Assembly (NCBI GenBank): GCA_015231955.1
Contig: JADGAN010000010.1
Location: forward strand, 62,001-126,000
Direction: 5' to 3'
DNA length: 64,000 nucleotides
From: Oligoflexia bacterium
GTDB taxonomy: Bacteria > Bdellovibrionota > Bacteriovoracia > Bacteriovoracales > Bacteriovoracaceae
Each line of letters begins with the position of its first letter. Positions within the stretch are counted from its first letter, which is position 1. The notes below the pieces were generated by a model. The model did not search any database. It was not told the DNA's origin and saw only the letters and a program-made list of their open reading frames with translations. Below, one piece after another: positions 1 to 64,000 of this stretch. Both the position numbers and the translations under genes were made by a program.

Positions 1-206
1 ATTGGATTGACGAGCATCATGGCAAAAGCCAGCAGATAAAAGAAGAACTGATTAGATTAAAAAATGAGTATCATCAGCAAAAATTTAAAGAGGAGAAAAG
101 TCGTATAGAAAATGAGGTAAAGAAAAAACAAGAAGAGAAAGCTCGGATGACAGAATTGCAACGAGAAATTGAAAGGCTGCAAAAAGAGCTCAAGAAGCTT
201 GGATAA
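1..206 (+). CDS. C-terminal end of a coiled-coil protein (5' end outside window)
   Basis: An open frame enters from the window edge (first full codon at base 3) and ends at the TAA at 204-206. The 67 visible residues are almost entirely charged heptad-like sequence rich in Glu, Lys, Arg and Gln with Leu and Ile spacers, as in a long coiled coil that runs to the C-terminus. No catalytic motif is visible, so the function cannot be assigned. About 90 AT-rich bases separate it from tex, so the two are probably separate transcription units. Confidence 0.6.
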   Translation, partial: WIDEHHGKSQQIKEELIRLKNEYHQQKFKEEKSRIENEVKKKQEEKARMTELQREIERLQKELKKLG

Positions 207-294
207 TTGACATAACTCACATCATCACCCTTTTTAAATATTTTCTTCAATTAAAAAATCTGGTAAAAATAGTTTTTACATTGCTTTAACTAGG

Positions 295-2622
295 ATGAAG
301 AAAAGAATGAGCTTCGAAAAAAAAGTGATTGATTACTGTGAGAAGATTGCTAGCATTGCTGCCTTCCAAGTCGAAAAGGTTTTGGATCTCATAGTAAAAC
401 AACAGTGTACAGTGCCTTTTATTGCTCGTTATCGTAAAGAGGTAACTGGTAATTTAGATGAGGTGCAAATTAGGAATATTCACTCCGCCTATGAGGAGTG
501 TTTGGAAATTGAGAAGAGGAGACTCTATATCACCGAGGCGATTAGGAAAATGGAGGCGTTAACTCCAGAATTGGAAAAGGATATTCGGAGTGCCCAAACA
601 TTAGAGCAGCTAGAGGATATCTATGCGCCTTATAAATCAAAGAAAAAGACCAAGGCCATGATTGCACGGGAGGCGGGCGTTTTACCGCTTGCCGAGGAGA
701 TTTTGGCCAGCAAAAAATCTCTAAGTGAGCTTGCAAAAGAGTGGCAACTTCCAGAGGGAATTCCCGACTTTGTTTCAGCACTAGCAATGGCCAAAGATAT
801 TATCATTGAAAAAGTTGCTCATCATGTAGAGTTAAAAGAGGAGTTGCGACAAGATTATTGGGAGAAAGCAATTTTACACTCTACAATGCGAACGAAGGGA
901 GCAGAGGTAGACGATTACCTTAACTTTAAAGATTTTTTTGATTTTAAAGAGGCGATTAAAAATTTAAAGATCGATAAAAACTCCCATCGCTTTTTGGCCA
1001 TGAAGCGAGGAATGACTCAAAAGGTGTTAAAGCTCGAGGTGGAGTATGATGAGGAGCTAGCAAAAGCAATTGTTCAAAGGTATTTTTTGACGAATACCCT
1101 TGGATGTATTGAGGTTATTAAAGAGTGTATTGCTTATGCGTATAAAGATTATATCCACCCCTCTCTCGATTTGGAGATTAAGACAGAGCTTAAGAAGAGT
1201 GCAGATGAAGCTGCCATTTCGGTGTTTGGAATTAACTTAAAGAACTTGTTGCTTGCACCCTACTTGGGATCAAAGCGAGTGATGGCCATCGATCCTGGTG
1301 TGCGCACCGGTTGCAAAGTGGTGGTGATCGATGAGAGTGGAAAGCTATTGGTGGATTTTGTGGTCTACCCCCATGAACCCCATATGGCGGTTAAAGAGTC
1401 AAAGCTGGTTTTAGAAAATGCCATTACAGAACTTAAAGTGGAGTATATTGCGATTGGAAATGGTACCTATGGGAGAGAAACACTCTATTTTTGTGAAGAG
1501 CACTTGGTTCCAGTCAAGGAGAAGCGGGTTAAGGCCACGATGATCTCGGAGTCGGGAGCAAGCATCTATTCTGCCAGTGATATTGCTCGCAAAGAGTTTC
1601 CCGATAAAGATACTACAGTAAGAGGTTCAATCTCTATTGCCAGAAGATTTCAAGATCCGCTTGCGGAGCTGGTGAAGATCGATCCCAAGTCAATTGGTGT
1701 TGGCCAATATCAACACGATGTCAACGAGAGCAAATTAAAGCGCTCGCTCACCGATGTGGTAGAGAGTTGTGTGAACTATGTGGGGGTAGATCTGAATACT
1801 GCTTCTGCGCCTTTATTATCGTACATTTCCGGGATTGGTCCAAAGCTTGCGGAGAGTGTGGTCTCTTATCGGCAAGAGAAGGGACGATTTAAGTCGCGAG
1901 AGGAGCTTTTAACTGTTTCCAGGTTTACTCAAAAAATTTATGAGCAAGCGGCAGGATTTATGAGAATTTATGAGGGGAAAAACCCACTGGATGCCACCTT
2001 CATTCATCCCGAAAAGTATGCAATTTTGGAAGGGTGGTCGCAAAAAAAAGGTATCTCCTTAAGCGAACTTGTCAGTGATCCACAGATCCAAGTAAACTTA
2101 GAGCGCGATAAGGAGTTGGAGAGTGCGATTGGTCCTTTTACCTTTAAAGATGTGGTGCACTCACTTAAGGCCCCAAGACAAGATCCTCGAAAAGAGTTTA
2201 AATCGGTGGAGTTTAGCAAAATGCTCCGGAGCTTTGGCGATTTAAAAGAGGGTGAGTGGTATGTTGGTGTAGTCAACAATATTACACAATTTGGTGCTTT
2301 TGTGGATATTGGAATTAAGGAGAGTGGACTACTCCACGTCTCTGAGATCGCCAATGAGTTTGTTGAAAACCCTTTAAGTAAGTTGCAAGTCGGACAGGAG
2401 GTGAAGGTACGAGTGATTGCCATCGATAAAGAGCGCAAACGTATTTCACTCTCTTGCCGGAGCAATAGTGTGGTGGGTGCTACTATTGGCAGCGGAGGCA
2501 ATGGCAGTAGTAGCGCTCGAGGGGATTCGAAAAAACGCCCTTTTAGCAAAGATAATTTTGCAAAACAAGAGATTAAGAATAACCCTTTTGGTGCTTTGAA
2601 AAATATTCAACTAAAGAAGTAA
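295..2622 (+). CDS. tex: Tex family transcription accessory protein (S1 RNA-binding)
   Basis: Full-length Tex homologue of 775 residues, the usual family size. The order of domains is clear: an N-terminal helical Tex domain (about 1-200), a YqgF/RNase H-like fold starting near residue 327 (VMAIDPGVRTGCKV), a helix-hairpin-helix segment near 512 (YISGIGPKLAESVVSYRQ), and a C-terminal S1 domain at about 652-725 (GVVNNITQFGAFVDIG, SGLLHVSEI). The tail is low-complexity and rich in Gly, Ser and Lys. Tex proteins bind nucleic acid and affect transcription and, in some bacteria, toxin expression or stress tolerance. An in-frame ATG four codons downstream (307) is a possible alternative start; neither has a strong Shine-Dalgarno sequence. 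Confidence 0.95.
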   Translation: MKKRMSFEKKVIDYCEKIASIAAFQVEKVLDLIVKQQCTVPFIARYRKEVTGNLDEVQIRNIHSAYEECLEIEKRRLYITEAIRKMEALTPELEKDIRSAQTLEQLEDIYAPYKSKKKTKAMIAREAGVLPLAEEILASKKSLSELAKEWQLPEGIPDFVSALAMAKDIIIEKVAHHVELKEELRQDYWEKAILHSTMRTKGAEVDDYLNFKDFFDFKEAIKNLKIDKNSHRFLAMKRGMTQKVLKLEVEYDEELAKAIVQRYFLTNTLGCIEVIKECIAYAYKDYIHPSLDLEIKTELKKSADEAAISVFGINLKNLLLAPYLGSKRVMAIDPGVRTGCKVVVIDESGKLLVDFVVYPHEPHMAVKESKLVLENAITELKVEYIAIGNGTYGRETLYFCEEHLVPVKEKRVKATMISESGASIYSASDIARKEFPDKDTTVRGSISIARRFQDPLAELVKIDPKSIGVGQYQHDVNESKLKRSLTDVVESCVNYVGVDLNTASAPLLSYISGIGPKLAESVVSYRQEKGRFKSREELLTVSRFTQKIYEQAAGFMRIYEGKNPLDATFIHPEKYAILEGWSQKKGISLSELVSDPQIQVNLERDKELESAIGPFTFKDVVHSLKAPRQDPRKEFKSVEFSKMLRSFGDLKEGEWYVGVVNNITQFGAFVDIGIKESGLLHVSEIANEFVENPLSKLQVGQEVKVRVIAIDKERKRISLSCRSNSVVGATIGSGGNGSSSARGDSKKRPFSKDNFAKQEIKNNPFGALKNIQLKK

Positions 2623-2701
2623 GATAATCTCCTCTTCTCAAAAGAAAATAAATAAAGTTATAGTGATAGTAAGTTCTATTATTTTCAAAGGGAGAAGAGA
2701 G

Positions 2702-3139
2702 ATGTTTGAATTGCTATTCCCCGTTTTACGACAAATTGTAGTTATCCTCTTTTTATACATCATTGCAGGACGTGCGTTTGCATTGCCAGGAAGTAGTGAC
2801 AGCGGTTGTGAAAATTCTCAGCTGGATGTACGCCTGGGTAGTTTTTCAGTTGATGCTGGCAAAATTAAAGAGGAACTTTGTGTGAATTATCCCTCTGCTG
2901 AAAAATTAAAGGAGCGAAATCGCATTTGGGGAAAAATGATCGATGAGAAAGATGCGGCCATTGATAAAAAGCAAAAAGAGGATCCACTCTTTGCAAGGGC
3001 ACTGCAATCAGTGGACTTCGATGAAAATAGTTCCGACAGCAACTACGTTGATCAAGTGATTCAAAAGTTGTCTGAAGAAATTGATAAGAAATATCAGCAA
3101 GAGCTTGCTAAATTAGAATCTGACTGCAACAAAATTTAA
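2702..3139 (+). CDS. Small exported protein of unknown function
   Basis: 145 residues. I chose the ATG at 2702 because GGGAGAAGAG lies just upstream; the frame is open 13 codons further 5' but that part has no ribosome site and would precede the signal peptide. Residues 1-26 are a signal peptide or anchor (basic, then a hydrophobic stretch ending GRAFA, then LPG). The mature part is acidic and hydrophilic, with Lys/Glu-rich helical sequence and three Cys (after SDSG, in EELC and near the C-terminus). No family recognised. It is followed after 33 bases by another small exported protein, so the two may be co-transcribed. Confidence 0.65.
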   Translation: MFELLFPVLRQIVVILFLYIIAGRAFALPGSSDSGCENSQLDVRLGSFSVDAGKIKEELCVNYPSAEKLKERNRIWGKMIDEKDAAIDKKQKEDPLFARALQSVDFDENSSDSNYVDQVIQKLSEEIDKKYQQELAKLESDCNKI

Positions 3140-3172
3140 CTTAAAGAGTTTCATCAAGGGGAAACCACCAAG

Positions 3173-3628
3173 ATGATTTATAAATCTTTGCCAGCTCTTC
3201 TTTGTTTGCTGTTCACTTTTTTTTCCTCTGCCATAACTTTTGCTGCCAATGTGGATCTAAAAACGATCCCGCCAGGAACCTATGAGATGATAGGCCGTTA
3301 TAGTAGTGGTGATCGTACTTTTGTCGTTTATGATGGTACTCCTCAAGAGATCCGCATCCACCTTTGGGGAAAACGTGTTTTTTACTCTTTCATTCCAGGA
3401 AAACGCTACTTTTATAAAGTCGCTATTAAGTTAAAAAATTCTGTGCAAAGTGGGCAACCAGGAGTTAAAGGCCACCTCTTAAATGTCCAAGGGATTCATA
3501 CGTACGATTTAAGTGTACCCCAGTATTCGAGTGTTTCGGAAGAGCTCTACTTCGGAAAAGGGGGCGAGAAAGTAATTAAAAAGCGCAAGCGCCGCTCTCG
3601 CGATAACAATGGACGTAATCAGGCCTAA
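3173..3628 (+). CDS. Small exported protein of unknown function
   Basis: 151 residues with a typical Sec signal peptide (residues 1-25, hydrophobic core ending ITFAA). The mature part begins NVDLKTIPPGTYEM and looks like a small beta-rich domain with many Tyr, Phe and Gly residues, ending in a basic tail (KKRKRRSRD). A periplasmic or surface protein is likely. The ribosome site is GGGGAAACC-type sequence upstream of the ATG. The gene ends 3 bases before the end of the convergent radical SAM gene. No family recognised. Confidence 0.7.
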   Translation: MIYKSLPALLCLLFTFFSSAITFAANVDLKTIPPGTYEMIGRYSSGDRTFVVYDGTPQEIRIHLWGKRVFYSFIPGKRYFYKVAIKLKNSVQSGQPGVKGHLLNVQGIHTYDLSVPQYSSVSEELYFGKGGEKVIKKRKRRSRDNNGRNQA

Positions 3629-3631
3629 TAA

Positions 3632-4624
3632 CTAGCGTGAACGCAAAGAGTAGAATGTTTGGGCCCCCACCTGAGTTATCTCCAGTAGCGATTCGATCTT
3701 GCTGAGTTCTCTTTCCATAACTTTGGGTGTGGATTGTAGGGATTTGCAGAGATCTTCAAGTGTGCTCGGTCTTCGCTTTAAGATAGCAAGGATTGTATCC
3801 GTATTACTGCTATTATTGTTAGCGGTGGTAGAGGTAGAGGTAGAGGTAGAGGAGAGTGGAAGCTGTTTTGCTCTAGGAAGAATGATCTCTACCGCGAAGG
3901 GGGAAAGCAGCTGTTTTAACTCTTGTAACTTTTCAAGAGGAGGCACTTTAACCCAAGCTTCACTTCCGGGACGGTCAAGTAGGTTCATTTGAATTTTTTC
4001 AAAACGCATTTTTTGTAAAGATTTTTTAATTTGAGAAAACTCTTCGAAGGAGTCATTGACTCCTTCAATGACAAAAATTTCAATCCAAACTTTACCCTGA
4101 AATTCCTGTGTAAAGTTGATCATTCCTTGAGTGAACATCTGTACGTTAATACTTGGGTGGGCACGGTTGATGGTTTGAAAGGCCGCCTCTCCTGCTGCAC
4201 TGAAAGTAGGAATTACCAGATCGGCCAAGTGTAAATCGCTACGGACATCGCTTCTTGAGAAGAGAGTGCCATTGGTAAGCACACAGATTTTATATTGAGC
4301 ATACGTTTGCTTAAGGTATTGCAACACTTTTCCCAGACTTTTGTAAAGCGTAGGCTCGCCTGCACCACTAAAGGTGATGTAATCAATTGCTGTAGTTGAA
4401 GGGAGTTTGCTTAGATAGTGGTCAATTGCCCTAATCACCTCTTGATAGGGGTGGAACTCTTCTCTCTCTACAGTCAGCGCAGTGGTGTTGCCACATTCAC
4501 AAAAAACACAATTGAGAGTGCAATGCTTGTGCGGGATAAGATCGATTCCAAGCGAGTTTCCAAGTCTCCTTGATTGAATGGGTCCAAAAAGAATATCTAT
4601 AGTACGAGTGGAATTCAAAGACAT
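3632..4624 (-). CDS. Radical SAM protein of the COG0731 type
   Basis: 330 residues. The radical SAM cluster motif CX3CX2C is at C35, C39 and C42 (KHCTLNCVFCECG), preceded by FGPIQSRRLGNSLGIDLIP, which is characteristic of the uncharacterised COG0731 radical SAM group. A SAM-binding glycine-rich segment follows (TFSGAGEPT). After the core there is a Ser/Thr repeat linker and a C-terminal segment resembling a winged helix (RRPSTLEDLCKSLQSTPKVMERELSKIE). The substrate is unknown; members have been described only as Fe-S oxidoreductases. The gene stands alone on the minus strand. Confidence 0.85.
   Translation of the reverse strand: MSLNSTRTIDILFGPIQSRRLGNSLGIDLIPHKHCTLNCVFCECGNTTALTVEREEFHPYQEVIRAIDHYLSKLPSTTAIDYITFSGAGEPTLYKSLGKVLQYLKQTYAQYKICVLTNGTLFSRSDVRSDLHLADLVIPTFSAAGEAAFQTINRAHPSINVQMFTQGMINFTQEFQGKVWIEIFVIEGVNDSFEEFSQIKKSLQKMRFEKIQMNLLDRPGSEAWVKVPPLEKLQELKQLLSPFAVEIILPRAKQLPLSSTSTSTSTTANNNSSNTDTILAILKRRPSTLEDLCKSLQSTPKVMERELSKIESLLEITQVGAQTFYSLRSR
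3826..3852. repeat. Hexanucleotide tandem repeat (GGTAGA)n inside a coding region
   Basis: About four perfect copies of GGTAGA on the plus strand. On the minus strand they encode an alternating Ser-Thr linker in the radical SAM protein, between the catalytic core and the C-terminal domain. The unit is six bases, so changes in copy number would alter linker length without breaking the frame. Confidence 0.85.
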
Positions 4625-4694
4625 AAAAGAAGCTGGCCTTATTGTTAAGTAAAATAGTTTTTTGTTAAGGCCAATTATATTTTAGGAGAGAGGA

Positions 4695-5129
4695 TTACGC
4701 TACATCCTTCTTGTAAAAATCATCTCTATCCTCATCATCACCCTCGTTATCCTTGTCGTGCTCAAGTTTGCGCTTTTTGTGCTCATCAAGTTGGTGAATA
4801 TTTCCATCTTCATTCTCATCGCGAATATCGTCGGTATCAACGATATTGTCATCATTTCTTCTCTTGGCCGGGCCATAAAGGTAGCGATTCAGTGTGCTTT
4901 CCTGATCCTTAAGGATGGCCATTTTCAAATCTTCAGCGGGAATGTCGAGAATTTCGGAAACACGGCGAAGCATCTTTAAAGGAATGTTGCATAGCGCACG
5001 CTCTACATTGCTGATGAACTGTCCATTTTTATATCCTAAAAGATGAGATAGTTCAGATTGTGAGTAGTTCTTGGTGTGGCCAACCCTTTTTGACTTGATT
5101 AATTTGGCAATGTTTTGAAAGCAACGCAT
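4695..5129 (-). CDS. XRE-type helix-turn-helix regulator with acidic tail
   Basis: 144 residues from the ATG at 5129, chosen because AGGAG lies six bases upstream; an in-frame ATG ten codons further 5' has no ribosome site. Residues 1-70 form an XRE/Cro-type helix-turn-helix (IAKLIKSKRVGHTKNYSQSELSHLL, then NGQFISNVERALCNIPLKML). The second half is strongly charged (Asp, Glu, Lys) and probably disordered. Likely a small DNA-binding regulator; its target cannot be read from the sequence, though it is divergent from the nfeD-like gene with a 292-base gap between them. Confidence 0.8.
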   Translation of the reverse strand: MRCFQNIAKLIKSKRVGHTKNYSQSELSHLLGYKNGQFISNVERALCNIPLKMLRRVSEILDIPAEDLKMAILKDQESTLNRYLYGPAKRRNDDNIVDTDDIRDENEDGNIHQLDEHKKRKLEHDKDNEGDDEDRDDFYKKDVA

Positions 5130-5330
5130 ATCCATCTCCTGTGAATGAAAAAGAATCATTAATAAACCATCTTACTTAACAGTCGCTATCTACATGGTAG
5201 CTTTAGCAACAACTAGCTTATCGGTGAAATAAAAAAAGTTATTACATAAATTTATATTAGCAATCAGTTTTTGTTGAATCCTAGAGAGAAAATTTTGGTT
5301 GGAGAGGAGTTAACTGTTGGCAATCACGCA

Positions 5331-5358
5331 ATAGCACCTGTAGAAAAGGAGGTGCTAT
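5331..5358 (+). promoter_or_regulatory. Stem-loop in the leader of the nfeD-like gene
   Basis: Perfect 9-bp stem ATAGCACCT / AGGTGCTAT with a 10-base loop, 63 bases before the start of the NfeD-like gene. The loop and 3' arm contain a strong Shine-Dalgarno-like AAGGAGG (5346-5352). No T-run follows, so it is unlikely to be a simple terminator. The rest of the 292-base gap (5130-5421) is AT-rich with no other gene seen. Confidence 0.4.
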
Positions 5359-5421
5359 CTTAGTAAATAAATTGTAAGAATTTTTGAGAAGCGTAAAGTT
5401 TCGTTAGCAAAAGGGTAGAAC

Positions 5422-6936
5422 ATGAGGTTTATGATTAAAAAGTGTCTTTTAATTCCTATCTTGCTTTTTTCATTATTTTATTCAGTGATGGCAGTTCCTC
5501 TAGAACTAGAGCGAGAGCTTTTAGTAAATAAAATTCTTGTGCTCTCGATTCATTCGAGCATTAATCCGGCAACTTTAAGTTACTTAAGGGAGGGGATGGA
5601 GCGGGCAAAACGTGAGGGATTTCAAAGTGTACTGATTAAGATGAATACGCCAGGAGGACTGGTCTCTACCACCAAAGATATTCTCACTCTCTTTGGTGAA
5701 TACTCTATTCCGATGATTGTCTGGATAACACCTGAAGGTGCCTCTGCCACGAGTGCAGGTGCGATTATTAGTAGTGGTGCTCATTTGTTATTTATGTCTC
5801 CTGGAACTAATATCGGTGCGGCCACCCCCATCACACTCTCTGGTGATTTAGATGGAGAAAAGAAGCAGAATAGTAGGGAGGAGAAAGAGGAAGAGTTGGA
5901 TGAGAAAGCGCAACTTAAAAAAAGTTTAGAGCAGATGATTACTCCCAAAGGAGAGAAGGAAAAAAAGGGTAGTAAGAGCAATAGTAGTAAAGATATGGGA
6001 AGCGATTTGAAGAAAAAAGCGATTAACGATTTGGTGGCATTAGTGAAGTCACTAAGTAGTGCTCGCGGTAGAAATGGAGAGATGTTTGCCGAGATGATCA
6101 AAAATGCATCCTCCTTTGAGGCAGAGGTGGCCTTAAAGAAGGGGCTAATTAATGGCATGTGCAATACCTTGGAAGAGCTCCTAAAAGCGCTAGAGGGAAA
6201 AGAGATCATCTTGCATGGAGAAAAAATACGCTTGAAATTACCCAGTGAAGGAGGCGCTCAGGCGGTTCGCAGTGTTGAACATAAGATGGACCTTGGACAG
6301 GTGTTGCTCGATGTTTTTGCTAACCCTAGCTTGGCCTATATTTTATTTATTTTAGGAGCGGCCTTGATCTATTTGGAGTTTCAAGCACCAGGGGGCTTCG
6401 TGGCAGGGGCAAGCGGCGCCATCTGCTTGCTGCTCTCAGGGATTGCCTTTCAAGTGTTACCACTCAATTTTGGGGCATTAGGGCTGATTATCCTCTCCTT
6501 TGTGCTCTTTTTGTTGGAGACCTACGTCTCTAGCTACGGGCTTTTGGTGGTTGCAGGACTGGTCTCTTTGGTCTTTGGTTCACTCTTCCTCTATCGTAGT
6601 GACAGCGGCTATTTGGATTTTAATTATGCCGTTGTCTACTCGACTGTCTTGGCGGTAGGCCTCTTTATAGGATTTATTACCTTCTATTGGATTTGGGATG
6701 CCAGCAAACAAGGGGGGGTTCGTCGGCGCTTTAAGCGTAAAGAGGATCATCATGAGATTGTAGGCAAAAAAGTTACAGTGATCGCAGTCTTGCCAGAGGG
6801 AAATCGCTATCAGGTGAAATTGCAAGGAGAGCTATGGAATGCTTACTCGCCCCTTACGGAACACTACAAAGAGGGAGAGGAGTTGGAGGTAATCTCTATC
6901 GATGTAAAAAAGTTACTAGTGGAAGTTAAAAAGTGA
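5422..6936 (+). CDS. NfeD-family membrane-bound serine protease (ClpP class)
   Basis: 504 residues, the long NfeD type: signal peptide (1-25), an extracytoplasmic ClpP-like protease domain (about 35-270), four or five transmembrane helices (about 300-430) and a C-terminal OB-fold NfeD domain (VGKKVTVIAVLPEGNRYQV). By comparison with archaeal 1510-N the catalytic pair should be Ser111 (in SATSAGAI) and Lys209 (in LVALVKSLSS), and both are present. Between them lies a Lys/Glu/Ser-rich insert of roughly 55 residues (about 140-195). Related proteases cut stomatin-like partners and act in membrane quality control; no stomatin gene is in this window. ATG with AGGGTAG upstream. Confidence 0.9.
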   Translation: MRFMIKKCLLIPILLFSLFYSVMAVPLELERELLVNKILVLSIHSSINPATLSYLREGMERAKREGFQSVLIKMNTPGGLVSTTKDILTLFGEYSIPMIVWITPEGASATSAGAIISSGAHLLFMSPGTNIGAATPITLSGDLDGEKKQNSREEKEEELDEKAQLKKSLEQMITPKGEKEKKGSKSNSSKDMGSDLKKKAINDLVALVKSLSSARGRNGEMFAEMIKNASSFEAEVALKKGLINGMCNTLEELLKALEGKEIILHGEKIRLKLPSEGGAQAVRSVEHKMDLGQVLLDVFANPSLAYILFILGAALIYLEFQAPGGFVAGASGAICLLLSGIAFQVLPLNFGALGLIILSFVLFLLETYVSSYGLLVVAGLVSLVFGSLFLYRSDSGYLDFNYAVVYSTVLAVGLFIGFITFYWIWDASKQGGVRRRFKRKEDHHEIVGKKVTVIAVLPEGNRYQVKLQGELWNAYSPLTEHYKEGEELEVISIDVKKLLVEVKK

Positions 6937-6938
6937 CA

Positions 6939-6960
6939 TGGCCAAGGGCCGCTTTTTTTG
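6939..6960 (+). terminator. Weak rho-independent terminator after the nfeD-like gene
   Basis: Short GGCC-AAG-GGCC hairpin (6940-6950) followed by GC and seven T (6953-6959), directly after the stop codon. The four-bp stem is weak, so the terminator call is tentative. Confidence 0.35.
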
Positions 6961-7003
6961 TTAGATACGGTTTTTACAAATATAGATGAGGAGTGCTGAT
7001 CTC

Positions 7004-7744
7004 ATGGCCTACGAAAAAGCATTTAATGAAGAGTTTGCTAAAAAGCTAGTTGACGCTGCCTCTGATGCAGACGCGGATGAGGTGTTGGAACGGGAATTTT
7101 TAGCGATGAAAGAGCGCTCTTTGGCGCTCAATCAGGCGCGAAAAAGAATGTCTTTGGGTTTTCAAGAGGTGCTGCTGGCCTTAAAGGATGCTTACCCGGG
7201 CCTCGATTTAAATGATGCCAATTTTATAGGCACTCCCGATCGCATGGCGCGAGCAATGCTGGAGGTGTGCTCTGGGCTTGGTGCTGATGATAGAAGTGTT
7301 TTTTCGAAGTCGTTTCCTTCGGGTGAATACAATGAAATGATCATGTTAAAAGATATTGAGTATACCTCCATTTGTGCTCACCACTTTTTTCCTTTTACAG
7401 GGGTGGCCCACATTGGGTATATGCCTGCACGTGGAAAAGATGAAGAAGAGGATGGCCACAAGGTGGTGGGAGTGAGTAAACTTGCAAGGATTGTGGATGT
7501 CTATGCTAATAGGCCACAGTTACAAGAGCGAATGTGTACAGAAATTATGCAGGCGATTAAAGAGCAGCTTAACCCTAGAGGGGTAATGGTGGTGGTTGAG
7601 GGTAAGCACGGTTGTATTGGTTGTCGCGGAGTTAAGAAGGTGAATGCCACCATGATTACTTCAGGTCTTGATGGTGCCTTTAAAACCTCAGCTAAGCTAC
7701 GCTCAGAATTTTTAGCGCTCTTAAAGCGTGGAAACCTTCGCTAA
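7004..7744 (+). CDS. folE: GTP cyclohydrolase I
   Basis: 246 residues. The ATG at 7004 is preferred because GAGGAG lies about ten bases upstream; the ATG at 6986 would place that ribosome site inside the gene. Type I enzyme: converts GTP to 7,8-dihydroneopterin triphosphate. The zinc site is C124 and H127 (SICAHHFFPF) with the third Cys in KHGCIGCRG, and the family motif PFTGVAHIGYMP is intact. The N-terminal 40 residues before the core are a helical extension. It is 21 bases from queD, so the two are probably co-transcribed and jointly feed dihydroneopterin triphosphate into the tetrahydropterin/7-deazaguanine (queuosine) pathway. Confidence 0.95.
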   Translation: MAYEKAFNEEFAKKLVDAASDADADEVLEREFLAMKERSLALNQARKRMSLGFQEVLLALKDAYPGLDLNDANFIGTPDRMARAMLEVCSGLGADDRSVFSKSFPSGEYNEMIMLKDIEYTSICAHHFFPFTGVAHIGYMPARGKDEEEDGHKVVGVSKLARIVDVYANRPQLQERMCTEIMQAIKEQLNPRGVMVVVEGKHGCIGCRGVKKVNATMITSGLDGAFKTSAKLRSEFLALLKRGNLR

Positions 7745-7765
7745 GAAGGGAGAGGAGATGGTTAT

Positions 7766-8269
7766 ATGGCCATTATGATGACGGGAAGAGAGTCTTGTGC
7801 CAGAGCAATGCACTTTTGTTATGGCCATCGCGTGATGGGCCATAAGGGAAAGTGTGTAAACTTACATGGGCATAATGGAGAGGTGTGGATTTACGTTACG
7901 AGAATGCATCAGCAGCAGGGGTTGGATGAGCTAGGAATGGTGATCGATTTTTCCCTGCTTAAAGAGCGAATTGGAGCGTGGATCGATGCCCATTGGGATC
8001 ATACTATGATCTTAAATAAAAATGATCAGGAGACGATTTTAGCGCTTGAAAAATTGCCACTAGATGCCCGCCAGCGGCCACCCTTTTTACTGGAGGGCAA
8101 TCCTACCGCAGAAAATCTTGCCAAGTACCTCTTATGGAGCGTTTGTCCTCGTGTGCTTCAAGGACTAGGGGTAGTGGTGTTTAAAGTTGAGTTTTGGGAG
8201 TCTTTCCAAAGCATGGCCATCGAAGAGTTAGATCCTTTCTCCCCGGAGGTTTTGGCACTCTACAAGTAA
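7766..8269 (+). CDS. queD: 6-pyruvoyltetrahydropterin synthase / QueD-like (6-carboxytetrahydropterin synthase)
   Basis: 167 residues with GAGGAG a few bases upstream of the ATG. Zinc ligands H21, H34 and H36 (YGHRV, LHGHN) and the catalytic Cys30 (GKCVNLHGH) match QueD/PTPS. The enzyme acts on dihydroneopterin triphosphate, the product of the gene just upstream. Whether it makes 6-carboxytetrahydropterin (queuosine route) or a pyruvoyl pterin cannot be settled from these motifs; the bacterial setting favours QueD. Other queuosine genes (queC, queE, queF) are not in the window. Confidence 0.88.
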   Translation: MAIMMTGRESCARAMHFCYGHRVMGHKGKCVNLHGHNGEVWIYVTRMHQQQGLDELGMVIDFSLLKERIGAWIDAHWDHTMILNKNDQETILALEKLPLDARQRPPFLLEGNPTAENLAKYLLWSVCPRVLQGLGVVVFKVEFWESFQSMAIEELDPFSPEVLALYK

Positions 8270-8339
8270 CTCTATAAGTAAAATACTCTGGTAATTTTAA
8301 GCTTTCGCGATCGCTTTTTTTCCTCCTATAATTGGAAGA

Positions 8340-11300
8340 ATGAAGAAAACATTTTTATCTGTTTCCCTAGCATCCCTTATTTCTCTCATACTCTTGCTCT
8401 CCCTCTCTTCTTGCCTTGCACCTGCGGCCTCTAAACGCTATGTCACTGTAAGTGGCGCTACTAGCGATGCCACTCCTACGGTTGTTGAGTCACCGCTCGC
8501 TACCCCCACCTCGGAAATGGGAAGTGCTAACTATCTTCAAGATGGTTCGACCAAGACGCTTGCAGTTTTGCACCTGAATTACGATTACCAAGATAGTTTT
8601 TACTTGCGAGGCCCAGAGATCAACAACTACTTAAGTTCTGAAAAGGAGAGGAGTAGTGCACTCTGTTTGATTCAGATTTTTTTAGTGCCAAAAAAGATTT
8701 TGCTTTTGTCGGCCAATCCCAAATTTTTTCACAATTTTAATGATGGTTCCCGCGAATACTATTTCCAGATGATTAGTTCCGATGAGGGATATAATAAAAA
8801 TATTTGTATGAAGAGTGAACTCATTAATATGTTGATTGCTCCTACACCTATGGCAAACTCCTCCGTCTCTGGGTATGCGGGGTATCAGCTAGTGTATCAA
8901 GTCGCTGATCTATGCCCTAATAGCAGTTGCAAAGGAACCATCTTTTCTTTGCCGCTTTTTTTAACCACCAGTGCAGGCAGTGAATTAAAAAAGCTTCACC
9001 TCTCCCACTTGGGACTAGGGATTAAGAGCAACAAAGAGGCAGAGGATCGTTCGGTAAAGTCGTGCAATAGCAGTAATGAGTGTAAAGCGAGCGGTTTTGA
9101 TTGTTGTTTGGATGGGCAGTGTGTGAGTGACAAGCAGTTAAGGTATAATGTTGACAAGAGTTCAGCAGAGTACCTGCAAGCGCAACAAGATATTCTGGCA
9201 AACCCCATAAACGTCTTAAATTATCCACGACTCTACTTTATTTGTTCGCAATCCATCTCTCCCACACCTTCACCTGCAAGCACACCCATTAATGTGGTAA
9301 GCTTTGAGGAGTTGGAAGAGCTCTATAAGTGTTCGAGGCCTGAAGAGGAATCGGAGTTAGCAATCTGTACTATGAAGTATGAGCGTATCGCCACCCCACG
9401 TGCCGACTTTACCGCAAAACCGGGGCCGTTTTTAACGGGAACTGATGATCGCAATTTTAAAGATGTGTATATGGGAAGTGCTGGCGATAAATTAAATCCT
9501 CACAGCATTGTCGAGATTTTGTATGCGGGTGCCTCTATCTATAACTATAAAACACCGATCCCTAGTGCCACGGTGGCGGTGATTGAGATTGATAGTAATA
9601 ACGATAACCTCACCGATGCGCAACAGTTGCGTATTCTTAAAAATAATAGTAGGGCGCATCTTGATGATAGCTTAAAGATTCGTTACAAGATTGACGGTAG
9701 CTGCGAGGAGGTAGGAACCTCGCTAGCGCGTTGTTATCGCTACTACAAGCAGGGACAAAACCTGGGAAAGATCAATGATCACTTGGCCTCCAATACAAAA
9801 TTTGTGCTTCCCTATTATGCCGATCTTAGTCGGCAAATCGTGGTGGAGGTGGATGGGCAACAGATGTTTGAAGGGTACCATTGGCAACGAGGAGAAGAGT
9901 CGGTCAAGTATATTGAGATCACTCCTTACAATGAAGAGACGCGGATGGGGTTGGATGTTTTTGATGAACAATTGGTAAAGATTGCTTTTTACGTGAATAC
10001 ATCTTTGTATTCAGTTTTAAATCAAAAGCGGGCGGCCAGCGATAAGATTGCCTCTTATTGTAAGTGTGCGGAGAAAACTTGCTACTTAAAGCCACAGTAT
10101 GCAATTTCCGATGGGAAGCAAATAATTGAGAACTATATTTGTGACTATCCTACCCCGTTTGCCGGGGATATTCCGCTAGAGCAAAAAGTGGATATGAGTA
10201 CAAAAAATGTTCCTGTCCGCTACTACGATTCTGCTGGTCTCTCCTTTGATATTTATGATCCGCGTACACCACTTCCAGAGCAAGAAGGCCGTAGATTTGA
10301 GTATGTGAAAGCAAAATTAAATCGACCGAGTAACGTCTTTAACTCTTCCGAGCAAACAGTATTAGCAGATATTGGTTTTAATGAGATTTACGGATCTTTC
10401 GATTTTACCCACTCTAATTCCGCTTTTCCCGCTAAGGCGATTCGCCTGCGACCGGGAAAAATTTACGATATTTTTGTCAACTATTTTGGAAATTTTAGTC
10501 CTTGTCCCAGTTGTGGTAACGATTATTACTCTACTATTAATAAAATTTTACCCGATAATTTTCAGTTTGGTGGAAGTGGTTATGTGCCCGATCCCACACG
10601 CACCGACCGTAAAGGTGAACCCAATAGGCAGCAAGGCAATTACCGTGCTGACGATTTGCTGTTTGGGCGTGCCTGTTTTGTTCCGGCAGCGATGATTCCT
10701 TGGTCCCATAAAAAACGCAGCACTGTTGCCGATCAAAGGAAGTATCGGATGCAAGGGCAGCACCTGCTTTTTGCTAATGGTTATCAGCGTGACTGGTATG
10801 GCTTTGATTATGGAGCACTGATTGGATCTTTTGATGGTTACACTTGGTTTGCAGTGGGATCGCAGCGGCGGGTGCGAGCGAAGAGTAATCTGCTCTTTTT
10901 AGCGATCAATGCTTACTATGGAGATTTAACCACAAGGAGTAATATCTCCCTCACGGTCAGTGAGAGTGGTGGTAACTTAAGCTCAGGATCTATGATTATC
11001 ACCGACTACGATAACGATGGGGCCGAATGCCAAAAGTATCATCTTTGTGTGAGTGATGCCGATTGTATTACTAAGCTGGGTTGGGATTATAGTTGTCAAG
11101 AGGTAAACGATATTCGCAGTAAAGTTCCTCTCTTTGATCAAAATGGCAAAGAGATGGCCAATGCCGAAAGAAGCATGCGTTTGGTGGAGACCCTGGTCGG
11201 TGGTTTTAAAGGAGATACGAAACGTTGTGTTTACCGAGGGAGAGGTGCTCCTTGCGAATCAAGATACGCCAGTATTGTCGAAGGGGCATCCACCTTTCTT

Positions 11301-13490
11301 TCCAGCAATAAACCTGGTCTGCTTGCATGCATGAACAATTATTATTGCAAAGATTTTTTGGATGAGAGTGGAAGTTTGGAAGGAGTTTTTAACCGAAGAA
11401 TTGCTCGTTATGCAGTTGCCCCTTTTGATCAAAACGCTGGAGACACCCCGGAAGAGTTTGGATTAGGCGCAAGGATTTTAGGTAGGCCTTACAAGTATAA
11501 TGGAGATGAAACGGTCGACTCGGAAATCTATTCGCAATTACGTTACAATAATGTTAAGTCACTTTGTCTTCCCGGACGCGATGTTACTGATGGTAATTTA
11601 AGCTTTGAGCAGCAGCACCGTGCCGCTCCCAATGCCTCTTTTAAAGGGGATAAAATTTTAAATATTGGAATGTCTCAAACGACGACAAGTGGCCTTGCTC
11701 ACTCCCTCTCTTCGTGTGCGATTTTAGATAAAGAGGGGAACTATATTAACAATCAGAGTGAGTATGCTGACACTAAATTAAACGATGAATTTGTGAAGCG
11801 CTTGGCGGGCTCGCAGGCCTTTTCCACTAATGTGCTCTCTATTTTTCAAGGCCTAAAACCGGAATTTGATCTCTTGATAGAGAGTAGTGAAACCATTGGC
11901 AAAGATCAGATCTTGCAAGAGAATCGCTGCTTACGTGCAGCTGGTTCTCCCTGTTTTAGCAATTTTGATTGTGCACCCTCTGATTTTATCTCTTCTATTC
12001 TCTCCGGAATCGATTGGAAAAGTAGTTATGCGACCACTCTTAGCGAGTCGGAGTTTAAGCTTTGGAGAGAGACGCTTACTTGTGGGCAGATGTATCCCAA
12101 GGGCAGTCCCGAGTATGATTTGACTAAAAATCGCTGTTGTCGGGTGGTGGGCCAGGAGATTACCTTTGATAATGAACTTTTAAATGGGGCCGCTAAACTT
12201 CCGGGAGTAGATGTGGGCATCTCTAGTCCCACCAGGTATTCACGAATTGCTCCGGCCTACTTTTCACTGGCACATCCCGATCCAGTTTTAAGAAGAATTT
12301 TGGAGGTTCCTCAAGGGGTTAATGCCGATGCTTGTCCTGTGGATTTTACAGAAGCTGGTTGTCCAGAACCACCATCAGCAATAGGTTCACCTCCCGCTTT
12401 TTTGACCATTCATAAAATTTTAGGGAGTACCAGTTGTAGTGGCCATTGGGTGCGGGAGTTTCATGAAGATAATGGTGGTGGACACGATTGGGGAAGTGCA
12501 TCCTCGATTAGCGAGAAGAAGCAGGCGATTGAGTTTGCCAATTTTAAGTGCTTGGGATGGTTTCCTTATGCCAACCAAAGTAGCAATGGGGCGGCCTTTG
12601 AGTGTGAAGACTCTACGCTTGGAAGTTGCAATGCTTATGAGTTAAATGAGAGGGAAAAGTTAATCTTATCTGACTTTATGGGTTCGCTAGAGCTTTTAGG
12701 CATTCCTCAAGTCTTGATCAAAAGCGCTCACTCTACGGTGCGCTCTATTCGTGGGCCATCGGATAGCGTTGCCTGTATGGTTAATCCTGCTGATGATACC
12801 ATTGATGCTAGGCCTGCTAGCAACATCACCGACAATATCTCCGACATCCCCATTCCAGGAACGGTACTGCGAGCGGAGACAACCACTGTAGAAGCGGGAG
12901 TGACGCGGGCAAAGTACGAGGCACGAGAGGTCGTGGGTAATAAGGTGATTCCCTATTTTTCCGCTGGAGATATTACTAATTTTGATCAGAGCTTTGGCCT
13001 AAAGATGATCTTCTCGCCCGACAAGTTTGCAAGTTGCCTGCCTACCGGGGTGGTTTATCGCGGAATGAATATCAGCAATGAGATGTGCTGTAGCGGGCGT
13101 GTTTTTAAAGAGCGCTGCTGTCTTGGGGATTTTGCCGATGTTTCGGTCTTTTTAAATCGCTACGTCTCTTCCGAGGCCTCCAGTTTAGATCCCTCTCTTT
13201 TCGATTATAAGACAGGCACTTTAAATCCAGGGGCCGTGAGGCAGATAGCGATGTTAAACCGCATCTGCTGCTCGGATGTGCTGGGAAATATCGGTGGTAA
13301 TGCTTATAAGACGGGTACGGCGGTGATGCCACTTCCGGTTCCTGGCGATAGTGATCCAGACCACTCTGCTATTGAGGTGAGAATGCGCTTTGGTTATCTC
13401 AGTGGTGATGCCAATGTTGCTCGTTTTGAAGAGGAGAAGAGTCGTTGGAACACGCATATCTATTGTATTCCTGGAGGAACGAGCAATTAA
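8340..13490 (+). CDS. Giant Cys-rich lipoprotein (1716 residues), function unknown
   Basis: Lipoprotein signal with lipobox LSSC (Cys25), so the protein should be anchored in a membrane, probably the outer one. The next 40 residues are Ser/Thr/Pro/Ala-rich, a typical tether. The very long mature part carries many Cys, often in clusters resembling Dickkopf-type or other disulfide-knot modules: CNSSNECKASGFDCC, CVSDADCITKLGWDYSC, ICCSDVLG, EMCCSGRVFKERCC. Such repeats occur in large surface proteins of Deltaproteobacteria and Bdellovibrio-like bacteria. No catalytic domain recognised. Its 3' end is two bases from the end of the convergent uppP gene. A structural, adhesive or envelope role is likely but unproven. 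Confidence 0.85.
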   Translation: MKKTFLSVSLASLISLILLLSLSSCLAPAASKRYVTVSGATSDATPTVVESPLATPTSEMGSANYLQDGSTKTLAVLHLNYDYQDSFYLRGPEINNYLSSEKERSSALCLIQIFLVPKKILLLSANPKFFHNFNDGSREYYFQMISSDEGYNKNICMKSELINMLIAPTPMANSSVSGYAGYQLVYQVADLCPNSSCKGTIFSLPLFLTTSAGSELKKLHLSHLGLGIKSNKEAEDRSVKSCNSSNECKASGFDCCLDGQCVSDKQLRYNVDKSSAEYLQAQQDILANPINVLNYPRLYFICSQSISPTPSPASTPINVVSFEELEELYKCSRPEEESELAICTMKYERIATPRADFTAKPGPFLTGTDDRNFKDVYMGSAGDKLNPHSIVEILYAGASIYNYKTPIPSATVAVIEIDSNNDNLTDAQQLRILKNNSRAHLDDSLKIRYKIDGSCEEVGTSLARCYRYYKQGQNLGKINDHLASNTKFVLPYYADLSRQIVVEVDGQQMFEGYHWQRGEESVKYIEITPYNEETRMGLDVFDEQLVKIAFYVNTSLYSVLNQKRAASDKIASYCKCAEKTCYLKPQYAISDGKQIIENYICDYPTPFAGDIPLEQKVDMSTKNVPVRYYDSAGLSFDIYDPRTPLPEQEGRRFEYVKAKLNRPSNVFNSSEQTVLADIGFNEIYGSFDFTHSNSAFPAKAIRLRPGKIYDIFVNYFGNFSPCPSCGNDYYSTINKILPDNFQFGGSGYVPDPTRTDRKGEPNRQQGNYRADDLLFGRACFVPAAMIPWSHKKRSTVADQRKYRMQGQHLLFANGYQRDWYGFDYGALIGSFDGYTWFAVGSQRRVRAKSNLLFLAINAYYGDLTTRSNISLTVSESGGNLSSGSMIITDYDNDGAECQKYHLCVSDADCITKLGWDYSCQEVNDIRSKVPLFDQNGKEMANAERSMRLVETLVGGFKGDTKRCVYRGRGAPCESRYASIVEGASTFLSSNKPGLLACMNNYYCKDFLDESGSLEGVFNRRIARYAVAPFDQNAGDTPEEFGLGARILGRPYKYNGDETVDSEIYSQLRYNNVKSLCLPGRDVTDGNLSFEQQHRAAPNASFKGDKILNIGMSQTTTSGLAHSLSSCAILDKEGNYINNQSEYADTKLNDEFVKRLAGSQAFSTNVLSIFQGLKPEFDLLIESSETIGKDQILQENRCLRAAGSPCFSNFDCAPSDFISSILSGIDWKSSYATTLSESEFKLWRETLTCGQMYPKGSPEYDLTKNRCCRVVGQEITFDNELLNGAAKLPGVDVGISSPTRYSRIAPAYFSLAHPDPVLRRILEVPQGVNADACPVDFTEAGCPEPPSAIGSPPAFLTIHKILGSTSCSGHWVREFHEDNGGGHDWGSASSISEKKQAIEFANFKCLGWFPYANQSSNGAAFECEDSTLGSCNAYELNEREKLILSDFMGSLELLGIPQVLIKSAHSTVRSIRGPSDSVACMVNPADDTIDARPASNITDNISDIPIPGTVLRAETTTVEAGVTRAKYEAREVVGNKVIPYFSAGDITNFDQSFGLKMIFSPDKFASCLPTGVVYRGMNISNEMCCSGRVFKERCCLGDFADVSVFLNRYVSSEASSLDPSLFDYKTGTLNPGAVRQIAMLNRICCSDVLGNIGGNAYKTGTAVMPLPVPGDSDPDHSAIEVRMRFGYLSGDANVARFEEEKSRWNTHIYCIPGGTSN

Positions 13491-13491
13491 G

Positions 13492-14364
13492 TTAAGAAAC
13501 CAGTAGTAAGATTGCAAGTAAAATACGATAGAGTGTAAAGGCGATAAAGGGGATCTTATTAATCAGCTTTAAAAAGTAGTGAATAGTGGCAAGACCTACG
13601 AGGAAAGAGACCAGCAGTGCCGTAAGCAGAACCAGCGGACTAATGGTTGGGGTATCCTCTTGAACTAAAGCAATACTGAGAGTTTCTGCAAGTTTTAACC
13701 CTGCTGCTAAAAGCACGATAGGGATCGAAAGCAAAAAACTGTAGTTGCTGGACTCTTCACGCGAGAGTCCGAGAAATCTTCCGGTGGTGATGGTGATGCC
13801 GGAACGACTCACTCCGGGAAAAATAGCGATGGCCTGAGCAATACCAATGAGTAGTGCCTTTTTAAATTGAAAGCGCGACTCCATCTCATAGGTAGCAATG
13901 AGGCCAAAGCGTTTTTGCGCCCAAAAGTCGACAGCAAAGAGGAGAATGCCAAAGATGATTAAGTTAATGGCAATGAAGGTGTGGTTTCGGGCATAATTAA
14001 TGGAGATATCTTTTACTAGTAAAATAACGATAACGGTAACGATAGAGGAGAAGAGAAAGTTTCGAAACAGTGATAAATTTCTTTGCAATAGCTGATCACC
14101 CTCATTACCCAAATCACTAGCTGCAGGTGCAATGAGGCCAAGGGTTGCTTTTAAACTGATGCGTCCGAGTTGCCAAATGCGTTTGCGAAAATAGAGAACT
14201 AGCGCCAAGGCAGTTCCAAAATGCATCATCAAATCAAAATAGACTCCCGGATCTTCTATTTTTAAGTAGTGGGGGATAGCGGCAAGATGAGCACTGCTGC
14301 TTACAGGTAAAAATTCGGTAATACCTTGAACGATTCCATAGAAAATAGCGGACAAAAAATCCAT
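13492..14364 (-). CDS. uppP: Undecaprenyl-diphosphatase (BacA/UppP family)
   Basis: 290 residues from the ATG at 14364, which has AAGGTG upstream; an in-frame ATG eight codons earlier lacks one. Integral membrane enzyme that removes a phosphate from undecaprenyl diphosphate so that the lipid carrier can be reused in peptidoglycan and polysaccharide synthesis. Both signature motifs are present: QGITEFLPVSSSAHL near the N-terminus and PGVSRSGITITTGRFLG in the second half, among about eight hydrophobic helices. The insert between them (residues about 90-125) is somewhat longer than usual. It also gives low-level bacitracin tolerance in other bacteria. Confidence 0.93.
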   Translation of the reverse strand: MDFLSAIFYGIVQGITEFLPVSSSAHLAAIPHYLKIEDPGVYFDLMMHFGTALALVLYFRKRIWQLGRISLKATLGLIAPAASDLGNEGDQLLQRNLSLFRNFLFSSIVTVIVILLVKDISINYARNHTFIAINLIIFGILLFAVDFWAQKRFGLIATYEMESRFQFKKALLIGIAQAIAIFPGVSRSGITITTGRFLGLSREESSNYSFLLSIPIVLLAAGLKLAETLSIALVQEDTPTISPLVLLTALLVSFLVGLATIHYFLKLINKIPFIAFTLYRILLAILLLVS

Positions 14365-14406
14365 GGTAAAGCACCTTTTAAATGACAATAAAATTAGATG
14401 TGATTT

Positions 14407-16623
14407 TTACTGTAGCGGAGGATTTTGTAAAGTTTTCTTTAAATTTTTTAGATCATCAATAAAGCGATAGCGCGCGAGCTTATCTGCTTCAGCAAGTCCC
14501 ATCGTAAGCGCTTCAGTTGTATCCAGGATGGATTGTAGATTGTTAGTAAGATATTTTTCAAAGGCGGCCGTAGAGGAGTTGCCAAGGGCATACTGGAATA
14601 ACTGTTGATAACTTTCATTAAGGTAGTTTTCCAGTTGCTCACGCTCAAGAATGGAGAGATTACTCTTAGAGTAAGTATCAACGATAGAGAAAACATTGTA
14701 AGTGCTATTGGGCAAGAGGGGAAAGCTTTTGGTAAAGGAGAGTTCTTTTGACAGCATCGAAGTAAAGGCAAATGCCACCTCTTGTCCTTTTAAGGAGTAG
14801 TTATCAAAATGCAGAGAAAAAACACTACTATCGAAACTATTTAAGGGGATGATCGTGAGATGTTTGATGCGACTTGCTTGTGTTTTGTCACTCGTTTCGT
14901 CTGCTGTGGTAAAGATGAGCACTCGATTTTTATTCCAAGAGGAGATCTCTACTTTTAAGGAGCGAAGCGGGTAGTGTTCAGCAATATACTTTAAAAGCTG
15001 ATCGCGGAAAAAGATGGAACCGTAGGAAAAAGGATGGGGCAAGAGAAGGTTATGAGGAAAGTTAGCAATACCAAATTTAAAAGAGCTGCTGATCAACTGC
15101 TCCAACTCTTTACTTTGTGCGAGGGAGAGTGGTTGGTAGTTATCACCTAAAAGATTTGCTGGTTTAAAATAGTTGTAGAGATGAGGGTAGGATTTTTCAA
15201 AGAGTGGAATTTTCGGGATGATCTCTTTTATAATTCCTGCAAGGGGTGATTTAGAGAGTGCTCTAAAGGTGATATGCTCATTAGTTTTAGGATCAAAAAT
15301 ATCCAGATAAGGTCTTAGGTGTAAATTTTTTTGGATCTTTAAAATATCAAAAGCGGGAAGCACAATGAAGCTACTGGGTTTATCTAGGACAAAACTAAAC
15401 TTAAAGTGAGCGGAGTAGAGCTCTTGAGGATACTCGGGATTTTTGCCGGCAAGGCCTAGCGTTAGGTTACTTGAGGGTGCACTAGCGGTGATGGTGTTCG
15501 TGTAGTTAGGAAAATGCTCGGTCTTGATCAGTGGAAACCCCTCTACTTGCGAAGGGTGGAGCAGTAACGGCCAAAAAAAGCTAAGACTTAAGTAGAGTGG
15601 GATCGCCAGCAGAAGATTTGAGATCGTTACTAACCACCCTCCATGGGTAACCGCAGTCATGGTGACAAATTCCCGAAAGGGACGGCGGTTAAAGAGGAGT
15701 GGTAGTTCGCTAATGATGAGAAAAGAGGTGAGCATGCCGACGATGGTTTTAGCACAACCTCCGAGGCGATTCCAAATAAAACCGCCACTACCGTGCAGCC
15801 CCAGCAAGGTTTGTCCTAGAGAAACTCCCGTGATGAAGTGAAAAAAGATTTGATAACAGTGAAAGATAATCCAGAGGAGCAGTGCCTCTGAAAAGAGAGG
15901 AATCTTACTTTGGGGGATATTTAAAAAAAGAGGAAAGAGGTTTAGTTGGTTAATAAGATCCTCTCCATTTTTTACAATGCTGCCAATGGTTTTAATGGCA
16001 TCTGGATAGTTTTGATGAGAGGAGAGGTGCTTAAAGAAGAGAGAGAAGAGAAGCACGTCGAAGACAAATGCCATAAAACGACTTTTCATACTTATAGGCC
16101 TTAGTTTGCTGGTCGGTTTTATTGTTGATGCTAGCGCTGATTTTTTTACTGGAAGCGGTGGTGGAAGCGGTAGTGCTGCTATCTCATCGAATAAATCTAA
16201 CGGGAGTGGTGGTGGAGCATCGGGTGAGAGGGCATCGTGCAAACGCACATGAATTGTAAGCTCTCCAATGCGGATAAGATCGTTTTCTTGCAAAATAACT
16301 GTTCTGCCAGAAAAGATTTTTTGATTATTAACCGAGTAACTTACTGGCCCACAGGCATCGGTAAGCAGTAACGCCCCTTTTTGTGAGTGCAGGGTAAAAA
16401 ACTCCGCTTCACGAGGAGCTTTGATGGCAAGCTTGATGTGCGATTTTTTACTATTTCCTACAAAATAGGGAGTGGGGTGGTCGGGGTTAATGGCCGTGAA
16501 CTCTTGTGAGTTCCCTCTTCTGATATCGAGGCAGTAGTGGTAGCTGCTGCTTTGCTGTTTTTTGGGTATCGCTGTGGGGATGGAGGATTCCTGTACATTG
16601 TTATTGATCTCTTCTTTGCTCAT
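14407..16623 (-). CDS. FHA-RDD membrane protein with a large C-terminal domain
   Basis: 738 residues; GGAGG lies seven bases before the ATG. Residues about 28-130 resemble an FHA phosphopeptide-binding domain (TPYFVGNSKKSHIKL, then ENDLIRIGELTIHV). After a Pro-rich linker comes an RDD-type membrane domain (SMKSRFMAFVFDVLLFSLFF; GVSLGQTLLGLHG), about 185-350. The last 370 residues are soluble, of no family I recognise, and probably face the other side of the membrane. The pairing suggests a sensor or scaffold responding to Ser/Thr phosphorylation. It is 42 bases downstream-adjacent to uppP on the same strand, so the two may be one operon, and is divergent from the Gly/Met-rich gene. Confidence 0.7.
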   Translation of the reverse strand: MSKEEINNNVQESSIPTAIPKKQQSSSYHYCLDIRRGNSQEFTAINPDHPTPYFVGNSKKSHIKLAIKAPREAEFFTLHSQKGALLLTDACGPVSYSVNNQKIFSGRTVILQENDLIRIGELTIHVRLHDALSPDAPPPLPLDLFDEIAALPLPPPLPVKKSALASTIKPTSKLRPISMKSRFMAFVFDVLLFSLFFKHLSSHQNYPDAIKTIGSIVKNGEDLINQLNLFPLFLNIPQSKIPLFSEALLLWIIFHCYQIFFHFITGVSLGQTLLGLHGSGGFIWNRLGGCAKTIVGMLTSFLIISELPLLFNRRPFREFVTMTAVTHGGWLVTISNLLLAIPLYLSLSFFWPLLLHPSQVEGFPLIKTEHFPNYTNTITASAPSSNLTLGLAGKNPEYPQELYSAHFKFSFVLDKPSSFIVLPAFDILKIQKNLHLRPYLDIFDPKTNEHITFRALSKSPLAGIIKEIIPKIPLFEKSYPHLYNYFKPANLLGDNYQPLSLAQSKELEQLISSSFKFGIANFPHNLLLPHPFSYGSIFFRDQLLKYIAEHYPLRSLKVEISSWNKNRVLIFTTADETSDKTQASRIKHLTIIPLNSFDSSVFSLHFDNYSLKGQEVAFAFTSMLSKELSFTKSFPLLPNSTYNVFSIVDTYSKSNLSILEREQLENYLNESYQQLFQYALGNSSTAAFEKYLTNNLQSILDTTEALTMGLAEADKLARYRFIDDLKNLKKTLQNPPLQ

Positions 16624-16708
16624 AGAATACCTCCCATGCCTACACCTCTTTTCCCTTATATCTATTGTATCGGGATGAAAACTAAATGAAATATATTTTT
16701 AGTAGCGC

Positions 16709-16724
16709 AAATACTCAAGTATTT
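16709..16724. promoter_or_regulatory. Dyad symmetry between divergent genes, possible operator
   Basis: Perfect 7-bp arms AAATACT / AGTATTT separated by CA, placed in the 190-base gap between the FHA-RDD gene (minus) and the Gly/Met-rich gene (plus). A short AT-rich dyad of this kind could be an operator for either or both promoters. No matching regulator can be named. Confidence 0.3.
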
Positions 16725-16813
16725 TAATTTATTAAATCTGGTTTATTAAAAGTGGAAAGCTTCCGAAGAGAGAAGGGAGTTATCTCTATCAATACTATCG
16801 CCGGAGAGATGTG

Positions 16814-19800
16814 ATGGGAAAGATCTATAAACTAATCGACACCCTCAAGGTATTACTGATGTCTCTATTCTTGATTCACTCCACGACACCCACTGTGTTT
16901 GCTCAAGGGATGGGTGGAATGGGTGGTGGAATGATGGGTGGTGGAATGATGGGAGGTGGAATGATGGGTGGTGGTTATGCCCCCTCTTACGGAAGCGGTT
17001 ATGGGGGCGGCTACGGCATGGGAGGCATGGGAGGAGGCATGGGTGCTTACCCACCCACAGCAGGCTTTGGTGGTGGCGGCTATATGGGTGGAGGAATGAT
17101 GACCATGGGCCAAGGGGGAGCGATGCCGGCGATGCAGACCTTTGGGGGGTCGGCAATGAGTTCTGCCCCAAGCTTTTACGGAGGGCAAATGCCCTTTATG
17201 TCTGGTGGCCCGACGGGGACAAGTTACGAGCGCTTTGCTTCAACTGGGGCAGCAGGAGGTATGGCCAATCCAGGGATGATGGCCATGGGTACGATGATGC
17301 AAACTGGAAATCAATTTATGAATACCTATGTAAGCATGAATAGGAGTATGGGCATGGCCCAGCTAGCATCTCAAAATAAGGGAACGGTTCCTGCAACGAA
17401 GGTTGATGATTTTTTTCCACAATGTAAACTCAACGTGGCGGCGCAACCCCACCTCTCGATGAATGCGTGTACACCAGGAACCATTGGCGATCAGGCAACA
17501 GAGATGATGGCCACACAGTGGCAGTTACAGGCAGAGACGCTTTCCAATAGTTATACCCTCATGATGCAGGAGGGAGGGCAGATGGGAACCGATACAGGCA
17601 TCCAATGTGTGAAGGAGCAGTCACAAAAATTAAGAGACACCCTTAATGGCGAGAGAAAAAAGATCGATGCCTTGATCTCCAAAATCAATGAGGCCAATGC
17701 CAAAGCAAAACAGTTTTTTGAAAAAGATATTTACGCTATCGACAAATTAAAGAAGGAGCTGGATGGTGTTGGGGAGGGGCAAGCGCTCTCTCAAAACGAT
17801 AAGAAGACCGATATGAAACAAATTTTTGATACTCCCGATTGCCGTTTTATTATGAATACTGGGACATTAAGGCCAGAGGGAGGGATTAGAAAAATTCGCG
17901 ATGATCTTCGTGGTAAAGAACAAGATGCGATTAATGTGATCAATAGTATCAAAGATGGTACTTTTGAAAAAAAATTGGATGATGATTTGCGTGCGCTGAC
18001 ACAAGTTAAGAATAAAGATGTTGGCCCTTCGGTGCCACTCTACTATAAGTTGTCGCGAACTGCTTTTGGGGAAAATCGCGGTTTATTAGATGCCGACTAT
18101 AAACAGTTACAAAACGATTTTTCAGAATCCATCCCCGAGATCAGCTTGCCCAAAGATTTAACCTCCTTTGAGCGCAGTCGTGAAGATAGCAATCTAGCAA
18201 CACAGGCACGTTTAGAGCAGGCGAAAAAAAATTATTGCATGAACGATTCGCAAGAGGTGGTTCCGTTAAAAGAACTGATAGGAAGAGCGCAAATGATTGG
18301 TGATAATAACACTATTATTGCCCAAGGAAATGTCACTGATAAGATTTTTAAAAATGAACTTTCAGTAATTATTGCGGAAGGAGAGAAGGGTGCAACGGTT
18401 GATAACCAAATTGCAAAAATCCGCGCGCTAGAGAGTAAATACCCAGGGTTTAAGGTCATGGTCAGCAACCTCTATGGAAAAGATAGTGCCAATCACCACT
18501 GGTCCATCTCCGAGATCTTAACTCAAAACAAGGCCAAGTGTGATAATTGGTACAACTACGCTCCCGCCAAACCAGGATCATCCAACAGCATTCGTGATGA
18601 GGTGGAGGCGGTTTGGCAAAAACTAGAAAATTTTCGGAAGAAACAGGGAGGATCAGATCAATCCAATGCGGAAGTGGTGAGGAAGAAGATTTTAAATTGT
18701 GAGGGCATTGCCCCTGATATGAATCCTACCGATGCCATGGAGAGCCTGAATATTCAAGGGGAGTTTTTCTGTCTACCTCAAGCAAAGAAGAGTGCAGAGA
18801 GTATGCAAGGGTGTTTGAATAAGGCGGAAGCAGAGGTAAAAACGCGCGAGCGCAAAATGGAAGATGTCGGAAAAATTTATAATGATCGCGTTGTCTCTTA
18901 CGTCAAAGATCAAGATAAGATTTTAAAAGATGTGGGAAATCAAATCTCACAGCAAGGGGAGCTCTTAAAAAAATATTTTCCGGGAACACGCTTTGAAGCG
19001 CTCAATGCTTTTCGTAACCTCTCGGTGAATCCTCCTCTGATGGGAGAGCGTTTGGGCGTGCGCCTCTATGGTGATGGCAATTTTAATTTTATGGATGAGC
19101 TCACACGAAAGATAACAGAGATGGCAACCTCGATGGATACGCAACAAAAAGAGATCGATAGCAAAGTCAATGCGAGAGTTGGTGAGTACAACAAAAACTA
19201 CGCCGCGGAAAAAGAGTATTGGAACAAACTTGCCAAGTCATGTTCAGATGCTTTGAACGGTTATCGGACGGCCTTGGCCATGCAACAGCAGCAGATGAAC
19301 ATGGCACAACAGCAAGTGCAACGAGCGATTATGCAATTTTGCAATGAACTCTCCTTTATGCGAGTTGCCCCTGGTTGTGATACACAAGCGCAGCGGTTGG
19401 TGCAATCGTTAGGCAATATTCCCGATGTCAGCTTTAGAATGGGGCCAGAGGCGATGAGGGTGCGTGAATTTATGACCATGTGTTCGTACATTTCCAACAG
19501 CAATAGCTCCACGCCCGCTTTTGTCGATCCACTGATTGATGCTGCTACTCAAAACTCTGCAGGAATTGTAGATATGTGTGCGAAGACTCAATGGAATACT
19601 CAAGGTCTTTTCGAGCGATTTAGTAATCATATCTATAAAACATCATTTATGATGTTGGGTACCTTTGCAGCGAGGTATCCAGAGATGAATAATGGTAATC
19701 CGAGCGCTATTGGTGGTGTGGAGTTAACCAAAGAGATTGAACGCTCTGGTGATACTTTGGCCGTAGCGATGTCGACTCCTGGAACCAGCGATGAGGAGCA

Positions 19801-20500
19801 CTTCAAGAAGATTAAATTTTTTGGAGTAGGTGGAGAGAGACTTCGAGAGACCGAAGCGGGAAAAGAGATGTTGCAAATGGTGCAATTAAGGGCCGCTCTT
19901 AGTAGCAAAAATAGGATTCAGGCCTATGAGGTGACCGGTGCTAACGGCAGAAAACGATATGAGTTTTTGCCTGAGGGTGCTCCGACTCCTGCTGGTGGAG
20001 AGAAGACAGGCAGTGCCGGTGATTTATGTGGCGTTTTGAATTCGGTCTTCAATGATAGTATTCAAAATCCTAACTCACCTGCGGTTACCCTATGTCCTAA
20101 TACGATGACTCAAGCTAATCAAGCAGGTGGGGCCGCTCCTGGCTATCCTATGATGATGGATCCTCAAGCAAAAATCGCCTGCTTAAACCAGATCATCTCC
20201 TCCATGTCAGGAGGGAGTGGTGCTATCGGAAGAGCTGCAGGATTATTATCGCTCCTTCCACAGCAGGTGAAGATTGCGGAGACGGAGTTTAGCCGTCTTC
20301 ACAATTCGGCCCTAGACCAGGGACTTGATCGCTCTCCCAACTGTGCTGCGAGAATGATGATGGGCCCACCCTTATCGCCGATGGCACCCGGAATGGGCGG
20401 AATGGGAGGAGGCATGGGTGGTATGGGCGCTCCCGGTGGTGCCCCTGGAATGTTTTCTAACCAGCAGTTTAACAATGTGTCGACGGGGTATCGCTATTAA
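16814..20500 (+). CDS. Large exported protein with Gly/Met-rich ends and coiled-coil middle
   Basis: 1228 residues. ATG at 16814 (GGAG seven bases upstream) is favoured over the GTG one codon before. A signal peptide (about 1-31, ending TVFAQ) is followed by about 130 residues of Gly/Met/Tyr low-complexity sequence (MGGGMM units, GYGGGYGMGG), then a long hydrophilic, largely helical region with Cys pairs and Gln/Met-rich coiled coil (MQQQQMNMAQQQVQ), and a second Gly/Met-rich block near the C-terminus (MGGMGGGMGGMG). No enzyme motif seen. It is 40 bases upstream of the metallopeptidase lipoprotein gene and heads an apparent three-gene operon. A secreted structural or surface component is a reasonable guess. 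Confidence 0.8.
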   Translation: MGKIYKLIDTLKVLLMSLFLIHSTTPTVFAQGMGGMGGGMMGGGMMGGGMMGGGYAPSYGSGYGGGYGMGGMGGGMGAYPPTAGFGGGGYMGGGMMTMGQGGAMPAMQTFGGSAMSSAPSFYGGQMPFMSGGPTGTSYERFASTGAAGGMANPGMMAMGTMMQTGNQFMNTYVSMNRSMGMAQLASQNKGTVPATKVDDFFPQCKLNVAAQPHLSMNACTPGTIGDQATEMMATQWQLQAETLSNSYTLMMQEGGQMGTDTGIQCVKEQSQKLRDTLNGERKKIDALISKINEANAKAKQFFEKDIYAIDKLKKELDGVGEGQALSQNDKKTDMKQIFDTPDCRFIMNTGTLRPEGGIRKIRDDLRGKEQDAINVINSIKDGTFEKKLDDDLRALTQVKNKDVGPSVPLYYKLSRTAFGENRGLLDADYKQLQNDFSESIPEISLPKDLTSFERSREDSNLATQARLEQAKKNYCMNDSQEVVPLKELIGRAQMIGDNNTIIAQGNVTDKIFKNELSVIIAEGEKGATVDNQIAKIRALESKYPGFKVMVSNLYGKDSANHHWSISEILTQNKAKCDNWYNYAPAKPGSSNSIRDEVEAVWQKLENFRKKQGGSDQSNAEVVRKKILNCEGIAPDMNPTDAMESLNIQGEFFCLPQAKKSAESMQGCLNKAEAEVKTRERKMEDVGKIYNDRVVSYVKDQDKILKDVGNQISQQGELLKKYFPGTRFEALNAFRNLSVNPPLMGERLGVRLYGDGNFNFMDELTRKITEMATSMDTQQKEIDSKVNARVGEYNKNYAAEKEYWNKLAKSCSDALNGYRTALAMQQQQMNMAQQQVQRAIMQFCNELSFMRVAPGCDTQAQRLVQSLGNIPDVSFRMGPEAMRVREFMTMCSYISNSNSSTPAFVDPLIDAATQNSAGIVDMCAKTQWNTQGLFERFSNHIYKTSFMMLGTFAARYPEMNNGNPSAIGGVELTKEIERSGDTLAVAMSTPGTSDEEHFKKIKFFGVGGERLRETEAGKEMLQMVQLRAALSSKNRIQAYEVTGANGRKRYEFLPEGAPTPAGGEKTGSAGDLCGVLNSVFNDSIQNPNSPAVTLCPNTMTQANQAGGAAPGYPMMMDPQAKIACLNQIISSMSGGSGAIGRAAGLLSLLPQQVKIAETEFSRLHNSALDQGLDRSPNCAARMMMGPPLSPMAPGMGGMGGGMGGMGAPGGAPGMFSNQQFNNVSTGYRY
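16922..16975 (+). repeat. 15-base tandem repeat encoding Gly-Gly-Gly-Met-Met
   Basis: Three full copies and a partial fourth of GGTGGTGGAATGATG, with one substitution, at the start of the mature Gly/Met-rich protein. Because the unit is a multiple of three, gain or loss of copies keeps the frame. Confidence 0.9.
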
Positions 20501-20540
20501 TTGGGCCTAACTAACCAACTAAAGCTAGGAGAGAGATGGG

Positions 20541-23117
20541 ATGAAGATGAAAGGGAGTGCGCTGGTTCTGTTGCTTGCTCTCATTGCAATCAGTTTTTTA
20601 GCATACTCTTGTATAAAAAAAAATAGTGGTGGAGTTAGGAGCGTAAGTAGAGATAGTGGGAACGGGAATAAAAATTATTGGAATAGCGTCGATGTTGGCT
20701 TTGGAAGAGTGTTACATGACAATCCTCGGATTTTGTCGGGAAATCCCGATTTGCAAGAGGGTGTGGATTTCAGTACGTTTCTAACCCGAGAACAAGATTT
20801 TATTACCACAGGAACAGTGTTGGAAAATAGCTGTAGCGCTACAGTGTTTGAAATAAACTACAACTACTATCAATGTTTTAAAGTTTTGCAAGCGAGTGAT
20901 GCCACTCCGCTATTACCGGTGTATGGACGCTGGGCCTTTGATCCTAGCAGTAACGAATTTTTAGAGGTGCACACCTACTATCACGTCAATAAAGTGGTGG
21001 GAAAGTTTCAAGAACTGCTTGCCGAGTTGTATACTCGAGGTAATCCACGAGGAGCGGCCAATGGAGGTGGTGGCAACTATTTAACCTCCATTCCGCCTAA
21101 CCTCTATTCGAGTAAAGCGTATTGGCTTGAGAGTGAGCTTATGGTTTACTCCAATTGTACCACAGAAGAGTCTAAAAATGAGTACGCCTATTACGACCCA
21201 GTTTTAAACTATCTTTGTCTTCCTAAGCATCCCGATTTTACCACACTCTACGCTTCTCAAGATCCTACCGTGATCTACCATGAAGTTCAGCATGCATTTG
21301 CTTCGTTACTTTTTAATCTTAGAGGGCGTGCGGCGGCCATGACTTCCGCGAATGCAAAACTGATCATGGGACTAGGTGGTGCTCATGAGGGGAGTGCGCT
21401 AGGAGAGGGGCTTTCCGATTTTGTCTCCTATATGATGAATCAGCGTACGCACATTGGAGAGTGGGGGATTGGGCTATTAGGAGCGTCGAGGCCTATGTCA
21501 GAAGAGGATCCGATGCATATTCCGGGGATTAGTCGCGATGATGACTCTAGATTATCCTACCCTTTTTATGTCAACTACGATCCCAATTTTCCGAAAGAAC
21601 CGGGAGAGGTTCCTCACTACTCTGGTTCGATCGTGGCACACTTTTTAGTGGCCTTGGTCGATGAGCTGACCAGCATATGTGGGATTGATCGTGGCAAGGC
21701 GATTAACTACGTTTACCAAGCAATTATGGAAGCGCTAGTCGAGCTAGGTGATGTCACTGCCAAAGGGAGTAGCAATATGGCGGCAGGAGATGTTGATCGT
21801 GTGAACATGTCCTCACTCCTTGATGCCAGGGGTGCTTACCTTTCTGCGCAGTGGATTCGCGCAATCAATCCCCTTAATTACCGAAGATTTTTTCAAACTT
21901 TTGCCAAGTATATGAACACCTATTTATCCAATGCTTCGATCATTGCTTGCACGAGCTCTACTTATAATCAAGATAAGCTAGAGAAGTTATTGGACAAGTA
22001 TGGACTGCTACTCTTTCGCAGTTACAATGACAATGGCAACGGACTAAGCGCTGGACATAGTGGAACACTCACCAAGGTTAATAGTATCAATCGGCAAAGG
22101 AGCGTTTTGATCTCCAAAGACTATATCTCGCTTACCCCTGAGAGCACGAAAGCGTACGTGTTTGATGTGGCAGAAAATATGGGCGGCATCGTCTCTACCC
22201 TTCGTAGTAGTGGCCTTATCACCAATGTCTCTCCGCTGATTCCCGGATCGCTCCACTATAATAATGGCAATGGCAAGATTAGTCCGGGGGAGATTGTGGG
22301 CATACTACCTGTTTTAAAAAATAGTTCCAATTCCATTATGGCGGGAGTGCAAGTTTTAGCAAACGATTGGGATCATGGAAGGTTAAGCGATTGGACTCCT
22401 TTGCCTGCGGCCTATCCCTCCGGTGATAGTAAGGCGATTTACAGTGGTGATTTAAAAATCTGCAACACCTTTGAAGATAAGTTCCCCTTAGAGAGTGAAG
22501 GGGCCGCCAATACTATTAATGCTAGCGCCACTCCAGTGGCCGGTGATTGCGAATACATCACACGTATGAATGGAGTTCACAAAAGTTGCTCGCTAACACA
22601 AACCAATAGTGCTGCTAGCGACTATTGTAGCTTAAGCAATAATGAAATGAATACGGCACAAATGCGCCAAGAGATGTTGATGCCGGTATGTGTAGTGCAA
22701 TACCGGGATGTGAATGAGACCAAGTGGATTTCACAAAAGGCCTTTCGAGAAAGCGTGGGTTTTGATCAGAGTAAATGCCTCATTTCCGATTCACCCTTTG
22801 ATTGTTTTGTGCGTGCTATTCCAGGTGGAGATCAGGCGCTCTATTCTAAAATTAATCCCAACTCCACTTGGGCCAAATCGGTAGTGGCCGAAGGTAGTCT
22901 GCCTAATTTTGCCTCATGGAATTTGCTGCTCTTTGAAATCAATCCTCGCGTTCCGCCAGGAACTACCTTCGATTGTCGCTTGCGGGCGCGTTTTACCAAT
23001 TGCGATGATTGCTGGCATGATAAGAGTAGAAGCGATGGTGACGATTATTTAGATTACGAATACTCTGGAGGTAACCCCTATAAGATTATCCATTTTCAAT
23101 TCACCATCACGGATTAG
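20541..23117 (+). CDS. Lipoprotein-like zinc metallopeptidase (HExxH...GEGLSD)
   Basis: 858 residues. The N-terminus is a signal or anchor with Cys24 in LAYSC; the -3 position is Ala, so the lipobox is imperfect. A gluzincin-type zinc site is clear: H247-E248-x-x-H251 (YHEVQHAFA) with the third ligand E289 in GEGLSDFVSY, the arrangement seen in M4/M36 peptidases (NEAISD in thermolysin). The C-terminal half has about ten Cys and no recognised domain. It lies 40 bases after the Gly/Met-rich gene and 3 bases before the next gene, so all three are probably one transcript; the peptidase might process the large partner. AGGAGAGAG upstream of the ATG. Confidence 0.8.
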   Translation: MKMKGSALVLLLALIAISFLAYSCIKKNSGGVRSVSRDSGNGNKNYWNSVDVGFGRVLHDNPRILSGNPDLQEGVDFSTFLTREQDFITTGTVLENSCSATVFEINYNYYQCFKVLQASDATPLLPVYGRWAFDPSSNEFLEVHTYYHVNKVVGKFQELLAELYTRGNPRGAANGGGGNYLTSIPPNLYSSKAYWLESELMVYSNCTTEESKNEYAYYDPVLNYLCLPKHPDFTTLYASQDPTVIYHEVQHAFASLLFNLRGRAAAMTSANAKLIMGLGGAHEGSALGEGLSDFVSYMMNQRTHIGEWGIGLLGASRPMSEEDPMHIPGISRDDDSRLSYPFYVNYDPNFPKEPGEVPHYSGSIVAHFLVALVDELTSICGIDRGKAINYVYQAIMEALVELGDVTAKGSSNMAAGDVDRVNMSSLLDARGAYLSAQWIRAINPLNYRRFFQTFAKYMNTYLSNASIIACTSSTYNQDKLEKLLDKYGLLLFRSYNDNGNGLSAGHSGTLTKVNSINRQRSVLISKDYISLTPESTKAYVFDVAENMGGIVSTLRSSGLITNVSPLIPGSLHYNNGNGKISPGEIVGILPVLKNSSNSIMAGVQVLANDWDHGRLSDWTPLPAAYPSGDSKAIYSGDLKICNTFEDKFPLESEGAANTINASATPVAGDCEYITRMNGVHKSCSLTQTNSAASDYCSLSNNEMNTAQMRQEMLMPVCVVQYRDVNETKWISQKAFRESVGFDQSKCLISDSPFDCFVRAIPGGDQALYSKINPNSTWAKSVVAEGSLPNFASWNLLLFEINPRVPPGTTFDCRLRARFTNCDDCWHDKSRSDGDDYLDYEYSGGNPYKIIHFQFTITD

Positions 23118-23120
23118 CCT

Positions 23121-23720
23121 ATGAAAAAAAAAATTACGCTACTGCTATTCACTCTGGGAATTGTTTTTATACTCTATTTTCTCTTGTTGCCAGAGCATGA
23201 ACAACTTGCCACTCAAAGTAGTAAGATAAAAAATAAAGTTACAGCAGTGCTTAGTGGTAAAGACCAGGACACAGTTGTAGATGAAAAAAAAGATCATCTC
23301 GCACCAGTTATCGCCATCACCATGCCGCCCATAGAAACGATAAGAGTAGAGCGTTTTGGAAGAGAGCTCCTTGGAGAGGGACGCACCCTCTTTGCAAATA
23401 ATGAAAGAGCACTTACTTTAATCAATCGCTATAATGAAAAATGGATAGAAGTGCTACAAGAGGATCAGCTGCGTTTTCATCCGCACGACACCCAAGTCAA
23501 AATTGTACCCAAGCAATCGTACATCCAACTAGAGGGTAGCGATAAGGGAAGATTAGTAGAGGATGTGTTGGTTACCACCCATTTCCCCGATGGAAAAACT
23601 GATACCTTTATGGCCAAGGTTGATTCGGAAAGTGGCAATATTATCGAGGCGTATGGAGGACGAATTAGCGAGGGGCCTAAAGCTCGCACTCCACTTTATC
23701 CCAGCGGGGAGCTACAATAA
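23121..23720 (+). CDS. Membrane-anchored protein of unknown function
   Basis: 199 residues: short basic start, one hydrophobic segment (residues 5-23, LLLFTLGIVFILYFLLLP) acting as an uncleaved anchor or signal, then a soluble domain. The C-terminal 90 residues (VKIVPKQSYIQLEGSDKG, VLVTTHFPDGKTDTFMAKVD) read like a small beta domain. It starts three bases after the stop of the metallopeptidase gene, so it is translated from the same transcript and may work with it. No family recognised. Confidence 0.7.
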   Translation: MKKKITLLLFTLGIVFILYFLLLPEHEQLATQSSKIKNKVTAVLSGKDQDTVVDEKKDHLAPVIAITMPPIETIRVERFGRELLGEGRTLFANNERALTLINRYNEKWIEVLQEDQLRFHPHDTQVKIVPKQSYIQLEGSDKGRLVEDVLVTTHFPDGKTDTFMAKVDSESGNIIEAYGGRISEGPKARTPLYPSGELQ

Positions 23721-23781
23721 CTAATGAAAAAAATGGACTTGATAGAACAGGCATTAGAAGCTGGCACAAATTCTCTGATGA

Positions 23782-24966
23782 TTAAGCGGCGGCCTTGCTG
23801 CTGTTGCCGTTGCCGTTGCCGTTAGCAGTAGTGGTTGCTAGAGGCTCCATCATTTTGCGATACCAGTCTGGAGGAACAAATTTTGCTTTGGGGAAGGGAA
23901 GTTTGTTGATGATGATCTCTTCAAAGAAGGTGGGGATGTAGCCGCAGGGAACTGTCTCACCAACGTAGCGTCCATGATCGTGGTCTTTACCGGTTTGTAC
24001 CCAACGGTAAATATCTTTGCAGAGGTAGCGGCCAAATTGATCGATGCCAATGCACTCTGAGATGTGACTGACACGCCGGCCGCCGTCATGATAGCGAGAG
24101 CATTGAACAATGATTTGCATTGCTGATGCTACCATCTTGCGAATGGCATCGGGAGGGATTTTGATATCACCCATGAGGCAAAGGGTTTCCAGGCGGGTGC
24201 AGGAGTCGACAGGAGTGTTGGCGTGGACGGTGCCCATACTGCCACTGTGGCCGGTGTTCATCACTTGAATCAGGTCGAGCGCCTCTTCTCCTCGCACCTC
24301 TCCGACAATGATGCGGTCAGGGCGCAGTCTCATGGCGGAGATCACTAGGTCGCGAATGGAGACGGAGGTGATATTTTTTGTGGGGTCGGCCTGCCTGGTT
24401 TCAAAGTAGACCACATGATCTGCTTTGATCTGTAATTCGTTAGAGTCTTCGATGATGAGTAGGCGCTGGGTTTTGGGGATGCGGGCGCCGAGCACATTTA
24501 GCATAGAGGTTTTGCCGGAGCCGGTTCCGCCAGAGACCAAAATATTTTTTCCCAGGTGGACACAGATGTCGAGAAAACGGGCGGCATCGGCAGAGATGGA
24601 GCCAAAAGCAATAAGATCTTTGAGCGTGAGTTTCTCCTTGGAGAATTTACGAATTGCTACCGTGGTACCTTGCCGGGCCATGGGTGGAATCACCACATGG
24701 ATACGGGAGCCGTTGGGAAGGCGGGCATCAAGACGTGGGTTGTTGCTATCAATGATTCTTCCCACCGATTGGGCAATTGCACGCATGGCCGCCTGAAGGG
24801 ATTCTTCATCACTAAATTTATTGCTTGCTTTAAAGACTAGTCCCGATTTTTCTACAAAAATTTCACCAGGGCCATTGATCATGATCTCGGAGACTTTATC
24901 ATTTTCTAATAAATCTTTAATCGGACCAAGAAAGGTATCTATTGCATCTTCAAATACGGAGGCCAT
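23782..24966 (-). CDS. CpaF/TadA-type secretion ATPase (VirB11 superfamily)
   Basis: 394 residues. An N-terminal domain with VSEIMINGPGEIFVEKSG and RLPNGSRIHVVIPP is followed by the ATPase core: Walker A GGTGSGKT at 146-153, RLLIIEDSNELQ (Walker B), an Asp box with LRLRPDRIIVGEVRG-type sequence, and the His box GHSGSMGTVHANTP. These hexameric ATPases drive Tad/Flp pilus assembly or type II/IV secretion from the cytoplasmic face. The last 18 residues are a Gly/Asn repeat and an Ala tail not usual in the family. No CpaE, TadB/C or secretin gene is adjacent, so this copy stands alone. It is followed upstream by the cupredoxin-like gene on the same strand. Confidence 0.9.
   Translation of the reverse strand: MASVFEDAIDTFLGPIKDLLENDKVSEIMINGPGEIFVEKSGLVFKASNKFSDEESLQAAMRAIAQSVGRIIDSNNPRLDARLPNGSRIHVVIPPMARQGTTVAIRKFSKEKLTLKDLIAFGSISADAARFLDICVHLGKNILVSGGTGSGKTSMLNVLGARIPKTQRLLIIEDSNELQIKADHVVYFETRQADPTKNITSVSIRDLVISAMRLRPDRIIVGEVRGEEALDLIQVMNTGHSGSMGTVHANTPVDSCTRLETLCLMGDIKIPPDAIRKMVASAMQIIVQCSRYHDGGRRVSHISECIGIDQFGRYLCKDIYRWVQTGKDHDHGRYVGETVPCGYIPTFFEEIIINKLPFPKAKFVPPDWYRKMMEPLATTTANGNGNGNSSKAAA
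23803..23823. repeat. Hexanucleotide repeat (GTTGCC)n at the 3' end of the CpaF-like gene
   Basis: Three copies of GTTGCC plus a degenerate copy. On the minus strand they encode Gly-Asn repeats close to the C-terminus of the ATPase. Copy number changes would not shift the frame. Confidence 0.8.
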
Positions 24967-24987
24967 AATTTTATCTCCATGATTACA

Positions 24988-25524
24988 TCAATTTTTATTA
25001 AAAAATTCCTCTTCGAGGTTGTGCTCTTTGGGGGACCAAGGAGTGCTGGGATTGGGGTATAAAATATTTTGGAAACTCGACTTCTTGTGAATCTTCTTGA
25101 GGTTTGCAGGCAAGATCATCGGAGTGGTGATTGAGGCGGGGATACGCTCTTTGACCAAAGTGGAGATCACAAACTCCCCACTTTGCTTAGGCGTGCTGCC
25201 GGGGCAGTTGAAGCGATAAATACCAGTTTTGTTAAATTGAATATTCAGGGAGCTTAATTTTAAAGGGTAGAGAGTGAGTAGGATATTTTTTTCTGGAATA
25301 GAGAAGCAACTGCTTTGCTTTTGGGTGTTCATAATCCAAAGCGTGGCCTTCTCTCCCTCATGTAAATGGATGGTTTGTGGGTAATAAGTGCCATCGCTAT
25401 TGAGGATGAGCGCAACCTCTTTGCTAACCAGTGGTGCTTGCAAGAGGTTCATCTCTTTGGCGGATGGTTTTGCATAGGCCAGCTGTGCGGTTATCAATAG
25501 AAGAATAATGGTGGACAATTTCAT
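24988..25524 (-). CDS. Exported cupredoxin-like protein with altered metal ligands
   Basis: 178 residues from the ATG at 25524, which has AGGAAG upstream (an ATG eight codons earlier does not). Signal peptide 1-18 (LLITAQLAYA). The mature part follows a cupredoxin beta-sandwich: TIHLHEGEKATLWIMN, then SSCFSIPEKNILLTL and KTGIYRFNCPGSTPKQSGEF. In copper-binding relatives these positions hold His, then Cys-x-x-His-x-x-Met. Here the first is Cys73, the second Cys107 is kept, and the last His and Met are missing. It may bind a metal differently or be only structural. It precedes the CpaF-like gene by 21 bases on the same strand. Confidence 0.65.
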   Translation of the reverse strand: MKLSTIILLLITAQLAYAKPSAKEMNLLQAPLVSKEVALILNSDGTYYPQTIHLHEGEKATLWIMNTQKQSSCFSIPEKNILLTLYPLKLSSLNIQFNKTGIYRFNCPGSTPKQSGEFVISTLVKERIPASITTPMILPANLKKIHKKSSFQNILYPNPSTPWSPKEHNLEEEFFNKN

Positions 25525-25655
25525 GGTTGTACTTCCTTTGAGCGACACCTCCTCTTCGGAAAAAAAAGTAAAGAAGAAAGTTTTTTTAAAAAAAATAGAG
25601 TAATCTTAGGAGAGGTGAAATAGCGGATAAAATATTGATCAACCAAGTCGGATAT

Positions 25656-26657
25656 ATGCGTTTACTTTTACTTTTTTTGATCCTTGTTTATACGAATACT
25701 TTGGATGCTTCCATTTATAAGAAGGGACTAGGAACGAGGGTTTTAGGGCACTATCTGGGGACGACCCTTGATCTTGATTTCTCTAAATCGTTTATGAGTG
25801 TGTATGTCGACTTTCAAAAACGGCCGACTCCAGTCTTGCACTCCATCGAACAAATTAGTATTAATGATGAGTTTCTCTTCTACTTAAAACAGTTTAAAAA
25901 CAGCTTCTATCCTAAATATTTTTTAGTGGAGTTTGACTACTTCCCGTTAACCAATTTTGGTCTTTATATGTATGAGGATCATCGCGCTCGTTACTCCGAG
26001 ATGGAGGTCAAGTTTAGATCTAGTCGTATCAAGATGATGAAAGAGACAGAAATTAATGCTATCCGCTTAATTACGACCCGTTATGAGATGCCCTATACCT
26101 TCTCTTTTTTTCTGGGAGAGATCTTGGCCTTTGTCACTTCCGAAACTTCCGAAGAGGATAGACCAATCACCACGCAAACGGGAAGTGCCATCATGGGACA
26201 TGTGCTCACGATTGGTAATGAACGACTGATTCAGATGGAGAAGCGCAAAGATTATTGGCTGCAATATATGTATAAGATCAAAGGCACGGATGACAATCCT
26301 CATGCGCAAAAACGCTGGGTCTTTCAACTTGGTTATATTCACCATAAGAATGAGCAGTTTATCGACGCCTTTCTTTTTAATATTGCCCGCGATTGGGCCA
26401 TGCTGTTTAATCAAAGTTGGCTTGCCAATTTAAAGATCGATTACTTTTTTAGTGTGCCCGCTCATAGTGCTAAAAATGCGCGAGGCCTGCAAAAGTACAG
26501 CAACTTTCAAAAGCTGGTGTTTGGAAGGAATTTTAATTTAGGGAGTGTGGTCTTAGGACTTGAAGGGGGGATCAAGTGGGAGACTTTTATGAATAACTTA
26601 AATGACGATATCTTCAGTGAAACCTCTGTCATCTTATCCCCAAATATTAGTTGGTAG
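25656..26657 (+). CDS. Exported protein, possible outer-membrane beta-barrel
   Basis: 333 residues from ATG 25656; a TTG start seven codons upstream is possible. A signal peptide (MRLLLLFLILVYTNTLDAS) is followed by alternating hydrophobic/polar segments rich in Tyr, Phe and Trp, ending in an aromatic residue (LSPNISW), a pattern common in beta-barrel proteins. No family recognised. The gene stands alone between the divergent cupredoxin-like gene and the pdh genes. Confidence 0.6.
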   Translation: MRLLLLFLILVYTNTLDASIYKKGLGTRVLGHYLGTTLDLDFSKSFMSVYVDFQKRPTPVLHSIEQISINDEFLFYLKQFKNSFYPKYFLVEFDYFPLTNFGLYMYEDHRARYSEMEVKFRSSRIKMMKETEINAIRLITTRYEMPYTFSFFLGEILAFVTSETSEEDRPITTQTGSAIMGHVLTIGNERLIQMEKRKDYWLQYMYKIKGTDDNPHAQKRWVFQLGYIHHKNEQFIDAFLFNIARDWAMLFNQSWLANLKIDYFFSVPAHSAKNARGLQKYSNFQKLVFGRNFNLGSVVLGLEGGIKWETFMNNLNDDIFSETSVILSPNISW

Positions 26658-26667
26658 TTGTCGGCCA

Positions 26668-26731
26668 GATAAGCTATAAGCTTATGGTTTATCGCTGATA
26701 GCTGATAGCTTATAGCTTATCGCGCGATAAG
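26668..26731. promoter_or_regulatory. Overlapping palindromes upstream of the pdh promoter
   Basis: Two perfect dyads share bases. The first has 15-bp arms, GATAAGCTATAAGCT (26668-26682) and its exact complement at 26707-26721, with a 24-base loop. The second, CTTATCGCGCGATAAG (26716-26731), is a 16-bp self-complementary palindrome that overlaps the 3' arm of the first. A 10-bp palindrome ATAAGCTTAT sits inside the 5' arm region. No T-run follows, so it is not an ordinary terminator. It lies 10 bases before the putative -35 box of aceE, a good position for an operator. Confidence 0.6.
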
Positions 26732-26741
26732 AATTAGTAAA

Positions 26742-26770
26742 TTGGTCATATTCTAGCGAAAGAGTATGCT
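26742..26770 (+). promoter_or_regulatory. Candidate sigma-70 promoter for aceE-aceF-lpdA
   Basis: TTGGTC (-35), 17-base spacer, TATGCT (-10), four of six matches in each box, about 47 bases before the aceE ATG. The half-site ATTGGTCAT resembles half of the E. coli PdhR site but the second half is absent. Confidence 0.4.
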
Positions 26771-26817
26771 ATTCCTATTATGTATGACGGTTTTATTCCT
26801 AAAACAAAGTAGGTTAT

Positions 26818-29499
26818 ATGGCGCACGACAATCAAGAGAACTCTTATTTTGAACTTGATGAGACTGAGCTAGCGGAGTGGTTGGAGTCCCTCCAGTATGT
26901 GTTGCAATCGGGGGGAGCAGAGAAAGTAAAAGCGCTGCTTTTACACCTGGACACCTATGCTCATAAACAGGGGGTCGACATTCCTTTCACAGCGAACACT
27001 CCCTATATCAATACTATTCCAAAAGATAAGCGGCCACCATTTCCTGGCAATAGAGAGATTGAACGTAGGATTAAGAGCATTATCAGATGGAATGCCATGG
27101 CGATGGTCGTGCGTGCAAATAAAGAGGAGCCAGGAATTGGTGGGCATATCTCGACCTACGCTTCTGCGGCCACACTTTATGAGATAGGTTTTAACCACTT
27201 CTTTAAAGGAAAAGATCATGGCCCAAATGGGCATAGTGGCGACATCATCTATTTTCAAGGGCACGCGACTCCTGGAATTTATGCACGGGCCTTTTTAGAG
27301 GGGCGCATTTCACAAGAGATGTTGGAAAATTTTCGTCGTGAGCTTAGGCCCAGCAAGGGCCTCTCCTCCTATCCTCATCCCTGGCTCATGCCAGATTTTT
27401 GGGAGTTCCCCACGGTCTCTATGGGACTAGGCCCACTTCAGGCGATCTATCAGGCGCGCTTTAATCGCTACCTCGAAGATCGAGGTTTAGTAGCGAAGAG
27501 CAATCAAAAGATTTGGGCCTTCATTGGAGATGGCGAGTGTGATGAACCAGAGACACTGGGTTCGATTACTTTACCTGCGCGAGAAAAATTGGATAATTTA
27601 ATTTTTGTGATCAATTGCAATTTACAACGCCTGGATGGTCCGGTTCGGGGCAATGGCAATATCGTGCAAGAGTTGGAGGCCTCTTTTCGTGGGGCGGGCT
27701 GGAATGTGATCAAAGCGCTTTGGGGCAGCGATTGGGATCCTATCTTTGATGCCGATAAAGATGGGGCCTTTGTGAGAAGAGTCCATGAGGTGGTAGATGG
27801 CGAAGCTCAAAACTACACCACGAAAGGGGGCAAATATATTCGCGAACACTTCTTTGGGAAATACCCCTCACTTCTTAAACTGGTGGAACACTACAGTGAT
27901 GAGCAGTTAGAAAAGCTAAAACTTGGAGGCCACGATCCGGAGATCGTCTATGCCGCCTTTAAGGAAGCGGCCATGCACACTGGGGCCCCCTCGGTGATTC
28001 TTGCAAGAACAATCAAGGGTTATGGATTAGGTGAGGCGGGTGAAGGCAAAAATATCACCCACTCCCAAAAGAAGTTAAATGAAGAGGAGCTCATCGAGTT
28101 TAGAAATCGCTTTGCTATTCCTTTAAGTGATCAAGAAGTCATCAAGACCCCCTTTTTTAGACCTAAAGAAAACTCCCCTGAAATAGCTTACCTCAAAGAG
28201 CAAAGAAAAAAATTGGGAGGGGAAATTCCCAAACGAGTGGTTAATGTTCCGCCTCTAAAAACCCCAGGGGATGATCTCTTCTTAGAGTTTCATGAGGGCC
28301 ATAACGGAAGAGAAATCTCTACCACCATGGCCTTTGTAAGGATGTTAACCAAGCTACTAAAACATCAGGAGATCGGACGTTTGATTGTGCCTATTGTGCC
28401 CGATGAGGCGAGAACCTTTGGGATGGAGTCGCTCTTTCGACAAGTTGGGATCTATGCTCACTCGGGACAGCTATATGAACCAGTTGATAAGGATAGTTTA
28501 CTTTATTACAAAGAGGCCACCGATGGACAAATCTTAGAGGAAGGGATTACGGAGGCGGGATCGCTGGCATCTTTTATTGCGGCCGGGACTGCGTACGCTA
28601 CTCATGGAGTGAACACCATTCCTTTCTTTACCTTTTATTCGATGTTTGGGGCACAACGAGTGGGTGATTTTATTTGGGCCGCGGCAGATATGAGAACCAA
28701 AGGTTTTCTTTTGGGAGCGACCTCGGGGCGGACAACGCTTGCGGGAGAGGGGTTACAACACCAAGATGGCCACTCCCATCTCCTTTTATATGCGGTTCCT
28801 AATTTGCTCTGTTATGATCCCGCCTTTGCTTACGAGCTTGCGGTGATTATTCAAGAGGGCATGCATCGAATGTATGAAAAACAAGAGGATATTTTTTATT
28901 ATATCACCATCATGAATGAGAACTATTTACAACCGGCAATGCCGAAAACCGCAGGAGTTCGCGAAGGAATTTTAAAAGGCATCTATAAATACCAAGCGAG
29001 TACGCTTGTAGATCCAGCAGTAAAAAAAGGCAATGCTAATCTCTTTGGTAGTGGCGCGCTTTTGAATGAGGCCTTAAAGGCGGCAGAGATTTTAGAGAAG
29101 CGCTACCAGATTGCATCCGATGTTTGGAGTGTCACCAGTTATAAAAATCTCCACACCGAAGCTCAGGAGGTTATGCAGTGGAACCTGCACCATCCGGAGC
29201 AACCACCCAAAGTGCCTTTTATTACAGTAGCGACTAAAAATGCTGAGGGTGTTTTTATTGCAGTCTCCGATTATGTGCAAATAATGAGTGATGCAATTTC
29301 CAAGTGGTTGCCGGGGCCACTACACTCTTTAGGAACCTTTGGTTTTGGTAGAAGTGAAAGTAGGGCCGCGCTTCGCGACTACTTTGAAGTCGATGCTAAA
29401 CATATTGTGTTTGCAACTCTTTGTGCTTTAAGAAAGGAAGGAAAACTCTCGCTAGAACTCATTCAAAAAGCGCAACAGGAGCTAGAACTATGGAAGTAA
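26818..29499 (+). CDS. aceE: Pyruvate dehydrogenase E1 component, homodimeric type
   Basis: 893 residues, the normal size of the single-chain E1. It decarboxylates pyruvate with thiamine diphosphate and passes the acetyl group to the lipoyl domain of E2. The start of the core (RRIKSIIRWNAMAMVVRANK, GIGGHISTYASAATLYEIGF) and the ThDP motif (GDGECDEPETLGSI...NCNLQRLDGPVRGNG) are intact. Its 3' end overlaps the start of aceF by 10 bases, implying translational coupling. It is followed by aceF and lpdA, so the whole complex is encoded in one operon. Confidence 0.96.
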   Translation: MAHDNQENSYFELDETELAEWLESLQYVLQSGGAEKVKALLLHLDTYAHKQGVDIPFTANTPYINTIPKDKRPPFPGNREIERRIKSIIRWNAMAMVVRANKEEPGIGGHISTYASAATLYEIGFNHFFKGKDHGPNGHSGDIIYFQGHATPGIYARAFLEGRISQEMLENFRRELRPSKGLSSYPHPWLMPDFWEFPTVSMGLGPLQAIYQARFNRYLEDRGLVAKSNQKIWAFIGDGECDEPETLGSITLPAREKLDNLIFVINCNLQRLDGPVRGNGNIVQELEASFRGAGWNVIKALWGSDWDPIFDADKDGAFVRRVHEVVDGEAQNYTTKGGKYIREHFFGKYPSLLKLVEHYSDEQLEKLKLGGHDPEIVYAAFKEAAMHTGAPSVILARTIKGYGLGEAGEGKNITHSQKKLNEEELIEFRNRFAIPLSDQEVIKTPFFRPKENSPEIAYLKEQRKKLGGEIPKRVVNVPPLKTPGDDLFLEFHEGHNGREISTTMAFVRMLTKLLKHQEIGRLIVPIVPDEARTFGMESLFRQVGIYAHSGQLYEPVDKDSLLYYKEATDGQILEEGITEAGSLASFIAAGTAYATHGVNTIPFFTFYSMFGAQRVGDFIWAAADMRTKGFLLGATSGRTTLAGEGLQHQDGHSHLLLYAVPNLLCYDPAFAYELAVIIQEGMHRMYEKQEDIFYYITIMNENYLQPAMPKTAGVREGILKGIYKYQASTLVDPAVKKGNANLFGSGALLNEALKAAEILEKRYQIASDVWSVTSYKNLHTEAQEVMQWNLHHPEQPPKVPFITVATKNAEGVFIAVSDYVQIMSDAISKWLPGPLHSLGTFGFGRSESRAALRDYFEVDAKHIVFATLCALRKEGKLSLELIQKAQQELELWK

Positions 29500-30716
29500 C
29501 ACTAACTTGCCCAGCACTGGGAGAGCATATTGCCTCCGCCCACATCATCAAAGTATTGGTGAAGGAAGGCGATTTGCTAAAACTGGAGCAATCGGTAGTA
29601 GAAGTGGAAAGTGAAAAAGCGGCGGCGGAAGTACCCTCAACTGTGGAGGGTACGATCAAAAAAATCTTTGTTAAGAGTGGAGATGTGGTCAAGGTTGGAG
29701 ATCCACTGCTTTTAGTTGCAAGTGAAGTTGCAACGAAGGTTGTAAGTGAGGTTGCAAAAGTAGCAGAGAAGTTACCACCACAAAAATTTGCCCATACGCA
29801 TGCACCCATGGTGGTGACGCTTCCGAAGGAGGTGTTACAATCACAACATTCCATTGCTACTGCGGCAGCACCATCGGTGCGACGTTTTGCGCGTGAGATA
29901 GGGATAGACTTAAAATTTGTTACTGGCAGTGGAGTGCAAGGACGGATCTCCATTGAAGATGTTAAGAGCTATGCTAAAAATATTCATCAAGGCACTTCTC
30001 AAGGTACTCCTCAAGGTGGAATCAAGGAGACTCTTCCCGACTTTTCTAAGTGGGGTGAAATTACGACAGAACCGATGAGTGCTATTCGCAAAAAAACGGC
30101 GGAACACCTCTCCTATGCCTGGAGTACTATTCCCACCGTAACTCAATTTGATAAGGCCGACATTACACAGTTGGAACAATGGAGAAGTGTTACCATCACC
30201 ACCTTGCTGATTAAAGTGCTTGCTGCCGCCCTAAAGCAGTTCCCCAAATTTAACACCAGTATTGATATGGATAAAAATACCATTATCTCTAAAAAATTCT
30301 ACAATGTTGGTGTTGCCGTTGATACTGATAGAGGACTTCTGGTTCCTGTAATAAAGGGTGTGGATCAGAAAAATTTGGCCACGATCGCTAGTGAGTTACA
30401 AGAGTTGTCTACGAAAGCGAAAGAGCGAAAGCTCTCTATGGAGGAGATGCAAGGTGGGTGTATCACCATCTCCAATTTAGGTGGCGTCGGCGGGACTCAC
30501 TTTACTCCCATCATTCACTCCCCTGAGGTGGCGATCTTAGGGGTTTGCCGATCAGAGATGCAAAGTGTGTATGTTCAAAGTGAAGGAAAATTTGTAGCGC
30601 GCTTAATGCTTCCCTTGTCACTCTCCTACGATCATCGCGTGATCGATGGAGTTGAGGGCATTCGCTTTTTACGTTGGATCATTAGTGCCTTAGAAAATCC
30701 TCTACTGCTGTTATAA
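29490..30716 (+). CDS. aceF: Pyruvate dehydrogenase E2, dihydrolipoamide acetyltransferase
   Basis: 408 residues from the ATG at 29490, set by AGGAG eight bases upstream and overlapping the aceE stop; an earlier in-frame start would lie well inside aceE. One lipoyl domain (1-80) with the acceptor Lys43 in VESEKAAAEVPS, a peripheral-subunit binding domain (SVRRFAREIGIDL, GSGVQGRISIEDV), and a catalytic domain ending with DHRVIDGVEG, the His and Asp of the acyltransferase active site. E. coli has three lipoyl domains; one, as here, is common elsewhere. Overlap with aceE and the lpdA gene 18 bases on support one complex. Confidence 0.95.
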   Translation: MEVTLTCPALGEHIASAHIIKVLVKEGDLLKLEQSVVEVESEKAAAEVPSTVEGTIKKIFVKSGDVVKVGDPLLLVASEVATKVVSEVAKVAEKLPPQKFAHTHAPMVVTLPKEVLQSQHSIATAAAPSVRRFAREIGIDLKFVTGSGVQGRISIEDVKSYAKNIHQGTSQGTPQGGIKETLPDFSKWGEITTEPMSAIRKKTAEHLSYAWSTIPTVTQFDKADITQLEQWRSVTITTLLIKVLAAALKQFPKFNTSIDMDKNTIISKKFYNVGVAVDTDRGLLVPVIKGVDQKNLATIASELQELSTKAKERKLSMEEMQGGCITISNLGGVGGTHFTPIIHSPEVAILGVCRSEMQSVYVQSEGKFVARLMLPLSLSYDHRVIDGVEGIRFLRWIISALENPLLLL

Positions 30717-30734
30717 AAGGAGCGTGAAATAATA

Positions 30735-32174
30735 ATGAGTGATAATAATTTTAAAAGTAATTCTAAACTTGCTGTTATTGGTGGTGGCCCTGGGGGATAT
30801 GCTGCTGCATTTTTGGCCGCAGATTTGGGAATGCAGGTAACACTTATTGATCAAGAGGCCAATCCTGGAGGCGTTTGCCTCTATCGCGGTTGTATTCCCT
30901 CCAAGACCCTTTTGCATATTGCAAAGTTGATTACAGATGCGAGGGAGGCCCACAAGTTTGGAGTGGAGTTTGCAGCTCCTAAAATTCATTTAGAACAGCT
31001 GCGGGCCTATAAAGAAAGTGTAGTGAAAAAGTTAACTTTAGGCCTTGGTTTTTTATGCAAACAAAGAAAAGTGAATTTTATTCAAGGATACGCCTCCTTT
31101 ACCAGCAGTAAGAGTTTACTGGTCAAGAAGAGTGATGGCACCCAAGAAGAGGTGGCGTTCGACAAGGCGATCATTGCTAGCGGTTCAGAAGCAACAACTT
31201 TACCGCAATTAGCTTCTATCACCGCCTCAAAAGTGATGGACTCGACCGCGGCCTTAGAGTTAAAAGATATTCCCGCTTCGCTTTTAGTGGTGGGAGGTGG
31301 ATACATAGGCCTTGAATTAGGATCGGTCTATGCGGCACTTGGAAGCAAAGTAACGGTCATCGAAAAAACTGCGGGACTGCTTCCCGGCGCTGATCGTGAT
31401 TTAGTGGCAATCTTAGAAAAAAAGTTGCAACAAAGCTTTAGTAAAGTGCGGGTGAATGTGAATACCAGCATTGCCAAGATAAGCGAGGGCGCGACCTCTC
31501 TCGAAGTAACGCTTGAGCAGGCAGGTACACAAAGTGTAGAGCATTTTGATAAGATCATTGTCTCTATTGGACGTAGAGTGAATACGCTCGGTTTAGGACT
31601 TCATCAGACAAAAGTCTCCCTTAGTGAACGAGGATTCATTATTGTGGATCAAACTTTAAAAACAGCAGATGACAACATCTATGCCATTGGAGATGTTGTC
31701 GGGGGACTTATGTTGGCCCATAAAGCGGCGGCCGAAGGGAAGGTGGCGGTAGAGGCGATCTTAGGCCACAAAACTATTTTTTCTCCTATGGCCATCCCTG
31801 CAGTGGTGTTTACCGATCCGGAGCTAGCATGGAGTGGTCTTACAGAGATGGAAGCGAGCGCCAAAGGGATCGCGTATGAGGTGGTAAAATTTCCTTGGAG
31901 TGCCAGTGGCAAGGCCATTGCTACCAATTGTAGTGAGGGATTAACCAAATTGATTGTTGAAGCGAAGACAGAAAAAATTCTCGGAGTGGCCATGGTGGGG
32001 CATGGAGCTGGTGATATGATTGCAGAAGGGACGCTTGCCATTGAAATGGGTGCTGTGGTTCGCGACTTAAGTTTAACTATTCATCCGCATCCAACGTTAT
32101 CAGAGACCATGGCGGGTGCTGCAGAGCTGTTTTTTGGAGTGGCGACCGATATGTATCGTCCGAAAAAAAAGTAA
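30735..32174 (+). CDS. lpdA: Dihydrolipoyl dehydrogenase (E3)
   Basis: 479 residues. FAD-binding AVIGGGPGGYAAAFLA at the N-terminus, redox-active disulfide C48-C53 (GGVCLYRGCIPSK), NAD-binding VVGGGYIGLELGSVYA, and the C-terminal His-Glu pair in HPHPTLSETMAG. It reoxidises the dihydrolipoyl groups of the E2 subunit and passes electrons to NAD+. AAGGAG lies 12 bases upstream of the ATG, a little far. Last gene of the pdh operon; it runs toward the phosphofructokinase gene. Confidence 0.96.
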   Translation: MSDNNFKSNSKLAVIGGGPGGYAAAFLAADLGMQVTLIDQEANPGGVCLYRGCIPSKTLLHIAKLITDAREAHKFGVEFAAPKIHLEQLRAYKESVVKKLTLGLGFLCKQRKVNFIQGYASFTSSKSLLVKKSDGTQEEVAFDKAIIASGSEATTLPQLASITASKVMDSTAALELKDIPASLLVVGGGYIGLELGSVYAALGSKVTVIEKTAGLLPGADRDLVAILEKKLQQSFSKVRVNVNTSIAKISEGATSLEVTLEQAGTQSVEHFDKIIVSIGRRVNTLGLGLHQTKVSLSERGFIIVDQTLKTADDNIYAIGDVVGGLMLAHKAAAEGKVAVEAILGHKTIFSPMAIPAVVFTDPELAWSGLTEMEASAKGIAYEVVKFPWSASGKAIATNCSEGLTKLIVEAKTEKILGVAMVGHGAGDMIAEGTLAIEMGAVVRDLSLTIHPHPTLSETMAGAAELFFGVATDMYRPKKK

Positions 32175-32187
32175 CTTAGGTCGTAGC

Positions 32188-33405
32188 TTAACGTTGTAGC
32201 AGGAGTTTTTTTACACTAGGAGCGCGTAGCCTTCCCGCGGAGAGGAGGCCCGATCCTAAGAGTGGACGCACGTAGAATTTGAAGGCATCAGTCACGTGAT
32301 TAGCTTCTGCATTGATAAAGTTGTCAGGCATGAGGCGTGTTTTAGCAGCGATCTCCTCTAGCGCCACCATCTGATAATCAACGGAGTAGTTTCCAGTCCT
32401 TTGAATCGTAATCGAGCCACTCATATTTTGCCACATGGCCAATTGAACTGCACGCTCACCCACCTCGCGCGCCTCTTGGGCATCAACATCGGAAACGCAT
32501 CCAAAGAAAGAGCGCTGAGGGTATCCAAAAGTATCAGCACGAACGCGCTTAATACCGAGTGTATGTTTTACCGAATCGGCAAGGAGGTCGGCCAAAGCAC
32601 CGCCGGAGAGTTGTATATTTCCATGATCGTCACGATCGGGATTTTTAAGTAGTGTTGATGCAATCACGTCACCATTTTTATCGCGAATTCCCTCTGAAAC
32701 TGCAACTACGCAACGGCCATAGCGATCGTAGATGCGTTTTACATCACTGTGAAAGCTTTCAATGCTAAAGGGACGCTCTGGAAGATAGATCAGGTGTGGG
32801 CCATCATCGGCATACTTTTGAGCAATCGCTGCCGACGCTGTTAGAAAGCCGGCGTTTCTTCCCATGACCACCCCAATATAGACTCCAGGGAGCGCTTTGA
32901 CATCGAGGTTGATGCCAATAAACGCGTTGGTAACGTAACGAGCGGCCGAGCCAAAGCCTGGGGTGTGATCGTTGCAAACCAGATCGTTATCCACCGTTTT
33001 AGGAATATGGACAGCACAGAAGTCGTAGGAGGAGGACTTGGCGCTTTCGTTAATGATCCGTACTGTGTCAGAGGAGTCGTTGCCACCAATATAAAAAAAG
33101 TAGCGAATGTCGTGGGCCTTCATCACCTTGAACATCTCTTGGCAATACTTTGCATCGGGTTTATCACGGGTAGAGAAGAGCGCCGATGAAGGGGTGGTGG
33201 CGACATCTTCTAAGTTGTGGGTGGTCTCTTGGGTGAGATCAAGCATCTCTTCGTCGATAATCCCGCGCACACCATTAACTGCACCGTAAACGCGTGTCGC
33301 CTGGGTAAATTTTCTGGCCTCTGCTACCACGCCCACTAGCGACTGGTTAATAACGGCCGTAGGGCCACCACCTTGCGCGACTAAAACCTTACCTTCAAGT
33401 TTCAT
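32188..33405 (-). CDS. 6-phosphofructokinase, PPi-dependent type
   Basis: 405 residues from the ATG at 33405 (GGGAGT six bases upstream). The N-terminus VLVAQGGGPTAVINQSLVG and the motifs YIGGNDSSDTV and IPKTVDNDL mark the PfkA superfamily; GGNDS with Asp in place of the Gly found in ATP enzymes, and PKTVDND, indicate use of pyrophosphate as phosphoryl donor. Length fits the clade with about 400 residues. It interconverts fructose 6-phosphate and fructose 1,6-bisphosphate, reversibly in PPi enzymes. It ends 13 bases from the convergent lpdA. Confidence 0.88.
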   Translation of the reverse strand: MKLEGKVLVAQGGGPTAVINQSLVGVVAEARKFTQATRVYGAVNGVRGIIDEEMLDLTQETTHNLEDVATTPSSALFSTRDKPDAKYCQEMFKVMKAHDIRYFFYIGGNDSSDTVRIINESAKSSSYDFCAVHIPKTVDNDLVCNDHTPGFGSAARYVTNAFIGINLDVKALPGVYIGVVMGRNAGFLTASAAIAQKYADDGPHLIYLPERPFSIESFHSDVKRIYDRYGRCVVAVSEGIRDKNGDVIASTLLKNPDRDDHGNIQLSGGALADLLADSVKHTLGIKRVRADTFGYPQRSFFGCVSDVDAQEAREVGERAVQLAMWQNMSGSITIQRTGNYSVDYQMVALEEIAAKTRLMPDNFINAEANHVTDAFKFYVRPLLGSGLLSAGRLRAPSVKKLLLQR

Positions 33406-33435
33406 AAGTACTCCCATGAGATAATAAGAATTGTG

Positions 33436-33464
33436 TTGTATCTAATGTACCTTATATCTATAAT
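33436..33464 (+). promoter_or_regulatory. Sigma-70-type promoter for the phosphatase-like lipoprotein gene
   Basis: TTGTAT, 17-base spacer, TATAAT (-10 perfect), 41 bases before the ATG at 33506 and divergent from the phosphofructokinase gene. Confidence 0.6.
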
Positions 33465-33505
33465 CCACTCATCAAAGATTGGAAAATATTTTGGAGAAAA
33501 AAAAG

Positions 33506-34102
33506 ATGAAAATAGTTTGGTTCTTTTCCCTTTTTACCCTTACCTCTTGTGCAACTCTCTTTTGTTCTAGTGGTAACTTACATGTGGTGGAGGAGGATAA
33601 AGGCAATGGATTTGCACTCTATCGTTCGGGATGGCCAGATGAGGAGCTGATTGCGGAGTATTGCAAACTTGGAATCAGCGAGATTATGGTTTTAAGTGGC
33701 AATGCCAGTATGATGGAGGAGCGACTAAAGAGTGCTTGCCCTACGCTTAAGGTGGTGTATAACCAAGCACAGTCAACCGATACACCACTTGATCGCGACT
33801 TCTTAGAGGAGTTTGATCGCTTTATTTTAAAATCAAAACAAGCGGGCAAGCGGGTGGCCATTCGTTGTGATTGCGGAAGTCATCGTACCGGTCGGCTGGC
33901 GGCCTACTATCAGATGAAGTATCAAGGGATGAGTGCAACCGAGGCCAAAGCAGTGATGACGGAAAAGGGCAAGTGGATGTCACTCTTCTCTAATATCTAT
34001 GAGCAGGTGGATGCTTTAAGCGATTATATCCATGGGAAAAATTGCTCTACCAAAGAGTTAAACTGTGTGCGCACTAATACGCATAGTGCGGATGGCATTT
34101 AA
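33506..34102 (+). CDS. Tyrosine/dual-specificity phosphatase-like lipoprotein
   Basis: 198 residues; ATG 33506 is preferred (GGAG upstream) over the TTG nine codons before. Lipobox LTSC with Cys15. The domain (ALYRSGWPDEELIAEYCKLG, RDFLEEFDRF, RCDCGSHRTGRLAAYYQ) fits the fold of small protein tyrosine phosphatases: nucleophile C121 and R127 in CX5R followed by Thr-Gly. The His usually before the Cys is Arg120 here. It would act outside the cytoplasm, unusual for this class; possible substrates include phosphoproteins, inositol phosphates or sugar phosphates. The 3' end overlaps the convergent P1B ATPase gene by 45 bases. Confidence 0.7.
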   Translation: MKIVWFFSLFTLTSCATLFCSSGNLHVVEEDKGNGFALYRSGWPDEELIAEYCKLGISEIMVLSGNASMMEERLKSACPTLKVVYNQAQSTDTPLDRDFLEEFDRFILKSKQAGKRVAIRCDCGSHRTGRLAAYYQMKYQGMSATEAKAVMTEKGKWMSLFSNIYEQVDALSDYIHGKNCSTKELNCVRTNTHSADGI

Positions 34103-36196
34103 AATAGCAAGTAGTGCCACCCCCACATCGGCAAAGACCGCCTCCCACATCGAGGCCACCCCATAAGCTCCTAACACTAAAAAGAGCGCCTTAACGGTAA
34201 AGGCCAGCCCAATATTTTGTAAAATAATTTTGTGCGTGCGATGGGCGATCCGTATGGCCAGCGGAAGCTTGGATAAAGAGTCGTTCATGATCACAAGATC
34301 AGAGACTTCAATGGCCGCATCGGAGCCGATGTTTCCCATGGAGGCACCGATGTCGGCCCTGGCAATGACCGGAGCATCGTTAATGCCATCGCCAATGTAA
34401 AGAGTGAGCTTGCCTTTAGGTTTGCTAGCAATGATCTCCTCCAGGTGGCGTAACTTCTCATCGGGAAGAAGACCAGCATAAAACTCTTTGATATTGAGGC
34501 GACCAGAGGTTTTCGCAGCAATATGCCGGGAGTCGCCAGTGAGCATGACCATACGTTTGATCCCTAAGTGGCAAAGCTCCTCCAAGGTGTGCTTGGCATC
34601 CTCACGTAGCTGATCTTGAAATTCAATATTACCGGCATAGATGCCATCAACTCCAATGTGAACCGAGGTGTTCTCTTCCTCTCGACAGGTGTGTGGAATA
34701 TTTTCTAGGTGAAGAATTTTATCGTTACCAGCAACGATGGTGTTTTTTTCGGTGGTGGTTTTGACTCCCAATCCGCCAAACTCTTGATGAGAAAGGATGG
34801 AGAGTGGATCGATCTTATGGGGGTGTGCATTTTTTATCACATCTGCTAGTGGATGTTGCGAATGGTATTCGGCGGTAGCGGCATGCTTGATTAACTCATC
34901 TTTAGAGAAGAGCTCAGAGGGGGTGATCTCCGTGATCTCAAACTCTCCAGAGGTGAGCGTGCCTGTCTTATCAAAGATCACTGTGTGTACTTTGCGTAGC
35001 CCATCTAAAATGTTAGCGCCTTTAATGAGGATACCCGCCTTGGAGGTTGCTCCAAGTCCTCCAAAGTATCCTAGAGGAATACTAATCACCAAAGCACACG
35101 GACAGGAGATAACCAGCATGACTAGTGCACGATAGATCCACACAGAAAAAGTTTGGCCACTTAGGAGCAGCGGAGGAAGAGTTGCCACTAAAATCGCCAG
35201 TAAAAGTACCGCGGGAGTGTAGTAGCGAGCAAGTGTGGTCATCAAACGATCAATCGGCGCTTTCTTTTGGATGGCATTCTCTACAAGGTGAATAATCTTG
35301 GAGATGGAGGAGTCTTCATAACTTTTTTCCACCAAGATGGTTAAGATCCCACTAGTGGCGATCATCCCCGCAAGGATGGTGTCTCCCTTTTTAAGATAGA
35401 TCGGGCGAGACTCACCCGTTAGTGTACTGGAATCGATCCAGGACTCTCCACTGACAATACTACCATCGAGGGGTGTGCGTTCACCGGGGCGAACGATGAT
35501 TTTATCTCCGATGTGCACTTCATCGGGGGAGATCTCCTTGATTTCTCCATTTCCCTGCAAGAGATTGGCCTTATTGGGTCTAATTTCTAAGAGCGACTTG
35601 ATCGACTCTCGCGACTTACTCAGTGCTAGCTCTTGGAATAAGCAGCCGATGCGATAAAAAAGCATCACCGAGACCGCCTCCGCGTGAGCAGAAATGGCAA
35701 AGGCCACGAGAGTAGAGAGTCCCATTAAAAAATTCTCATCAAAAATTTGGCCGTGGCGAAGATTGGCAACCGCCTTACGAAGCACAGGGTACCCTAAAAG
35801 CAGATAGGCCAAAACAATCAGCGCAAGTGGTGCATAGGCAGTGGGTAGCGCAGTGGTAATCACCTCACTAAAAGAGATTAAAAAGATGGCAGATGCGAGG
35901 AGGATCGTCTTTAAATCTCCATGCAGTAGCGACTTCCAGAGAAAATCTTTAACAGAAGTGCGTTTTAATACACTCTCAAATTTAGAGATCACCACCTGGT
36001 GTTCAATCCCTAAAATCTCCTTGGTGGCGGCCTTGAAATCATCGGTATCGATGAGTAGTGTTTGAGTAGCAAAGTTGATTTGCGCCTCTCTTACGTAGGG
36101 GAGGCCCCGTAAATGCCTCTCTACTTTTAGAGCACATTTAGGACAATCAAGATTTTCTATACGATATTTTTTTAGAACAGCAGCTTGTTTATTCAT
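34058..36196 (-). CDS. P1B-type heavy-metal ATPase, Zn/Cd/Pb class
   Basis: 712 residues. N-terminal HMA metal-binding domain with C18-x-x-C21 (NLDCPKCALKVE), then about eight membrane helices. The CPC ion motif is in SCPCALVISIPLGYFGG, the phosphorylation site in DKTGTLTSGE, and the hinge in GDGINDAPVIARADIG. CPC followed by SIPLGY and the Asp in FADVGVALLAILNAIR point to group P1B-2 (ZntA-like), which exports Zn, Cd or Pb from the cytosol. It lies 16 bases after the AmpG-like gene and shares its transcript. No strong ribosome site is visible. Confidence 0.93.
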   Translation of the reverse strand: MNKQAAVLKKYRIENLDCPKCALKVERHLRGLPYVREAQINFATQTLLIDTDDFKAATKEILGIEHQVVISKFESVLKRTSVKDFLWKSLLHGDLKTILLASAIFLISFSEVITTALPTAYAPLALIVLAYLLLGYPVLRKAVANLRHGQIFDENFLMGLSTLVAFAISAHAEAVSVMLFYRIGCLFQELALSKSRESIKSLLEIRPNKANLLQGNGEIKEISPDEVHIGDKIIVRPGERTPLDGSIVSGESWIDSSTLTGESRPIYLKKGDTILAGMIATSGILTILVEKSYEDSSISKIIHLVENAIQKKAPIDRLMTTLARYYTPAVLLLAILVATLPPLLLSGQTFSVWIYRALVMLVISCPCALVISIPLGYFGGLGATSKAGILIKGANILDGLRKVHTVIFDKTGTLTSGEFEITEITPSELFSKDELIKHAATAEYHSQHPLADVIKNAHPHKIDPLSILSHQEFGGLGVKTTTEKNTIVAGNDKILHLENIPHTCREEENTSVHIGVDGIYAGNIEFQDQLREDAKHTLEELCHLGIKRMVMLTGDSRHIAAKTSGRLNIKEFYAGLLPDEKLRHLEEIIASKPKGKLTLYIGDGINDAPVIARADIGASMGNIGSDAAIEVSDLVIMNDSLSKLPLAIRIAHRTHKIILQNIGLAFTVKALFLVLGAYGVASMWEAVFADVGVALLAILNAIRTMRISAHTV

Positions 36197-36212
36197 AGGT
36201 AGTAAAATCCAT

Positions 36213-37730
36213 TTAAGATTGGTTAATAAGATCTTTAGGCAAAAAAAGGATAAGAATCATACTGGGAATTGAAAAAAGAAAACTGACACCAAAGAAGATC
36301 CCATACCCCATCTCTGCCACCATAAAACCACTCACTGCTCCAATCATTAGGCCACTAATACTCATTAGTCCAGTGCCGATTGCAAAGTGCACCGCCTTGT
36401 ATTCTTGTAGGCAAAGGCGCATAATAAAGGTGGTTAGCACCGCTGTTCCCAGTCCTCCGGCCCACTGATCGAAGCCATGCACGAATGCCACCAGGGCCAA
36501 GTTGAGATCACCTATAAAGAGAGGTTCGCTAGCAGCAGTGTTTTGTACAATAAAATCGCTTAGGTATAAACCTAATACCATATAGACAAGATTGGTAAGG
36601 TTTTGAAGTGCCAAAATAGGCCATAAAACACTCCGAAGCGAAAACCTAGAGATAATATGCCCCCCCATCATTGCACCCACGATAGAGGCAACCAGACCCA
36701 CGCCACCACTGATCCAACCGTAGTGCGCTTTGATTCCAAGATCAACAATAAAGGGTGAGACCATGGCGGTTAACATCGCCTCTCCTGTTCTTAGCAAAAT
36801 AATCACCGCTAGCATGATGGCAATGTGGGGTCGATCGATGAAGGCCACAAAGGCCCGAGAATAAAAGGAGTCGGGATCGTTTTTAAAGAGCGATTGTTTT
36901 ATTTTCTTTCGTAAAAGCGTGAGGAGGACGAGGGAGAGAAGCAGTAAAATGCCGATAATGGAGGCAAAGTTAAACTCTTTAAGTAGGGGGTGAATCGTTT
37001 TTAGTTCACTGAAATGTTGCGAACCAAGATAGTAGCGAATAGCAATAATAAACGTTGCCAGCAGTAGCGTGGAAGCGAGCACCTTTAAATTTATAAACCA
37101 GCGAAGGCCTTCGGCCATAGGGCGTTTGGCCACTTCACACTTGGGCAGAAAAAAGTAGTGGTAGACAACTAGGACTACGAGAAGTCCTGCCGCTATCATG
37201 AAGGCAATCCCCCAATTTAGGGTGGTACCAATAGTGGCGATTACCCCCGTGCCGGTAATCATCGCCACCCTATAGGCCATAATACGGTAACCAACAAACT
37301 TAGCTTGCCCCTCTTTATCGAGTGCCTCCATATAGTATCCATCAATCGCCACATCGTGAGTGGCGGCAATAAAGGAGGCCAGCAGGAAAAGTGTCGCAAT
37401 TGCTGGAATAGCAAAAGGAAGAGGGACAAGCAGTGCTGTGATGGCCGTGGCGATTGCAAGTAGTGATTGCATGATTAGCATCCAGCCACGTTTGGTACCA
37501 AAGGTATCGATGTGTGGACTCCACAAAAATTTTAAAACCCAAGGAAGGCCAAAGAGAGAGGTAAGGCCAATCGATTCCAAGCTCACCTTCATATCGCGAA
37601 AAAAGAGAGAGGAGAGAGTACGAATGATACTAAAAGGAAAACCTTCAGCAAAGTAGGTGGTCATACACCACGCATACGGTGAAGAGAAAATCTCTTTAGC
37701 GCGACTAATTCTTTTCGAGGGGTAGTTCAT
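36213..37730 (-). CDS. MFS transporter of the AmpG type
   Basis: 505 residues, about 12 hydrophobic helices. The N-terminus (YFAEGFPFSIIRTLSSLFFRDMKVSLESIGL) and the helix 2-3 segment (LPWVLKFLWSPHIDTFGTKRGWML) are characteristic of AmpG, the permease that brings GlcNAc-anhMurNAc peptides from cell-wall turnover into the cytosol. Similar permeases transport other substrates, so the substrate is inferred. The start overlaps the end of the upstream regulator by 26 bases and has AAGGA upstream, so translation is likely coupled. Confidence 0.8.
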   Translation of the reverse strand: MNYPSKRISRAKEIFSSPYAWCMTTYFAEGFPFSIIRTLSSLFFRDMKVSLESIGLTSLFGLPWVLKFLWSPHIDTFGTKRGWMLIMQSLLAIATAITALLVPLPFAIPAIATLFLLASFIAATHDVAIDGYYMEALDKEGQAKFVGYRIMAYRVAMITGTGVIATIGTTLNWGIAFMIAAGLLVVLVVYHYFFLPKCEVAKRPMAEGLRWFINLKVLASTLLLATFIIAIRYYLGSQHFSELKTIHPLLKEFNFASIIGILLLLSLVLLTLLRKKIKQSLFKNDPDSFYSRAFVAFIDRPHIAIMLAVIILLRTGEAMLTAMVSPFIVDLGIKAHYGWISGGVGLVASIVGAMMGGHIISRFSLRSVLWPILALQNLTNLVYMVLGLYLSDFIVQNTAASEPLFIGDLNLALVAFVHGFDQWAGGLGTAVLTTFIMRLCLQEYKAVHFAIGTGLMSISGLMIGAVSGFMVAEMGYGIFFGVSFLFSIPSMILILFLPKDLINQS

Positions 37731-39156
37731 GCGTCTTTTCCTTTTTGAGACGTTTACTTAATGCCTGTTGAGTAATGCCAATCATGGAGGCGGCCCGCTG
37801 TTGCTTGTGATTGGCGCGTTTCATGGCCTCTTTGATGAGAGCATTGGTAACGCTTTTTAAATGAGGAAGGGTAGTAAGTTTAGAAAAGAGATCGCTTGCA
37901 AATCCTAAACTTGCACTAGCACTTGCCTTATCCCTATCATCTGTCGTAGTAATTTTTCCTCGCAGGTGCAAGCTCTCAATGTGGGTAGTTGTCGCAGGCA
38001 GTGTCTGTATAATATCAAACACCATCGAGCGCAGCTCACGCACATTTCCCGGATAGTGGTAGCTCATGAGTTGCTGCAACGCCTCGTGAGAAAAGTTGGG
38101 AACCTCTCGCTCATAGAGTTTGGCGTACTCCCTTGCAAAGTGCTGAACCAGTAAGGGCACGTCGTCAATGCGCTCTCGCAATGGGGGAATCTGCACCTCA
38201 TGCGTTTGCAAACGATAATAGAGATCTTTGCGTAGCAAACCACTTTGCATGCGCTCTTTTAAATCTTGATTGGTAGCGGTCACGATGCGTGCGGTGGAGT
38301 ATTTAGGGCGATCGTATCCAAGAGGATAATACTCATTTTCTTGTATCAGGCGCAAAAGTTTTAATTGGGAACTAGGATTAAGATCGCCAATCTCATCTAA
38401 AAAGAGGGTGCCACCGCTTGCCTCTTCAATCAATCCCTTGCGTTCGCTATCGGCGTTGGTATAAGCACCTTTTTTGTGTCCAAAAAGTGTATCGGTAATG
38501 ATGTTTTCATCAAGGCCAGAGATATTGATGGCCACCAACTTCCCTTTACGTTTACTAAATTTATGAATGAGATTGGCAAAGACCTCCTTGCCCACCCCGG
38601 TCTCTCCAGTGATCAACACGGGATGAGAAGAGGTGGCAACCGAGGCAGTGTAGTCAATCAGCTCAAACATTTTTTGATGAGCATAGATAATCGAAGAGTC
38701 GTGTTTAGCTAGGGGCGGTTTATGTGGGGGGGATTGCTCCTTAGCAGCAGGAGTGTTGGCCTTTGCAAGCTCCAGTTGATCAATTAAATTTTGAATGGAG
38801 ACGATGAGTTTGCCACACTCCGGAGGTTTGGAAAAGTAGTCGTGTACTCCAAGCTTCATGCATTCAATAGCATCATCGATGCTACTACTCTCGGTAAAGG
38901 CAATAATTTTAGTCTCAGGAAAATTTTCGTGTAATTCGTTTAAAAGTGCCCGATGGTTATGGACACGAATTTTGGTATCAAGAAGCACCAAGGAGACTCT
39001 TCTCTTGGCCAAGATGGCCAGCGACTCCTCTCCCTCCTGGCAAGCGATGATATTGTTAATCTTAACACTTCCCAGCAGTGCGGAGAGATTCTTGATGAAG
39101 AGCACATCACGATCAACAATCAGCAGAGGATCGGTCGGGTATTGTTTAATAAACAT
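37705..39156 (-). CDS. Sigma-54-dependent response regulator (NtrC/AtoC type)
   Basis: 483 residues. Receiver domain 10-130 with D15/D17 acidic pair, phosphoacceptor D60 (VLLD) and K110 (SKP). AAA+ domain about 155-390 with Walker A GETGVGKE at 184-191 and LFLDEIGDLN (Walker B). The L1 loop that contacts sigma-54 reads GAYTNA (230-235) instead of the usual GAFTGA. A Fis-type helix-turn-helix ends the protein (RANHKQQRAASMIGITQQALSKRLKK). No sensor kinase is adjacent. First gene of an operon with the AmpG-like and P1B ATPase genes; it is divergent from the M28 peptidase gene across a 484-base control region with candidate binding sites. Confidence 0.93.
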   Translation of the reverse strand: MFIKQYPTDPLLIVDRDVLFIKNLSALLGSVKINNIIACQEGEESLAILAKRRVSLVLLDTKIRVHNHRALLNELHENFPETKIIAFTESSSIDDAIECMKLGVHDYFSKPPECGKLIVSIQNLIDQLELAKANTPAAKEQSPPHKPPLAKHDSSIIYAHQKMFELIDYTASVATSSHPVLITGETGVGKEVFANLIHKFSKRKGKLVAINISGLDENIITDTLFGHKKGAYTNADSERKGLIEEASGGTLFLDEIGDLNPSSQLKLLRLIQENEYYPLGYDRPKYSTARIVTATNQDLKERMQSGLLRKDLYYRLQTHEVQIPPLRERIDDVPLLVQHFAREYAKLYEREVPNFSHEALQQLMSYHYPGNVRELRSMVFDIIQTLPATTTHIESLHLRGKITTTDDRDKASASASLGFASDLFSKLTTLPHLKSVTNALIKEAMKRANHKQQRAASMIGITQQALSKRLKKEKTHELPLEKN

Positions 39157-39168
39157 TGCTCTCTTTGG

Positions 39169-39288
39169 TTACAACTTTTTTTAATTACGATTACAAAAAA
39201 GTTGTAAGTGTAAAATTGTATATTTTTTCAATGGGTTACCATAAAAAAATAACACTCTCTTAAAAGAGATGCTACAAAAAAGTTGTAA
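39169..39288. promoter_or_regulatory. Three repeated sites, candidate activator-binding (enhancer) sites
   Basis: The 16-mer TACAAAAAAGTTGTAA occurs twice, at 39192-39207 and 39273-39288, spaced 81 bases, about eight helical turns. A third, inverted copy (TTACAACTTTTTT, 39169-39181) pairs with the first as a 13-base inverted repeat. Each 16-mer is itself a dyad, TACAA-N5-TTGTA. The sites lie about 75-205 bases upstream of the putative sigma-54 promoter, the range expected for NtrC-type enhancers, and next to the gene of an NtrC-type regulator. An autoregulatory operator for that gene is an equally possible role. Confidence 0.6.
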
Positions 39289-39360
39289 AGGCGTAGTTGT
39301 AAATTTTAAGGCCGTAATAAAACCACCTCTGAAAAAAGCACTCCCTTGATCTTTTAAAAG

Positions 39361-39378
39361 TTGGCCTAAAATTTGCTT
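39361..39378 (+). promoter_or_regulatory. Sigma-54-like promoter facing the M28 peptidase
   Basis: TTGGCCTAAAATTTGCTT: the -24 GG and -12 GC are exactly ten bases apart and the flanks match the family consensus (YTGGC... TTGCW). Expected transcript start near 39388, giving a leader of about 250 bases before the ATG at 39641. Confidence 0.55.
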
Positions 39379-39388
39379 ATAGAAGAGT

Positions 39389-39493
39389 AGGTGGTGACTT
39401 TGGTGTCCCCGATTCAATTCAATCCTTAAACATTGCACCGAGCCAGAAAATGTTTCTTTCGTTTTTTGTTTTATCTCACCAGAGTGACCACCT
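39389..39493 (+). ncRNA. Imperfect 17-bp inverted repeat: structured leader or small RNA
   Basis: AGGTGGTGACTTTGGTG (39389-39405) pairs with CACCAGAGTGACCACCT (39477-39493): 15 Watson-Crick pairs, one U-G and one G-G mismatch. The 71-base middle can fold further (GGTG...CACC alternatives). The 5' arm begins at about the predicted sigma-54 transcription start, so the RNA would start with this stem. No T-run follows, so the RNA would probably continue into the peptidase gene unless processed. No known RNA family recognised. Confidence 0.4.
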
Positions 39494-39640
39494 TTCAAAA
39501 ATAGAAATAAAAATAAAATTATCTTACACCATCACTCGGCATTGATTGCACTCATGCGTTCATAGCATTTGTTTATTATAATTGAAGAGTAGGTCATGGA
39601 AAGACCGCTATATCCTTACCAAACCAAACCTGGAGACTTT

Positions 39641-40834
39641 ATGAGACAAGCAAAGAAAATGGATTTTCTTTTGATTGCTGCTTTTTTGCTAACAGTTTTG
39701 ATTCCTTTTCATCGTGTAAGCGCAGAGGAGTTATGGATTACACTCTCTAACGATTTTTACAACCTCATCATCAATGATGTACCGGTATTAAGTAAGCTCG
39801 ACAACCACAGCAAAGAGAGAAGCCTGCTTAAAATCGATGACAAGTATGTGGACACACTCTCCTACTTGAAACATAAAAATCCTAAGATTGGCGGTTTTAT
39901 TGCCCATTACGATTATAAGGAAGGGAAGGAGTATTTAGAAAAAGATTTTACGGCGATTACTCAACAGAAAGTGAGCTATACCATTGGTGAAGAGCAATTG
40001 GTTAATGCTTTGATTGCGCAAGTAAAAGAGGAGAATATCATTGAGACCATCTCTACCCTTGCGGCCTTTCATAACCGTTACTATAAATCCACTACAGGGG
40101 CGGATGCTGCCAATTGGATTAAGAATAAGTGGCTAACCCTTTCCCAAGGAAAGTCGGGAGTTACTGTGGAGGAGTTTCGCCATCGTTTTACTCAGCCCTC
40201 CATTATTTTAACTATCACTGGATCGACTACAGCGAGTGAGGTTATCGTTATCGGTGGCCACGAGGATTCCATTGCAGGATCTTGGGGCGGAAGCACCGCT
40301 AAAGCTCCTGGTGCCGATGACAACGCCTCGGGAATTGCCGTTATCACCGAGATGATAAGAGTTATGATGGTAAATAATTATGTTCCTAAAAAGAGCATTA
40401 AGTTTATTGCGTATGCTGCAGAAGAGGCGGGACTACTTGGCTCCAAAGATGTTGCTGCCGATTTTAAAAAACGTAGCATAAAGGTTAGTGGAGTTATGCA
40501 ATTGGATATGACAAACTATAAAGGCTCTGCAAATGACATCTACCTTATTGGCGATTACACCAATAAAACACAAAATGAGTATATTGGACAATTGATCGAT
40601 AAGTATGTGAAGGTTCCTTGGGGATATAGTACCTGTGGTTACGGATGCTCAGATCACGCCTCTTGGAGTGCTAGCGGTTTTGCGGCCTCTTTCCCCTTTG
40701 AGGCCACTTTCAGTGGTGCAAATCCCGACATCCATACTGCTCGCGATACACTGGAGACTAGCGGTGGACGTGCAGATCATAGTGTGAAATTTGCAAAACT
40801 GGCGATTGCTTACGCTATAGAAATGGCAAAATAA
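39641..40834 (+). CDS. Exported M28-family aminopeptidase
   Basis: 397 residues from the ATG at 39641, chosen for the strong GGAG six bases upstream and because it begins the signal peptide; an in-frame ATG at 39596 is possible. Signal peptide to about residue 27 (ending HRVSA). Two-zinc M28 motifs in order: GGHEDSIAGS (H207), KAPGADDNASG, AEEAGLLGS, QLDMTNY and CSDHASW, matching the Vibrio leucyl aminopeptidase pattern apart from Glu in place of Leu in the first. An N-terminal propeptide-like region of about 80 residues precedes the catalytic domain. It removes N-terminal residues from peptides outside the cytoplasm. Confidence 0.92.
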   Translation: MRQAKKMDFLLIAAFLLTVLIPFHRVSAEELWITLSNDFYNLIINDVPVLSKLDNHSKERSLLKIDDKYVDTLSYLKHKNPKIGGFIAHYDYKEGKEYLEKDFTAITQQKVSYTIGEEQLVNALIAQVKEENIIETISTLAAFHNRYYKSTTGADAANWIKNKWLTLSQGKSGVTVEEFRHRFTQPSIILTITGSTTASEVIVIGGHEDSIAGSWGGSTAKAPGADDNASGIAVITEMIRVMMVNNYVPKKSIKFIAYAAEEAGLLGSKDVAADFKKRSIKVSGVMQLDMTNYKGSANDIYLIGDYTNKTQNEYIGQLIDKYVKVPWGYSTCGYGCSDHASWSASGFAASFPFEATFSGANPDIHTARDTLETSGGRADHSVKFAKLAIAYAIEMAK

Positions 40835-40961
40835 TGGTGCACTAAAAAAAAAGTATTGACCTTCCTACCTACCAAAATTTAAGAAGTTACCTCAGTTCAA
40901 AAAAATCGTGACCATTTTTATTGCTACACTTAGTTGCAAAATCCTTCAAAAAGCGCCTTTT

Positions 40962-40990
40962 TTGGTGCGCAAGCAGTAAACAGATATAAT
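40962..40990 (+). promoter_or_regulatory. Strong sigma-70 promoter for the GS-like gene
   Basis: TTGGTG, 17-base spacer, TATAAT, giving a leader of about 55 bases before the ATG at 41050. A GCGC...GCGC inverted repeat (40953-40970) overlaps the -35 box. The remaining part of the 215-base gap (40835-41049) shows no gene. Confidence 0.6.
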
Positions 40991-41049
40991 CAACTCTATG
41001 GTCAAGGAATGTTATTTTCAAGAAACTTTTGTTTAATGGAGGATTATTT

Positions 41050-42813
41050 ATGAAGATCGGTCGTTTTAATGTAAGCAGAAAATTAGTAGCATTAAGTTTA
41101 GGCATTTCGCTGGTGGGCCTTAATGCTCATGCCGAATCGCCACGAGAGATTTGTGAGCAATTTTTAGATGGTAATAAGGGACAACAACTACAATTCGTAG
41201 AGGTGTACTTTAGAGGAAAAGATTCGGAGCTAAGAGAGGTCGATCTTCCGGTAAAAAGTGTAGACGATTGTATTTCCGCTATTACCTCTATCCATACTGT
41301 AGATGGTTCATCACTTCCAGATATGAATGGGATTGATGAGAGTGACATTGCAGTTCGTGCAGGTCACGCTAGCTTTGGGGTCATGCCAGAAGGTAGAAGA
41401 CCTTATAAAACCATGTATATTGTTGGTGGGGTTTTGAACAGTGATGAGAAGGGGTTTGCTCCTTATACCGATATTCAAAAGCTTGAGAGTGAGATCGTAA
41501 ATGATGAGAGTGACACTGTTGATGCGGTAACGGCACAACGATTAGCAGCGCTTTCGAAAGTAGCAAAAGAAGAGTATGGCATTAAGACTGGAAAGTATGC
41601 TCCAGTGCTCGATAAAGTGGCGGCAAAAATTGCGGATGGAAGTCTTGGTTTTCAGGGCAAAGCGATGATTGGGCCAGAGCTTGAGTTCTTCTTTATGAAA
41701 GCAGACGGTTCTCCCGTTGATTCAAGAACAGCAGGCAATGCTGTTGATTACTATGGGCATATTCCTGCAGATATGAAAGCGATGATGCAATTTATTTTAC
41801 AAAAAATTAGTGAGTACGGTGTGGTCACTGAAAAATTTCACCATGAGGTTGCTCCAGGACAATACGAAATTCCACTAAAAGTGACCGATGCAGTTTCTCA
41901 AGCAAAAAATTTAAGAACCACAATTGCAGTGGTGGAAAGAGTTGCCAAAGAGTTTGGATTAAGTGTGAACTGGGATCCGAAACCCTTTATTCGTGAGAAT
42001 GGCAGTGGAATGCATATGCACTTTAGTATTACAAGTAATGAAGGCAAAAATCTCTTTGCTCGTGTAAACCATGATCCAAGCTATGAGGGAACTTGTGGCA
42101 TCTACTCCAGTGTTGCCGATCAATTTTTCTCAGGACTGCTTTCACAAGTAAAGAGTTTACAAGTTTTCTCCAATCCACTTCCAAACAGTGAAGTGCGTTT
42201 AGGTAAAAATGAGGCCCCAGCACAAATTGCCATGTCGGTTGGAAACCGTACTTCAGTTATTAGATTACCGATCAAAGGTATGGGAACGAATAAAGGCGTA
42301 AGAGGGGAGAAGCGTTCACCAGATGCTATGTCCGAATTTGAGTTAACCATTGCCGATCTTGTCGCTTCTGGGCTTTATGGAATTACCAATAAGATGGCAG
42401 CAACGCCGCTTTCTAAAGGTAATGCTTATGAGATGAATATTACGGAGGAGATGAAACTTGCGGGTACTTTTGCCGCAGTGATAAAGAACTTTATGAGTGG
42501 ACGTAAAGAGAGAATGGCCAAAGATCCATCGAACATTATCGATCAAGTGTTTGATACTAAAACTGTAAGAAGTTATCTTGCTGATCGTTTAGAGTTAGTA
42601 AAATCGGATGCAGCTCCAATACTTGATGTAGCAGCGGCCTATGCTGATGTTAAGTCAGTCGAGAGTGCAACCGTCGTTGATAAGAAGGTTAAAACCATCC
42701 GTGATCGTGTGACCGCAATTGAAAAAATCACCGGACCTGCTGCTAAAGCGGAAGCGATTGCAGCTCTTGAAAGTGCGATTGCAGAGCTAGATCAGGAGAT
42801 GGCATCAAAATAA
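41050..42813 (+). CDS. Glutamine synthetase-like enzyme with a signal peptide
   Basis: 587 residues from the ATG at 41050 (GGAGG eight bases upstream). Residues 1-28 are a signal peptide (NVSRKLVALSLGISLVG, then NAHA); an Arg-Lys pair leaves Tat export open. The GS fold is complete: N-terminal beta-grasp with VDGSSLPDMNGIDESDI, metal and substrate Glu in GPELEFFF (E210/E212) and HHEVAPGQYEI (E266/E273), NGSGMHMHF (H322/H324), then NPLPNSEVRL, NRTSVIRLP and EKRSPDA. In canonical GS the NSYKRL motif has Tyr; here it is Glu. About 75 extra C-terminal residues are helical and Ala-rich. GS ligates ammonia to glutamate using ATP, so export is puzzling. Fold certain, activity uncertain. Confidence 0.9.
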   Translation: MKIGRFNVSRKLVALSLGISLVGLNAHAESPREICEQFLDGNKGQQLQFVEVYFRGKDSELREVDLPVKSVDDCISAITSIHTVDGSSLPDMNGIDESDIAVRAGHASFGVMPEGRRPYKTMYIVGGVLNSDEKGFAPYTDIQKLESEIVNDESDTVDAVTAQRLAALSKVAKEEYGIKTGKYAPVLDKVAAKIADGSLGFQGKAMIGPELEFFFMKADGSPVDSRTAGNAVDYYGHIPADMKAMMQFILQKISEYGVVTEKFHHEVAPGQYEIPLKVTDAVSQAKNLRTTIAVVERVAKEFGLSVNWDPKPFIRENGSGMHMHFSITSNEGKNLFARVNHDPSYEGTCGIYSSVADQFFSGLLSQVKSLQVFSNPLPNSEVRLGKNEAPAQIAMSVGNRTSVIRLPIKGMGTNKGVRGEKRSPDAMSEFELTIADLVASGLYGITNKMAATPLSKGNAYEMNITEEMKLAGTFAAVIKNFMSGRKERMAKDPSNIIDQVFDTKTVRSYLADRLELVKSDAAPILDVAAAYADVKSVESATVVDKKVKTIRDRVTAIEKITGPAAKAEAIAALESAIAELDQEMASK

Positions 42814-42846
42814 TTTCTTGTTGGCAAAAGTTTACTTGAAAAAAAA

Positions 42847-42890
42847 GGGCCTTTCCTTTAACAGTAAGTAACAGGAAGGCCCTCTTTTAT
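42847..42890. terminator. Bidirectional terminator between GS-like and M14 genes
   Basis: GC-rich stem GGGCCTTTCCT (42847-42857) / AGGAAGGCCC (42873-42882), one bulged base, with six or more A before and a T-rich run (TCTTTTATTTT) after. Convergent genes on both sides make it a terminator for both directions. Confidence 0.85.
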
Positions 42891-44305
42891 TTTGGGGATA
42901 AGTTTAAGTTTAGTTCATAACTTTGATTTGCTCCCAAAGAAATTTTTTCTAAGACGACATCTTGGTATCCTTCCGCACTCACTTTGATGGTGTACTCGCC
43001 GGGGAGAAGTGGCCGAAGATAGTGGCCATCACTTTTATCGGCATAGATAAACGATCCATCAAAATCGTGTCCAATAAGTTCAAATTTTGCAGCAGCAGGG
43101 GAGATTTTACCTCGAAAACCGTTTAACGATTGTTCAAACATCAGCAGTAGGGATTCGAGATTTAAGGGAAAGTATTGGGGGAGTGTGCTTGCTGGAGGGG
43201 TTTTCATGCTGGATAGTTCAATGGTGAGTGCGCGGGAGTGGTGGGTGAAGTTAAGATAGTCGGGGCGACCACCATCAATCTCATACCAAGCGTATCCATT
43301 GGTGATGCCATCTTCGTAATCGCTCATGTAATAGCTATCAGGAAAGCGGGCGTGAATGGTGTCTGCATAGAGGCGGGAGATGGAGCGATACCACTCATTG
43401 TCGGCGTGTAAGCGAGCAAAGGTGTCCCAGGGGTAATTGACCACTTCAGCGCCACCATGAAAATCGAGAGCAAAGAGAAAGTTGTGTTGTTCTAAGAACT
43501 TCATCATCGCCAGTGTCTCTGGTTGCCAGCTCTCTTCATCGGGATGATCGCCACTCTCTGGATCGGGAAAGTTACGATTTAAGTCAACATAGTTACCATT
43601 AAAGCGAGTGGCACCACTGACACTTTGATCACCACGAGCATAAGTACCATCGGGGTTAAAGATGGGATTAATCCAAATTTCACTGCTGTTTAAAATATTT
43701 TGCACGCGGGTGGAAGTTTGGTAATTACTCAGTAGATACTCAATCATTTGCAAAGAGATGATGCTGCCGACTAACTCATCTCCATGAACGGCACCAGTCA
43801 ATAAAAATTTTGGTTTACTGCTGCTGCTGTTGCTGTTGGCATTTTGAGTGATTCGTAAAGCGTAGAGATGGTGTTTTTTTGTGGTTATCCCGAAATCGAT
43901 CAATTGGCAAAGTGAAGGGTATTGGGTGGCCATGCTTTTCATAAAGCTCTCATAGGCGCTGTAGGTAGGATAGGCGTTCCACTTACCATTTAACTCATTG
44001 GTCATTTGCTGCTCTTCAACTGCTATGGCCATTTGCTTACTAATGGAGAGTGTATAGGTGGGATGAGTTCTTAAAAATTGCTGTAGCTTTTTGATATTTT
44101 TAGAGGAGATATAAAGCGTAAGCGAGTTGCCATGGACTTGATCGATCGAAGCAAAGCGTGAAAGCTGGTTTAAGTCGGGGCGATCACTAGCACTAATTGT
44201 ACTTGCTTTTGAGAGCTGGTACTGGTGTTCACTGGCGTAGAGGAGAAGCGGGCAAAGGTATAAGAGGCAGGAGATGGAGAACAGGATAACCAAGTTCAAT
44301 TTCAT
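42887..44305 (-). CDS. Exported M14 zinc carboxypeptidase with CarboxypepD-type C-terminal domain
   Basis: 472 residues with AAGGA before the ATG. Signal peptide 1-25 (hydrophobic CLLYLCPLLLYA). Zinc ligands H174 and E177 (GAVHGDELVG) and H283 (DFHGGAEVVNYPWD); catalytic E363 (ALTIELSS); substrate-binding NPDGTY and DLNRNFPDP are also clear. The last 80 residues form a beta-sandwich like the regulatory domain of carboxypeptidase D (LLPGEYTIKVSAEGYQDV). Residues about 60-100 look like a prodomain. It should cleave C-terminal residues from peptides in the periplasm or outside the cell. Adjacent exported aminopeptidase and GS-like genes fit extracellular peptide use. Confidence 0.93.
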   Translation of the reverse strand: MKLNLVILFSISCLLYLCPLLLYASEHQYQLSKASTISASDRPDLNQLSRFASIDQVHGNSLTLYISSKNIKKLQQFLRTHPTYTLSISKQMAIAVEEQQMTNELNGKWNAYPTYSAYESFMKSMATQYPSLCQLIDFGITTKKHHLYALRITQNANSNSSSSKPKFLLTGAVHGDELVGSIISLQMIEYLLSNYQTSTRVQNILNSSEIWINPIFNPDGTYARGDQSVSGATRFNGNYVDLNRNFPDPESGDHPDEESWQPETLAMMKFLEQHNFLFALDFHGGAEVVNYPWDTFARLHADNEWYRSISRLYADTIHARFPDSYYMSDYEDGITNGYAWYEIDGGRPDYLNFTHHSRALTIELSSMKTPPASTLPQYFPLNLESLLLMFEQSLNGFRGKISPAAAKFELIGHDFDGSFIYADKSDGHYLRPLLPGEYTIKVSAEGYQDVVLEKISLGANQSYELNLNLSPK

Positions 44306-44446
44306 TAACGATCCTTTATGTATGTTTGAATTGATAAAAGGAATACCATAATTAAACTGTACCTGTGGATTGCGATTTTCTAAAAAAAGATTACAGCAAT
44401 AAAGTAATTGACTCTTGAGCTTTAGTTATAGAAGATAGGAGCGCTT

Positions 44447-46102
44447 ATGAATAGATTTGAAGATTTAAGTCACTGGAAAAGTAATCTCAATACCCTATGG
44501 GGGGCCGCGATCATCCATGAACTTTACCATTTAGGTGTGGATGCTTTTTTTCTCTCTTCAGGTTATCGTTCTACGCCACTGGTGGTGCCGCTCGCATACG
44601 ATTTTGCAGAGGAGATTATGCGTGTTCCGGCCATCGATGAGCGTGCTTGTGCCTATATGGCACTTGGTTATGCCAAGAGCACTGGGAGAGCTGCTGCTTG
44701 CATCTGCACTTCTGGCACGGCCTTGGCCAACTTTTTTCCCGCAGTAATTGAGGCCTTTCATGCCCGTGTTCCCATGGTGATTTTAAGTGCTGATCGTCCC
44801 GCCGAACTCATCGATTGCGATGCCAATCAGGCGATTGATCAACAAAAAATATTTAGCAACTTTACCAAGGCCAATCTTACGTTGCCTGCTCCCGATGAGA
44901 AGATTGCACTGGCTTCTATCCTGACAAAGATTGACTATGCAGTGAGGGCCGCGCGAGTTGCTCCCATGGGTCCAGTGCATATCAATGTCCCCTTTCGCGA
45001 GCCACTCTTACCAACATCGCCACCTCCTGCTCATGCTCCACTGATCAAACGCCAGCGCGAGTCCTATACGAAAATTATTGTTGCCAAAAAAGTGCTGGAG
45101 AAGAGTGAGCTACAACTTCCAGCTGGGCCTATCTTAGTGGCGGTTGGAGAGTTGTCCTTGCAGGAAGATTTGCAGGCGATTAAGCAGGCGCTTCCGTTGC
45201 ATTTGGGAAGTGTGTATCTTGATGTCACCTCTTCACTACGTTTTTTGCGAACACCGAGCGTTGCCGTGGCCAATACTCTTTTCGATTTTAACGAGGCCAC
45301 CCCGATACCCAGTGCTATTCTCCACCTCGGTGGTAGAATTCTCTCTAAAAATTATTACACCTATCTTAAAGAGGTTCAACAAAATCACCCTATTCCCATT
45401 ATTCATGTAAACGATACCATCACTAATCAAGACTCCTCCGCTGTCTTTACCCATAAGTATGAGATCTCTCCCACGCTTTTTTGCAAAAATCTTCGCCTGC
45501 AGGAACGGGCCGCTTTAAGTGAGCAGAGTCCTACAATAGTGCAGAAGAGAGATTTTTTGGTGGATACTGTTTTAGAGGTGATACCAGATGAATCCTACCT
45601 TTACTTAGGAAATAGCCTCACCGTGCGACTCTTTAATCGCTCAATGCCGGAGTCGTCTACAAAAAGTGTCTATATCACTTGTAATCGTGGAGTGAGTGGG
45701 ATTGAAGGGATGATGGCCTCTGCCTGTGGATTTGCGCGAGGCCTAGGCGTGCGCGTGCAGGCGCATGCTTGCCAGCGTGTCACCACCTTGATTTTGGGCG
45801 ATCTCTCTTTTATTTACGATCTAAATTCACTCTACCTTTTAAGAGATTTACCCCACCCGCTGGTGATTGTGGTGATCAATAATGGCGGGGGTGAGATTTT
45901 TAAAGAGCTGCCGATTGCAAACTATCCCAAGGCGCTAGAGCGCTTTGTTGTATTAAAGCATGACTACCGCTTTAAAGAGATGATCGAAGCGGCGAAACTT
46001 CAATATTTTGCTTCGCCTTTAGGTTTGAAAAAGAGTCTGCAGGAGGCGTATGCTTACTCCATGGCCCACAATAAAGTAGCGATCGTGGAATGGTGTGGTT
46101 AG
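44447..46102 (+). CDS. menD: 2-succinyl-5-enolpyruvyl-6-hydroxy-3-cyclohexene-1-carboxylate synthase (MenD)
   Basis: 551 residues, normal length; AGGAGCG seven bases upstream of the ATG. ThDP enzyme of menaquinone synthesis that joins isochorismate and 2-oxoglutarate. Family motifs: FLSSGYRSTPLVVPLA (usual SPGSRSTPL, so Pro-Ser are changed), ThDP glutamate E65 (AIDERACAY), CTSGTALANFFPAVIEA, ADRPAELIDCDANQAIDQ and the C-terminal ThDP loop LGDLSFIYDLNSLYLL with VINNGGGEIF. No other men gene in the window. It ends inside the last 4 bases of convergent hemN. Confidence 0.93.
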   Translation: MNRFEDLSHWKSNLNTLWGAAIIHELYHLGVDAFFLSSGYRSTPLVVPLAYDFAEEIMRVPAIDERACAYMALGYAKSTGRAAACICTSGTALANFFPAVIEAFHARVPMVILSADRPAELIDCDANQAIDQQKIFSNFTKANLTLPAPDEKIALASILTKIDYAVRAARVAPMGPVHINVPFREPLLPTSPPPAHAPLIKRQRESYTKIIVAKKVLEKSELQLPAGPILVAVGELSLQEDLQAIKQALPLHLGSVYLDVTSSLRFLRTPSVAVANTLFDFNEATPIPSAILHLGGRILSKNYYTYLKEVQQNHPIPIIHVNDTITNQDSSAVFTHKYEISPTLFCKNLRLQERAALSEQSPTIVQKRDFLVDTVLEVIPDESYLYLGNSLTVRLFNRSMPESSTKSVYITCNRGVSGIEGMMASACGFARGLGVRVQAHACQRVTTLILGDLSFIYDLNSLYLLRDLPHPLVIVVINNGGGEIFKELPIANYPKALERFVVLKHDYRFKEMIEAAKLQYFASPLGLKKSLQEAYAYSMAHNKVAIVEWCG

Positions 46103-47529
46103 AGAGAGCGTCCAAAAGTGCTAGCAGCATGAGTGCTATCAATAAGAGCATAGTCAAAGGCACTGGCAATATTACGAATAAAGATCACTCCTGCGTAAGT
46201 TAATTTGAGCTTTAGAATTTTTTCAATCGCCGCTTGTTCATTATGAGTGGTGGTGATCTCCTCCATTTCTAAAAGGCCATCGCTACGAAACTCCAAAAGG
46301 CGCGTAACAAGTTTTTCAAGAGATGCTAATTTAAAGTAGCTGGAAAAATCTTGGCGTAGCTCTTCGTGGCCCTGAAAAGTGTGGTAGCAAAGCAGGGTTT
46401 GAATAATCTTTTCACAACACCGGTCTAGTTCACTCTTTTGATGGCCACGAATAGTCGCAAGCTGTCCTTGGGAGATGGTATTCATATATTTAAAGAGATC
46501 TTTTTCATTTTGCAGGTAGGAGTTTTTCGAGGAGGAGATGGAGGATGCTCCTAGGCCTAGCAGCGTGCCTGCTTGGGTGTAGGTGTGCCCCATAAAATTA
46601 CGAATCACTTTATGATCAGCAAAGGCCTTGGCGATAGGATCGCTTGGAAGGGCGTAGTGATCAAGACCGATATGAATGTAGTTTTGACTAAAGAGCCGCT
46701 CTTGTAGTTTTAAAAGCAGCGATAACTTTTCACTGCCTACAGGAATGTGGTGTTGTTCCAGTCCCTTTTGCAAAGGTGCAAACCAAGGAACGTGAGCGTA
46801 GCTGAAGTAGGCGATGGTATCGGGCCTTAAACTTGCAACACGATCAAGAGTGTATTCGATCGAGGACAAGGTTTGTCCCGGTAAACCAAGCACGAGATCA
46901 ATGTTGATCGAGGTGAAATTTAAGGATCGTGCTTTGTTCATGATCTCACTGATACTCTCATAATCGCCTTCGCGGCCGATGATTTTTCGAATGGTCGGAT
47001 CAAAATCTTGAATACCAAATGAGATCTTTTGAACGCCAAGCTTGGCCAAGGTTTCTAAAAAGAGTGGGGTGGTGGTGTGAGGGTTTAACTCGATGGAGAG
47101 AAGTTTGCTGCTAGTATCACCAAATTTGGAGAGCAAAAAGCTTAGCTCCTCTGGTGTGAGGGTATTGGGGGTGCCTCCTCCAAGGTGAATACCACGAAGG
47201 TGCTCGTTCTTAATGCCGCTTTTCTCTTGGTAGAGCTCCCACTCATCGTGGATGGTGTGCAGGTAATCTTTTACAATGTGAGCAGAGGTGGTGGTTACTG
47301 TCCCGGGATCGATACGAAAGCATCCACAATAGGCGCAAAGGGAGCGACAAAAAGGGATGTGGAGGTAAAGGTGTACCCCTTGGGAAAGTGCTGCTTGCAA
47401 CTCCTGATGCCACTCCTGCGCTTTTGGTGGAGTCTTCCAGTTAGGAACTGGAGGAAAGCTAGTGTAGCGAGGGACGTTGACATCGTACTTGTTTACTATT
47501 TCTGGGGAGACAATTTTATGCAAAGACAT
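46099..47529 (-). CDS. hemN: Oxygen-independent coproporphyrinogen III oxidase (HemN)
   Basis: 476 residues. Radical SAM enzyme that converts coproporphyrinogen III to protoporphyrinogen IX without oxygen. Signature CX3CX2CXC at C61, C65, C68, C70 (PFCRSLCAYCGC), the N-terminal NVPRYTSFPP and GGGTPNTLTPEE distinguish HemN from the shorter HemW-type proteins, as does the total length. Together with menD it fits growth under low oxygen. GAGGTG upstream of the ATG. Confidence 0.93.
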   Translation of the reverse strand: MSLHKIVSPEIVNKYDVNVPRYTSFPPVPNWKTPPKAQEWHQELQAALSQGVHLYLHIPFCRSLCAYCGCFRIDPGTVTTTSAHIVKDYLHTIHDEWELYQEKSGIKNEHLRGIHLGGGTPNTLTPEELSFLLSKFGDTSSKLLSIELNPHTTTPLFLETLAKLGVQKISFGIQDFDPTIRKIIGREGDYESISEIMNKARSLNFTSINIDLVLGLPGQTLSSIEYTLDRVASLRPDTIAYFSYAHVPWFAPLQKGLEQHHIPVGSEKLSLLLKLQERLFSQNYIHIGLDHYALPSDPIAKAFADHKVIRNFMGHTYTQAGTLLGLGASSISSSKNSYLQNEKDLFKYMNTISQGQLATIRGHQKSELDRCCEKIIQTLLCYHTFQGHEELRQDFSSYFKLASLEKLVTRLLEFRSDGLLEMEEITTTHNEQAAIEKILKLKLTYAGVIFIRNIASAFDYALIDSTHAASTFGRSL

Positions 47530-47559
47530 AGATATATTTTCACCTCTAAGAATACGCGC

Positions 47560-47589
47560 TTGCGATCACCCTTTAATCTATACGATAAT
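47560..47589 (+). promoter_or_regulatory. Candidate promoter for the 47635 exported protein
   Basis: TTGCGA, 18-base spacer, GATAAT, in the 105-base gap divergent from hemN and 46 bases before the plus-strand ATG. Confidence 0.35.
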
Positions 47590-47634
47590 AGAACAAGATG
47601 ATCTTTAATTATACGATAAAAATAGTGCACTCTC

Positions 47635-48615
47635 ATGGGTAAGCAAAGATTTTTTTTCATTGGTATTATTTGTATGTTGATGGGAGTGCTTTTTCCCATA
47701 GATGCTGCTGCGAAATACCTGGGTAATGGTCGCGAGTTGGCAGATTTAATGCTGTTGCCAGAGAGTGGTAGTTGGTGGGGAGAGACGCTGCTCCCTTACA
47801 GCAAGGAACGAGCAAAGCAGTCAAATGCCGTTTACACCGTGGCCACTAGCGAGCGCAGTAGGCTTCCGTATGTGCAGTCCCTAGGGTATGCATTCTTAGA
47901 GAGGTATTCTATTACCGTGAAGGAGAGTTTCTATTTTTACGATCAAAGCAGAGTGCAGCATGGGGCCTCTGTTGGAGGAGAGCTTAAAGTTTACAAGTAT
48001 AGCGGCTTTAGCGATCCAGAGTTTCACGTGAAGAAGCGATTAACGGCAACACAAAAAGAGGTGTACGATCTCGATCTGCTTTTTGCCTATTCTCCTGGAA
48101 TTGTGGTTGCAAGAAAGGCCACGACTACCAATGTGGGTAGTGAAGGGCGTGGGGGCGATCAAATCTCTTTTGGGATCGACTTTGGTAATAAGTTTAAAAA
48201 AGAGCAGTGGAAGGGCAACCTCTCCTACAAATTTTTTCAAAAGCAAAAGCTTGAAGATCCCAATCGGCAAGAGCAGATCACCACTAGTCGCCACTATACT
48301 TTGGCGGCAAATATCTATGTGCAAGTAAAAATCCGCCACGATTTTTGGAACCGTTGGCACTTTGGACTTGAGTATTTGGATAAAGAGTATTCTCGTTCTT
48401 CCCGAGGAGGGAACGCTTCCGTGGTTTCGCGCCAGCGAATTACTTTGGGAGTGATGCCGATTTTGCTTACAAAATCTGCAAGAGTAAACCTCTTTTCAAA
48501 ATGCAACCTGCTTTGGACTACTCCCCATAAGGTGAGTGATTCCGATGGCAGCAAAATTCACTACTCCAATCTCTTTGCTTATCAAATAGAGTTTGGTCTT
48601 TCATACATCTTATGA
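47635..48615 (+). CDS. Exported protein, possible outer-membrane beta-barrel
   Basis: 326 residues. Signal peptide 1-26 (FFFIGIICMLMGVLFPIDAAA). The rest shows repeated beta-strand-like segments (SFGIDFGNKFKKEQWKGNLSYKFF, RQRITLGVMPILL, YQIEFGLSYIL) with alternating aromatic/polar residues and ends in a hydrophobic strand, consistent with an outer-membrane barrel. No family recognised. Its stop codon overlaps the ygiQ start (ATGA at 48612-48615), so the two are translationally coupled, a surprising pairing. Confidence 0.65.
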   Translation: MGKQRFFFIGIICMLMGVLFPIDAAAKYLGNGRELADLMLLPESGSWWGETLLPYSKERAKQSNAVYTVATSERSRLPYVQSLGYAFLERYSITVKESFYFYDQSRVQHGASVGGELKVYKYSGFSDPEFHVKKRLTATQKEVYDLDLLFAYSPGIVVARKATTTNVGSEGRGGDQISFGIDFGNKFKKEQWKGNLSYKFFQKQKLEDPNRQEQITTSRHYTLAANIYVQVKIRHDFWNRWHFGLEYLDKEYSRSSRGGNASVVSRQRITLGVMPILLTKSARVNLFSKCNLLWTTPHKVSDSDGSKIHYSNLFAYQIEFGLSYIL

Positions 48616-50363
48616 TATTGCCTCCATTCATGAATACACCCTTTACAGCTTTGAAAAATTTTCTCCCTACCACCAAAGAGGAGCTGCGCTTGCGTGGCCT
48701 AGATCGGCCTGATATCATTTTGGTGAGTGGAGATACCTATATTGATTCCCCTTTTATTGGAGTGAGTGTGATTGGCCGCTGGCTGGAGGCATCTGGTTTT
48801 TCTGTGGCAATTATCGCTCAACCCGCCATTGATAGCGACATCGATATTGCACGTTTAGGAGAACCTAAACTTTTTTGGGGTGTAACTGCAGGTTCCTTAG
48901 ACTCTATGGTTGCAAACTATACGGCCTTGCAAAAGAGGCGTAAAAGCGATGATCTCACTCCGGGCGGCATGAACACCCTACGTCCCGATCGTGCAACGCT
49001 TGTTTATAGCAACCTGATCAAGCGTTACTTCAAGAAGAGCGTCCCCATCGTATTAGGTGGGGTTGAGGCGAGCTTACGTCGTATCTCCCACTACGACTAC
49101 TGGAGTGATCAGCTCAAGCGTTCGCTGCTCTTAGATGCCAAAGCAGATGCGCTGATTTACGGGATGGGTGAACGTGCCGTTTTGCAAGTGGCGCACAACC
49201 TTAAAAGCAAGCAGCAGCACCCTTTTCAAGAGGTAAAGGGCCTTTGTTATCTAGGGAGTGCAGAGGAGGCCCAAGCAAAAGAGTACTTGCAGTTGCCCTC
49301 ACACCAAGAGGTCTTGAAAGATAAGCTGCTCATGAAAAAGATGTTTGAAACTTTTTATAAAAATCAAGACCCCTTAAATGCGAAGGGACTTTATCAACTA
49401 TACGAGGGGCGCGCGCTTATTCACAACTCACCAGCAGCACCGCTCTCCCCGCAAGAGTTGGATCACCTTTACGAATTACCCTATACTCGAGAACTTCACC
49501 CCTACTACGCCAAGAAAGGGAGCGTGGTTGCCAATGAGACCATTAAGTTTTCAATCACCAGTCATCGTGGATGCTACGGCGAGTGCAACTATTGTGCGAT
49601 TGCAATTCACCAAGGACGCCACATCATTAGTCGCTCTCCTCAGTCGATTGTACGAGAGGGAAAGCTGTTAAGTGAGCGCAGCGATTTCAAAGGATACCTT
49701 CTCGATGTCGGTGGCCCTACTGCCAATATGTATGGTTTTGATTGCAAAAAGAAGCAGAAGAGTGGCAGTTGCCAAGAGCGCCGTTGTCTCTATCCTAAAG
49801 TGTGTAGTGAGCTTCCCATTAACCATGCACCCTATTTAAATCTCTTGCGCTCACTTGCAGCTCTGCCTAAGGTAAAAAAAGTGTTTGTTGCCAGTGGCAT
49901 TCGCATCGATCTTATTGCGAGCGATCTCCAACTAGGCCAGCAATTCTTAAGAGGACTTATTAAAGATCATGTCAGTGGACAAATTAAAATTGCACCAGAA
50001 CACATTGCCCCTGCAACTCTTAAGGCCATGGGTAGGGATGAGCTAGGATTAGGGGCAGAAGCTTTTTTAAAATTAAAAGAGGAGTTTTCTGCAATCAATA
50101 AAGAGTTTAAGAAGAAGCAATTCCTCACCTACTATTTTATTGTTTGCCATCCAGGGGAGAGTGAAAAGGAGCTTCATGCGCTCCAAGAGTTCTTTAAAAA
50201 GCACTTGCATGCACTTCCAGAACAGATTCAAATTTTTACGCCAACGCCAATGACCTACTCAACACTTTTTTACTATACAGAACTAGATAGTAATGCTCAT
50301 CCCTTAAGTGTTAGCAAATCGCTAAAAGAAAAACGTAGGCGTAAAGAGTTGCTATCTTTTTAA
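48612..50363 (+). CDS. ygiQ: YgiQ-family radical SAM protein (UPF0313)
   Basis: 583 residues. N-terminal B12-like/Rossmann domain (FLPTTKEELRLRGLDRPDIILVSGDTYIDSPFIGV; VIGRWLEASGFSVAIIAQP) and a radical SAM core with C321, C325 and C328 (SHRGCYGECNYCAIAIHQGR), followed by SGIRIDL and APEHIAP, all typical of the YgiQ/UPF0313 group. The reaction is not known. The start ATG overlaps the stop of the upstream exported-protein gene; a second ATG at 48630 has no better ribosome site. Its 3' end overlaps the convergent PSD-like gene by 12 bases. Confidence 0.93.
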   Translation: MILPPFMNTPFTALKNFLPTTKEELRLRGLDRPDIILVSGDTYIDSPFIGVSVIGRWLEASGFSVAIIAQPAIDSDIDIARLGEPKLFWGVTAGSLDSMVANYTALQKRRKSDDLTPGGMNTLRPDRATLVYSNLIKRYFKKSVPIVLGGVEASLRRISHYDYWSDQLKRSLLLDAKADALIYGMGERAVLQVAHNLKSKQQHPFQEVKGLCYLGSAEEAQAKEYLQLPSHQEVLKDKLLMKKMFETFYKNQDPLNAKGLYQLYEGRALIHNSPAAPLSPQELDHLYELPYTRELHPYYAKKGSVVANETIKFSITSHRGCYGECNYCAIAIHQGRHIISRSPQSIVREGKLLSERSDFKGYLLDVGGPTANMYGFDCKKKQKSGSCQERRCLYPKVCSELPINHAPYLNLLRSLAALPKVKKVFVASGIRIDLIASDLQLGQQFLRGLIKDHVSGQIKIAPEHIAPATLKAMGRDELGLGAEAFLKLKEEFSAINKEFKKKQFLTYYFIVCHPGESEKELHALQEFFKKHLHALPEQIQIFTPTPMTYSTLFYYTELDSNAHPLSVSKSLKEKRRRKELLSF

Positions 50364-51887
50364 ATAAAAAAGTGGAATTCCCATGTGCATATAGACCTCC
50401 ATCTCTCGCTCCTTTGTCGTTTCCTGGTCTGCTGAAGGCACTCGATAGCTTAAACGTTTTATCTTCTCAATTTTAGGATAGGCCACAATTTTATTTTCAG
50501 GTAAAAACATGATCACTGTTGAACCGCCAAACTCAAAGTGGCCCATAACATCGCCCATGGATAACTCTTGGCCAGGGGTTACGGTGATAATATTAGAGGC
50601 AACTCCAGTAGCACCAACCACCACAAAGGGAATAACTCCTAATTTCGGCACCTCCAAAAATAAGATATCGCGGATATTAACCACTAAAGGATTGTACTTT
50701 ATTGCTTGAGAACTAGTGGCCACAGTACTTACAGAGAGATACTCTCCATCAATATGAAAGGCCGCTGGTGAGTGCTTTTCTTTACTAAAAAAATCTTGGG
50801 CGCTTTTGTTGTTTAATTTTGCTGCAATTTCTGCATGAGAGAGCACCTTTCCTTTGGAAAAGGGAAAATGAAAATTATGGTAGTCGACAGGGGCGAGGCG
50901 ATTGATAATCATGGTAGTGCCCTTTACCTCTTCTGCCATTTGATGCAGTAATACGCGCTCATAATCTTCATAACTTTTAAGCGGCATCGCTTGGAGCTTA
51001 TTCTCTTTGCTACTGCCAAAAAGTTGGCGCACATTAAAGGCATTGATTTTTCCGCTGATATTTTTATCTGTTAAATGGAAGTTTTTATCAATATCGGAAA
51101 TTTTTTCATAAAATCGTATGCGTGAAGTGCTACTAGAAATGATATCTCCCTCTTTAGCACCATAGAAAGTGAGCATGGACTTGACAATTTCAGAAGTGTA
51201 TATTCTTGCAAAAATTTCATTAATGGTTTTATATTCATCAATGCCTTTACCATAAAAAAGCTTGAACTCACGATTGATTTCTAAAATAGTGCTACTGTTA
51301 ACCTCAAGCTTTAAAATATTTATAATAAAATCTAAGATATCTTCTTCGCAAGTGTCGTCACTTTTAAGATAGCCATAAATTTTTGTGAATATTTTTTGAC
51401 TGACAATACTTCTGATGACATCACTTAAAAATCCTTTGTTATACATGAATTTTAAAAAAGCACCACCAGGAACATTTTCAACCTTAATTGCGCCACTGCG
51501 GACGCCACTAATAATGGCCGCCTCATCCAACTTACCACTCAACAACAGTTGATCCACTGCTGGATTTTTTTCTATGTCATCATATTCTATATAGAGGATA
51601 TCTTGATCGTCTGGAGTAAAATCTTTGTCTGTAATAACCATGGGGCCACTAAACCCCCAGACCAGTTTGGAGAAGCACTTACCAGGAGCATCTTGCAGCT
51701 TAGTATCGTCTCTATCTTCAACGATTCTTATCATCTCAGATAGACGGGGAGAACTTTGGGGCGAAGGCAATGATTGCCCTATACGTGTTGCACACTGGTC
51801 AATATCGATGGCATACGCATGCATAGGCATGTATTGGATCATTGCCAGATAAAGAAAGAACAGCAAACGTAAATAAAGTAGATGCAT
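50352..51887 (-). CDS. Exported phosphatidylserine decarboxylase-like protein
   Basis: 511 residues; GAGGA eight bases before the ATG. Signal peptide 1-27 (LLFFLYLAMIQYMPMHAYA). The C-terminal third matches a PSD catalytic domain: LAPVDYHNFHFPFSKGKV (the His/Asp region), VGATGVASNIITV and the autocleavage site FEFGGSTVIMFLP, where Ser456 would become the pyruvoyl group, leaving a 56-residue alpha chain. The first 320 residues are a domain I do not recognise. Usual PSD is an inner-membrane protein making phosphatidylethanolamine; a form with an export signal and a large extra domain could act on lipids elsewhere, for example in another cell. Confidence 0.75.
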   Translation of the reverse strand: MHLLYLRLLFFLYLAMIQYMPMHAYAIDIDQCATRIGQSLPSPQSSPRLSEMIRIVEDRDDTKLQDAPGKCFSKLVWGFSGPMVITDKDFTPDDQDILYIEYDDIEKNPAVDQLLLSGKLDEAAIISGVRSGAIKVENVPGGAFLKFMYNKGFLSDVIRSIVSQKIFTKIYGYLKSDDTCEEDILDFIINILKLEVNSSTILEINREFKLFYGKGIDEYKTINEIFARIYTSEIVKSMLTFYGAKEGDIISSSTSRIRFYEKISDIDKNFHLTDKNISGKINAFNVRQLFGSSKENKLQAMPLKSYEDYERVLLHQMAEEVKGTTMIINRLAPVDYHNFHFPFSKGKVLSHAEIAAKLNNKSAQDFFSKEKHSPAAFHIDGEYLSVSTVATSSQAIKYNPLVVNIRDILFLEVPKLGVIPFVVVGATGVASNIITVTPGQELSMGDVMGHFEFGGSTVIMFLPENKIVAYPKIEKIKRLSYRVPSADQETTKEREMEVYMHMGIPLFYLKR

Positions 51888-51931
51888 TATAGTAATCCTC
51901 TTGGCCTAACTCAAAACATGCTCACTGTTTT

Positions 51932-51959
51932 ATTCTACACGATAGTTAAGACGAAACAA
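51932..51959 (-). promoter_or_regulatory. Candidate promoter for the PSD-like gene
   Basis: On the minus strand TTGTTT, 16-base spacer, TAGAAT, about 45 bases before the ATG. The rest of the 191-base gap shows no gene. Confidence 0.35.
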
Positions 51960-52078
51960 AATTTGCTTGTTTTTATAAAGGATTTGCTAAGCACTGCCAA
52001 TAGGCATAGGTCGTTTTAACACGATTCTAACATAATGCTAATGCAATTTTCATATTCTTTCTGCAGAAGTGCTTGGGA

Positions 52079-53521
52079 TTAGCTATAATAGCGAAAAAAA
52101 CGGAAGAAGACTGCAATTTTTTGAGCGAGGGAGACTTTGGATTTTGGAAAGTAGTTTACGACAGTTGCAATCTTAATTAAGAGTGAGATGTAGTAAAGTG
52201 CAGTATTGGGAATAAGAAAGAGAATTTTTCGAAAACGAATAGTAGCAGGATAGCGCACAAAGAGAGTAAAGAGTTTTTGAAATTTGGAGAGATGGAGTTT
52301 GAACTCCTTATCAAAAGAGAGCGGAGTGTATTTCCAGGTGTTTTTAGGAATTTTTTCCCAAGTATCTTTATCTAAATATCCTCTATCAATAGCAATTTGT
52401 GTTAATTCCATTCCTGGATAGGGCATAAAGAATTGACTGGTGGGATGATCAGGACGACAGCGCACATTGAGTGCTAAAGTCTCTTCTAGCGTCTCTTGCG
52501 ATTCACTAGGAAGTGCGATCATATTGGAGACGCTCAATTTCAGTCCTGCTTGATGAACAATGTCGGCAGCATTAATAATCACTTGATTGCTGAGTCCTCT
52601 TTTGAGGAGATCTCGGCGTAAATTTTCATTGCCAGTTTCAATCGCCATCCTAATAATATGGCAGCCACAATCTTTCAGTGTTTTTGCTAAATCGAGTGTT
52701 AAAAGATTGGGCCTTACATAGCAGATAAAAGGGAGGCCCACGCGCTTTTTATAGATTGTACGGAACTCCTCCAGCCACGTAAGATTTAAAACAAAGATAT
52801 CATCTTCGAAAATAGCATAATCCATTCCATATTTGGCCTTGGTCTCGCAAAGCTCCTCCACAAAGTAGGCAGCACTTTTTTTTCTAATGATGTTGCCCTT
52901 GCCATGATACATTTTGTTAAAGCTATGATTGAAACAGTAGGTGCAAGGGTAGGGACACCCTCTTCCAGAGATAAAACTTTTGAACTCTTGATTTTTCAAG
53001 AGGCGATCGTGCTGGTATAAAATTTCTCGATTAGCAAAGGGAAATTGGTCGAGATCATCAGGAAGGTACTCTAGATCGTTATGGTGAATTTTCCCATTGG
53101 ATTTTACAATAAATCCGGTGGAGTTGCTAAAATCTTCACCACGAACGATTTTTTGTAACAAAATCGGTAAGGTTAGATCTGCCTCTCCCTTGGCAATAGC
53201 ATCAACCGCAAACTCCTCAATGCATTGGTTATAAAAAGTGGTAAAAGGGCCGCCTGCAATTTGATAAATATGTGGAAAGCTTGTGCGAATCGCCCTAGAG
53301 ATCTCGTAATAGGATCGGTGCGATCCATACATGATCGAGTATCCAACGGCAACGGGATTGATTTTAGTTAACTCTTTTAAAATTTGCTTGATGGGTTTAC
53401 TGTAAATCAACTTACAGTTGATATTACTCTTTTCCAAAATGGAGGTAAGGGTGATAATTGAAAGTTGTTCAGTTAACAACTTTCCCGAGATAATCCATAC
53501 AAAGGTTGGGTTTGAGCTCAT
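52079..53521 (-). CDS. Radical SAM protein with N-terminal B12-binding-like domain
   Basis: 480 residues. Residues 1-130 look like a cobalamin-binding-type Rossmann domain (PVAVGYSIMYGSHRSYYEISRAIR, IAGGPFTTFY) without the DxHxxG histidine. The radical SAM motif is C189, C193, C196 (SGRGCPYPCTYCFNHS). Related BchE-type proteins include methyltransferases and cyclases of lipids or natural products, but the substrate cannot be read. The C-terminus has a hydrophobic segment (FLIPNTALYYISLLIKIATVV) that may associate with the membrane. No neighbour suggests a pathway. Confidence 0.85.
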   Translation of the reverse strand: MSSNPTFVWIISGKLLTEQLSIITLTSILEKSNINCKLIYSKPIKQILKELTKINPVAVGYSIMYGSHRSYYEISRAIRTSFPHIYQIAGGPFTTFYNQCIEEFAVDAIAKGEADLTLPILLQKIVRGEDFSNSTGFIVKSNGKIHHNDLEYLPDDLDQFPFANREILYQHDRLLKNQEFKSFISGRGCPYPCTYCFNHSFNKMYHGKGNIIRKKSAAYFVEELCETKAKYGMDYAIFEDDIFVLNLTWLEEFRTIYKKRVGLPFICYVRPNLLTLDLAKTLKDCGCHIIRMAIETGNENLRRDLLKRGLSNQVIINAADIVHQAGLKLSVSNMIALPSESQETLEETLALNVRCRPDHPTSQFFMPYPGMELTQIAIDRGYLDKDTWEKIPKNTWKYTPLSFDKEFKLHLSKFQKLFTLFVRYPATIRFRKILFLIPNTALYYISLLIKIATVVNYFPKSKVSLAQKIAVFFRFFRYYS

Positions 53522-53651
53522 ATAAAAAAAATTTTATCGTGCTCATAAATTCATTGTCAATGCTTTGAACTTTCCTAAACAAACTAGTCGGGCAATAGGT
53601 TCACTCATTGCTGATTGCAAAATCTCTCGAACACGGCCTTCTTAAGCAGTT

Positions 53652-54230
53652 TTACCATGAAGAATCACGATTCGCCTCTCTTTCGCTACTTAGTTTTGCA
53701 AACACTAGCGTATCGCTATAGGCCTGCTTCTCTCTAGTATCCTGCCTTAACGTTCCTTCTAGAACGTATCCTCGAGCTTTGGGGATGTTGGCCGATCTTT
53801 GATTTAGAAAGGAGCATCTTATTTCTAAACGGTGAAATCCCATGGCAAAAAGCTGCTTTTCTAAGAGGGTTACCGCTTCTAAAACATAACCTTTTCCTTC
53901 AAACTTTCCTAAAATCCAGTAGCCTAATTCACAGCGATCATGCTCCCAAGCAATGCTATGAACCCCAAGGTTACCCATGTACTCATCACCATCTTTATTA
54001 AAGATTCCATAGTCAAACATAGTACATTTTTTCCAATTTTTCATAGATGATTTGATGTAAGCGATCTCATCTTCTGTAGAGTTAACAGCATCAACCCAAG
54101 GAAGAAATTTTTTAAGTCTATCTCTATCCGAATCAACATAAGCAAACATAACTTCTGCTAATTCGAGGGTATGCTTTTGTAAAAAAATTTTTATTCCATC
54201 AATGCGCTCTAAAGGAGGTCTCTTTTTCAT
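53652..54230 (-). CDS. GNAT acetyltransferase of the RimJ/RimL type
   Basis: 192 residues. RimL-like pattern: RDRLKKFLPWVDAVNSTEDE, GNLGVHSIAWEHDRCELGYWI, the acetyl-CoA loop GKFEGKGYVLEAV (normally GxGxGxA), and NQRSANIPKARGYVLEGTLRQ. Family members acetylate N-terminal residues of ribosomal proteins or other amines. Gly-Lys-Gly-Tyr is retained. No ribosomal gene is nearby, so the substrate is open. Confidence 0.85.
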   Translation of the reverse strand: MKKRPPLERIDGIKIFLQKHTLELAEVMFAYVDSDRDRLKKFLPWVDAVNSTEDEIAYIKSSMKNWKKCTMFDYGIFNKDGDEYMGNLGVHSIAWEHDRCELGYWILGKFEGKGYVLEAVTLLEKQLFAMGFHRLEIRCSFLNQRSANIPKARGYVLEGTLRQDTREKQAYSDTLVFAKLSSEREANRDSSW

Positions 54231-54525
54231 GCTTCATCCCGAAAAGTAGGAGGTATATAATCAATCATAATAGTAAAAACGCTCGCATTAAGCTCTTGTT
54301 TTTTTCCTTGTAGCTACTTGACTCATGGCAAATAAAGGGTTTTTCTTCCATTTTGGCCACGGTTTTGTGTGATTAAGTTGGCAGTGTATTTTTTATGGGG
54401 CCAAGACTTGTCAGCTAACTATTGATGATTTCATGGAATTGTTTTTTTTTCTCTCTAGATCATCATTCATGCGTAAAATAGCTTAGAGTGATAGGAATAG
54501 TAAGTCAAGTTTTCGGAGAATGTTA
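54231..54525. other. Intergenic region, no gene seen
   Basis: About 295 AT-rich bases between the acetyltransferase and the next exported-protein gene. It contains T-runs but no convincing promoter, terminator, tRNA or small gene. Confidence 0.5.
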
Positions 54526-56310
54526 ATGGGCCTAAAGAAAATCTATTTAATGATTATTTTTTGCTGTTTTTATTCGATGCTTGCATCATCCGTGAAAGCA
54601 GACTTAACTCCCATCCCTATGCTTGATTTCCAAAAAGAGCAACTCATCGATTATATCCGTTATTTAAATCAAGTGGCCATCTGGCTCAAGCAAGATGGAG
54701 AACTGCTTCCGGGTACAGCAACGACTCTAATACAAAAACACACAGAGGTTCTACCTCTCTTGGGAGAAAAACATAAATGGCCCCTTCACGAGCTTTTACT
54801 TTACAGTGAAACCCCTAAAAAAATCGATAATGCCACAATCAAAGCAGACTTTGAGCACTATCTGACACTACTTACAAAGGAACATTTTTTTCCTTTTATC
54901 GAAGTGGCACCAATAATTAAAGAGCATTTGAACTTAAATAACTTTGAGCAACTGAAACTTGGTCCTCTTCAAGAAGAGCTATTGTATGGTCGTGATCAAC
55001 TTCCCCTTGTTAATCTGACAGCAGATGCCGCAAACGATCTTATCGACTACTTAGAATATTTAAATACTGTAAGCGAATGGGTTCTGATCGGTCCAAGTCT
55101 TTTACCCAATACGATAGAGATCTTAAGTAATAAACATCGAAAAGTTGCAGCTTTAATCAAACTTGATTTGCTCTCACCGCTAAATCGGTATGCAAATAAA
55201 GAGATTAGTTTCGAAACATTTCAAATGGAGTTTTCTCACTACTTGCATCTCCTTTCTGATGGTTATAATTTTCCTCACTCTGACACGAGAGCAATTATCA
55301 AGCATCAACTTAATGGGAAAAATCTTTCCCAGCTTTATAATCTTACCCACCCTTTGATCGTCGCAACGTTAAAAGAAAAGCTTTCTCTATCCGCAAGGCC
55401 ACCCATGATCACCAGGAGGGCGTCGCTAGATAATAATTGGGTAAAAGAGACTGCTATCGTCGGAAGATATCAGGCCGCGAAGGACACGATGATCGATGCA
55501 ATTTTAAAAGAGATAGATGCCTTAAATGGAAAGATGTACCATGTGCGCGAGATGCTTTTACCAGAAAATTGCAGCGAGGAGGAAAAAAGTGAACTTTTCT
55601 CTGCAGTAGATAAATTGCACCCTTTATTCTCATCGAGCTATTTTCAAATTAATCAAGATGGGAATGCAATTATCGCAACTGACCTCACTAAACCGCTTGC
55701 CATTAAGTCACTTTTTCATGAAAAAGGCCATTTAGAGAATGCGAAATTTTGGAAGGAACTCATCAGAAATCATCCAGATGCAAGCAACTTTAATGTTCAG
55801 AAAAATATTTTAGAATCGGATAAACGTATAATTGATGAACGCTGGGGTGTTGCTAGTGAAATGAAGGTTGATGATGATCAATCTCTTTGGAACTATGGGG
55901 CCAAAAGAGTTGCAAGAAATATTGCCTCTTACCAGTTTATTTCTCGTGCCTCTTATCCCTACTCGGAAGGTATTCGTGATGCACTTTTTAAAATTCATAA
56001 CCATTTACTTCCTGATTATAACCGCAATCACCAGCATCTGCAGTTTGCTAAAGAAACATTGAATGAGGCCATCGCTATGGCCGACACCTTGAGGAAAAAC
56101 ACCATTGCGTATCATCAGGGTATTGTTGATAACTTGATCGCTATAGGGCATCCAGAGATTGCGGCGATCGAAATGGAGGATTTAACTTTGTTTAAGACGC
56201 GGCCATTATTCGATTTGATTTTTGAAAATGATCTTGAACGATATCAAAGTGATGGTACTATTGATGATCTAAAAAAGCTCTTTGCCACTTGCTTCCACTC
56301 AAACACGTAA
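54526..56310 (+). CDS. Exported protein with internal duplication and an HEKGH motif
   Basis: 594 residues from the ATG at 54526 (GGAG seven bases upstream); an in-frame ATG two codons earlier is possible. Signal peptide 1-25 (YLMIIFCCFYSMLASSVKA). Residues about 33-155 and 165-285 are two copies of one helical module: each has (L/I)IDY(I/L)(R/E)YLN, a LLP(G/N)T segment, KH and a FxHYLxLL end. The second half is unrelated. It contains H398-E399-K400-G401-H402, a possible HExxH zinc motif, with E residues downstream (DERWGVASEM). No family recognised; the zinc reading is tentative. Confidence 0.75.
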   Translation: MGLKKIYLMIIFCCFYSMLASSVKADLTPIPMLDFQKEQLIDYIRYLNQVAIWLKQDGELLPGTATTLIQKHTEVLPLLGEKHKWPLHELLLYSETPKKIDNATIKADFEHYLTLLTKEHFFPFIEVAPIIKEHLNLNNFEQLKLGPLQEELLYGRDQLPLVNLTADAANDLIDYLEYLNTVSEWVLIGPSLLPNTIEILSNKHRKVAALIKLDLLSPLNRYANKEISFETFQMEFSHYLHLLSDGYNFPHSDTRAIIKHQLNGKNLSQLYNLTHPLIVATLKEKLSLSARPPMITRRASLDNNWVKETAIVGRYQAAKDTMIDAILKEIDALNGKMYHVREMLLPENCSEEEKSELFSAVDKLHPLFSSSYFQINQDGNAIIATDLTKPLAIKSLFHEKGHLENAKFWKELIRNHPDASNFNVQKNILESDKRIIDERWGVASEMKVDDDQSLWNYGAKRVARNIASYQFISRASYPYSEGIRDALFKIHNHLLPDYNRNHQHLQFAKETLNEAIAMADTLRKNTIAYHQGIVDNLIAIGHPEIAAIEMEDLTLFKTRPLFDLIFENDLERYQSDGTIDDLKKLFATCFHSNT

Positions 56311-56394
56311 AAATTGATTTTACTAAATAACGATTAATACCGATGAGGATAAAGCAAGTTTTTTTGTGGATCGTTACCTGGAGGGAAAAAGTAG

Positions 56395-58086
56395 ATGATA
56401 GATTATTGGTTCAAAATATCAAAAACTTTTGCAGTAATATTCCTGGGCCTATCTCTTTCCACATCAGCGCAAGAGCTTACGCTCGATAAATTAAAAAAAG
56501 ATATCGTTACATCGTCACTCACGGAAAAGCAAAAAACATTTATCCTACGTGAAAATTTTGAAAATAGCTTTATTGACCCTCAAAGCAGACAAGATCACAA
56601 GGGAGATCATGTGCCTGTTAAAAGTGCCTTGGCCTACTTTAAAGTTCCCCTTGATTTAGTGGGAGTATTTAGAGCAAATAGATTAGATCCTCGCATGGAG
56701 GATGCCTTAGTATTTGAAGAAGCGGGAAGAAAGTACGTAAGATGGTTTATACACCCTGAAGATACCAAGTATTTTCAGCAAACCAAGAATTTCTTGAAGT
56801 CCAAAGGACTTAGCGACAAAGAATTAACCCTGGTTACAGAAGATCCGTTAGGACTTGAAGGATATCTCACGGCCTCTCGAAGTATTCTCATAAGATCAAA
56901 AAAAAATGGGATGGTTTTTTCTGCTAAAATATCAACCAACTACGTTGGAAGTCATGAGGAAGTTCCTCTGGAACCTAAAATCATGGTGGGAAATAAGGCG
57001 GTCTTAGCACCCCTTTTAACCAATTATGTCGATAGGCTCACTCCTGGCGAAGAGGGCCTCTCCTCTTTAATCTTGCAAAGGGAACCTCTCGGTTTTTCAA
57101 TAGGATCGGCGCAACTGGGAAATAAGCAAGAGAGTTCTTTTAGCATGGTCATTCGTGATTTAGGAGGACTTGCACGAGATGATGGATATGATTATCTTCC
57201 GGCCTTTTCTCTTGAAAAATCAGGAAAAGAAATTGCCGCCCATGCGCTGGGAATAGATCAAAAGAAAATAAGTAATAAAGAAGTTGCGGCATTTTGGACT
57301 GAACACTACTTAAAACCACTCGCCCGAGCACAAGCAGAGTTGCTTATTCATTATGGAATTATGATGACAGCTGTTCATGGGCAACAATTCTTAATCCAAA
57401 TGAAAGAGGGTATCCCCACAGGAAAAATTGTTATTCGTGATTTTTCGGATGGAGATTTGCTAGTAAAATTGGTCTGCCAAGAAAATCTTAATCAAGAACT
57501 GATTGCACATTGGCCAGAGAAAGTTGTAACAGACAAAATTGAGATTGATCTGATCTCTCCTTATGCGAATCGCAGTTTTATTTCAACAATACCCCGTTGG
57601 TTTAACTCTATTAAAGCAGCTGCCGATGCTGAGTTAAACTATGCCAGCGAATTTGAATCAGAACTTTCTGCGCTAACAGGCATTCCGTTTGAACACGGAA
57701 AATTGCTTGGTTCTCCTCGCCAACAAAAAATTATCGACAATGCTTTAAAACACAAAGAAGATCCTTCTGCTTATGAGAAAGGAGTGGCGCTATTTCCATC
57801 TTATTATTTGCAAATACTTGCAGGCCTTGCAGGAATTGATCCTAAGACTTCTCTTGGTCGCGATAAAATCACTTACCGAGGAGATCGATGGGAGGAGTAT
57901 CTTGCTATTTATCATTGTCAAAAAGGGATCATTCAATCTTGTAATGGCAAAAGTTGCGATGAGCTTTTGACCTACTTAGGAGGCGGCCTTCCCTCTCGCT
58001 GTGAAAATCCTGGAATTCTCCAATTTATTCACACTATCAAAAATAATATTTTTGATGCATTATCACAACCTCCTTCTACAAAGTAG
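56395..58086 (+). CDS. Exported IucA/IucC-like protein
   Basis: 563 residues with GGAGG before the ATG. Signal peptide 1-25 (FAVIFLGLSLSTSA). The middle resembles siderophore (NIS) synthetases: TAVHGQQFLIQ (H328, Q330, compare HxQN) followed by GKIVIRDFSDGD (R348, D349), and an upstream ILIRSKKNGMVFSAKIS segment where family members carry a His-Pro and Lys for ATP binding, not fully kept here. The C-terminus is a Cys-containing domain. NIS synthetases adenylate carboxylates in the cytosol; an exported version would not find ATP in its own periplasm. Homology is moderate and based on motifs only. Neighbours are other exported proteins. Confidence 0.45.
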   Translation: MIDYWFKISKTFAVIFLGLSLSTSAQELTLDKLKKDIVTSSLTEKQKTFILRENFENSFIDPQSRQDHKGDHVPVKSALAYFKVPLDLVGVFRANRLDPRMEDALVFEEAGRKYVRWFIHPEDTKYFQQTKNFLKSKGLSDKELTLVTEDPLGLEGYLTASRSILIRSKKNGMVFSAKISTNYVGSHEEVPLEPKIMVGNKAVLAPLLTNYVDRLTPGEEGLSSLILQREPLGFSIGSAQLGNKQESSFSMVIRDLGGLARDDGYDYLPAFSLEKSGKEIAAHALGIDQKKISNKEVAAFWTEHYLKPLARAQAELLIHYGIMMTAVHGQQFLIQMKEGIPTGKIVIRDFSDGDLLVKLVCQENLNQELIAHWPEKVVTDKIEIDLISPYANRSFISTIPRWFNSIKAAADAELNYASEFESELSALTGIPFEHGKLLGSPRQQKIIDNALKHKEDPSAYEKGVALFPSYYLQILAGLAGIDPKTSLGRDKITYRGDRWEEYLAIYHCQKGIIQSCNGKSCDELLTYLGGGLPSRCENPGILQFIHTIKNNIFDALSQPPSTK

Positions 58087-58200
58087 TTCCAAGCTGTGTC
58101 TCAGTTATAAGATCTCAAACCAGCTTGTGATGAAAAATTAAAGTTATTCTCTTTAATTCCGAGCAAGATTGTATTCGATCTGACGATAGGGGGGTATGCC

Positions 58201-59457
58201 TTGTTGCAAAAATCCATAAATAAAATTGTTTACTTAGTTGCGGATCATAATCACAAGTATATTTTCTGCTCGATACTAATCTTTTTGTTTACAATCCCCA
58301 TATTGATTTTATCGTGTATGGAAATAATGAATAAGTATGCCGACTCTATCTCTGATGTAAATATTGGGAAGAAAGCTTCCACCTCCATTGCCGCTACAAT
58401 GGTAAAGGAGAGATTGGATTCACTTATTGATTTAGGGGTTTCATTTACAGGCAGGCCAAACTTTGTTAGCTCCATTGAGGAGGGCCAGCATTGGAATGAG
58501 GCCATGGATATTCTTCAAGGAACTTTAACAGATTTTCCTATCATTGAGCGGATGGTAATTTTTGACAGCGAATGTGTCATTCAAAGCACGCTACCGCTGG
58601 TGAGCGGAAATATCGGTACCCAGATAGGCTGCAAGAAGCGAGAGTGGTATATGCTCATGAAAAAGGATTTAAAACCTCATATTGCCGGAGTAGTCTTAAG
58701 TACTTCCAAACCAGTCATGGCCATGACTGGGGTAGCAGTTCCCATTGTCAGTCATAAAAATCAAAACCTCCTGGGAATATTGTTCTTGCTCATTAAGTTG
58801 GATAGTTTTACGGAATGGGCCCGACGCTTTGAGGGTAATAAGGGAGAGTATTTGAGTATTTTTGATCAAAAAGGGCAAATCGTTTTTCATCCCTATGTTG
58901 ATCTTTCGGAAAAGATTATCGATGCCTCCAACTTACTAGTAGTGCAAAAAATGAAATCTGGAGAAAGTGGCGTAGAAATCTTTAAGAGTCCCTACACTCA
59001 ACAAGAAGAGGTAGCAGGATATAGAAAAATCAGTAAATATGGGTGGGGAGTCATGGTCACCCAACCTGCAAAATTGGTATTTAAGGATAGAGCAAAAAGA
59101 CTGCTTCATCAATCTTTGATCTACTTCCTCCTACTAATAGTCCAAATTATGCTTTTCATGTTAGTGTTCTATTTTTTCGTAAAAAACAAAGAGTCCAGCA
59201 AGAGGGAAAATGTACTTTTGCAAAAAGCAAGTGATAGCGAATTGGCGCAAAAAACTGCGGCAGCAGTAGCTGAAGTGGAAAAACAGAAGGCGCAAGAGCT
59301 ACAAATATTAAACGATCACTTGCGGAAATCGATCAGCGATCTAGAAAAAGTTAATAAAATCATGCTTGGTAGAGAACTAGAGATGATAAAATTAAAGCAA
59401 GAGGTGAACAATTGTCTAACGGAGTTAGGCAAAGATACTAAATATAAAGTTGCATAG
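58201..59457 (+). CDS. Transmembrane Cache-domain sensor with C-terminal coiled coil
   Basis: 418 residues from a TTG start with AGGGGGG six bases upstream. A first membrane helix (20-40), a double Cache-type sensing domain outside the membrane (about 45-300, with MVIFDSECVIQSTLP, REWYMLMKKDLKPHIAGVVLST and FDQKGQIVFHP), a second helix (about 305-327), then a short cytoplasmic coiled coil. No HAMP, kinase, cyclase or methyl-accepting domain follows, so signalling must go through another protein or the gene is shortened. The receiver-domain fragment downstream could be its partner. Confidence 0.75.
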   Translation: MLQKSINKIVYLVADHNHKYIFCSILIFLFTIPILILSCMEIMNKYADSISDVNIGKKASTSIAATMVKERLDSLIDLGVSFTGRPNFVSSIEEGQHWNEAMDILQGTLTDFPIIERMVIFDSECVIQSTLPLVSGNIGTQIGCKKREWYMLMKKDLKPHIAGVVLSTSKPVMAMTGVAVPIVSHKNQNLLGILFLLIKLDSFTEWARRFEGNKGEYLSIFDQKGQIVFHPYVDLSEKIIDASNLLVVQKMKSGESGVEIFKSPYTQQEEVAGYRKISKYGWGVMVTQPAKLVFKDRAKRLLHQSLIYFLLLIVQIMLFMLVFYFFVKNKESSKRENVLLQKASDSELAQKTAAAVAEVEKQKAQELQILNDHLRKSISDLEKVNKIMLGRELEMIKLKQEVNNCLTELGKDTKYKVA

Positions 59458-59960
59458 AATATGAATATCGAACCGCCCTCTTGTTTTTTATTCAAATATG
59501 AGTTAATTTTGGAACTTAGTCCGGTTTTTGGTGATCTATTCGACAGTCTCAATCCCTCTTATATTAAGGCCCGTTATCCAGCATATACCTGGCGGGTATA
59601 GTGGTAAAATAAAGCAAGCCGCTTATCCCACTTGATGTAATATCTTTCATAGTCTTTGTCCTTTTCATTTTTTTATACTTTGTTAACTTCAAGTTTTAGC
59701 TTCAAATTCCCGGCATTTTTTCTTCAAGGTTGTTAACCTGATTATTTCTCTTTGGTAATGCCTGTGTTGAAATGGATGCATTGAATTCAATAGATGATTA
59801 CTTGAGTTAAATACTGTATAATCAATTACTTGTGCCTCAAAATGAGCTATTGAGCATGGCAGTGTATTTTTGTGCAAGCCTTGAATGATTCTTGACCAAA
59901 GAACTTTTTGAAGCTATTTAGGGTTTATTTCAAGAAACTAAACTAAAATAGTAGGTTTTT
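59458..59960. other. Intergenic region between Cache sensor and receiver fragment
   Basis: 503 AT-rich bases with no convincing gene. It holds a perfect inverted repeat TATACC-TGGCG-GGTATA (59584-59600) and, near its right end, a candidate promoter (59892-59920). The length and poor coding character are unlike the compact gaps elsewhere and fit decayed DNA near the insertion sequence. Confidence 0.5.
59892..59920 (+). promoter_or_regulatory. Candidate sigma-70 promoter before the receiver fragment
   Basis: TTGACC, 17-base spacer, TATTTA, 40 bases before the GTG at 59961. Confidence 0.4.
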
Positions 59961-60173
59961 GTGAGTATAGCAAACAGAACTAAAATTAGGGCCCTCGTTA
60001 TTGAAGATGAGGAGTACTTCAGAAAACACATAGTAGGTTTGCTTTCTGATTATTGTTTAATTACGGAAACAGACCAAGCGGCCAGGGCGCAAGAATTAAT
60101 TGCCGAACAATATTTTGATTTAGTTATTATACCGAGATTTCGCATCAAGATTTTAGATAGCATCCTATGTTAA
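59961..60173 (+). pseudogene. Truncated response-regulator receiver domain
   Basis: GTG start; 70 residues: KIRALVIEDEEYFRKHIVGLL gives the acidic pair and helix 1 of a receiver domain and AEQYFDLVII is strand 3, where the phosphoacceptor Asp should follow. Instead the frame runs through PRFRIKILDS and stops. Another frame just downstream (about 60195-60248) reads like a receiver C-terminus (NKIILEMKKLISDAM, then LLK), so the gene was probably broken by a deletion or frameshift. An IS4/IS1634-type transposase gene begins about 160 bases further on. Confidence 0.6.
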
Positions 60174-60250
60174 TGAGAATTTGGTAATAAAATTATTTTA
60201 GAAATGAAAAAATTAATCAGTGACGCTATGACAAGCCTCCTGAAATAAAA

Positions 60251-62014
60251 AAAGAACTACTTTGTCGAAATTTAAGAATATAACTACCCCTTGTTTTATT
60301 AGGATTTGTTAATATTTTTTTTAGCAGTAATACTTTTACGCAGAAGGAATTCCATAAATCTTAAGAATTTCCCCTCCAAATAATTCTAAAATTTTTCTAT
60401 GAGTATCGTTAAAATTAGTTATTACTTTTTGAAATACTCCATTTATGCTAAGCTGGACATAACATATATTTCGCATCATCTGAAATATCCACTTCAATGT
60501 TGGATTGCTTATTTGTTTTCCAATTTGATTAGGGACAGTTGCATTGCTTTCCCTTAGAGATTTTCTCAGCCAGAATTCAGCGAGATTATAAACCATTAAT
60601 GAAAAACACATTATGAGCATTAATGACTCTAGACTCGTGTTTTTCTTTAGGTACATATCACTGACAAGAAAAGATTTATCTTTTATAAATCGAAAGCCTT
60701 TTTCTACTTGTGATTGCTTTTTGTACTCTGAAAGCATTGCATGGTCTGGCAAGAATTTTAGATCGTGATAATTAGTGGCAATGATAAATCTCCCTTTCAT
60801 ATTTCTTTCTTTTTGAATATTAACATAGTTCTTAGTGAATTTTATTTCAACTTTAAAACCTATTAACTCTTTTTCTAGTCCTGATTTTTTGTATTCTTCT
60901 GCTATGTTATATGTGATATTAAATAGAGGATTCTTTTTTATAAGATCTTTGCACTCATGCTCGGCAATTTTTTTTGTTTCATATATTGTTTTATTTATTT
61001 TTTTTATTTTATCAGCAAGAGCATTGAACTTGAGATCAATATTGCTCTCGAAAGTTAAGATTTCTCTTGCATAGGCATCTTCCGACCTAACAAGTAGCCA
61101 TCTTTGAGCAACTTCTCCATAATTGGATTTTAATAAAGTATAATGATAGTTGTCATCTATCTTGTTCCATTGGTAACTTTTATCATTTTTTTGTAGATAC
61201 CTCTTGGCCTCATTAATGGTTTCAGGTACTCTGCTAATCCAATAAATTGAATTACCCTTTTTAAGCAATTTATTTGCAGAATATAGAGCAGCATCGGCAA
61301 CCCAAATAAAAGGTTGAGAGCGATTTATTTCCTCTTGGAATTTTCTAATAGTATCAATTGTATTATGAAAACTATCTTTATCAGAACTATTGCCACTTAA
61401 GCTTTCCATCCACAGAGGAAAGCTACTTTTTCCAGTCATAGTAAGACTGAGAGTTAATTGCTTTAAATCAGGTCTATGATCTTTTGAATGGCCAAATGTG
61501 ACTTGGGCCGCTTCTTCCTCTTGCCCTGAGTACTTTCCGCTAACTGATATTGTTGTAGAATCTAAATGAGCAAATTTATTAAACAGGCCATTCTCATTAC
61601 CGATTTCAAAAGCAATATTGCTATAAAGCTTAGTTACCCCATATTCATGAATAGCATCAAGTGTCCTGCCTAAAACATCGTCGTTTAGCATGTCAGCGGT
61701 GATATGAGGATCTATTAGCTCGGCCACAGGTAAATCTTTAAAGAAGGTACTTACCATGTAAAGTCTTCTCTCCACAAAGCCTAGCCCATTGAGAATCATC
61801 GCTGCAACGGCGTTACCATGAGATACTGTGTAATTGTTGGAAGTCTTGGGTAGCAATTGATCAACTTTATTTGCAAGTCCTATCTTCTTTAATATTCCGG
61901 CCACAATTCCCAAGTGTGCTACTGGTTGGGTTATTATATCATTTGAAATTGTTACAACGTCATTCATCTTACACCTCGATGATGAGTTTTGTTGTAAGTT
62001 GTGCAAAGTTCTTT
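60251..62014 (-). mobile_element. Insertion sequence of the IS4/IS1634 type (ends uncertain)
   Basis: One transposase gene fills most of the element. The ends are not firmly seen: the only short inverted match is AAAGAACT (60251-60258) with AGTTCTTT (62007-62014), which would give 1.76 kb, a plausible size, but 8 bp is weak evidence and no target duplication was found. Confidence 0.5.
60336..61967 (-). CDS. IS4/IS1634-family DDE transposase
   Basis: 543 residues from the ATG at 61967 (GAGGTG six bases upstream); an ATG 13 codons earlier has none. The N-terminal region (PVAHLGIVAGILKKIGLANKVDQLLP) is the DUF4277-type start of IS1634 transposases. The catalytic residues are visible: HLDSTTISVSG (first Asp), FIWVADAALYS (second Asp) and SQVEKGFRFIKDK (Glu, with the YREK-like signature). 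The gene appears intact, so the element may still be active. Base use is more AT-rich than most neighbours, fitting a recent arrival. Confidence 0.93.
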   Translation of the reverse strand: MNDVVTISNDIITQPVAHLGIVAGILKKIGLANKVDQLLPKTSNNYTVSHGNAVAAMILNGLGFVERRLYMVSTFFKDLPVAELIDPHITADMLNDDVLGRTLDAIHEYGVTKLYSNIAFEIGNENGLFNKFAHLDSTTISVSGKYSGQEEEAAQVTFGHSKDHRPDLKQLTLSLTMTGKSSFPLWMESLSGNSSDKDSFHNTIDTIRKFQEEINRSQPFIWVADAALYSANKLLKKGNSIYWISRVPETINEAKRYLQKNDKSYQWNKIDDNYHYTLLKSNYGEVAQRWLLVRSEDAYAREILTFESNIDLKFNALADKIKKINKTIYETKKIAEHECKDLIKKNPLFNITYNIAEEYKKSGLEKELIGFKVEIKFTKNYVNIQKERNMKGRFIIATNYHDLKFLPDHAMLSEYKKQSQVEKGFRFIKDKSFLVSDMYLKKNTSLESLMLIMCFSLMVYNLAEFWLRKSLRESNATVPNQIGKQISNPTLKWIFQMMRNICYVQLSINGVFQKVITNFNDTHRKILELFGGEILKIYGIPSA

Positions 62015-62122
62015 ACTGTTTGTCAAATTTTACGCGCACTATTTACGGAGAGTCTCTGCGGAAAGACGGATTAATTATTTCGAATGCTTAGCTTGCAAAA
62101 AATCGAAAGATACAATTGGAGG

Positions 62123-64000
62123 CTAGATTGGCAGGAACCCAACTTTCCCTAAATGTTTCAGTAAATGTTCTAAGTCATCTAAGGGTTCAGTAGGAAGACC
62201 GCTGGCAGTTTGGTCACATTGACCACAGGAGAAGCTGGAAAGATCTGCTTTAAGTAAATCATGAAGCTTTTCTAAAAACTCTTTGAATTGAGCTGGATCT
62301 TTGGGGTAGAGTTTTACTTTGATTTTATTGGTTGCTTTTTTACTCGCTATTAATCGTATTTGCGGATAACCAATATCGACTGCATTCTGTTCCGTTATCC
62401 CACGAAATTTTTTTGCGCTCAAGACCATCTGTTTTAATTTTTCTGGATTTTCTCGCATCAGTTCTTCATATTCAAAAACAGAAAGTGGATGGGTATTTGC
62501 TTGTTTGATTTTCAAGCTATAACCTATACTTTCACTAAGAGTAGTCATGCTATCAAGTTGCTCTTTAGTGAATAAAAATTGAAAAAGCCCCCCATTTTCA
62601 GAATTTTTTTGTTCCTTAAAAAGATTTAAGTATTTGGTCGCTCTATCCCCCTTTATATTGTATTGCTCTAAAAAACTTTTAAGTTTAGCTTCAAGGTTTG
62701 GTTCTGCTATAGATTGGTTATTTGCCCAAAAATAAAGAGGAGAGGATTTACTTTCATGACCAGAGAATAATGTCGATGCAAGTGACATTACTTTGTCGGA
62801 GTATCGAGAAAAACTATTGTAGGCAGGTTTAGGTTTATCTTTACCCTTGTCCATTTTACCCGTATCTTTTTTGATGGACGCTTTTAAATTGCTATAAAAA
62901 GCTGCAAAATCTAGATCATCTGTATTATCAATCTCTTCTGCACGAAAAATATTAGGTCTTAGTGTACATTTATTTTCTAGGGCATGAATCGCAGAGATCA
63001 TCGTGGAAAAAGCAACGAACCCAGAGCTTGTTCCATGATAACCAACTCCAGTATTTTGTTTTTTGAAGTGTTTTTTCTCTTGAGTGAGAGCGTCTTTTAC
63101 CAGGGAGATCAGTGCATCGGAATCTTTAACCTCCTTTTTATCAAACTCTTCCGCAATTAAGGAATCAAGGTTTGAATTGTGATGAATTTCTCCCCCGTGC
63201 TTAGAATTAAGATAATTAAAACTTAAAGATCTATTCGTTGCTGTTTCAAAAAAAGAGATAAAATTTGCTGGCCAACTTAACAGATCTCGATAACGAGCAT
63301 CACTTTTCGGTGTTTCATTAGTAAGTGTTGGATCAGAATCAGTTCCTTTCCCTGCAATAAGGTGGTGACCACCATAAGTTAAAAACTGGGCATCTACCCG
63401 CAGACCACTCTCTTTCATAAGCTCATAGAGACGATGAACAGGTTGTGGGTTATCGTTTTCTCCATGAATAATTAAATAATCCATCTCCTTCGGAAAGAAA
63501 GCAACTTCTGCCTTCTCGAAATTTTCAGCGCCGACCGTTGTGGAGATGTGAGAAGCACTGAAGGGGTTTGTTCGTTTTTCCTTTCCAATCTGCGTAAGCA
63601 GCCTTAGCAGCCTATTGGAGCCAGCGCTAATACTTGTGGTAAATATATTCTTGGGGTTAATATGATACTCTTTTTGCAAATTACTATCTTCTTTGAAGGC
63701 CATTGCCACTTTATAGATGTCTTCAATCTCGCTAGCGGCAGAAAAATTAGGCGAGACAATTAAGTATCCCTGGGCCAAATAGTAATCAAGAATTGGGTCA
63801 AAACGGTCTGTGGTCATTTTATTTTCAGCGCCATCACCATGGATGTATATCATTACCGGTCGCTTCTGATCATCAAAGGCATGACCATCTTTATCTCTTG
63901 TCCTTTGATAAATGACAGTCTCAACTCCTTTAATGGGAACAATACTTTTTTTCATGTATTCTACATGACTATTTTCTACGTCCTTTGGCGTCTGAAAAGG
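62123..64000 (-). CDS. Alpha/beta-hydrolase-fold protein, 5' end beyond window
   Basis: The frame is open through to base 64000 with no stop, and the internal ATG at 63955 has no ribosome site, so the real start is probably outside the window. At least 625 residues are visible. The first 230 form an alpha/beta hydrolase: RPVMIYIHGDGAENK (oxyanion strand), nucleophile elbow TSISAGSNR, LIIHGENDNPQP with the acid, and YGGHHLIAG with the His. The remaining 390 residues are not recognised; the C-terminus has a CGQC pair. Likely an esterase or peptidase; substrate unknown. Confidence 0.7.
   Translation of the reverse strand, partial: PFQTPKDVENSHVEYMKKSIVPIKGVETVIYQRTRDKDGHAFDDQKRPVMIYIHGDGAENKMTTDRFDPILDYYLAQGYLIVSPNFSAASEIEDIYKVAMAFKEDSNLQKEYHINPKNIFTTSISAGSNRLLRLLTQIGKEKRTNPFSASHISTTVGAENFEKAEVAFFPKEMDYLIIHGENDNPQPVHRLYELMKESGLRVDAQFLTYGGHHLIAGKGTDSDPTLTNETPKSDARYRDLLSWPANFISFFETATNRSLSFNYLNSKHGGEIHHNSNLDSLIAEEFDKKEVKDSDALISLVKDALTQEKKHFKKQNTGVGYHGTSSGFVAFSTMISAIHALENKCTLRPNIFRAEEIDNTDDLDFAAFYSNLKASIKKDTGKMDKGKDKPKPAYNSFSRYSDKVMSLASTLFSGHESKSSPLYFWANNQSIAEPNLEAKLKSFLEQYNIKGDRATKYLNLFKEQKNSENGGLFQFLFTKEQLDSMTTLSESIGYSLKIKQANTHPLSVFEYEELMRENPEKLKQMVLSAKKFRGITEQNAVDIGYPQIRLIASKKATNKIKVKLYPKDPAQFKEFLEKLHDLLKADLSSFSCGQCDQTASGLPTEPLDDLEHLLKHLGKVGFLPI

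What the first reader, a model, noticed from the sequence alone, without database searches (positions are those of the whole stretch)
41050..42813. Glutamine synthetase homologue with a signal peptide
The fold and nearly all active-site residues are kept (E210/E212, E266/E273, H322/H324, NRTSVIRLP), yet the protein starts with a clear signal peptide behind a strong promoter and ribosome site. GS needs ATP, which is absent from the periplasm. Either the protein works in another compartment (for example in a prey or host cell), uses a different substrate, or has become a binding protein. The Tyr to Glu change in NSYKRL may alter specificity.
Basis: partly seen in the sequence, partly recalled or inferred. 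Interest (0 to 1): 0.72.

Follow-up and report, generated by a model that had tools for sequence, protein, structure and literature searches.

The report
Exported glutamine synthetase-like enzyme
A large-genome bacterium from a family of bacterial predators carries a second, strongly diverged glutamine synthetase with a secretion signal and every catalytic residue intact, so an ATP-dependent nitrogen enzyme seems to have been re-tooled to work outside the cell that makes it.

Summary
The ORF at 41050-42813 (+) encodes 587 residues: a Sec-type signal peptide, a degenerate beta-grasp domain and a glutamine synthetase (GS) catalytic domain (PF00120, 1e-52). It is 27% identical to Salmonella GSI over aligned positions, yet keeps 21 of 21 tabulated metal, glutamate, ATP and ammonium residues. 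The genome also has an ordinary GSI (L001) and a signal-less GS-like gene (L003). Of 369 held genomes of the phylum, only one other (G024, another genus of the same family) has a clear relative with a signal peptide; a tree joins the two weakly (95/82, very long branches). The family is that of Halobacteriovorax marinus, judged by the 1,973-bp contig of G002. Best explanation: a catalytically competent glutamate-ammonia ligase exported by Sec, probably beyond the outer membrane, working where ATP is available, such as prey contents. Export is a strong sequence inference; activity is likely; site and role are inferred. The Tyr-to-Glu change is real but not at a listed ligand; the intact ammonium pocket argues against a polyamine acceptor. 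Leaderless extracellular GS is known in Mycobacterium tuberculosis and Acinetobacter baumannii; literature searches found no GS with its own signal peptide. Two nearby genes also put signal peptides before normally non-exported enzyme domains.

The parts
40962..40990 (+). putative promoter: TTGGTG - 17 nt - TATAAT
   Evidence: read from the sequence; below the threshold of the consensus scan
41038..41042 (+). Shine-Dalgarno GGAGG, 7 nt before the ATG
   Evidence: read from the sequence
41050..42813 (+). exported glutamine synthetase homologue, 587 aa plus stop
   Evidence: ORF; PF00120 E=1.3e-52; modest AF2 model with GSI structures as best Foldseek hits
41050..41133 (+). Sec-type signal peptide, residues 1-28, predicted cleavage AHA|ESP
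   Evidence: hydropathy, charge and AXA motif compared with six other GS/GS-like proteins and the window's ORFs
41188..41403 (+). degenerate beta-grasp (Gln-synt_N) domain, residues 47-118, holding D85 and S88 (= D50, S53)
   Evidence: PF03951 E=2.1e-4, below the gathering cut-off; residues mapped
41614..42582 (+). GS catalytic domain, residues 189-511
   Evidence: PF00120 match; all 17 mapped metal, glutamate and ATP residues plus the Y179 and E327 equivalents kept
42595..42810 (+). C-terminal extension, about residues 516-587, helical, Ala-rich, absent from the aligned GSI sequences
   Evidence: alignments; helices in the AF2 model
42847..42882 (.). GGGCCTTTCCT...AGGAAGGCCC hairpin followed by a T-rich tail, possible terminator between convergent genes
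   Evidence: read from the sequence; loop too long for the scan
39596..40834 (+). upstream neighbour: exported M28 metallopeptidase (possible context, not a proven partner)
   Evidence: PF04389 E=3e-35; signal peptide
42887..44305 (-). downstream convergent neighbour: exported M14 zinc carboxypeptidase (possible context)
   Evidence: PF00246 E=3e-53; signal peptide

Best explanation
The gene encodes a second, diverged GSI-type enzyme that crosses the inner membrane by Sec, loses its signal peptide and works as a glutamate-ammonia ligase (glutamate + NH3 + ATP to glutamine) outside the cytosol. Because the periplasm lacks ATP, the likeliest workplace is beyond the outer membrane, in the contents of prey or lysed cells, where ATP, free glutamate and ammonium are present. 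The ordinary biosynthetic role stays with the separate GSI. Shown: the signal-peptide sequence; a complete active site; an ordinary GSI in the same genome; a signal-peptide-bearing relative in another genus; a type II secretin gene. Inferred: cleavage, passage across the outer membrane, catalysis, working site and benefit (capturing ammonia as glutamine, or draining prey glutamate and ATP).
For: 21/21 mapped metal, glutamate, ATP and ammonium residues kept at 26.6% overall identity, on a branch of about 2.4 changes per column, which implies selection on catalysis. Ammonium-pocket residues kept, in contrast to polyamine/ethanolamine ligases. Signal-peptide features absent from the other GS measured. 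A relative with a signal peptide in G024. Separate GSI in the same genome. GspD present. Extracellular, T2SS-dependent GS activity reported in A. baumannii and extracellular GS in pathogenic mycobacteria. The family contains the predator H. marinus, identified by the 1,973-bp plasmid.
Against: No ATP in the periplasm; no proof of outer-membrane passage; no evidence that this 5.6-Mb organism is a predator. No close relatives, so selection was not measured directly. Only two such genes in 369 genomes, so it is not a core trait of the phylum. The flap is one residue shorter (GKN-EAP for VPGYEAP) and E381 is unusual, so catalysis may be altered. Sec export and refolding of a large oligomer are demanding.
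Confidence: 0.45

Rival explanations
1. It is exported and catalytic but joins glutamate to another acceptor (amine, peptide, cell-wall or prey component) rather than ammonia.
For: Altered flap and NSEVRL segment, long linker and C-terminal extension; extreme divergence. GS-fold ligases for other amines are known.
Against: D50, S53, Y179 and E327 equivalents are all kept; all four are replaced in the two non-GlnA homologues aligned (L005, L062) and several are lost in described amine ligases.
Confidence: 0.2
2. It is a periplasmic sensor or binding protein (glutamate, glutamine or a nucleotide) that no longer catalyses ligation.
For: The periplasm lacks ATP; degenerate beta-grasp domain (PF03951 below cut-off); shortened flap.
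Against: All ATP- and metal-binding residues kept, including K352 and H271 equivalents that some ordinary GSI lack, which a binding protein would not need.
Confidence: 0.2
3. It works in the periplasm without ATP, for example by the gamma-glutamyl transfer side-reaction of GS.
For: GS carries out gamma-glutamyl transfer with ADP and phosphate or arsenate (established knowledge of GS; not tested here); this would need no export across the outer membrane. No tool result supports it directly.
Against: That reaction needs bound nucleotide too; no natural periplasmic case was found in the papers searched.
Confidence: 0.08
4. The N-terminal hydrophobic stretch does not export the protein and it is an ordinary extra cytosolic GS.
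For: Export rests on sequence only; no experiment.
Against: Well-formed n-, h- and c-regions with AHA motif directly behind a good ribosome site; the relative in G024 also begins with a signal peptide, of unrelated sequence.
Confidence: 0.06

Closest known systems
Type I glutamine synthetase (GlnA, TIGR00653; S. typhimurium 1FPY)
   Same: Same fold and domain order; all 21 mapped active-site residues
   Different: Signal peptide, about 27% identity, 184 bits against an equivalog cut-off of 429, shortened flap, long linker, C-terminal extension
Leaderless extracellular GS of pathogenic mycobacteria and A. baumannii GlnA-1 (T2SS-dependent)
   Same: GS activity found outside the cell
   Different: There the main biosynthetic GlnA itself is found outside; here a separate diverged copy carries its own signal peptide
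Gamma-glutamylpolyamine / ethanolamide synthetases (PuuA, PauA7, GlnA2-4)
   Same: GS fold; metal, glutamate and ATP sites
   Different: They have lost ammonium-pocket residues; this protein keeps them all
L073 protein of G024 (same family, other genus)
   Same: Signal peptide, GS catalytic domain, very long branch; tree sister at 95/82
   Different: Two beta-grasp-like copies, keeps NSYFRL, shares only 34% identity over the catalytic domain

Membership tests
Glutamine synthetase superfamily (PF00120) | Catalytic domain above gathering score | tested here: met
   179.4 bits against cut-off 24
Type I GlnA (TIGR00653 equivalog) | Score above equivalog cut-off | tested here: not met
   183.9 bits against 429.15
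Type I GlnA (TIGR00653 equivalog) | Beta-grasp N domain (PF03951) | tested here: inconclusive
   21.3 bits against cut-off 33.4, right place; D50 and S53 equivalents present
Type I GlnA (TIGR00653 equivalog) | Metal, glutamate, ATP and ammonium residues | tested here: met
   21 of 21; most of the list from PMC6529630 and PMC8998196, the rest from own knowledge
Type I GlnA (TIGR00653 equivalog) | Cytosolic, no signal peptide | tested here: not met
   Signal-peptide-like N-terminus
Type I GlnA (TIGR00653 equivalog) | Dodecamer with glutamine synthetase activity | not testable with these tools
   needs purified protein
Gamma-glutamylputrescine synthetase (NF045547) | Score above equivalog cut-off | tested here: not met
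   80.2 bits against 650
Gamma-glutamylpolyamine/ethanolamide ligases | Loss of ammonium-pocket residues | tested here: not met
   D85, S88, Y234 and E388 all kept
Tat-exported proteins | Twin-arginine motif | tested here: not met
   N-terminus has SRKLVA, no RR

The most novel reading that the evidence does not exclude
This lineage exports a set of metabolic-enzyme homologues (GS, a phosphatidylserine decarboxylase homologue, an IucC/FhuF-like ATP-dependent ligase homologue) that run inside prey or host and redirect its nitrogen and lipid metabolism using its ATP.
Probability: 0.13. Interest if true: 0.85.

Novelty: new variant of a known kind. Interest (0 to 1): 0.55.

Why it matters
Glutamine synthetase is a textbook cytosolic, ATP-dependent enzyme. 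A dedicated exported copy with a complete active site means either that ATP-driven biosynthesis takes place outside the producing cell, for instance inside prey, or that the GS fold has gained a new extracytoplasmic role while keeping its full ATP site. Extracellular GS has been reported in M. tuberculosis and A. baumannii as leaderless protein; a copy with its own signal peptide makes the question of purposeful export directly testable.

Tried and rejected
ADP/ATP translocase as a mark of life in host cytosol: only a partial 28.6-bit match, with a similar weak match in the predator genome G002, so no support. General enrichment of exported cytosolic enzymes: 30 signal-peptide proteins sampled from three contigs of the genome were mostly binding proteins, peptidases, TonB receptors and unknowns, so the window's cluster is not typical of the genome. 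Other signal-peptide GS in the phylum: long-frame GS matches were checked and their N-termini are not signal-like. Genome-contig scan with the protein: only ordinary GS and GS-like ligases, mostly Paracoccus. Plasmid tblastn: only homologues under 60% identity. Viral contigs: ordinary GSI-type genes. Placement of the protein in the GS tree: not resolved because of long branches. Naming the genome by 16S: none in the assembly. Plasmid look-up for G002's small contig: no match in the collection; its identity rests on contig length against PMC5760749. Relatives of the 56395-58086 protein in viral contigs: none.

Full report
The observation. The window ORF at 41050-42813 (+) starts at ATG 41050 behind GGAGG (41038-41042) and encodes 587 residues. 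Pfam finds the GS catalytic domain (PF00120, residues 189-511, E=1.3e-52) and, below the curated cut-off, the beta-grasp domain (PF03951, residues 47-118, E=2.1e-4). NCBIfam's GlnA equivalog is matched at 183.9 bits, far under its 429-bit cut-off. phmmer against PDB sequences and Foldseek of an AF2 model of modest quality (mean pLDDT 68, pTM 0.68) both return GSI structures first. The first 28 residues have a positive n-region, a hydrophobic core (12-residue peak 2.29) and an AHA|E cleavage motif; six other GS and GS-like proteins measured the same way peak at 0.2-1.0. No twin arginine is present, so Sec rather than Tat is expected.

The active site. The genome's own ordinary GSI differs at one of these (N264 to S). 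Two aligned homologues of other specificity (L005, L062) have lost D50, S53, Y179 and E327, and described amine ligases have lost several of them. So a glutamate-ammonia ligase is the likeliest chemistry. The Y-to-E change (E381) and a flap shorter by one residue (GKN-EAP) are real, but their effect is unknown.

Relatives. The genome (G000, 5.6 Mb) has three PF00120 genes: an ordinary GSI (L001), this one, and a 528-residue GS-like gene without signal peptide (L003) that belongs to a separate clade found in five other genomes of the family. Among 129 genomes of the family and all 369 held of the phylum, one other clear case was found: G024, another genus, whose 642-residue protein (L073:607-2535) starts with a signal peptide and has a GS catalytic domain and two beta-grasp-like segments. 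Other long GS frames in the phylum were checked and are not signal-like. The two exported proteins share 34% identity over the catalytic domain, no more than each shares with GSI. A careful tree joins them at 95/82, but both branches are very long and leaving one out does not place the other, so common origin of the exported form is likely rather than shown.

The organism. One same-family genome, G002, has a second contig of exactly 1,973 bases, the size of the H. marinus SJ plasmid (PMC5760749); NCBI puts that species in Halobacteriovoraceae, Bdellovibrionota. The window's genome is thus a relative of predatory bacteria; its own way of life is unknown. It has a type II secretin over cut-off, so a route across the outer membrane exists in principle.

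Surroundings. The gene sits between an exported M28 peptidase and a convergent exported M14 carboxypeptidase, which may only reflect a secretion-rich genome. Nearby, 50352-51887 (-) is a signal-peptide protein with a phosphatidylserine decarboxylase domain and GGST motif, whose only full-length relative in 291 genomes is again in G024, also with a hydrophobic N-terminus. And 56395-58086 (+) is a signal-peptide protein with a weak FhuF/IucC match whose family, with signal peptides or lipoprotein signals and a conserved H-SQNF...RDFGD motif, occurs across the phylum. These hint at a wider use of exported enzyme homologues, but a sample of 30 other exported proteins of this genome did not show more of the kind.

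Known precedents. Extracellular GS is reported in pathogenic mycobacteria (PMC5626031) and, dependent on the type II system, in A. baumannii (PMC12829801). Both are the ordinary GlnA; that they lack a signal peptide is my own knowledge and not stated in the passages read. Literature searches found no GS with its own signal peptide; absence from this library is not proof of absence.

Verdict. The core of the claim is sound: export (about 0.9), an intact active site (shown) and probable catalysis (about 0.75). Where it works and what for remains inference; work in prey or lysed-cell contents supplied with ATP is the best single account (0.45).

Noticed in passing
window 50352-51887 (-): Signal peptide plus phosphatidylserine decarboxylase domain (PF02666 E=2e-20, GGST motif); the only full-length relative among 291 phylum genomes is in G024 (L200:352-1977), the genome that also has the other exported GS.
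   Followed up: partly
window 56395-58086 (+): Signal-peptide protein with a weak FhuF/IucC (NIS-synthetase-like) match; a family spread over the phylum with conserved signal peptide or lipoprotein signal and motif HSQNFLVELD..PTG+IVLRDFGD, which suggests an exported ATP-dependent ligase homologue.
   Followed up: partly
L003:1132-2718 (G000 C37): Second GS-like protein without signal peptide, in a well-separated clade with members in G017, G021, G024, G103 and G104; keeps D50, S53, Y179 and E327 but lacks several ATP residues.
   Followed up: partly
L174:12702-14093 (-) (G000 C37): Signal-peptide protein with leucine-rich repeats and a ChaN/Tiki haem-binding domain.
   Followed up: no
L147:157-4731 (G024 C12): 1524-residue protein with a weak ABC1 kinase-like match, three genes upstream of the exported GS of G024.
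   Followed up: no
window 41050-42813: Third-position GC of the GS gene is 0.33, below the 15 neighbouring genes measured (0.37-0.50): high expression or foreign origin.
   Followed up: no
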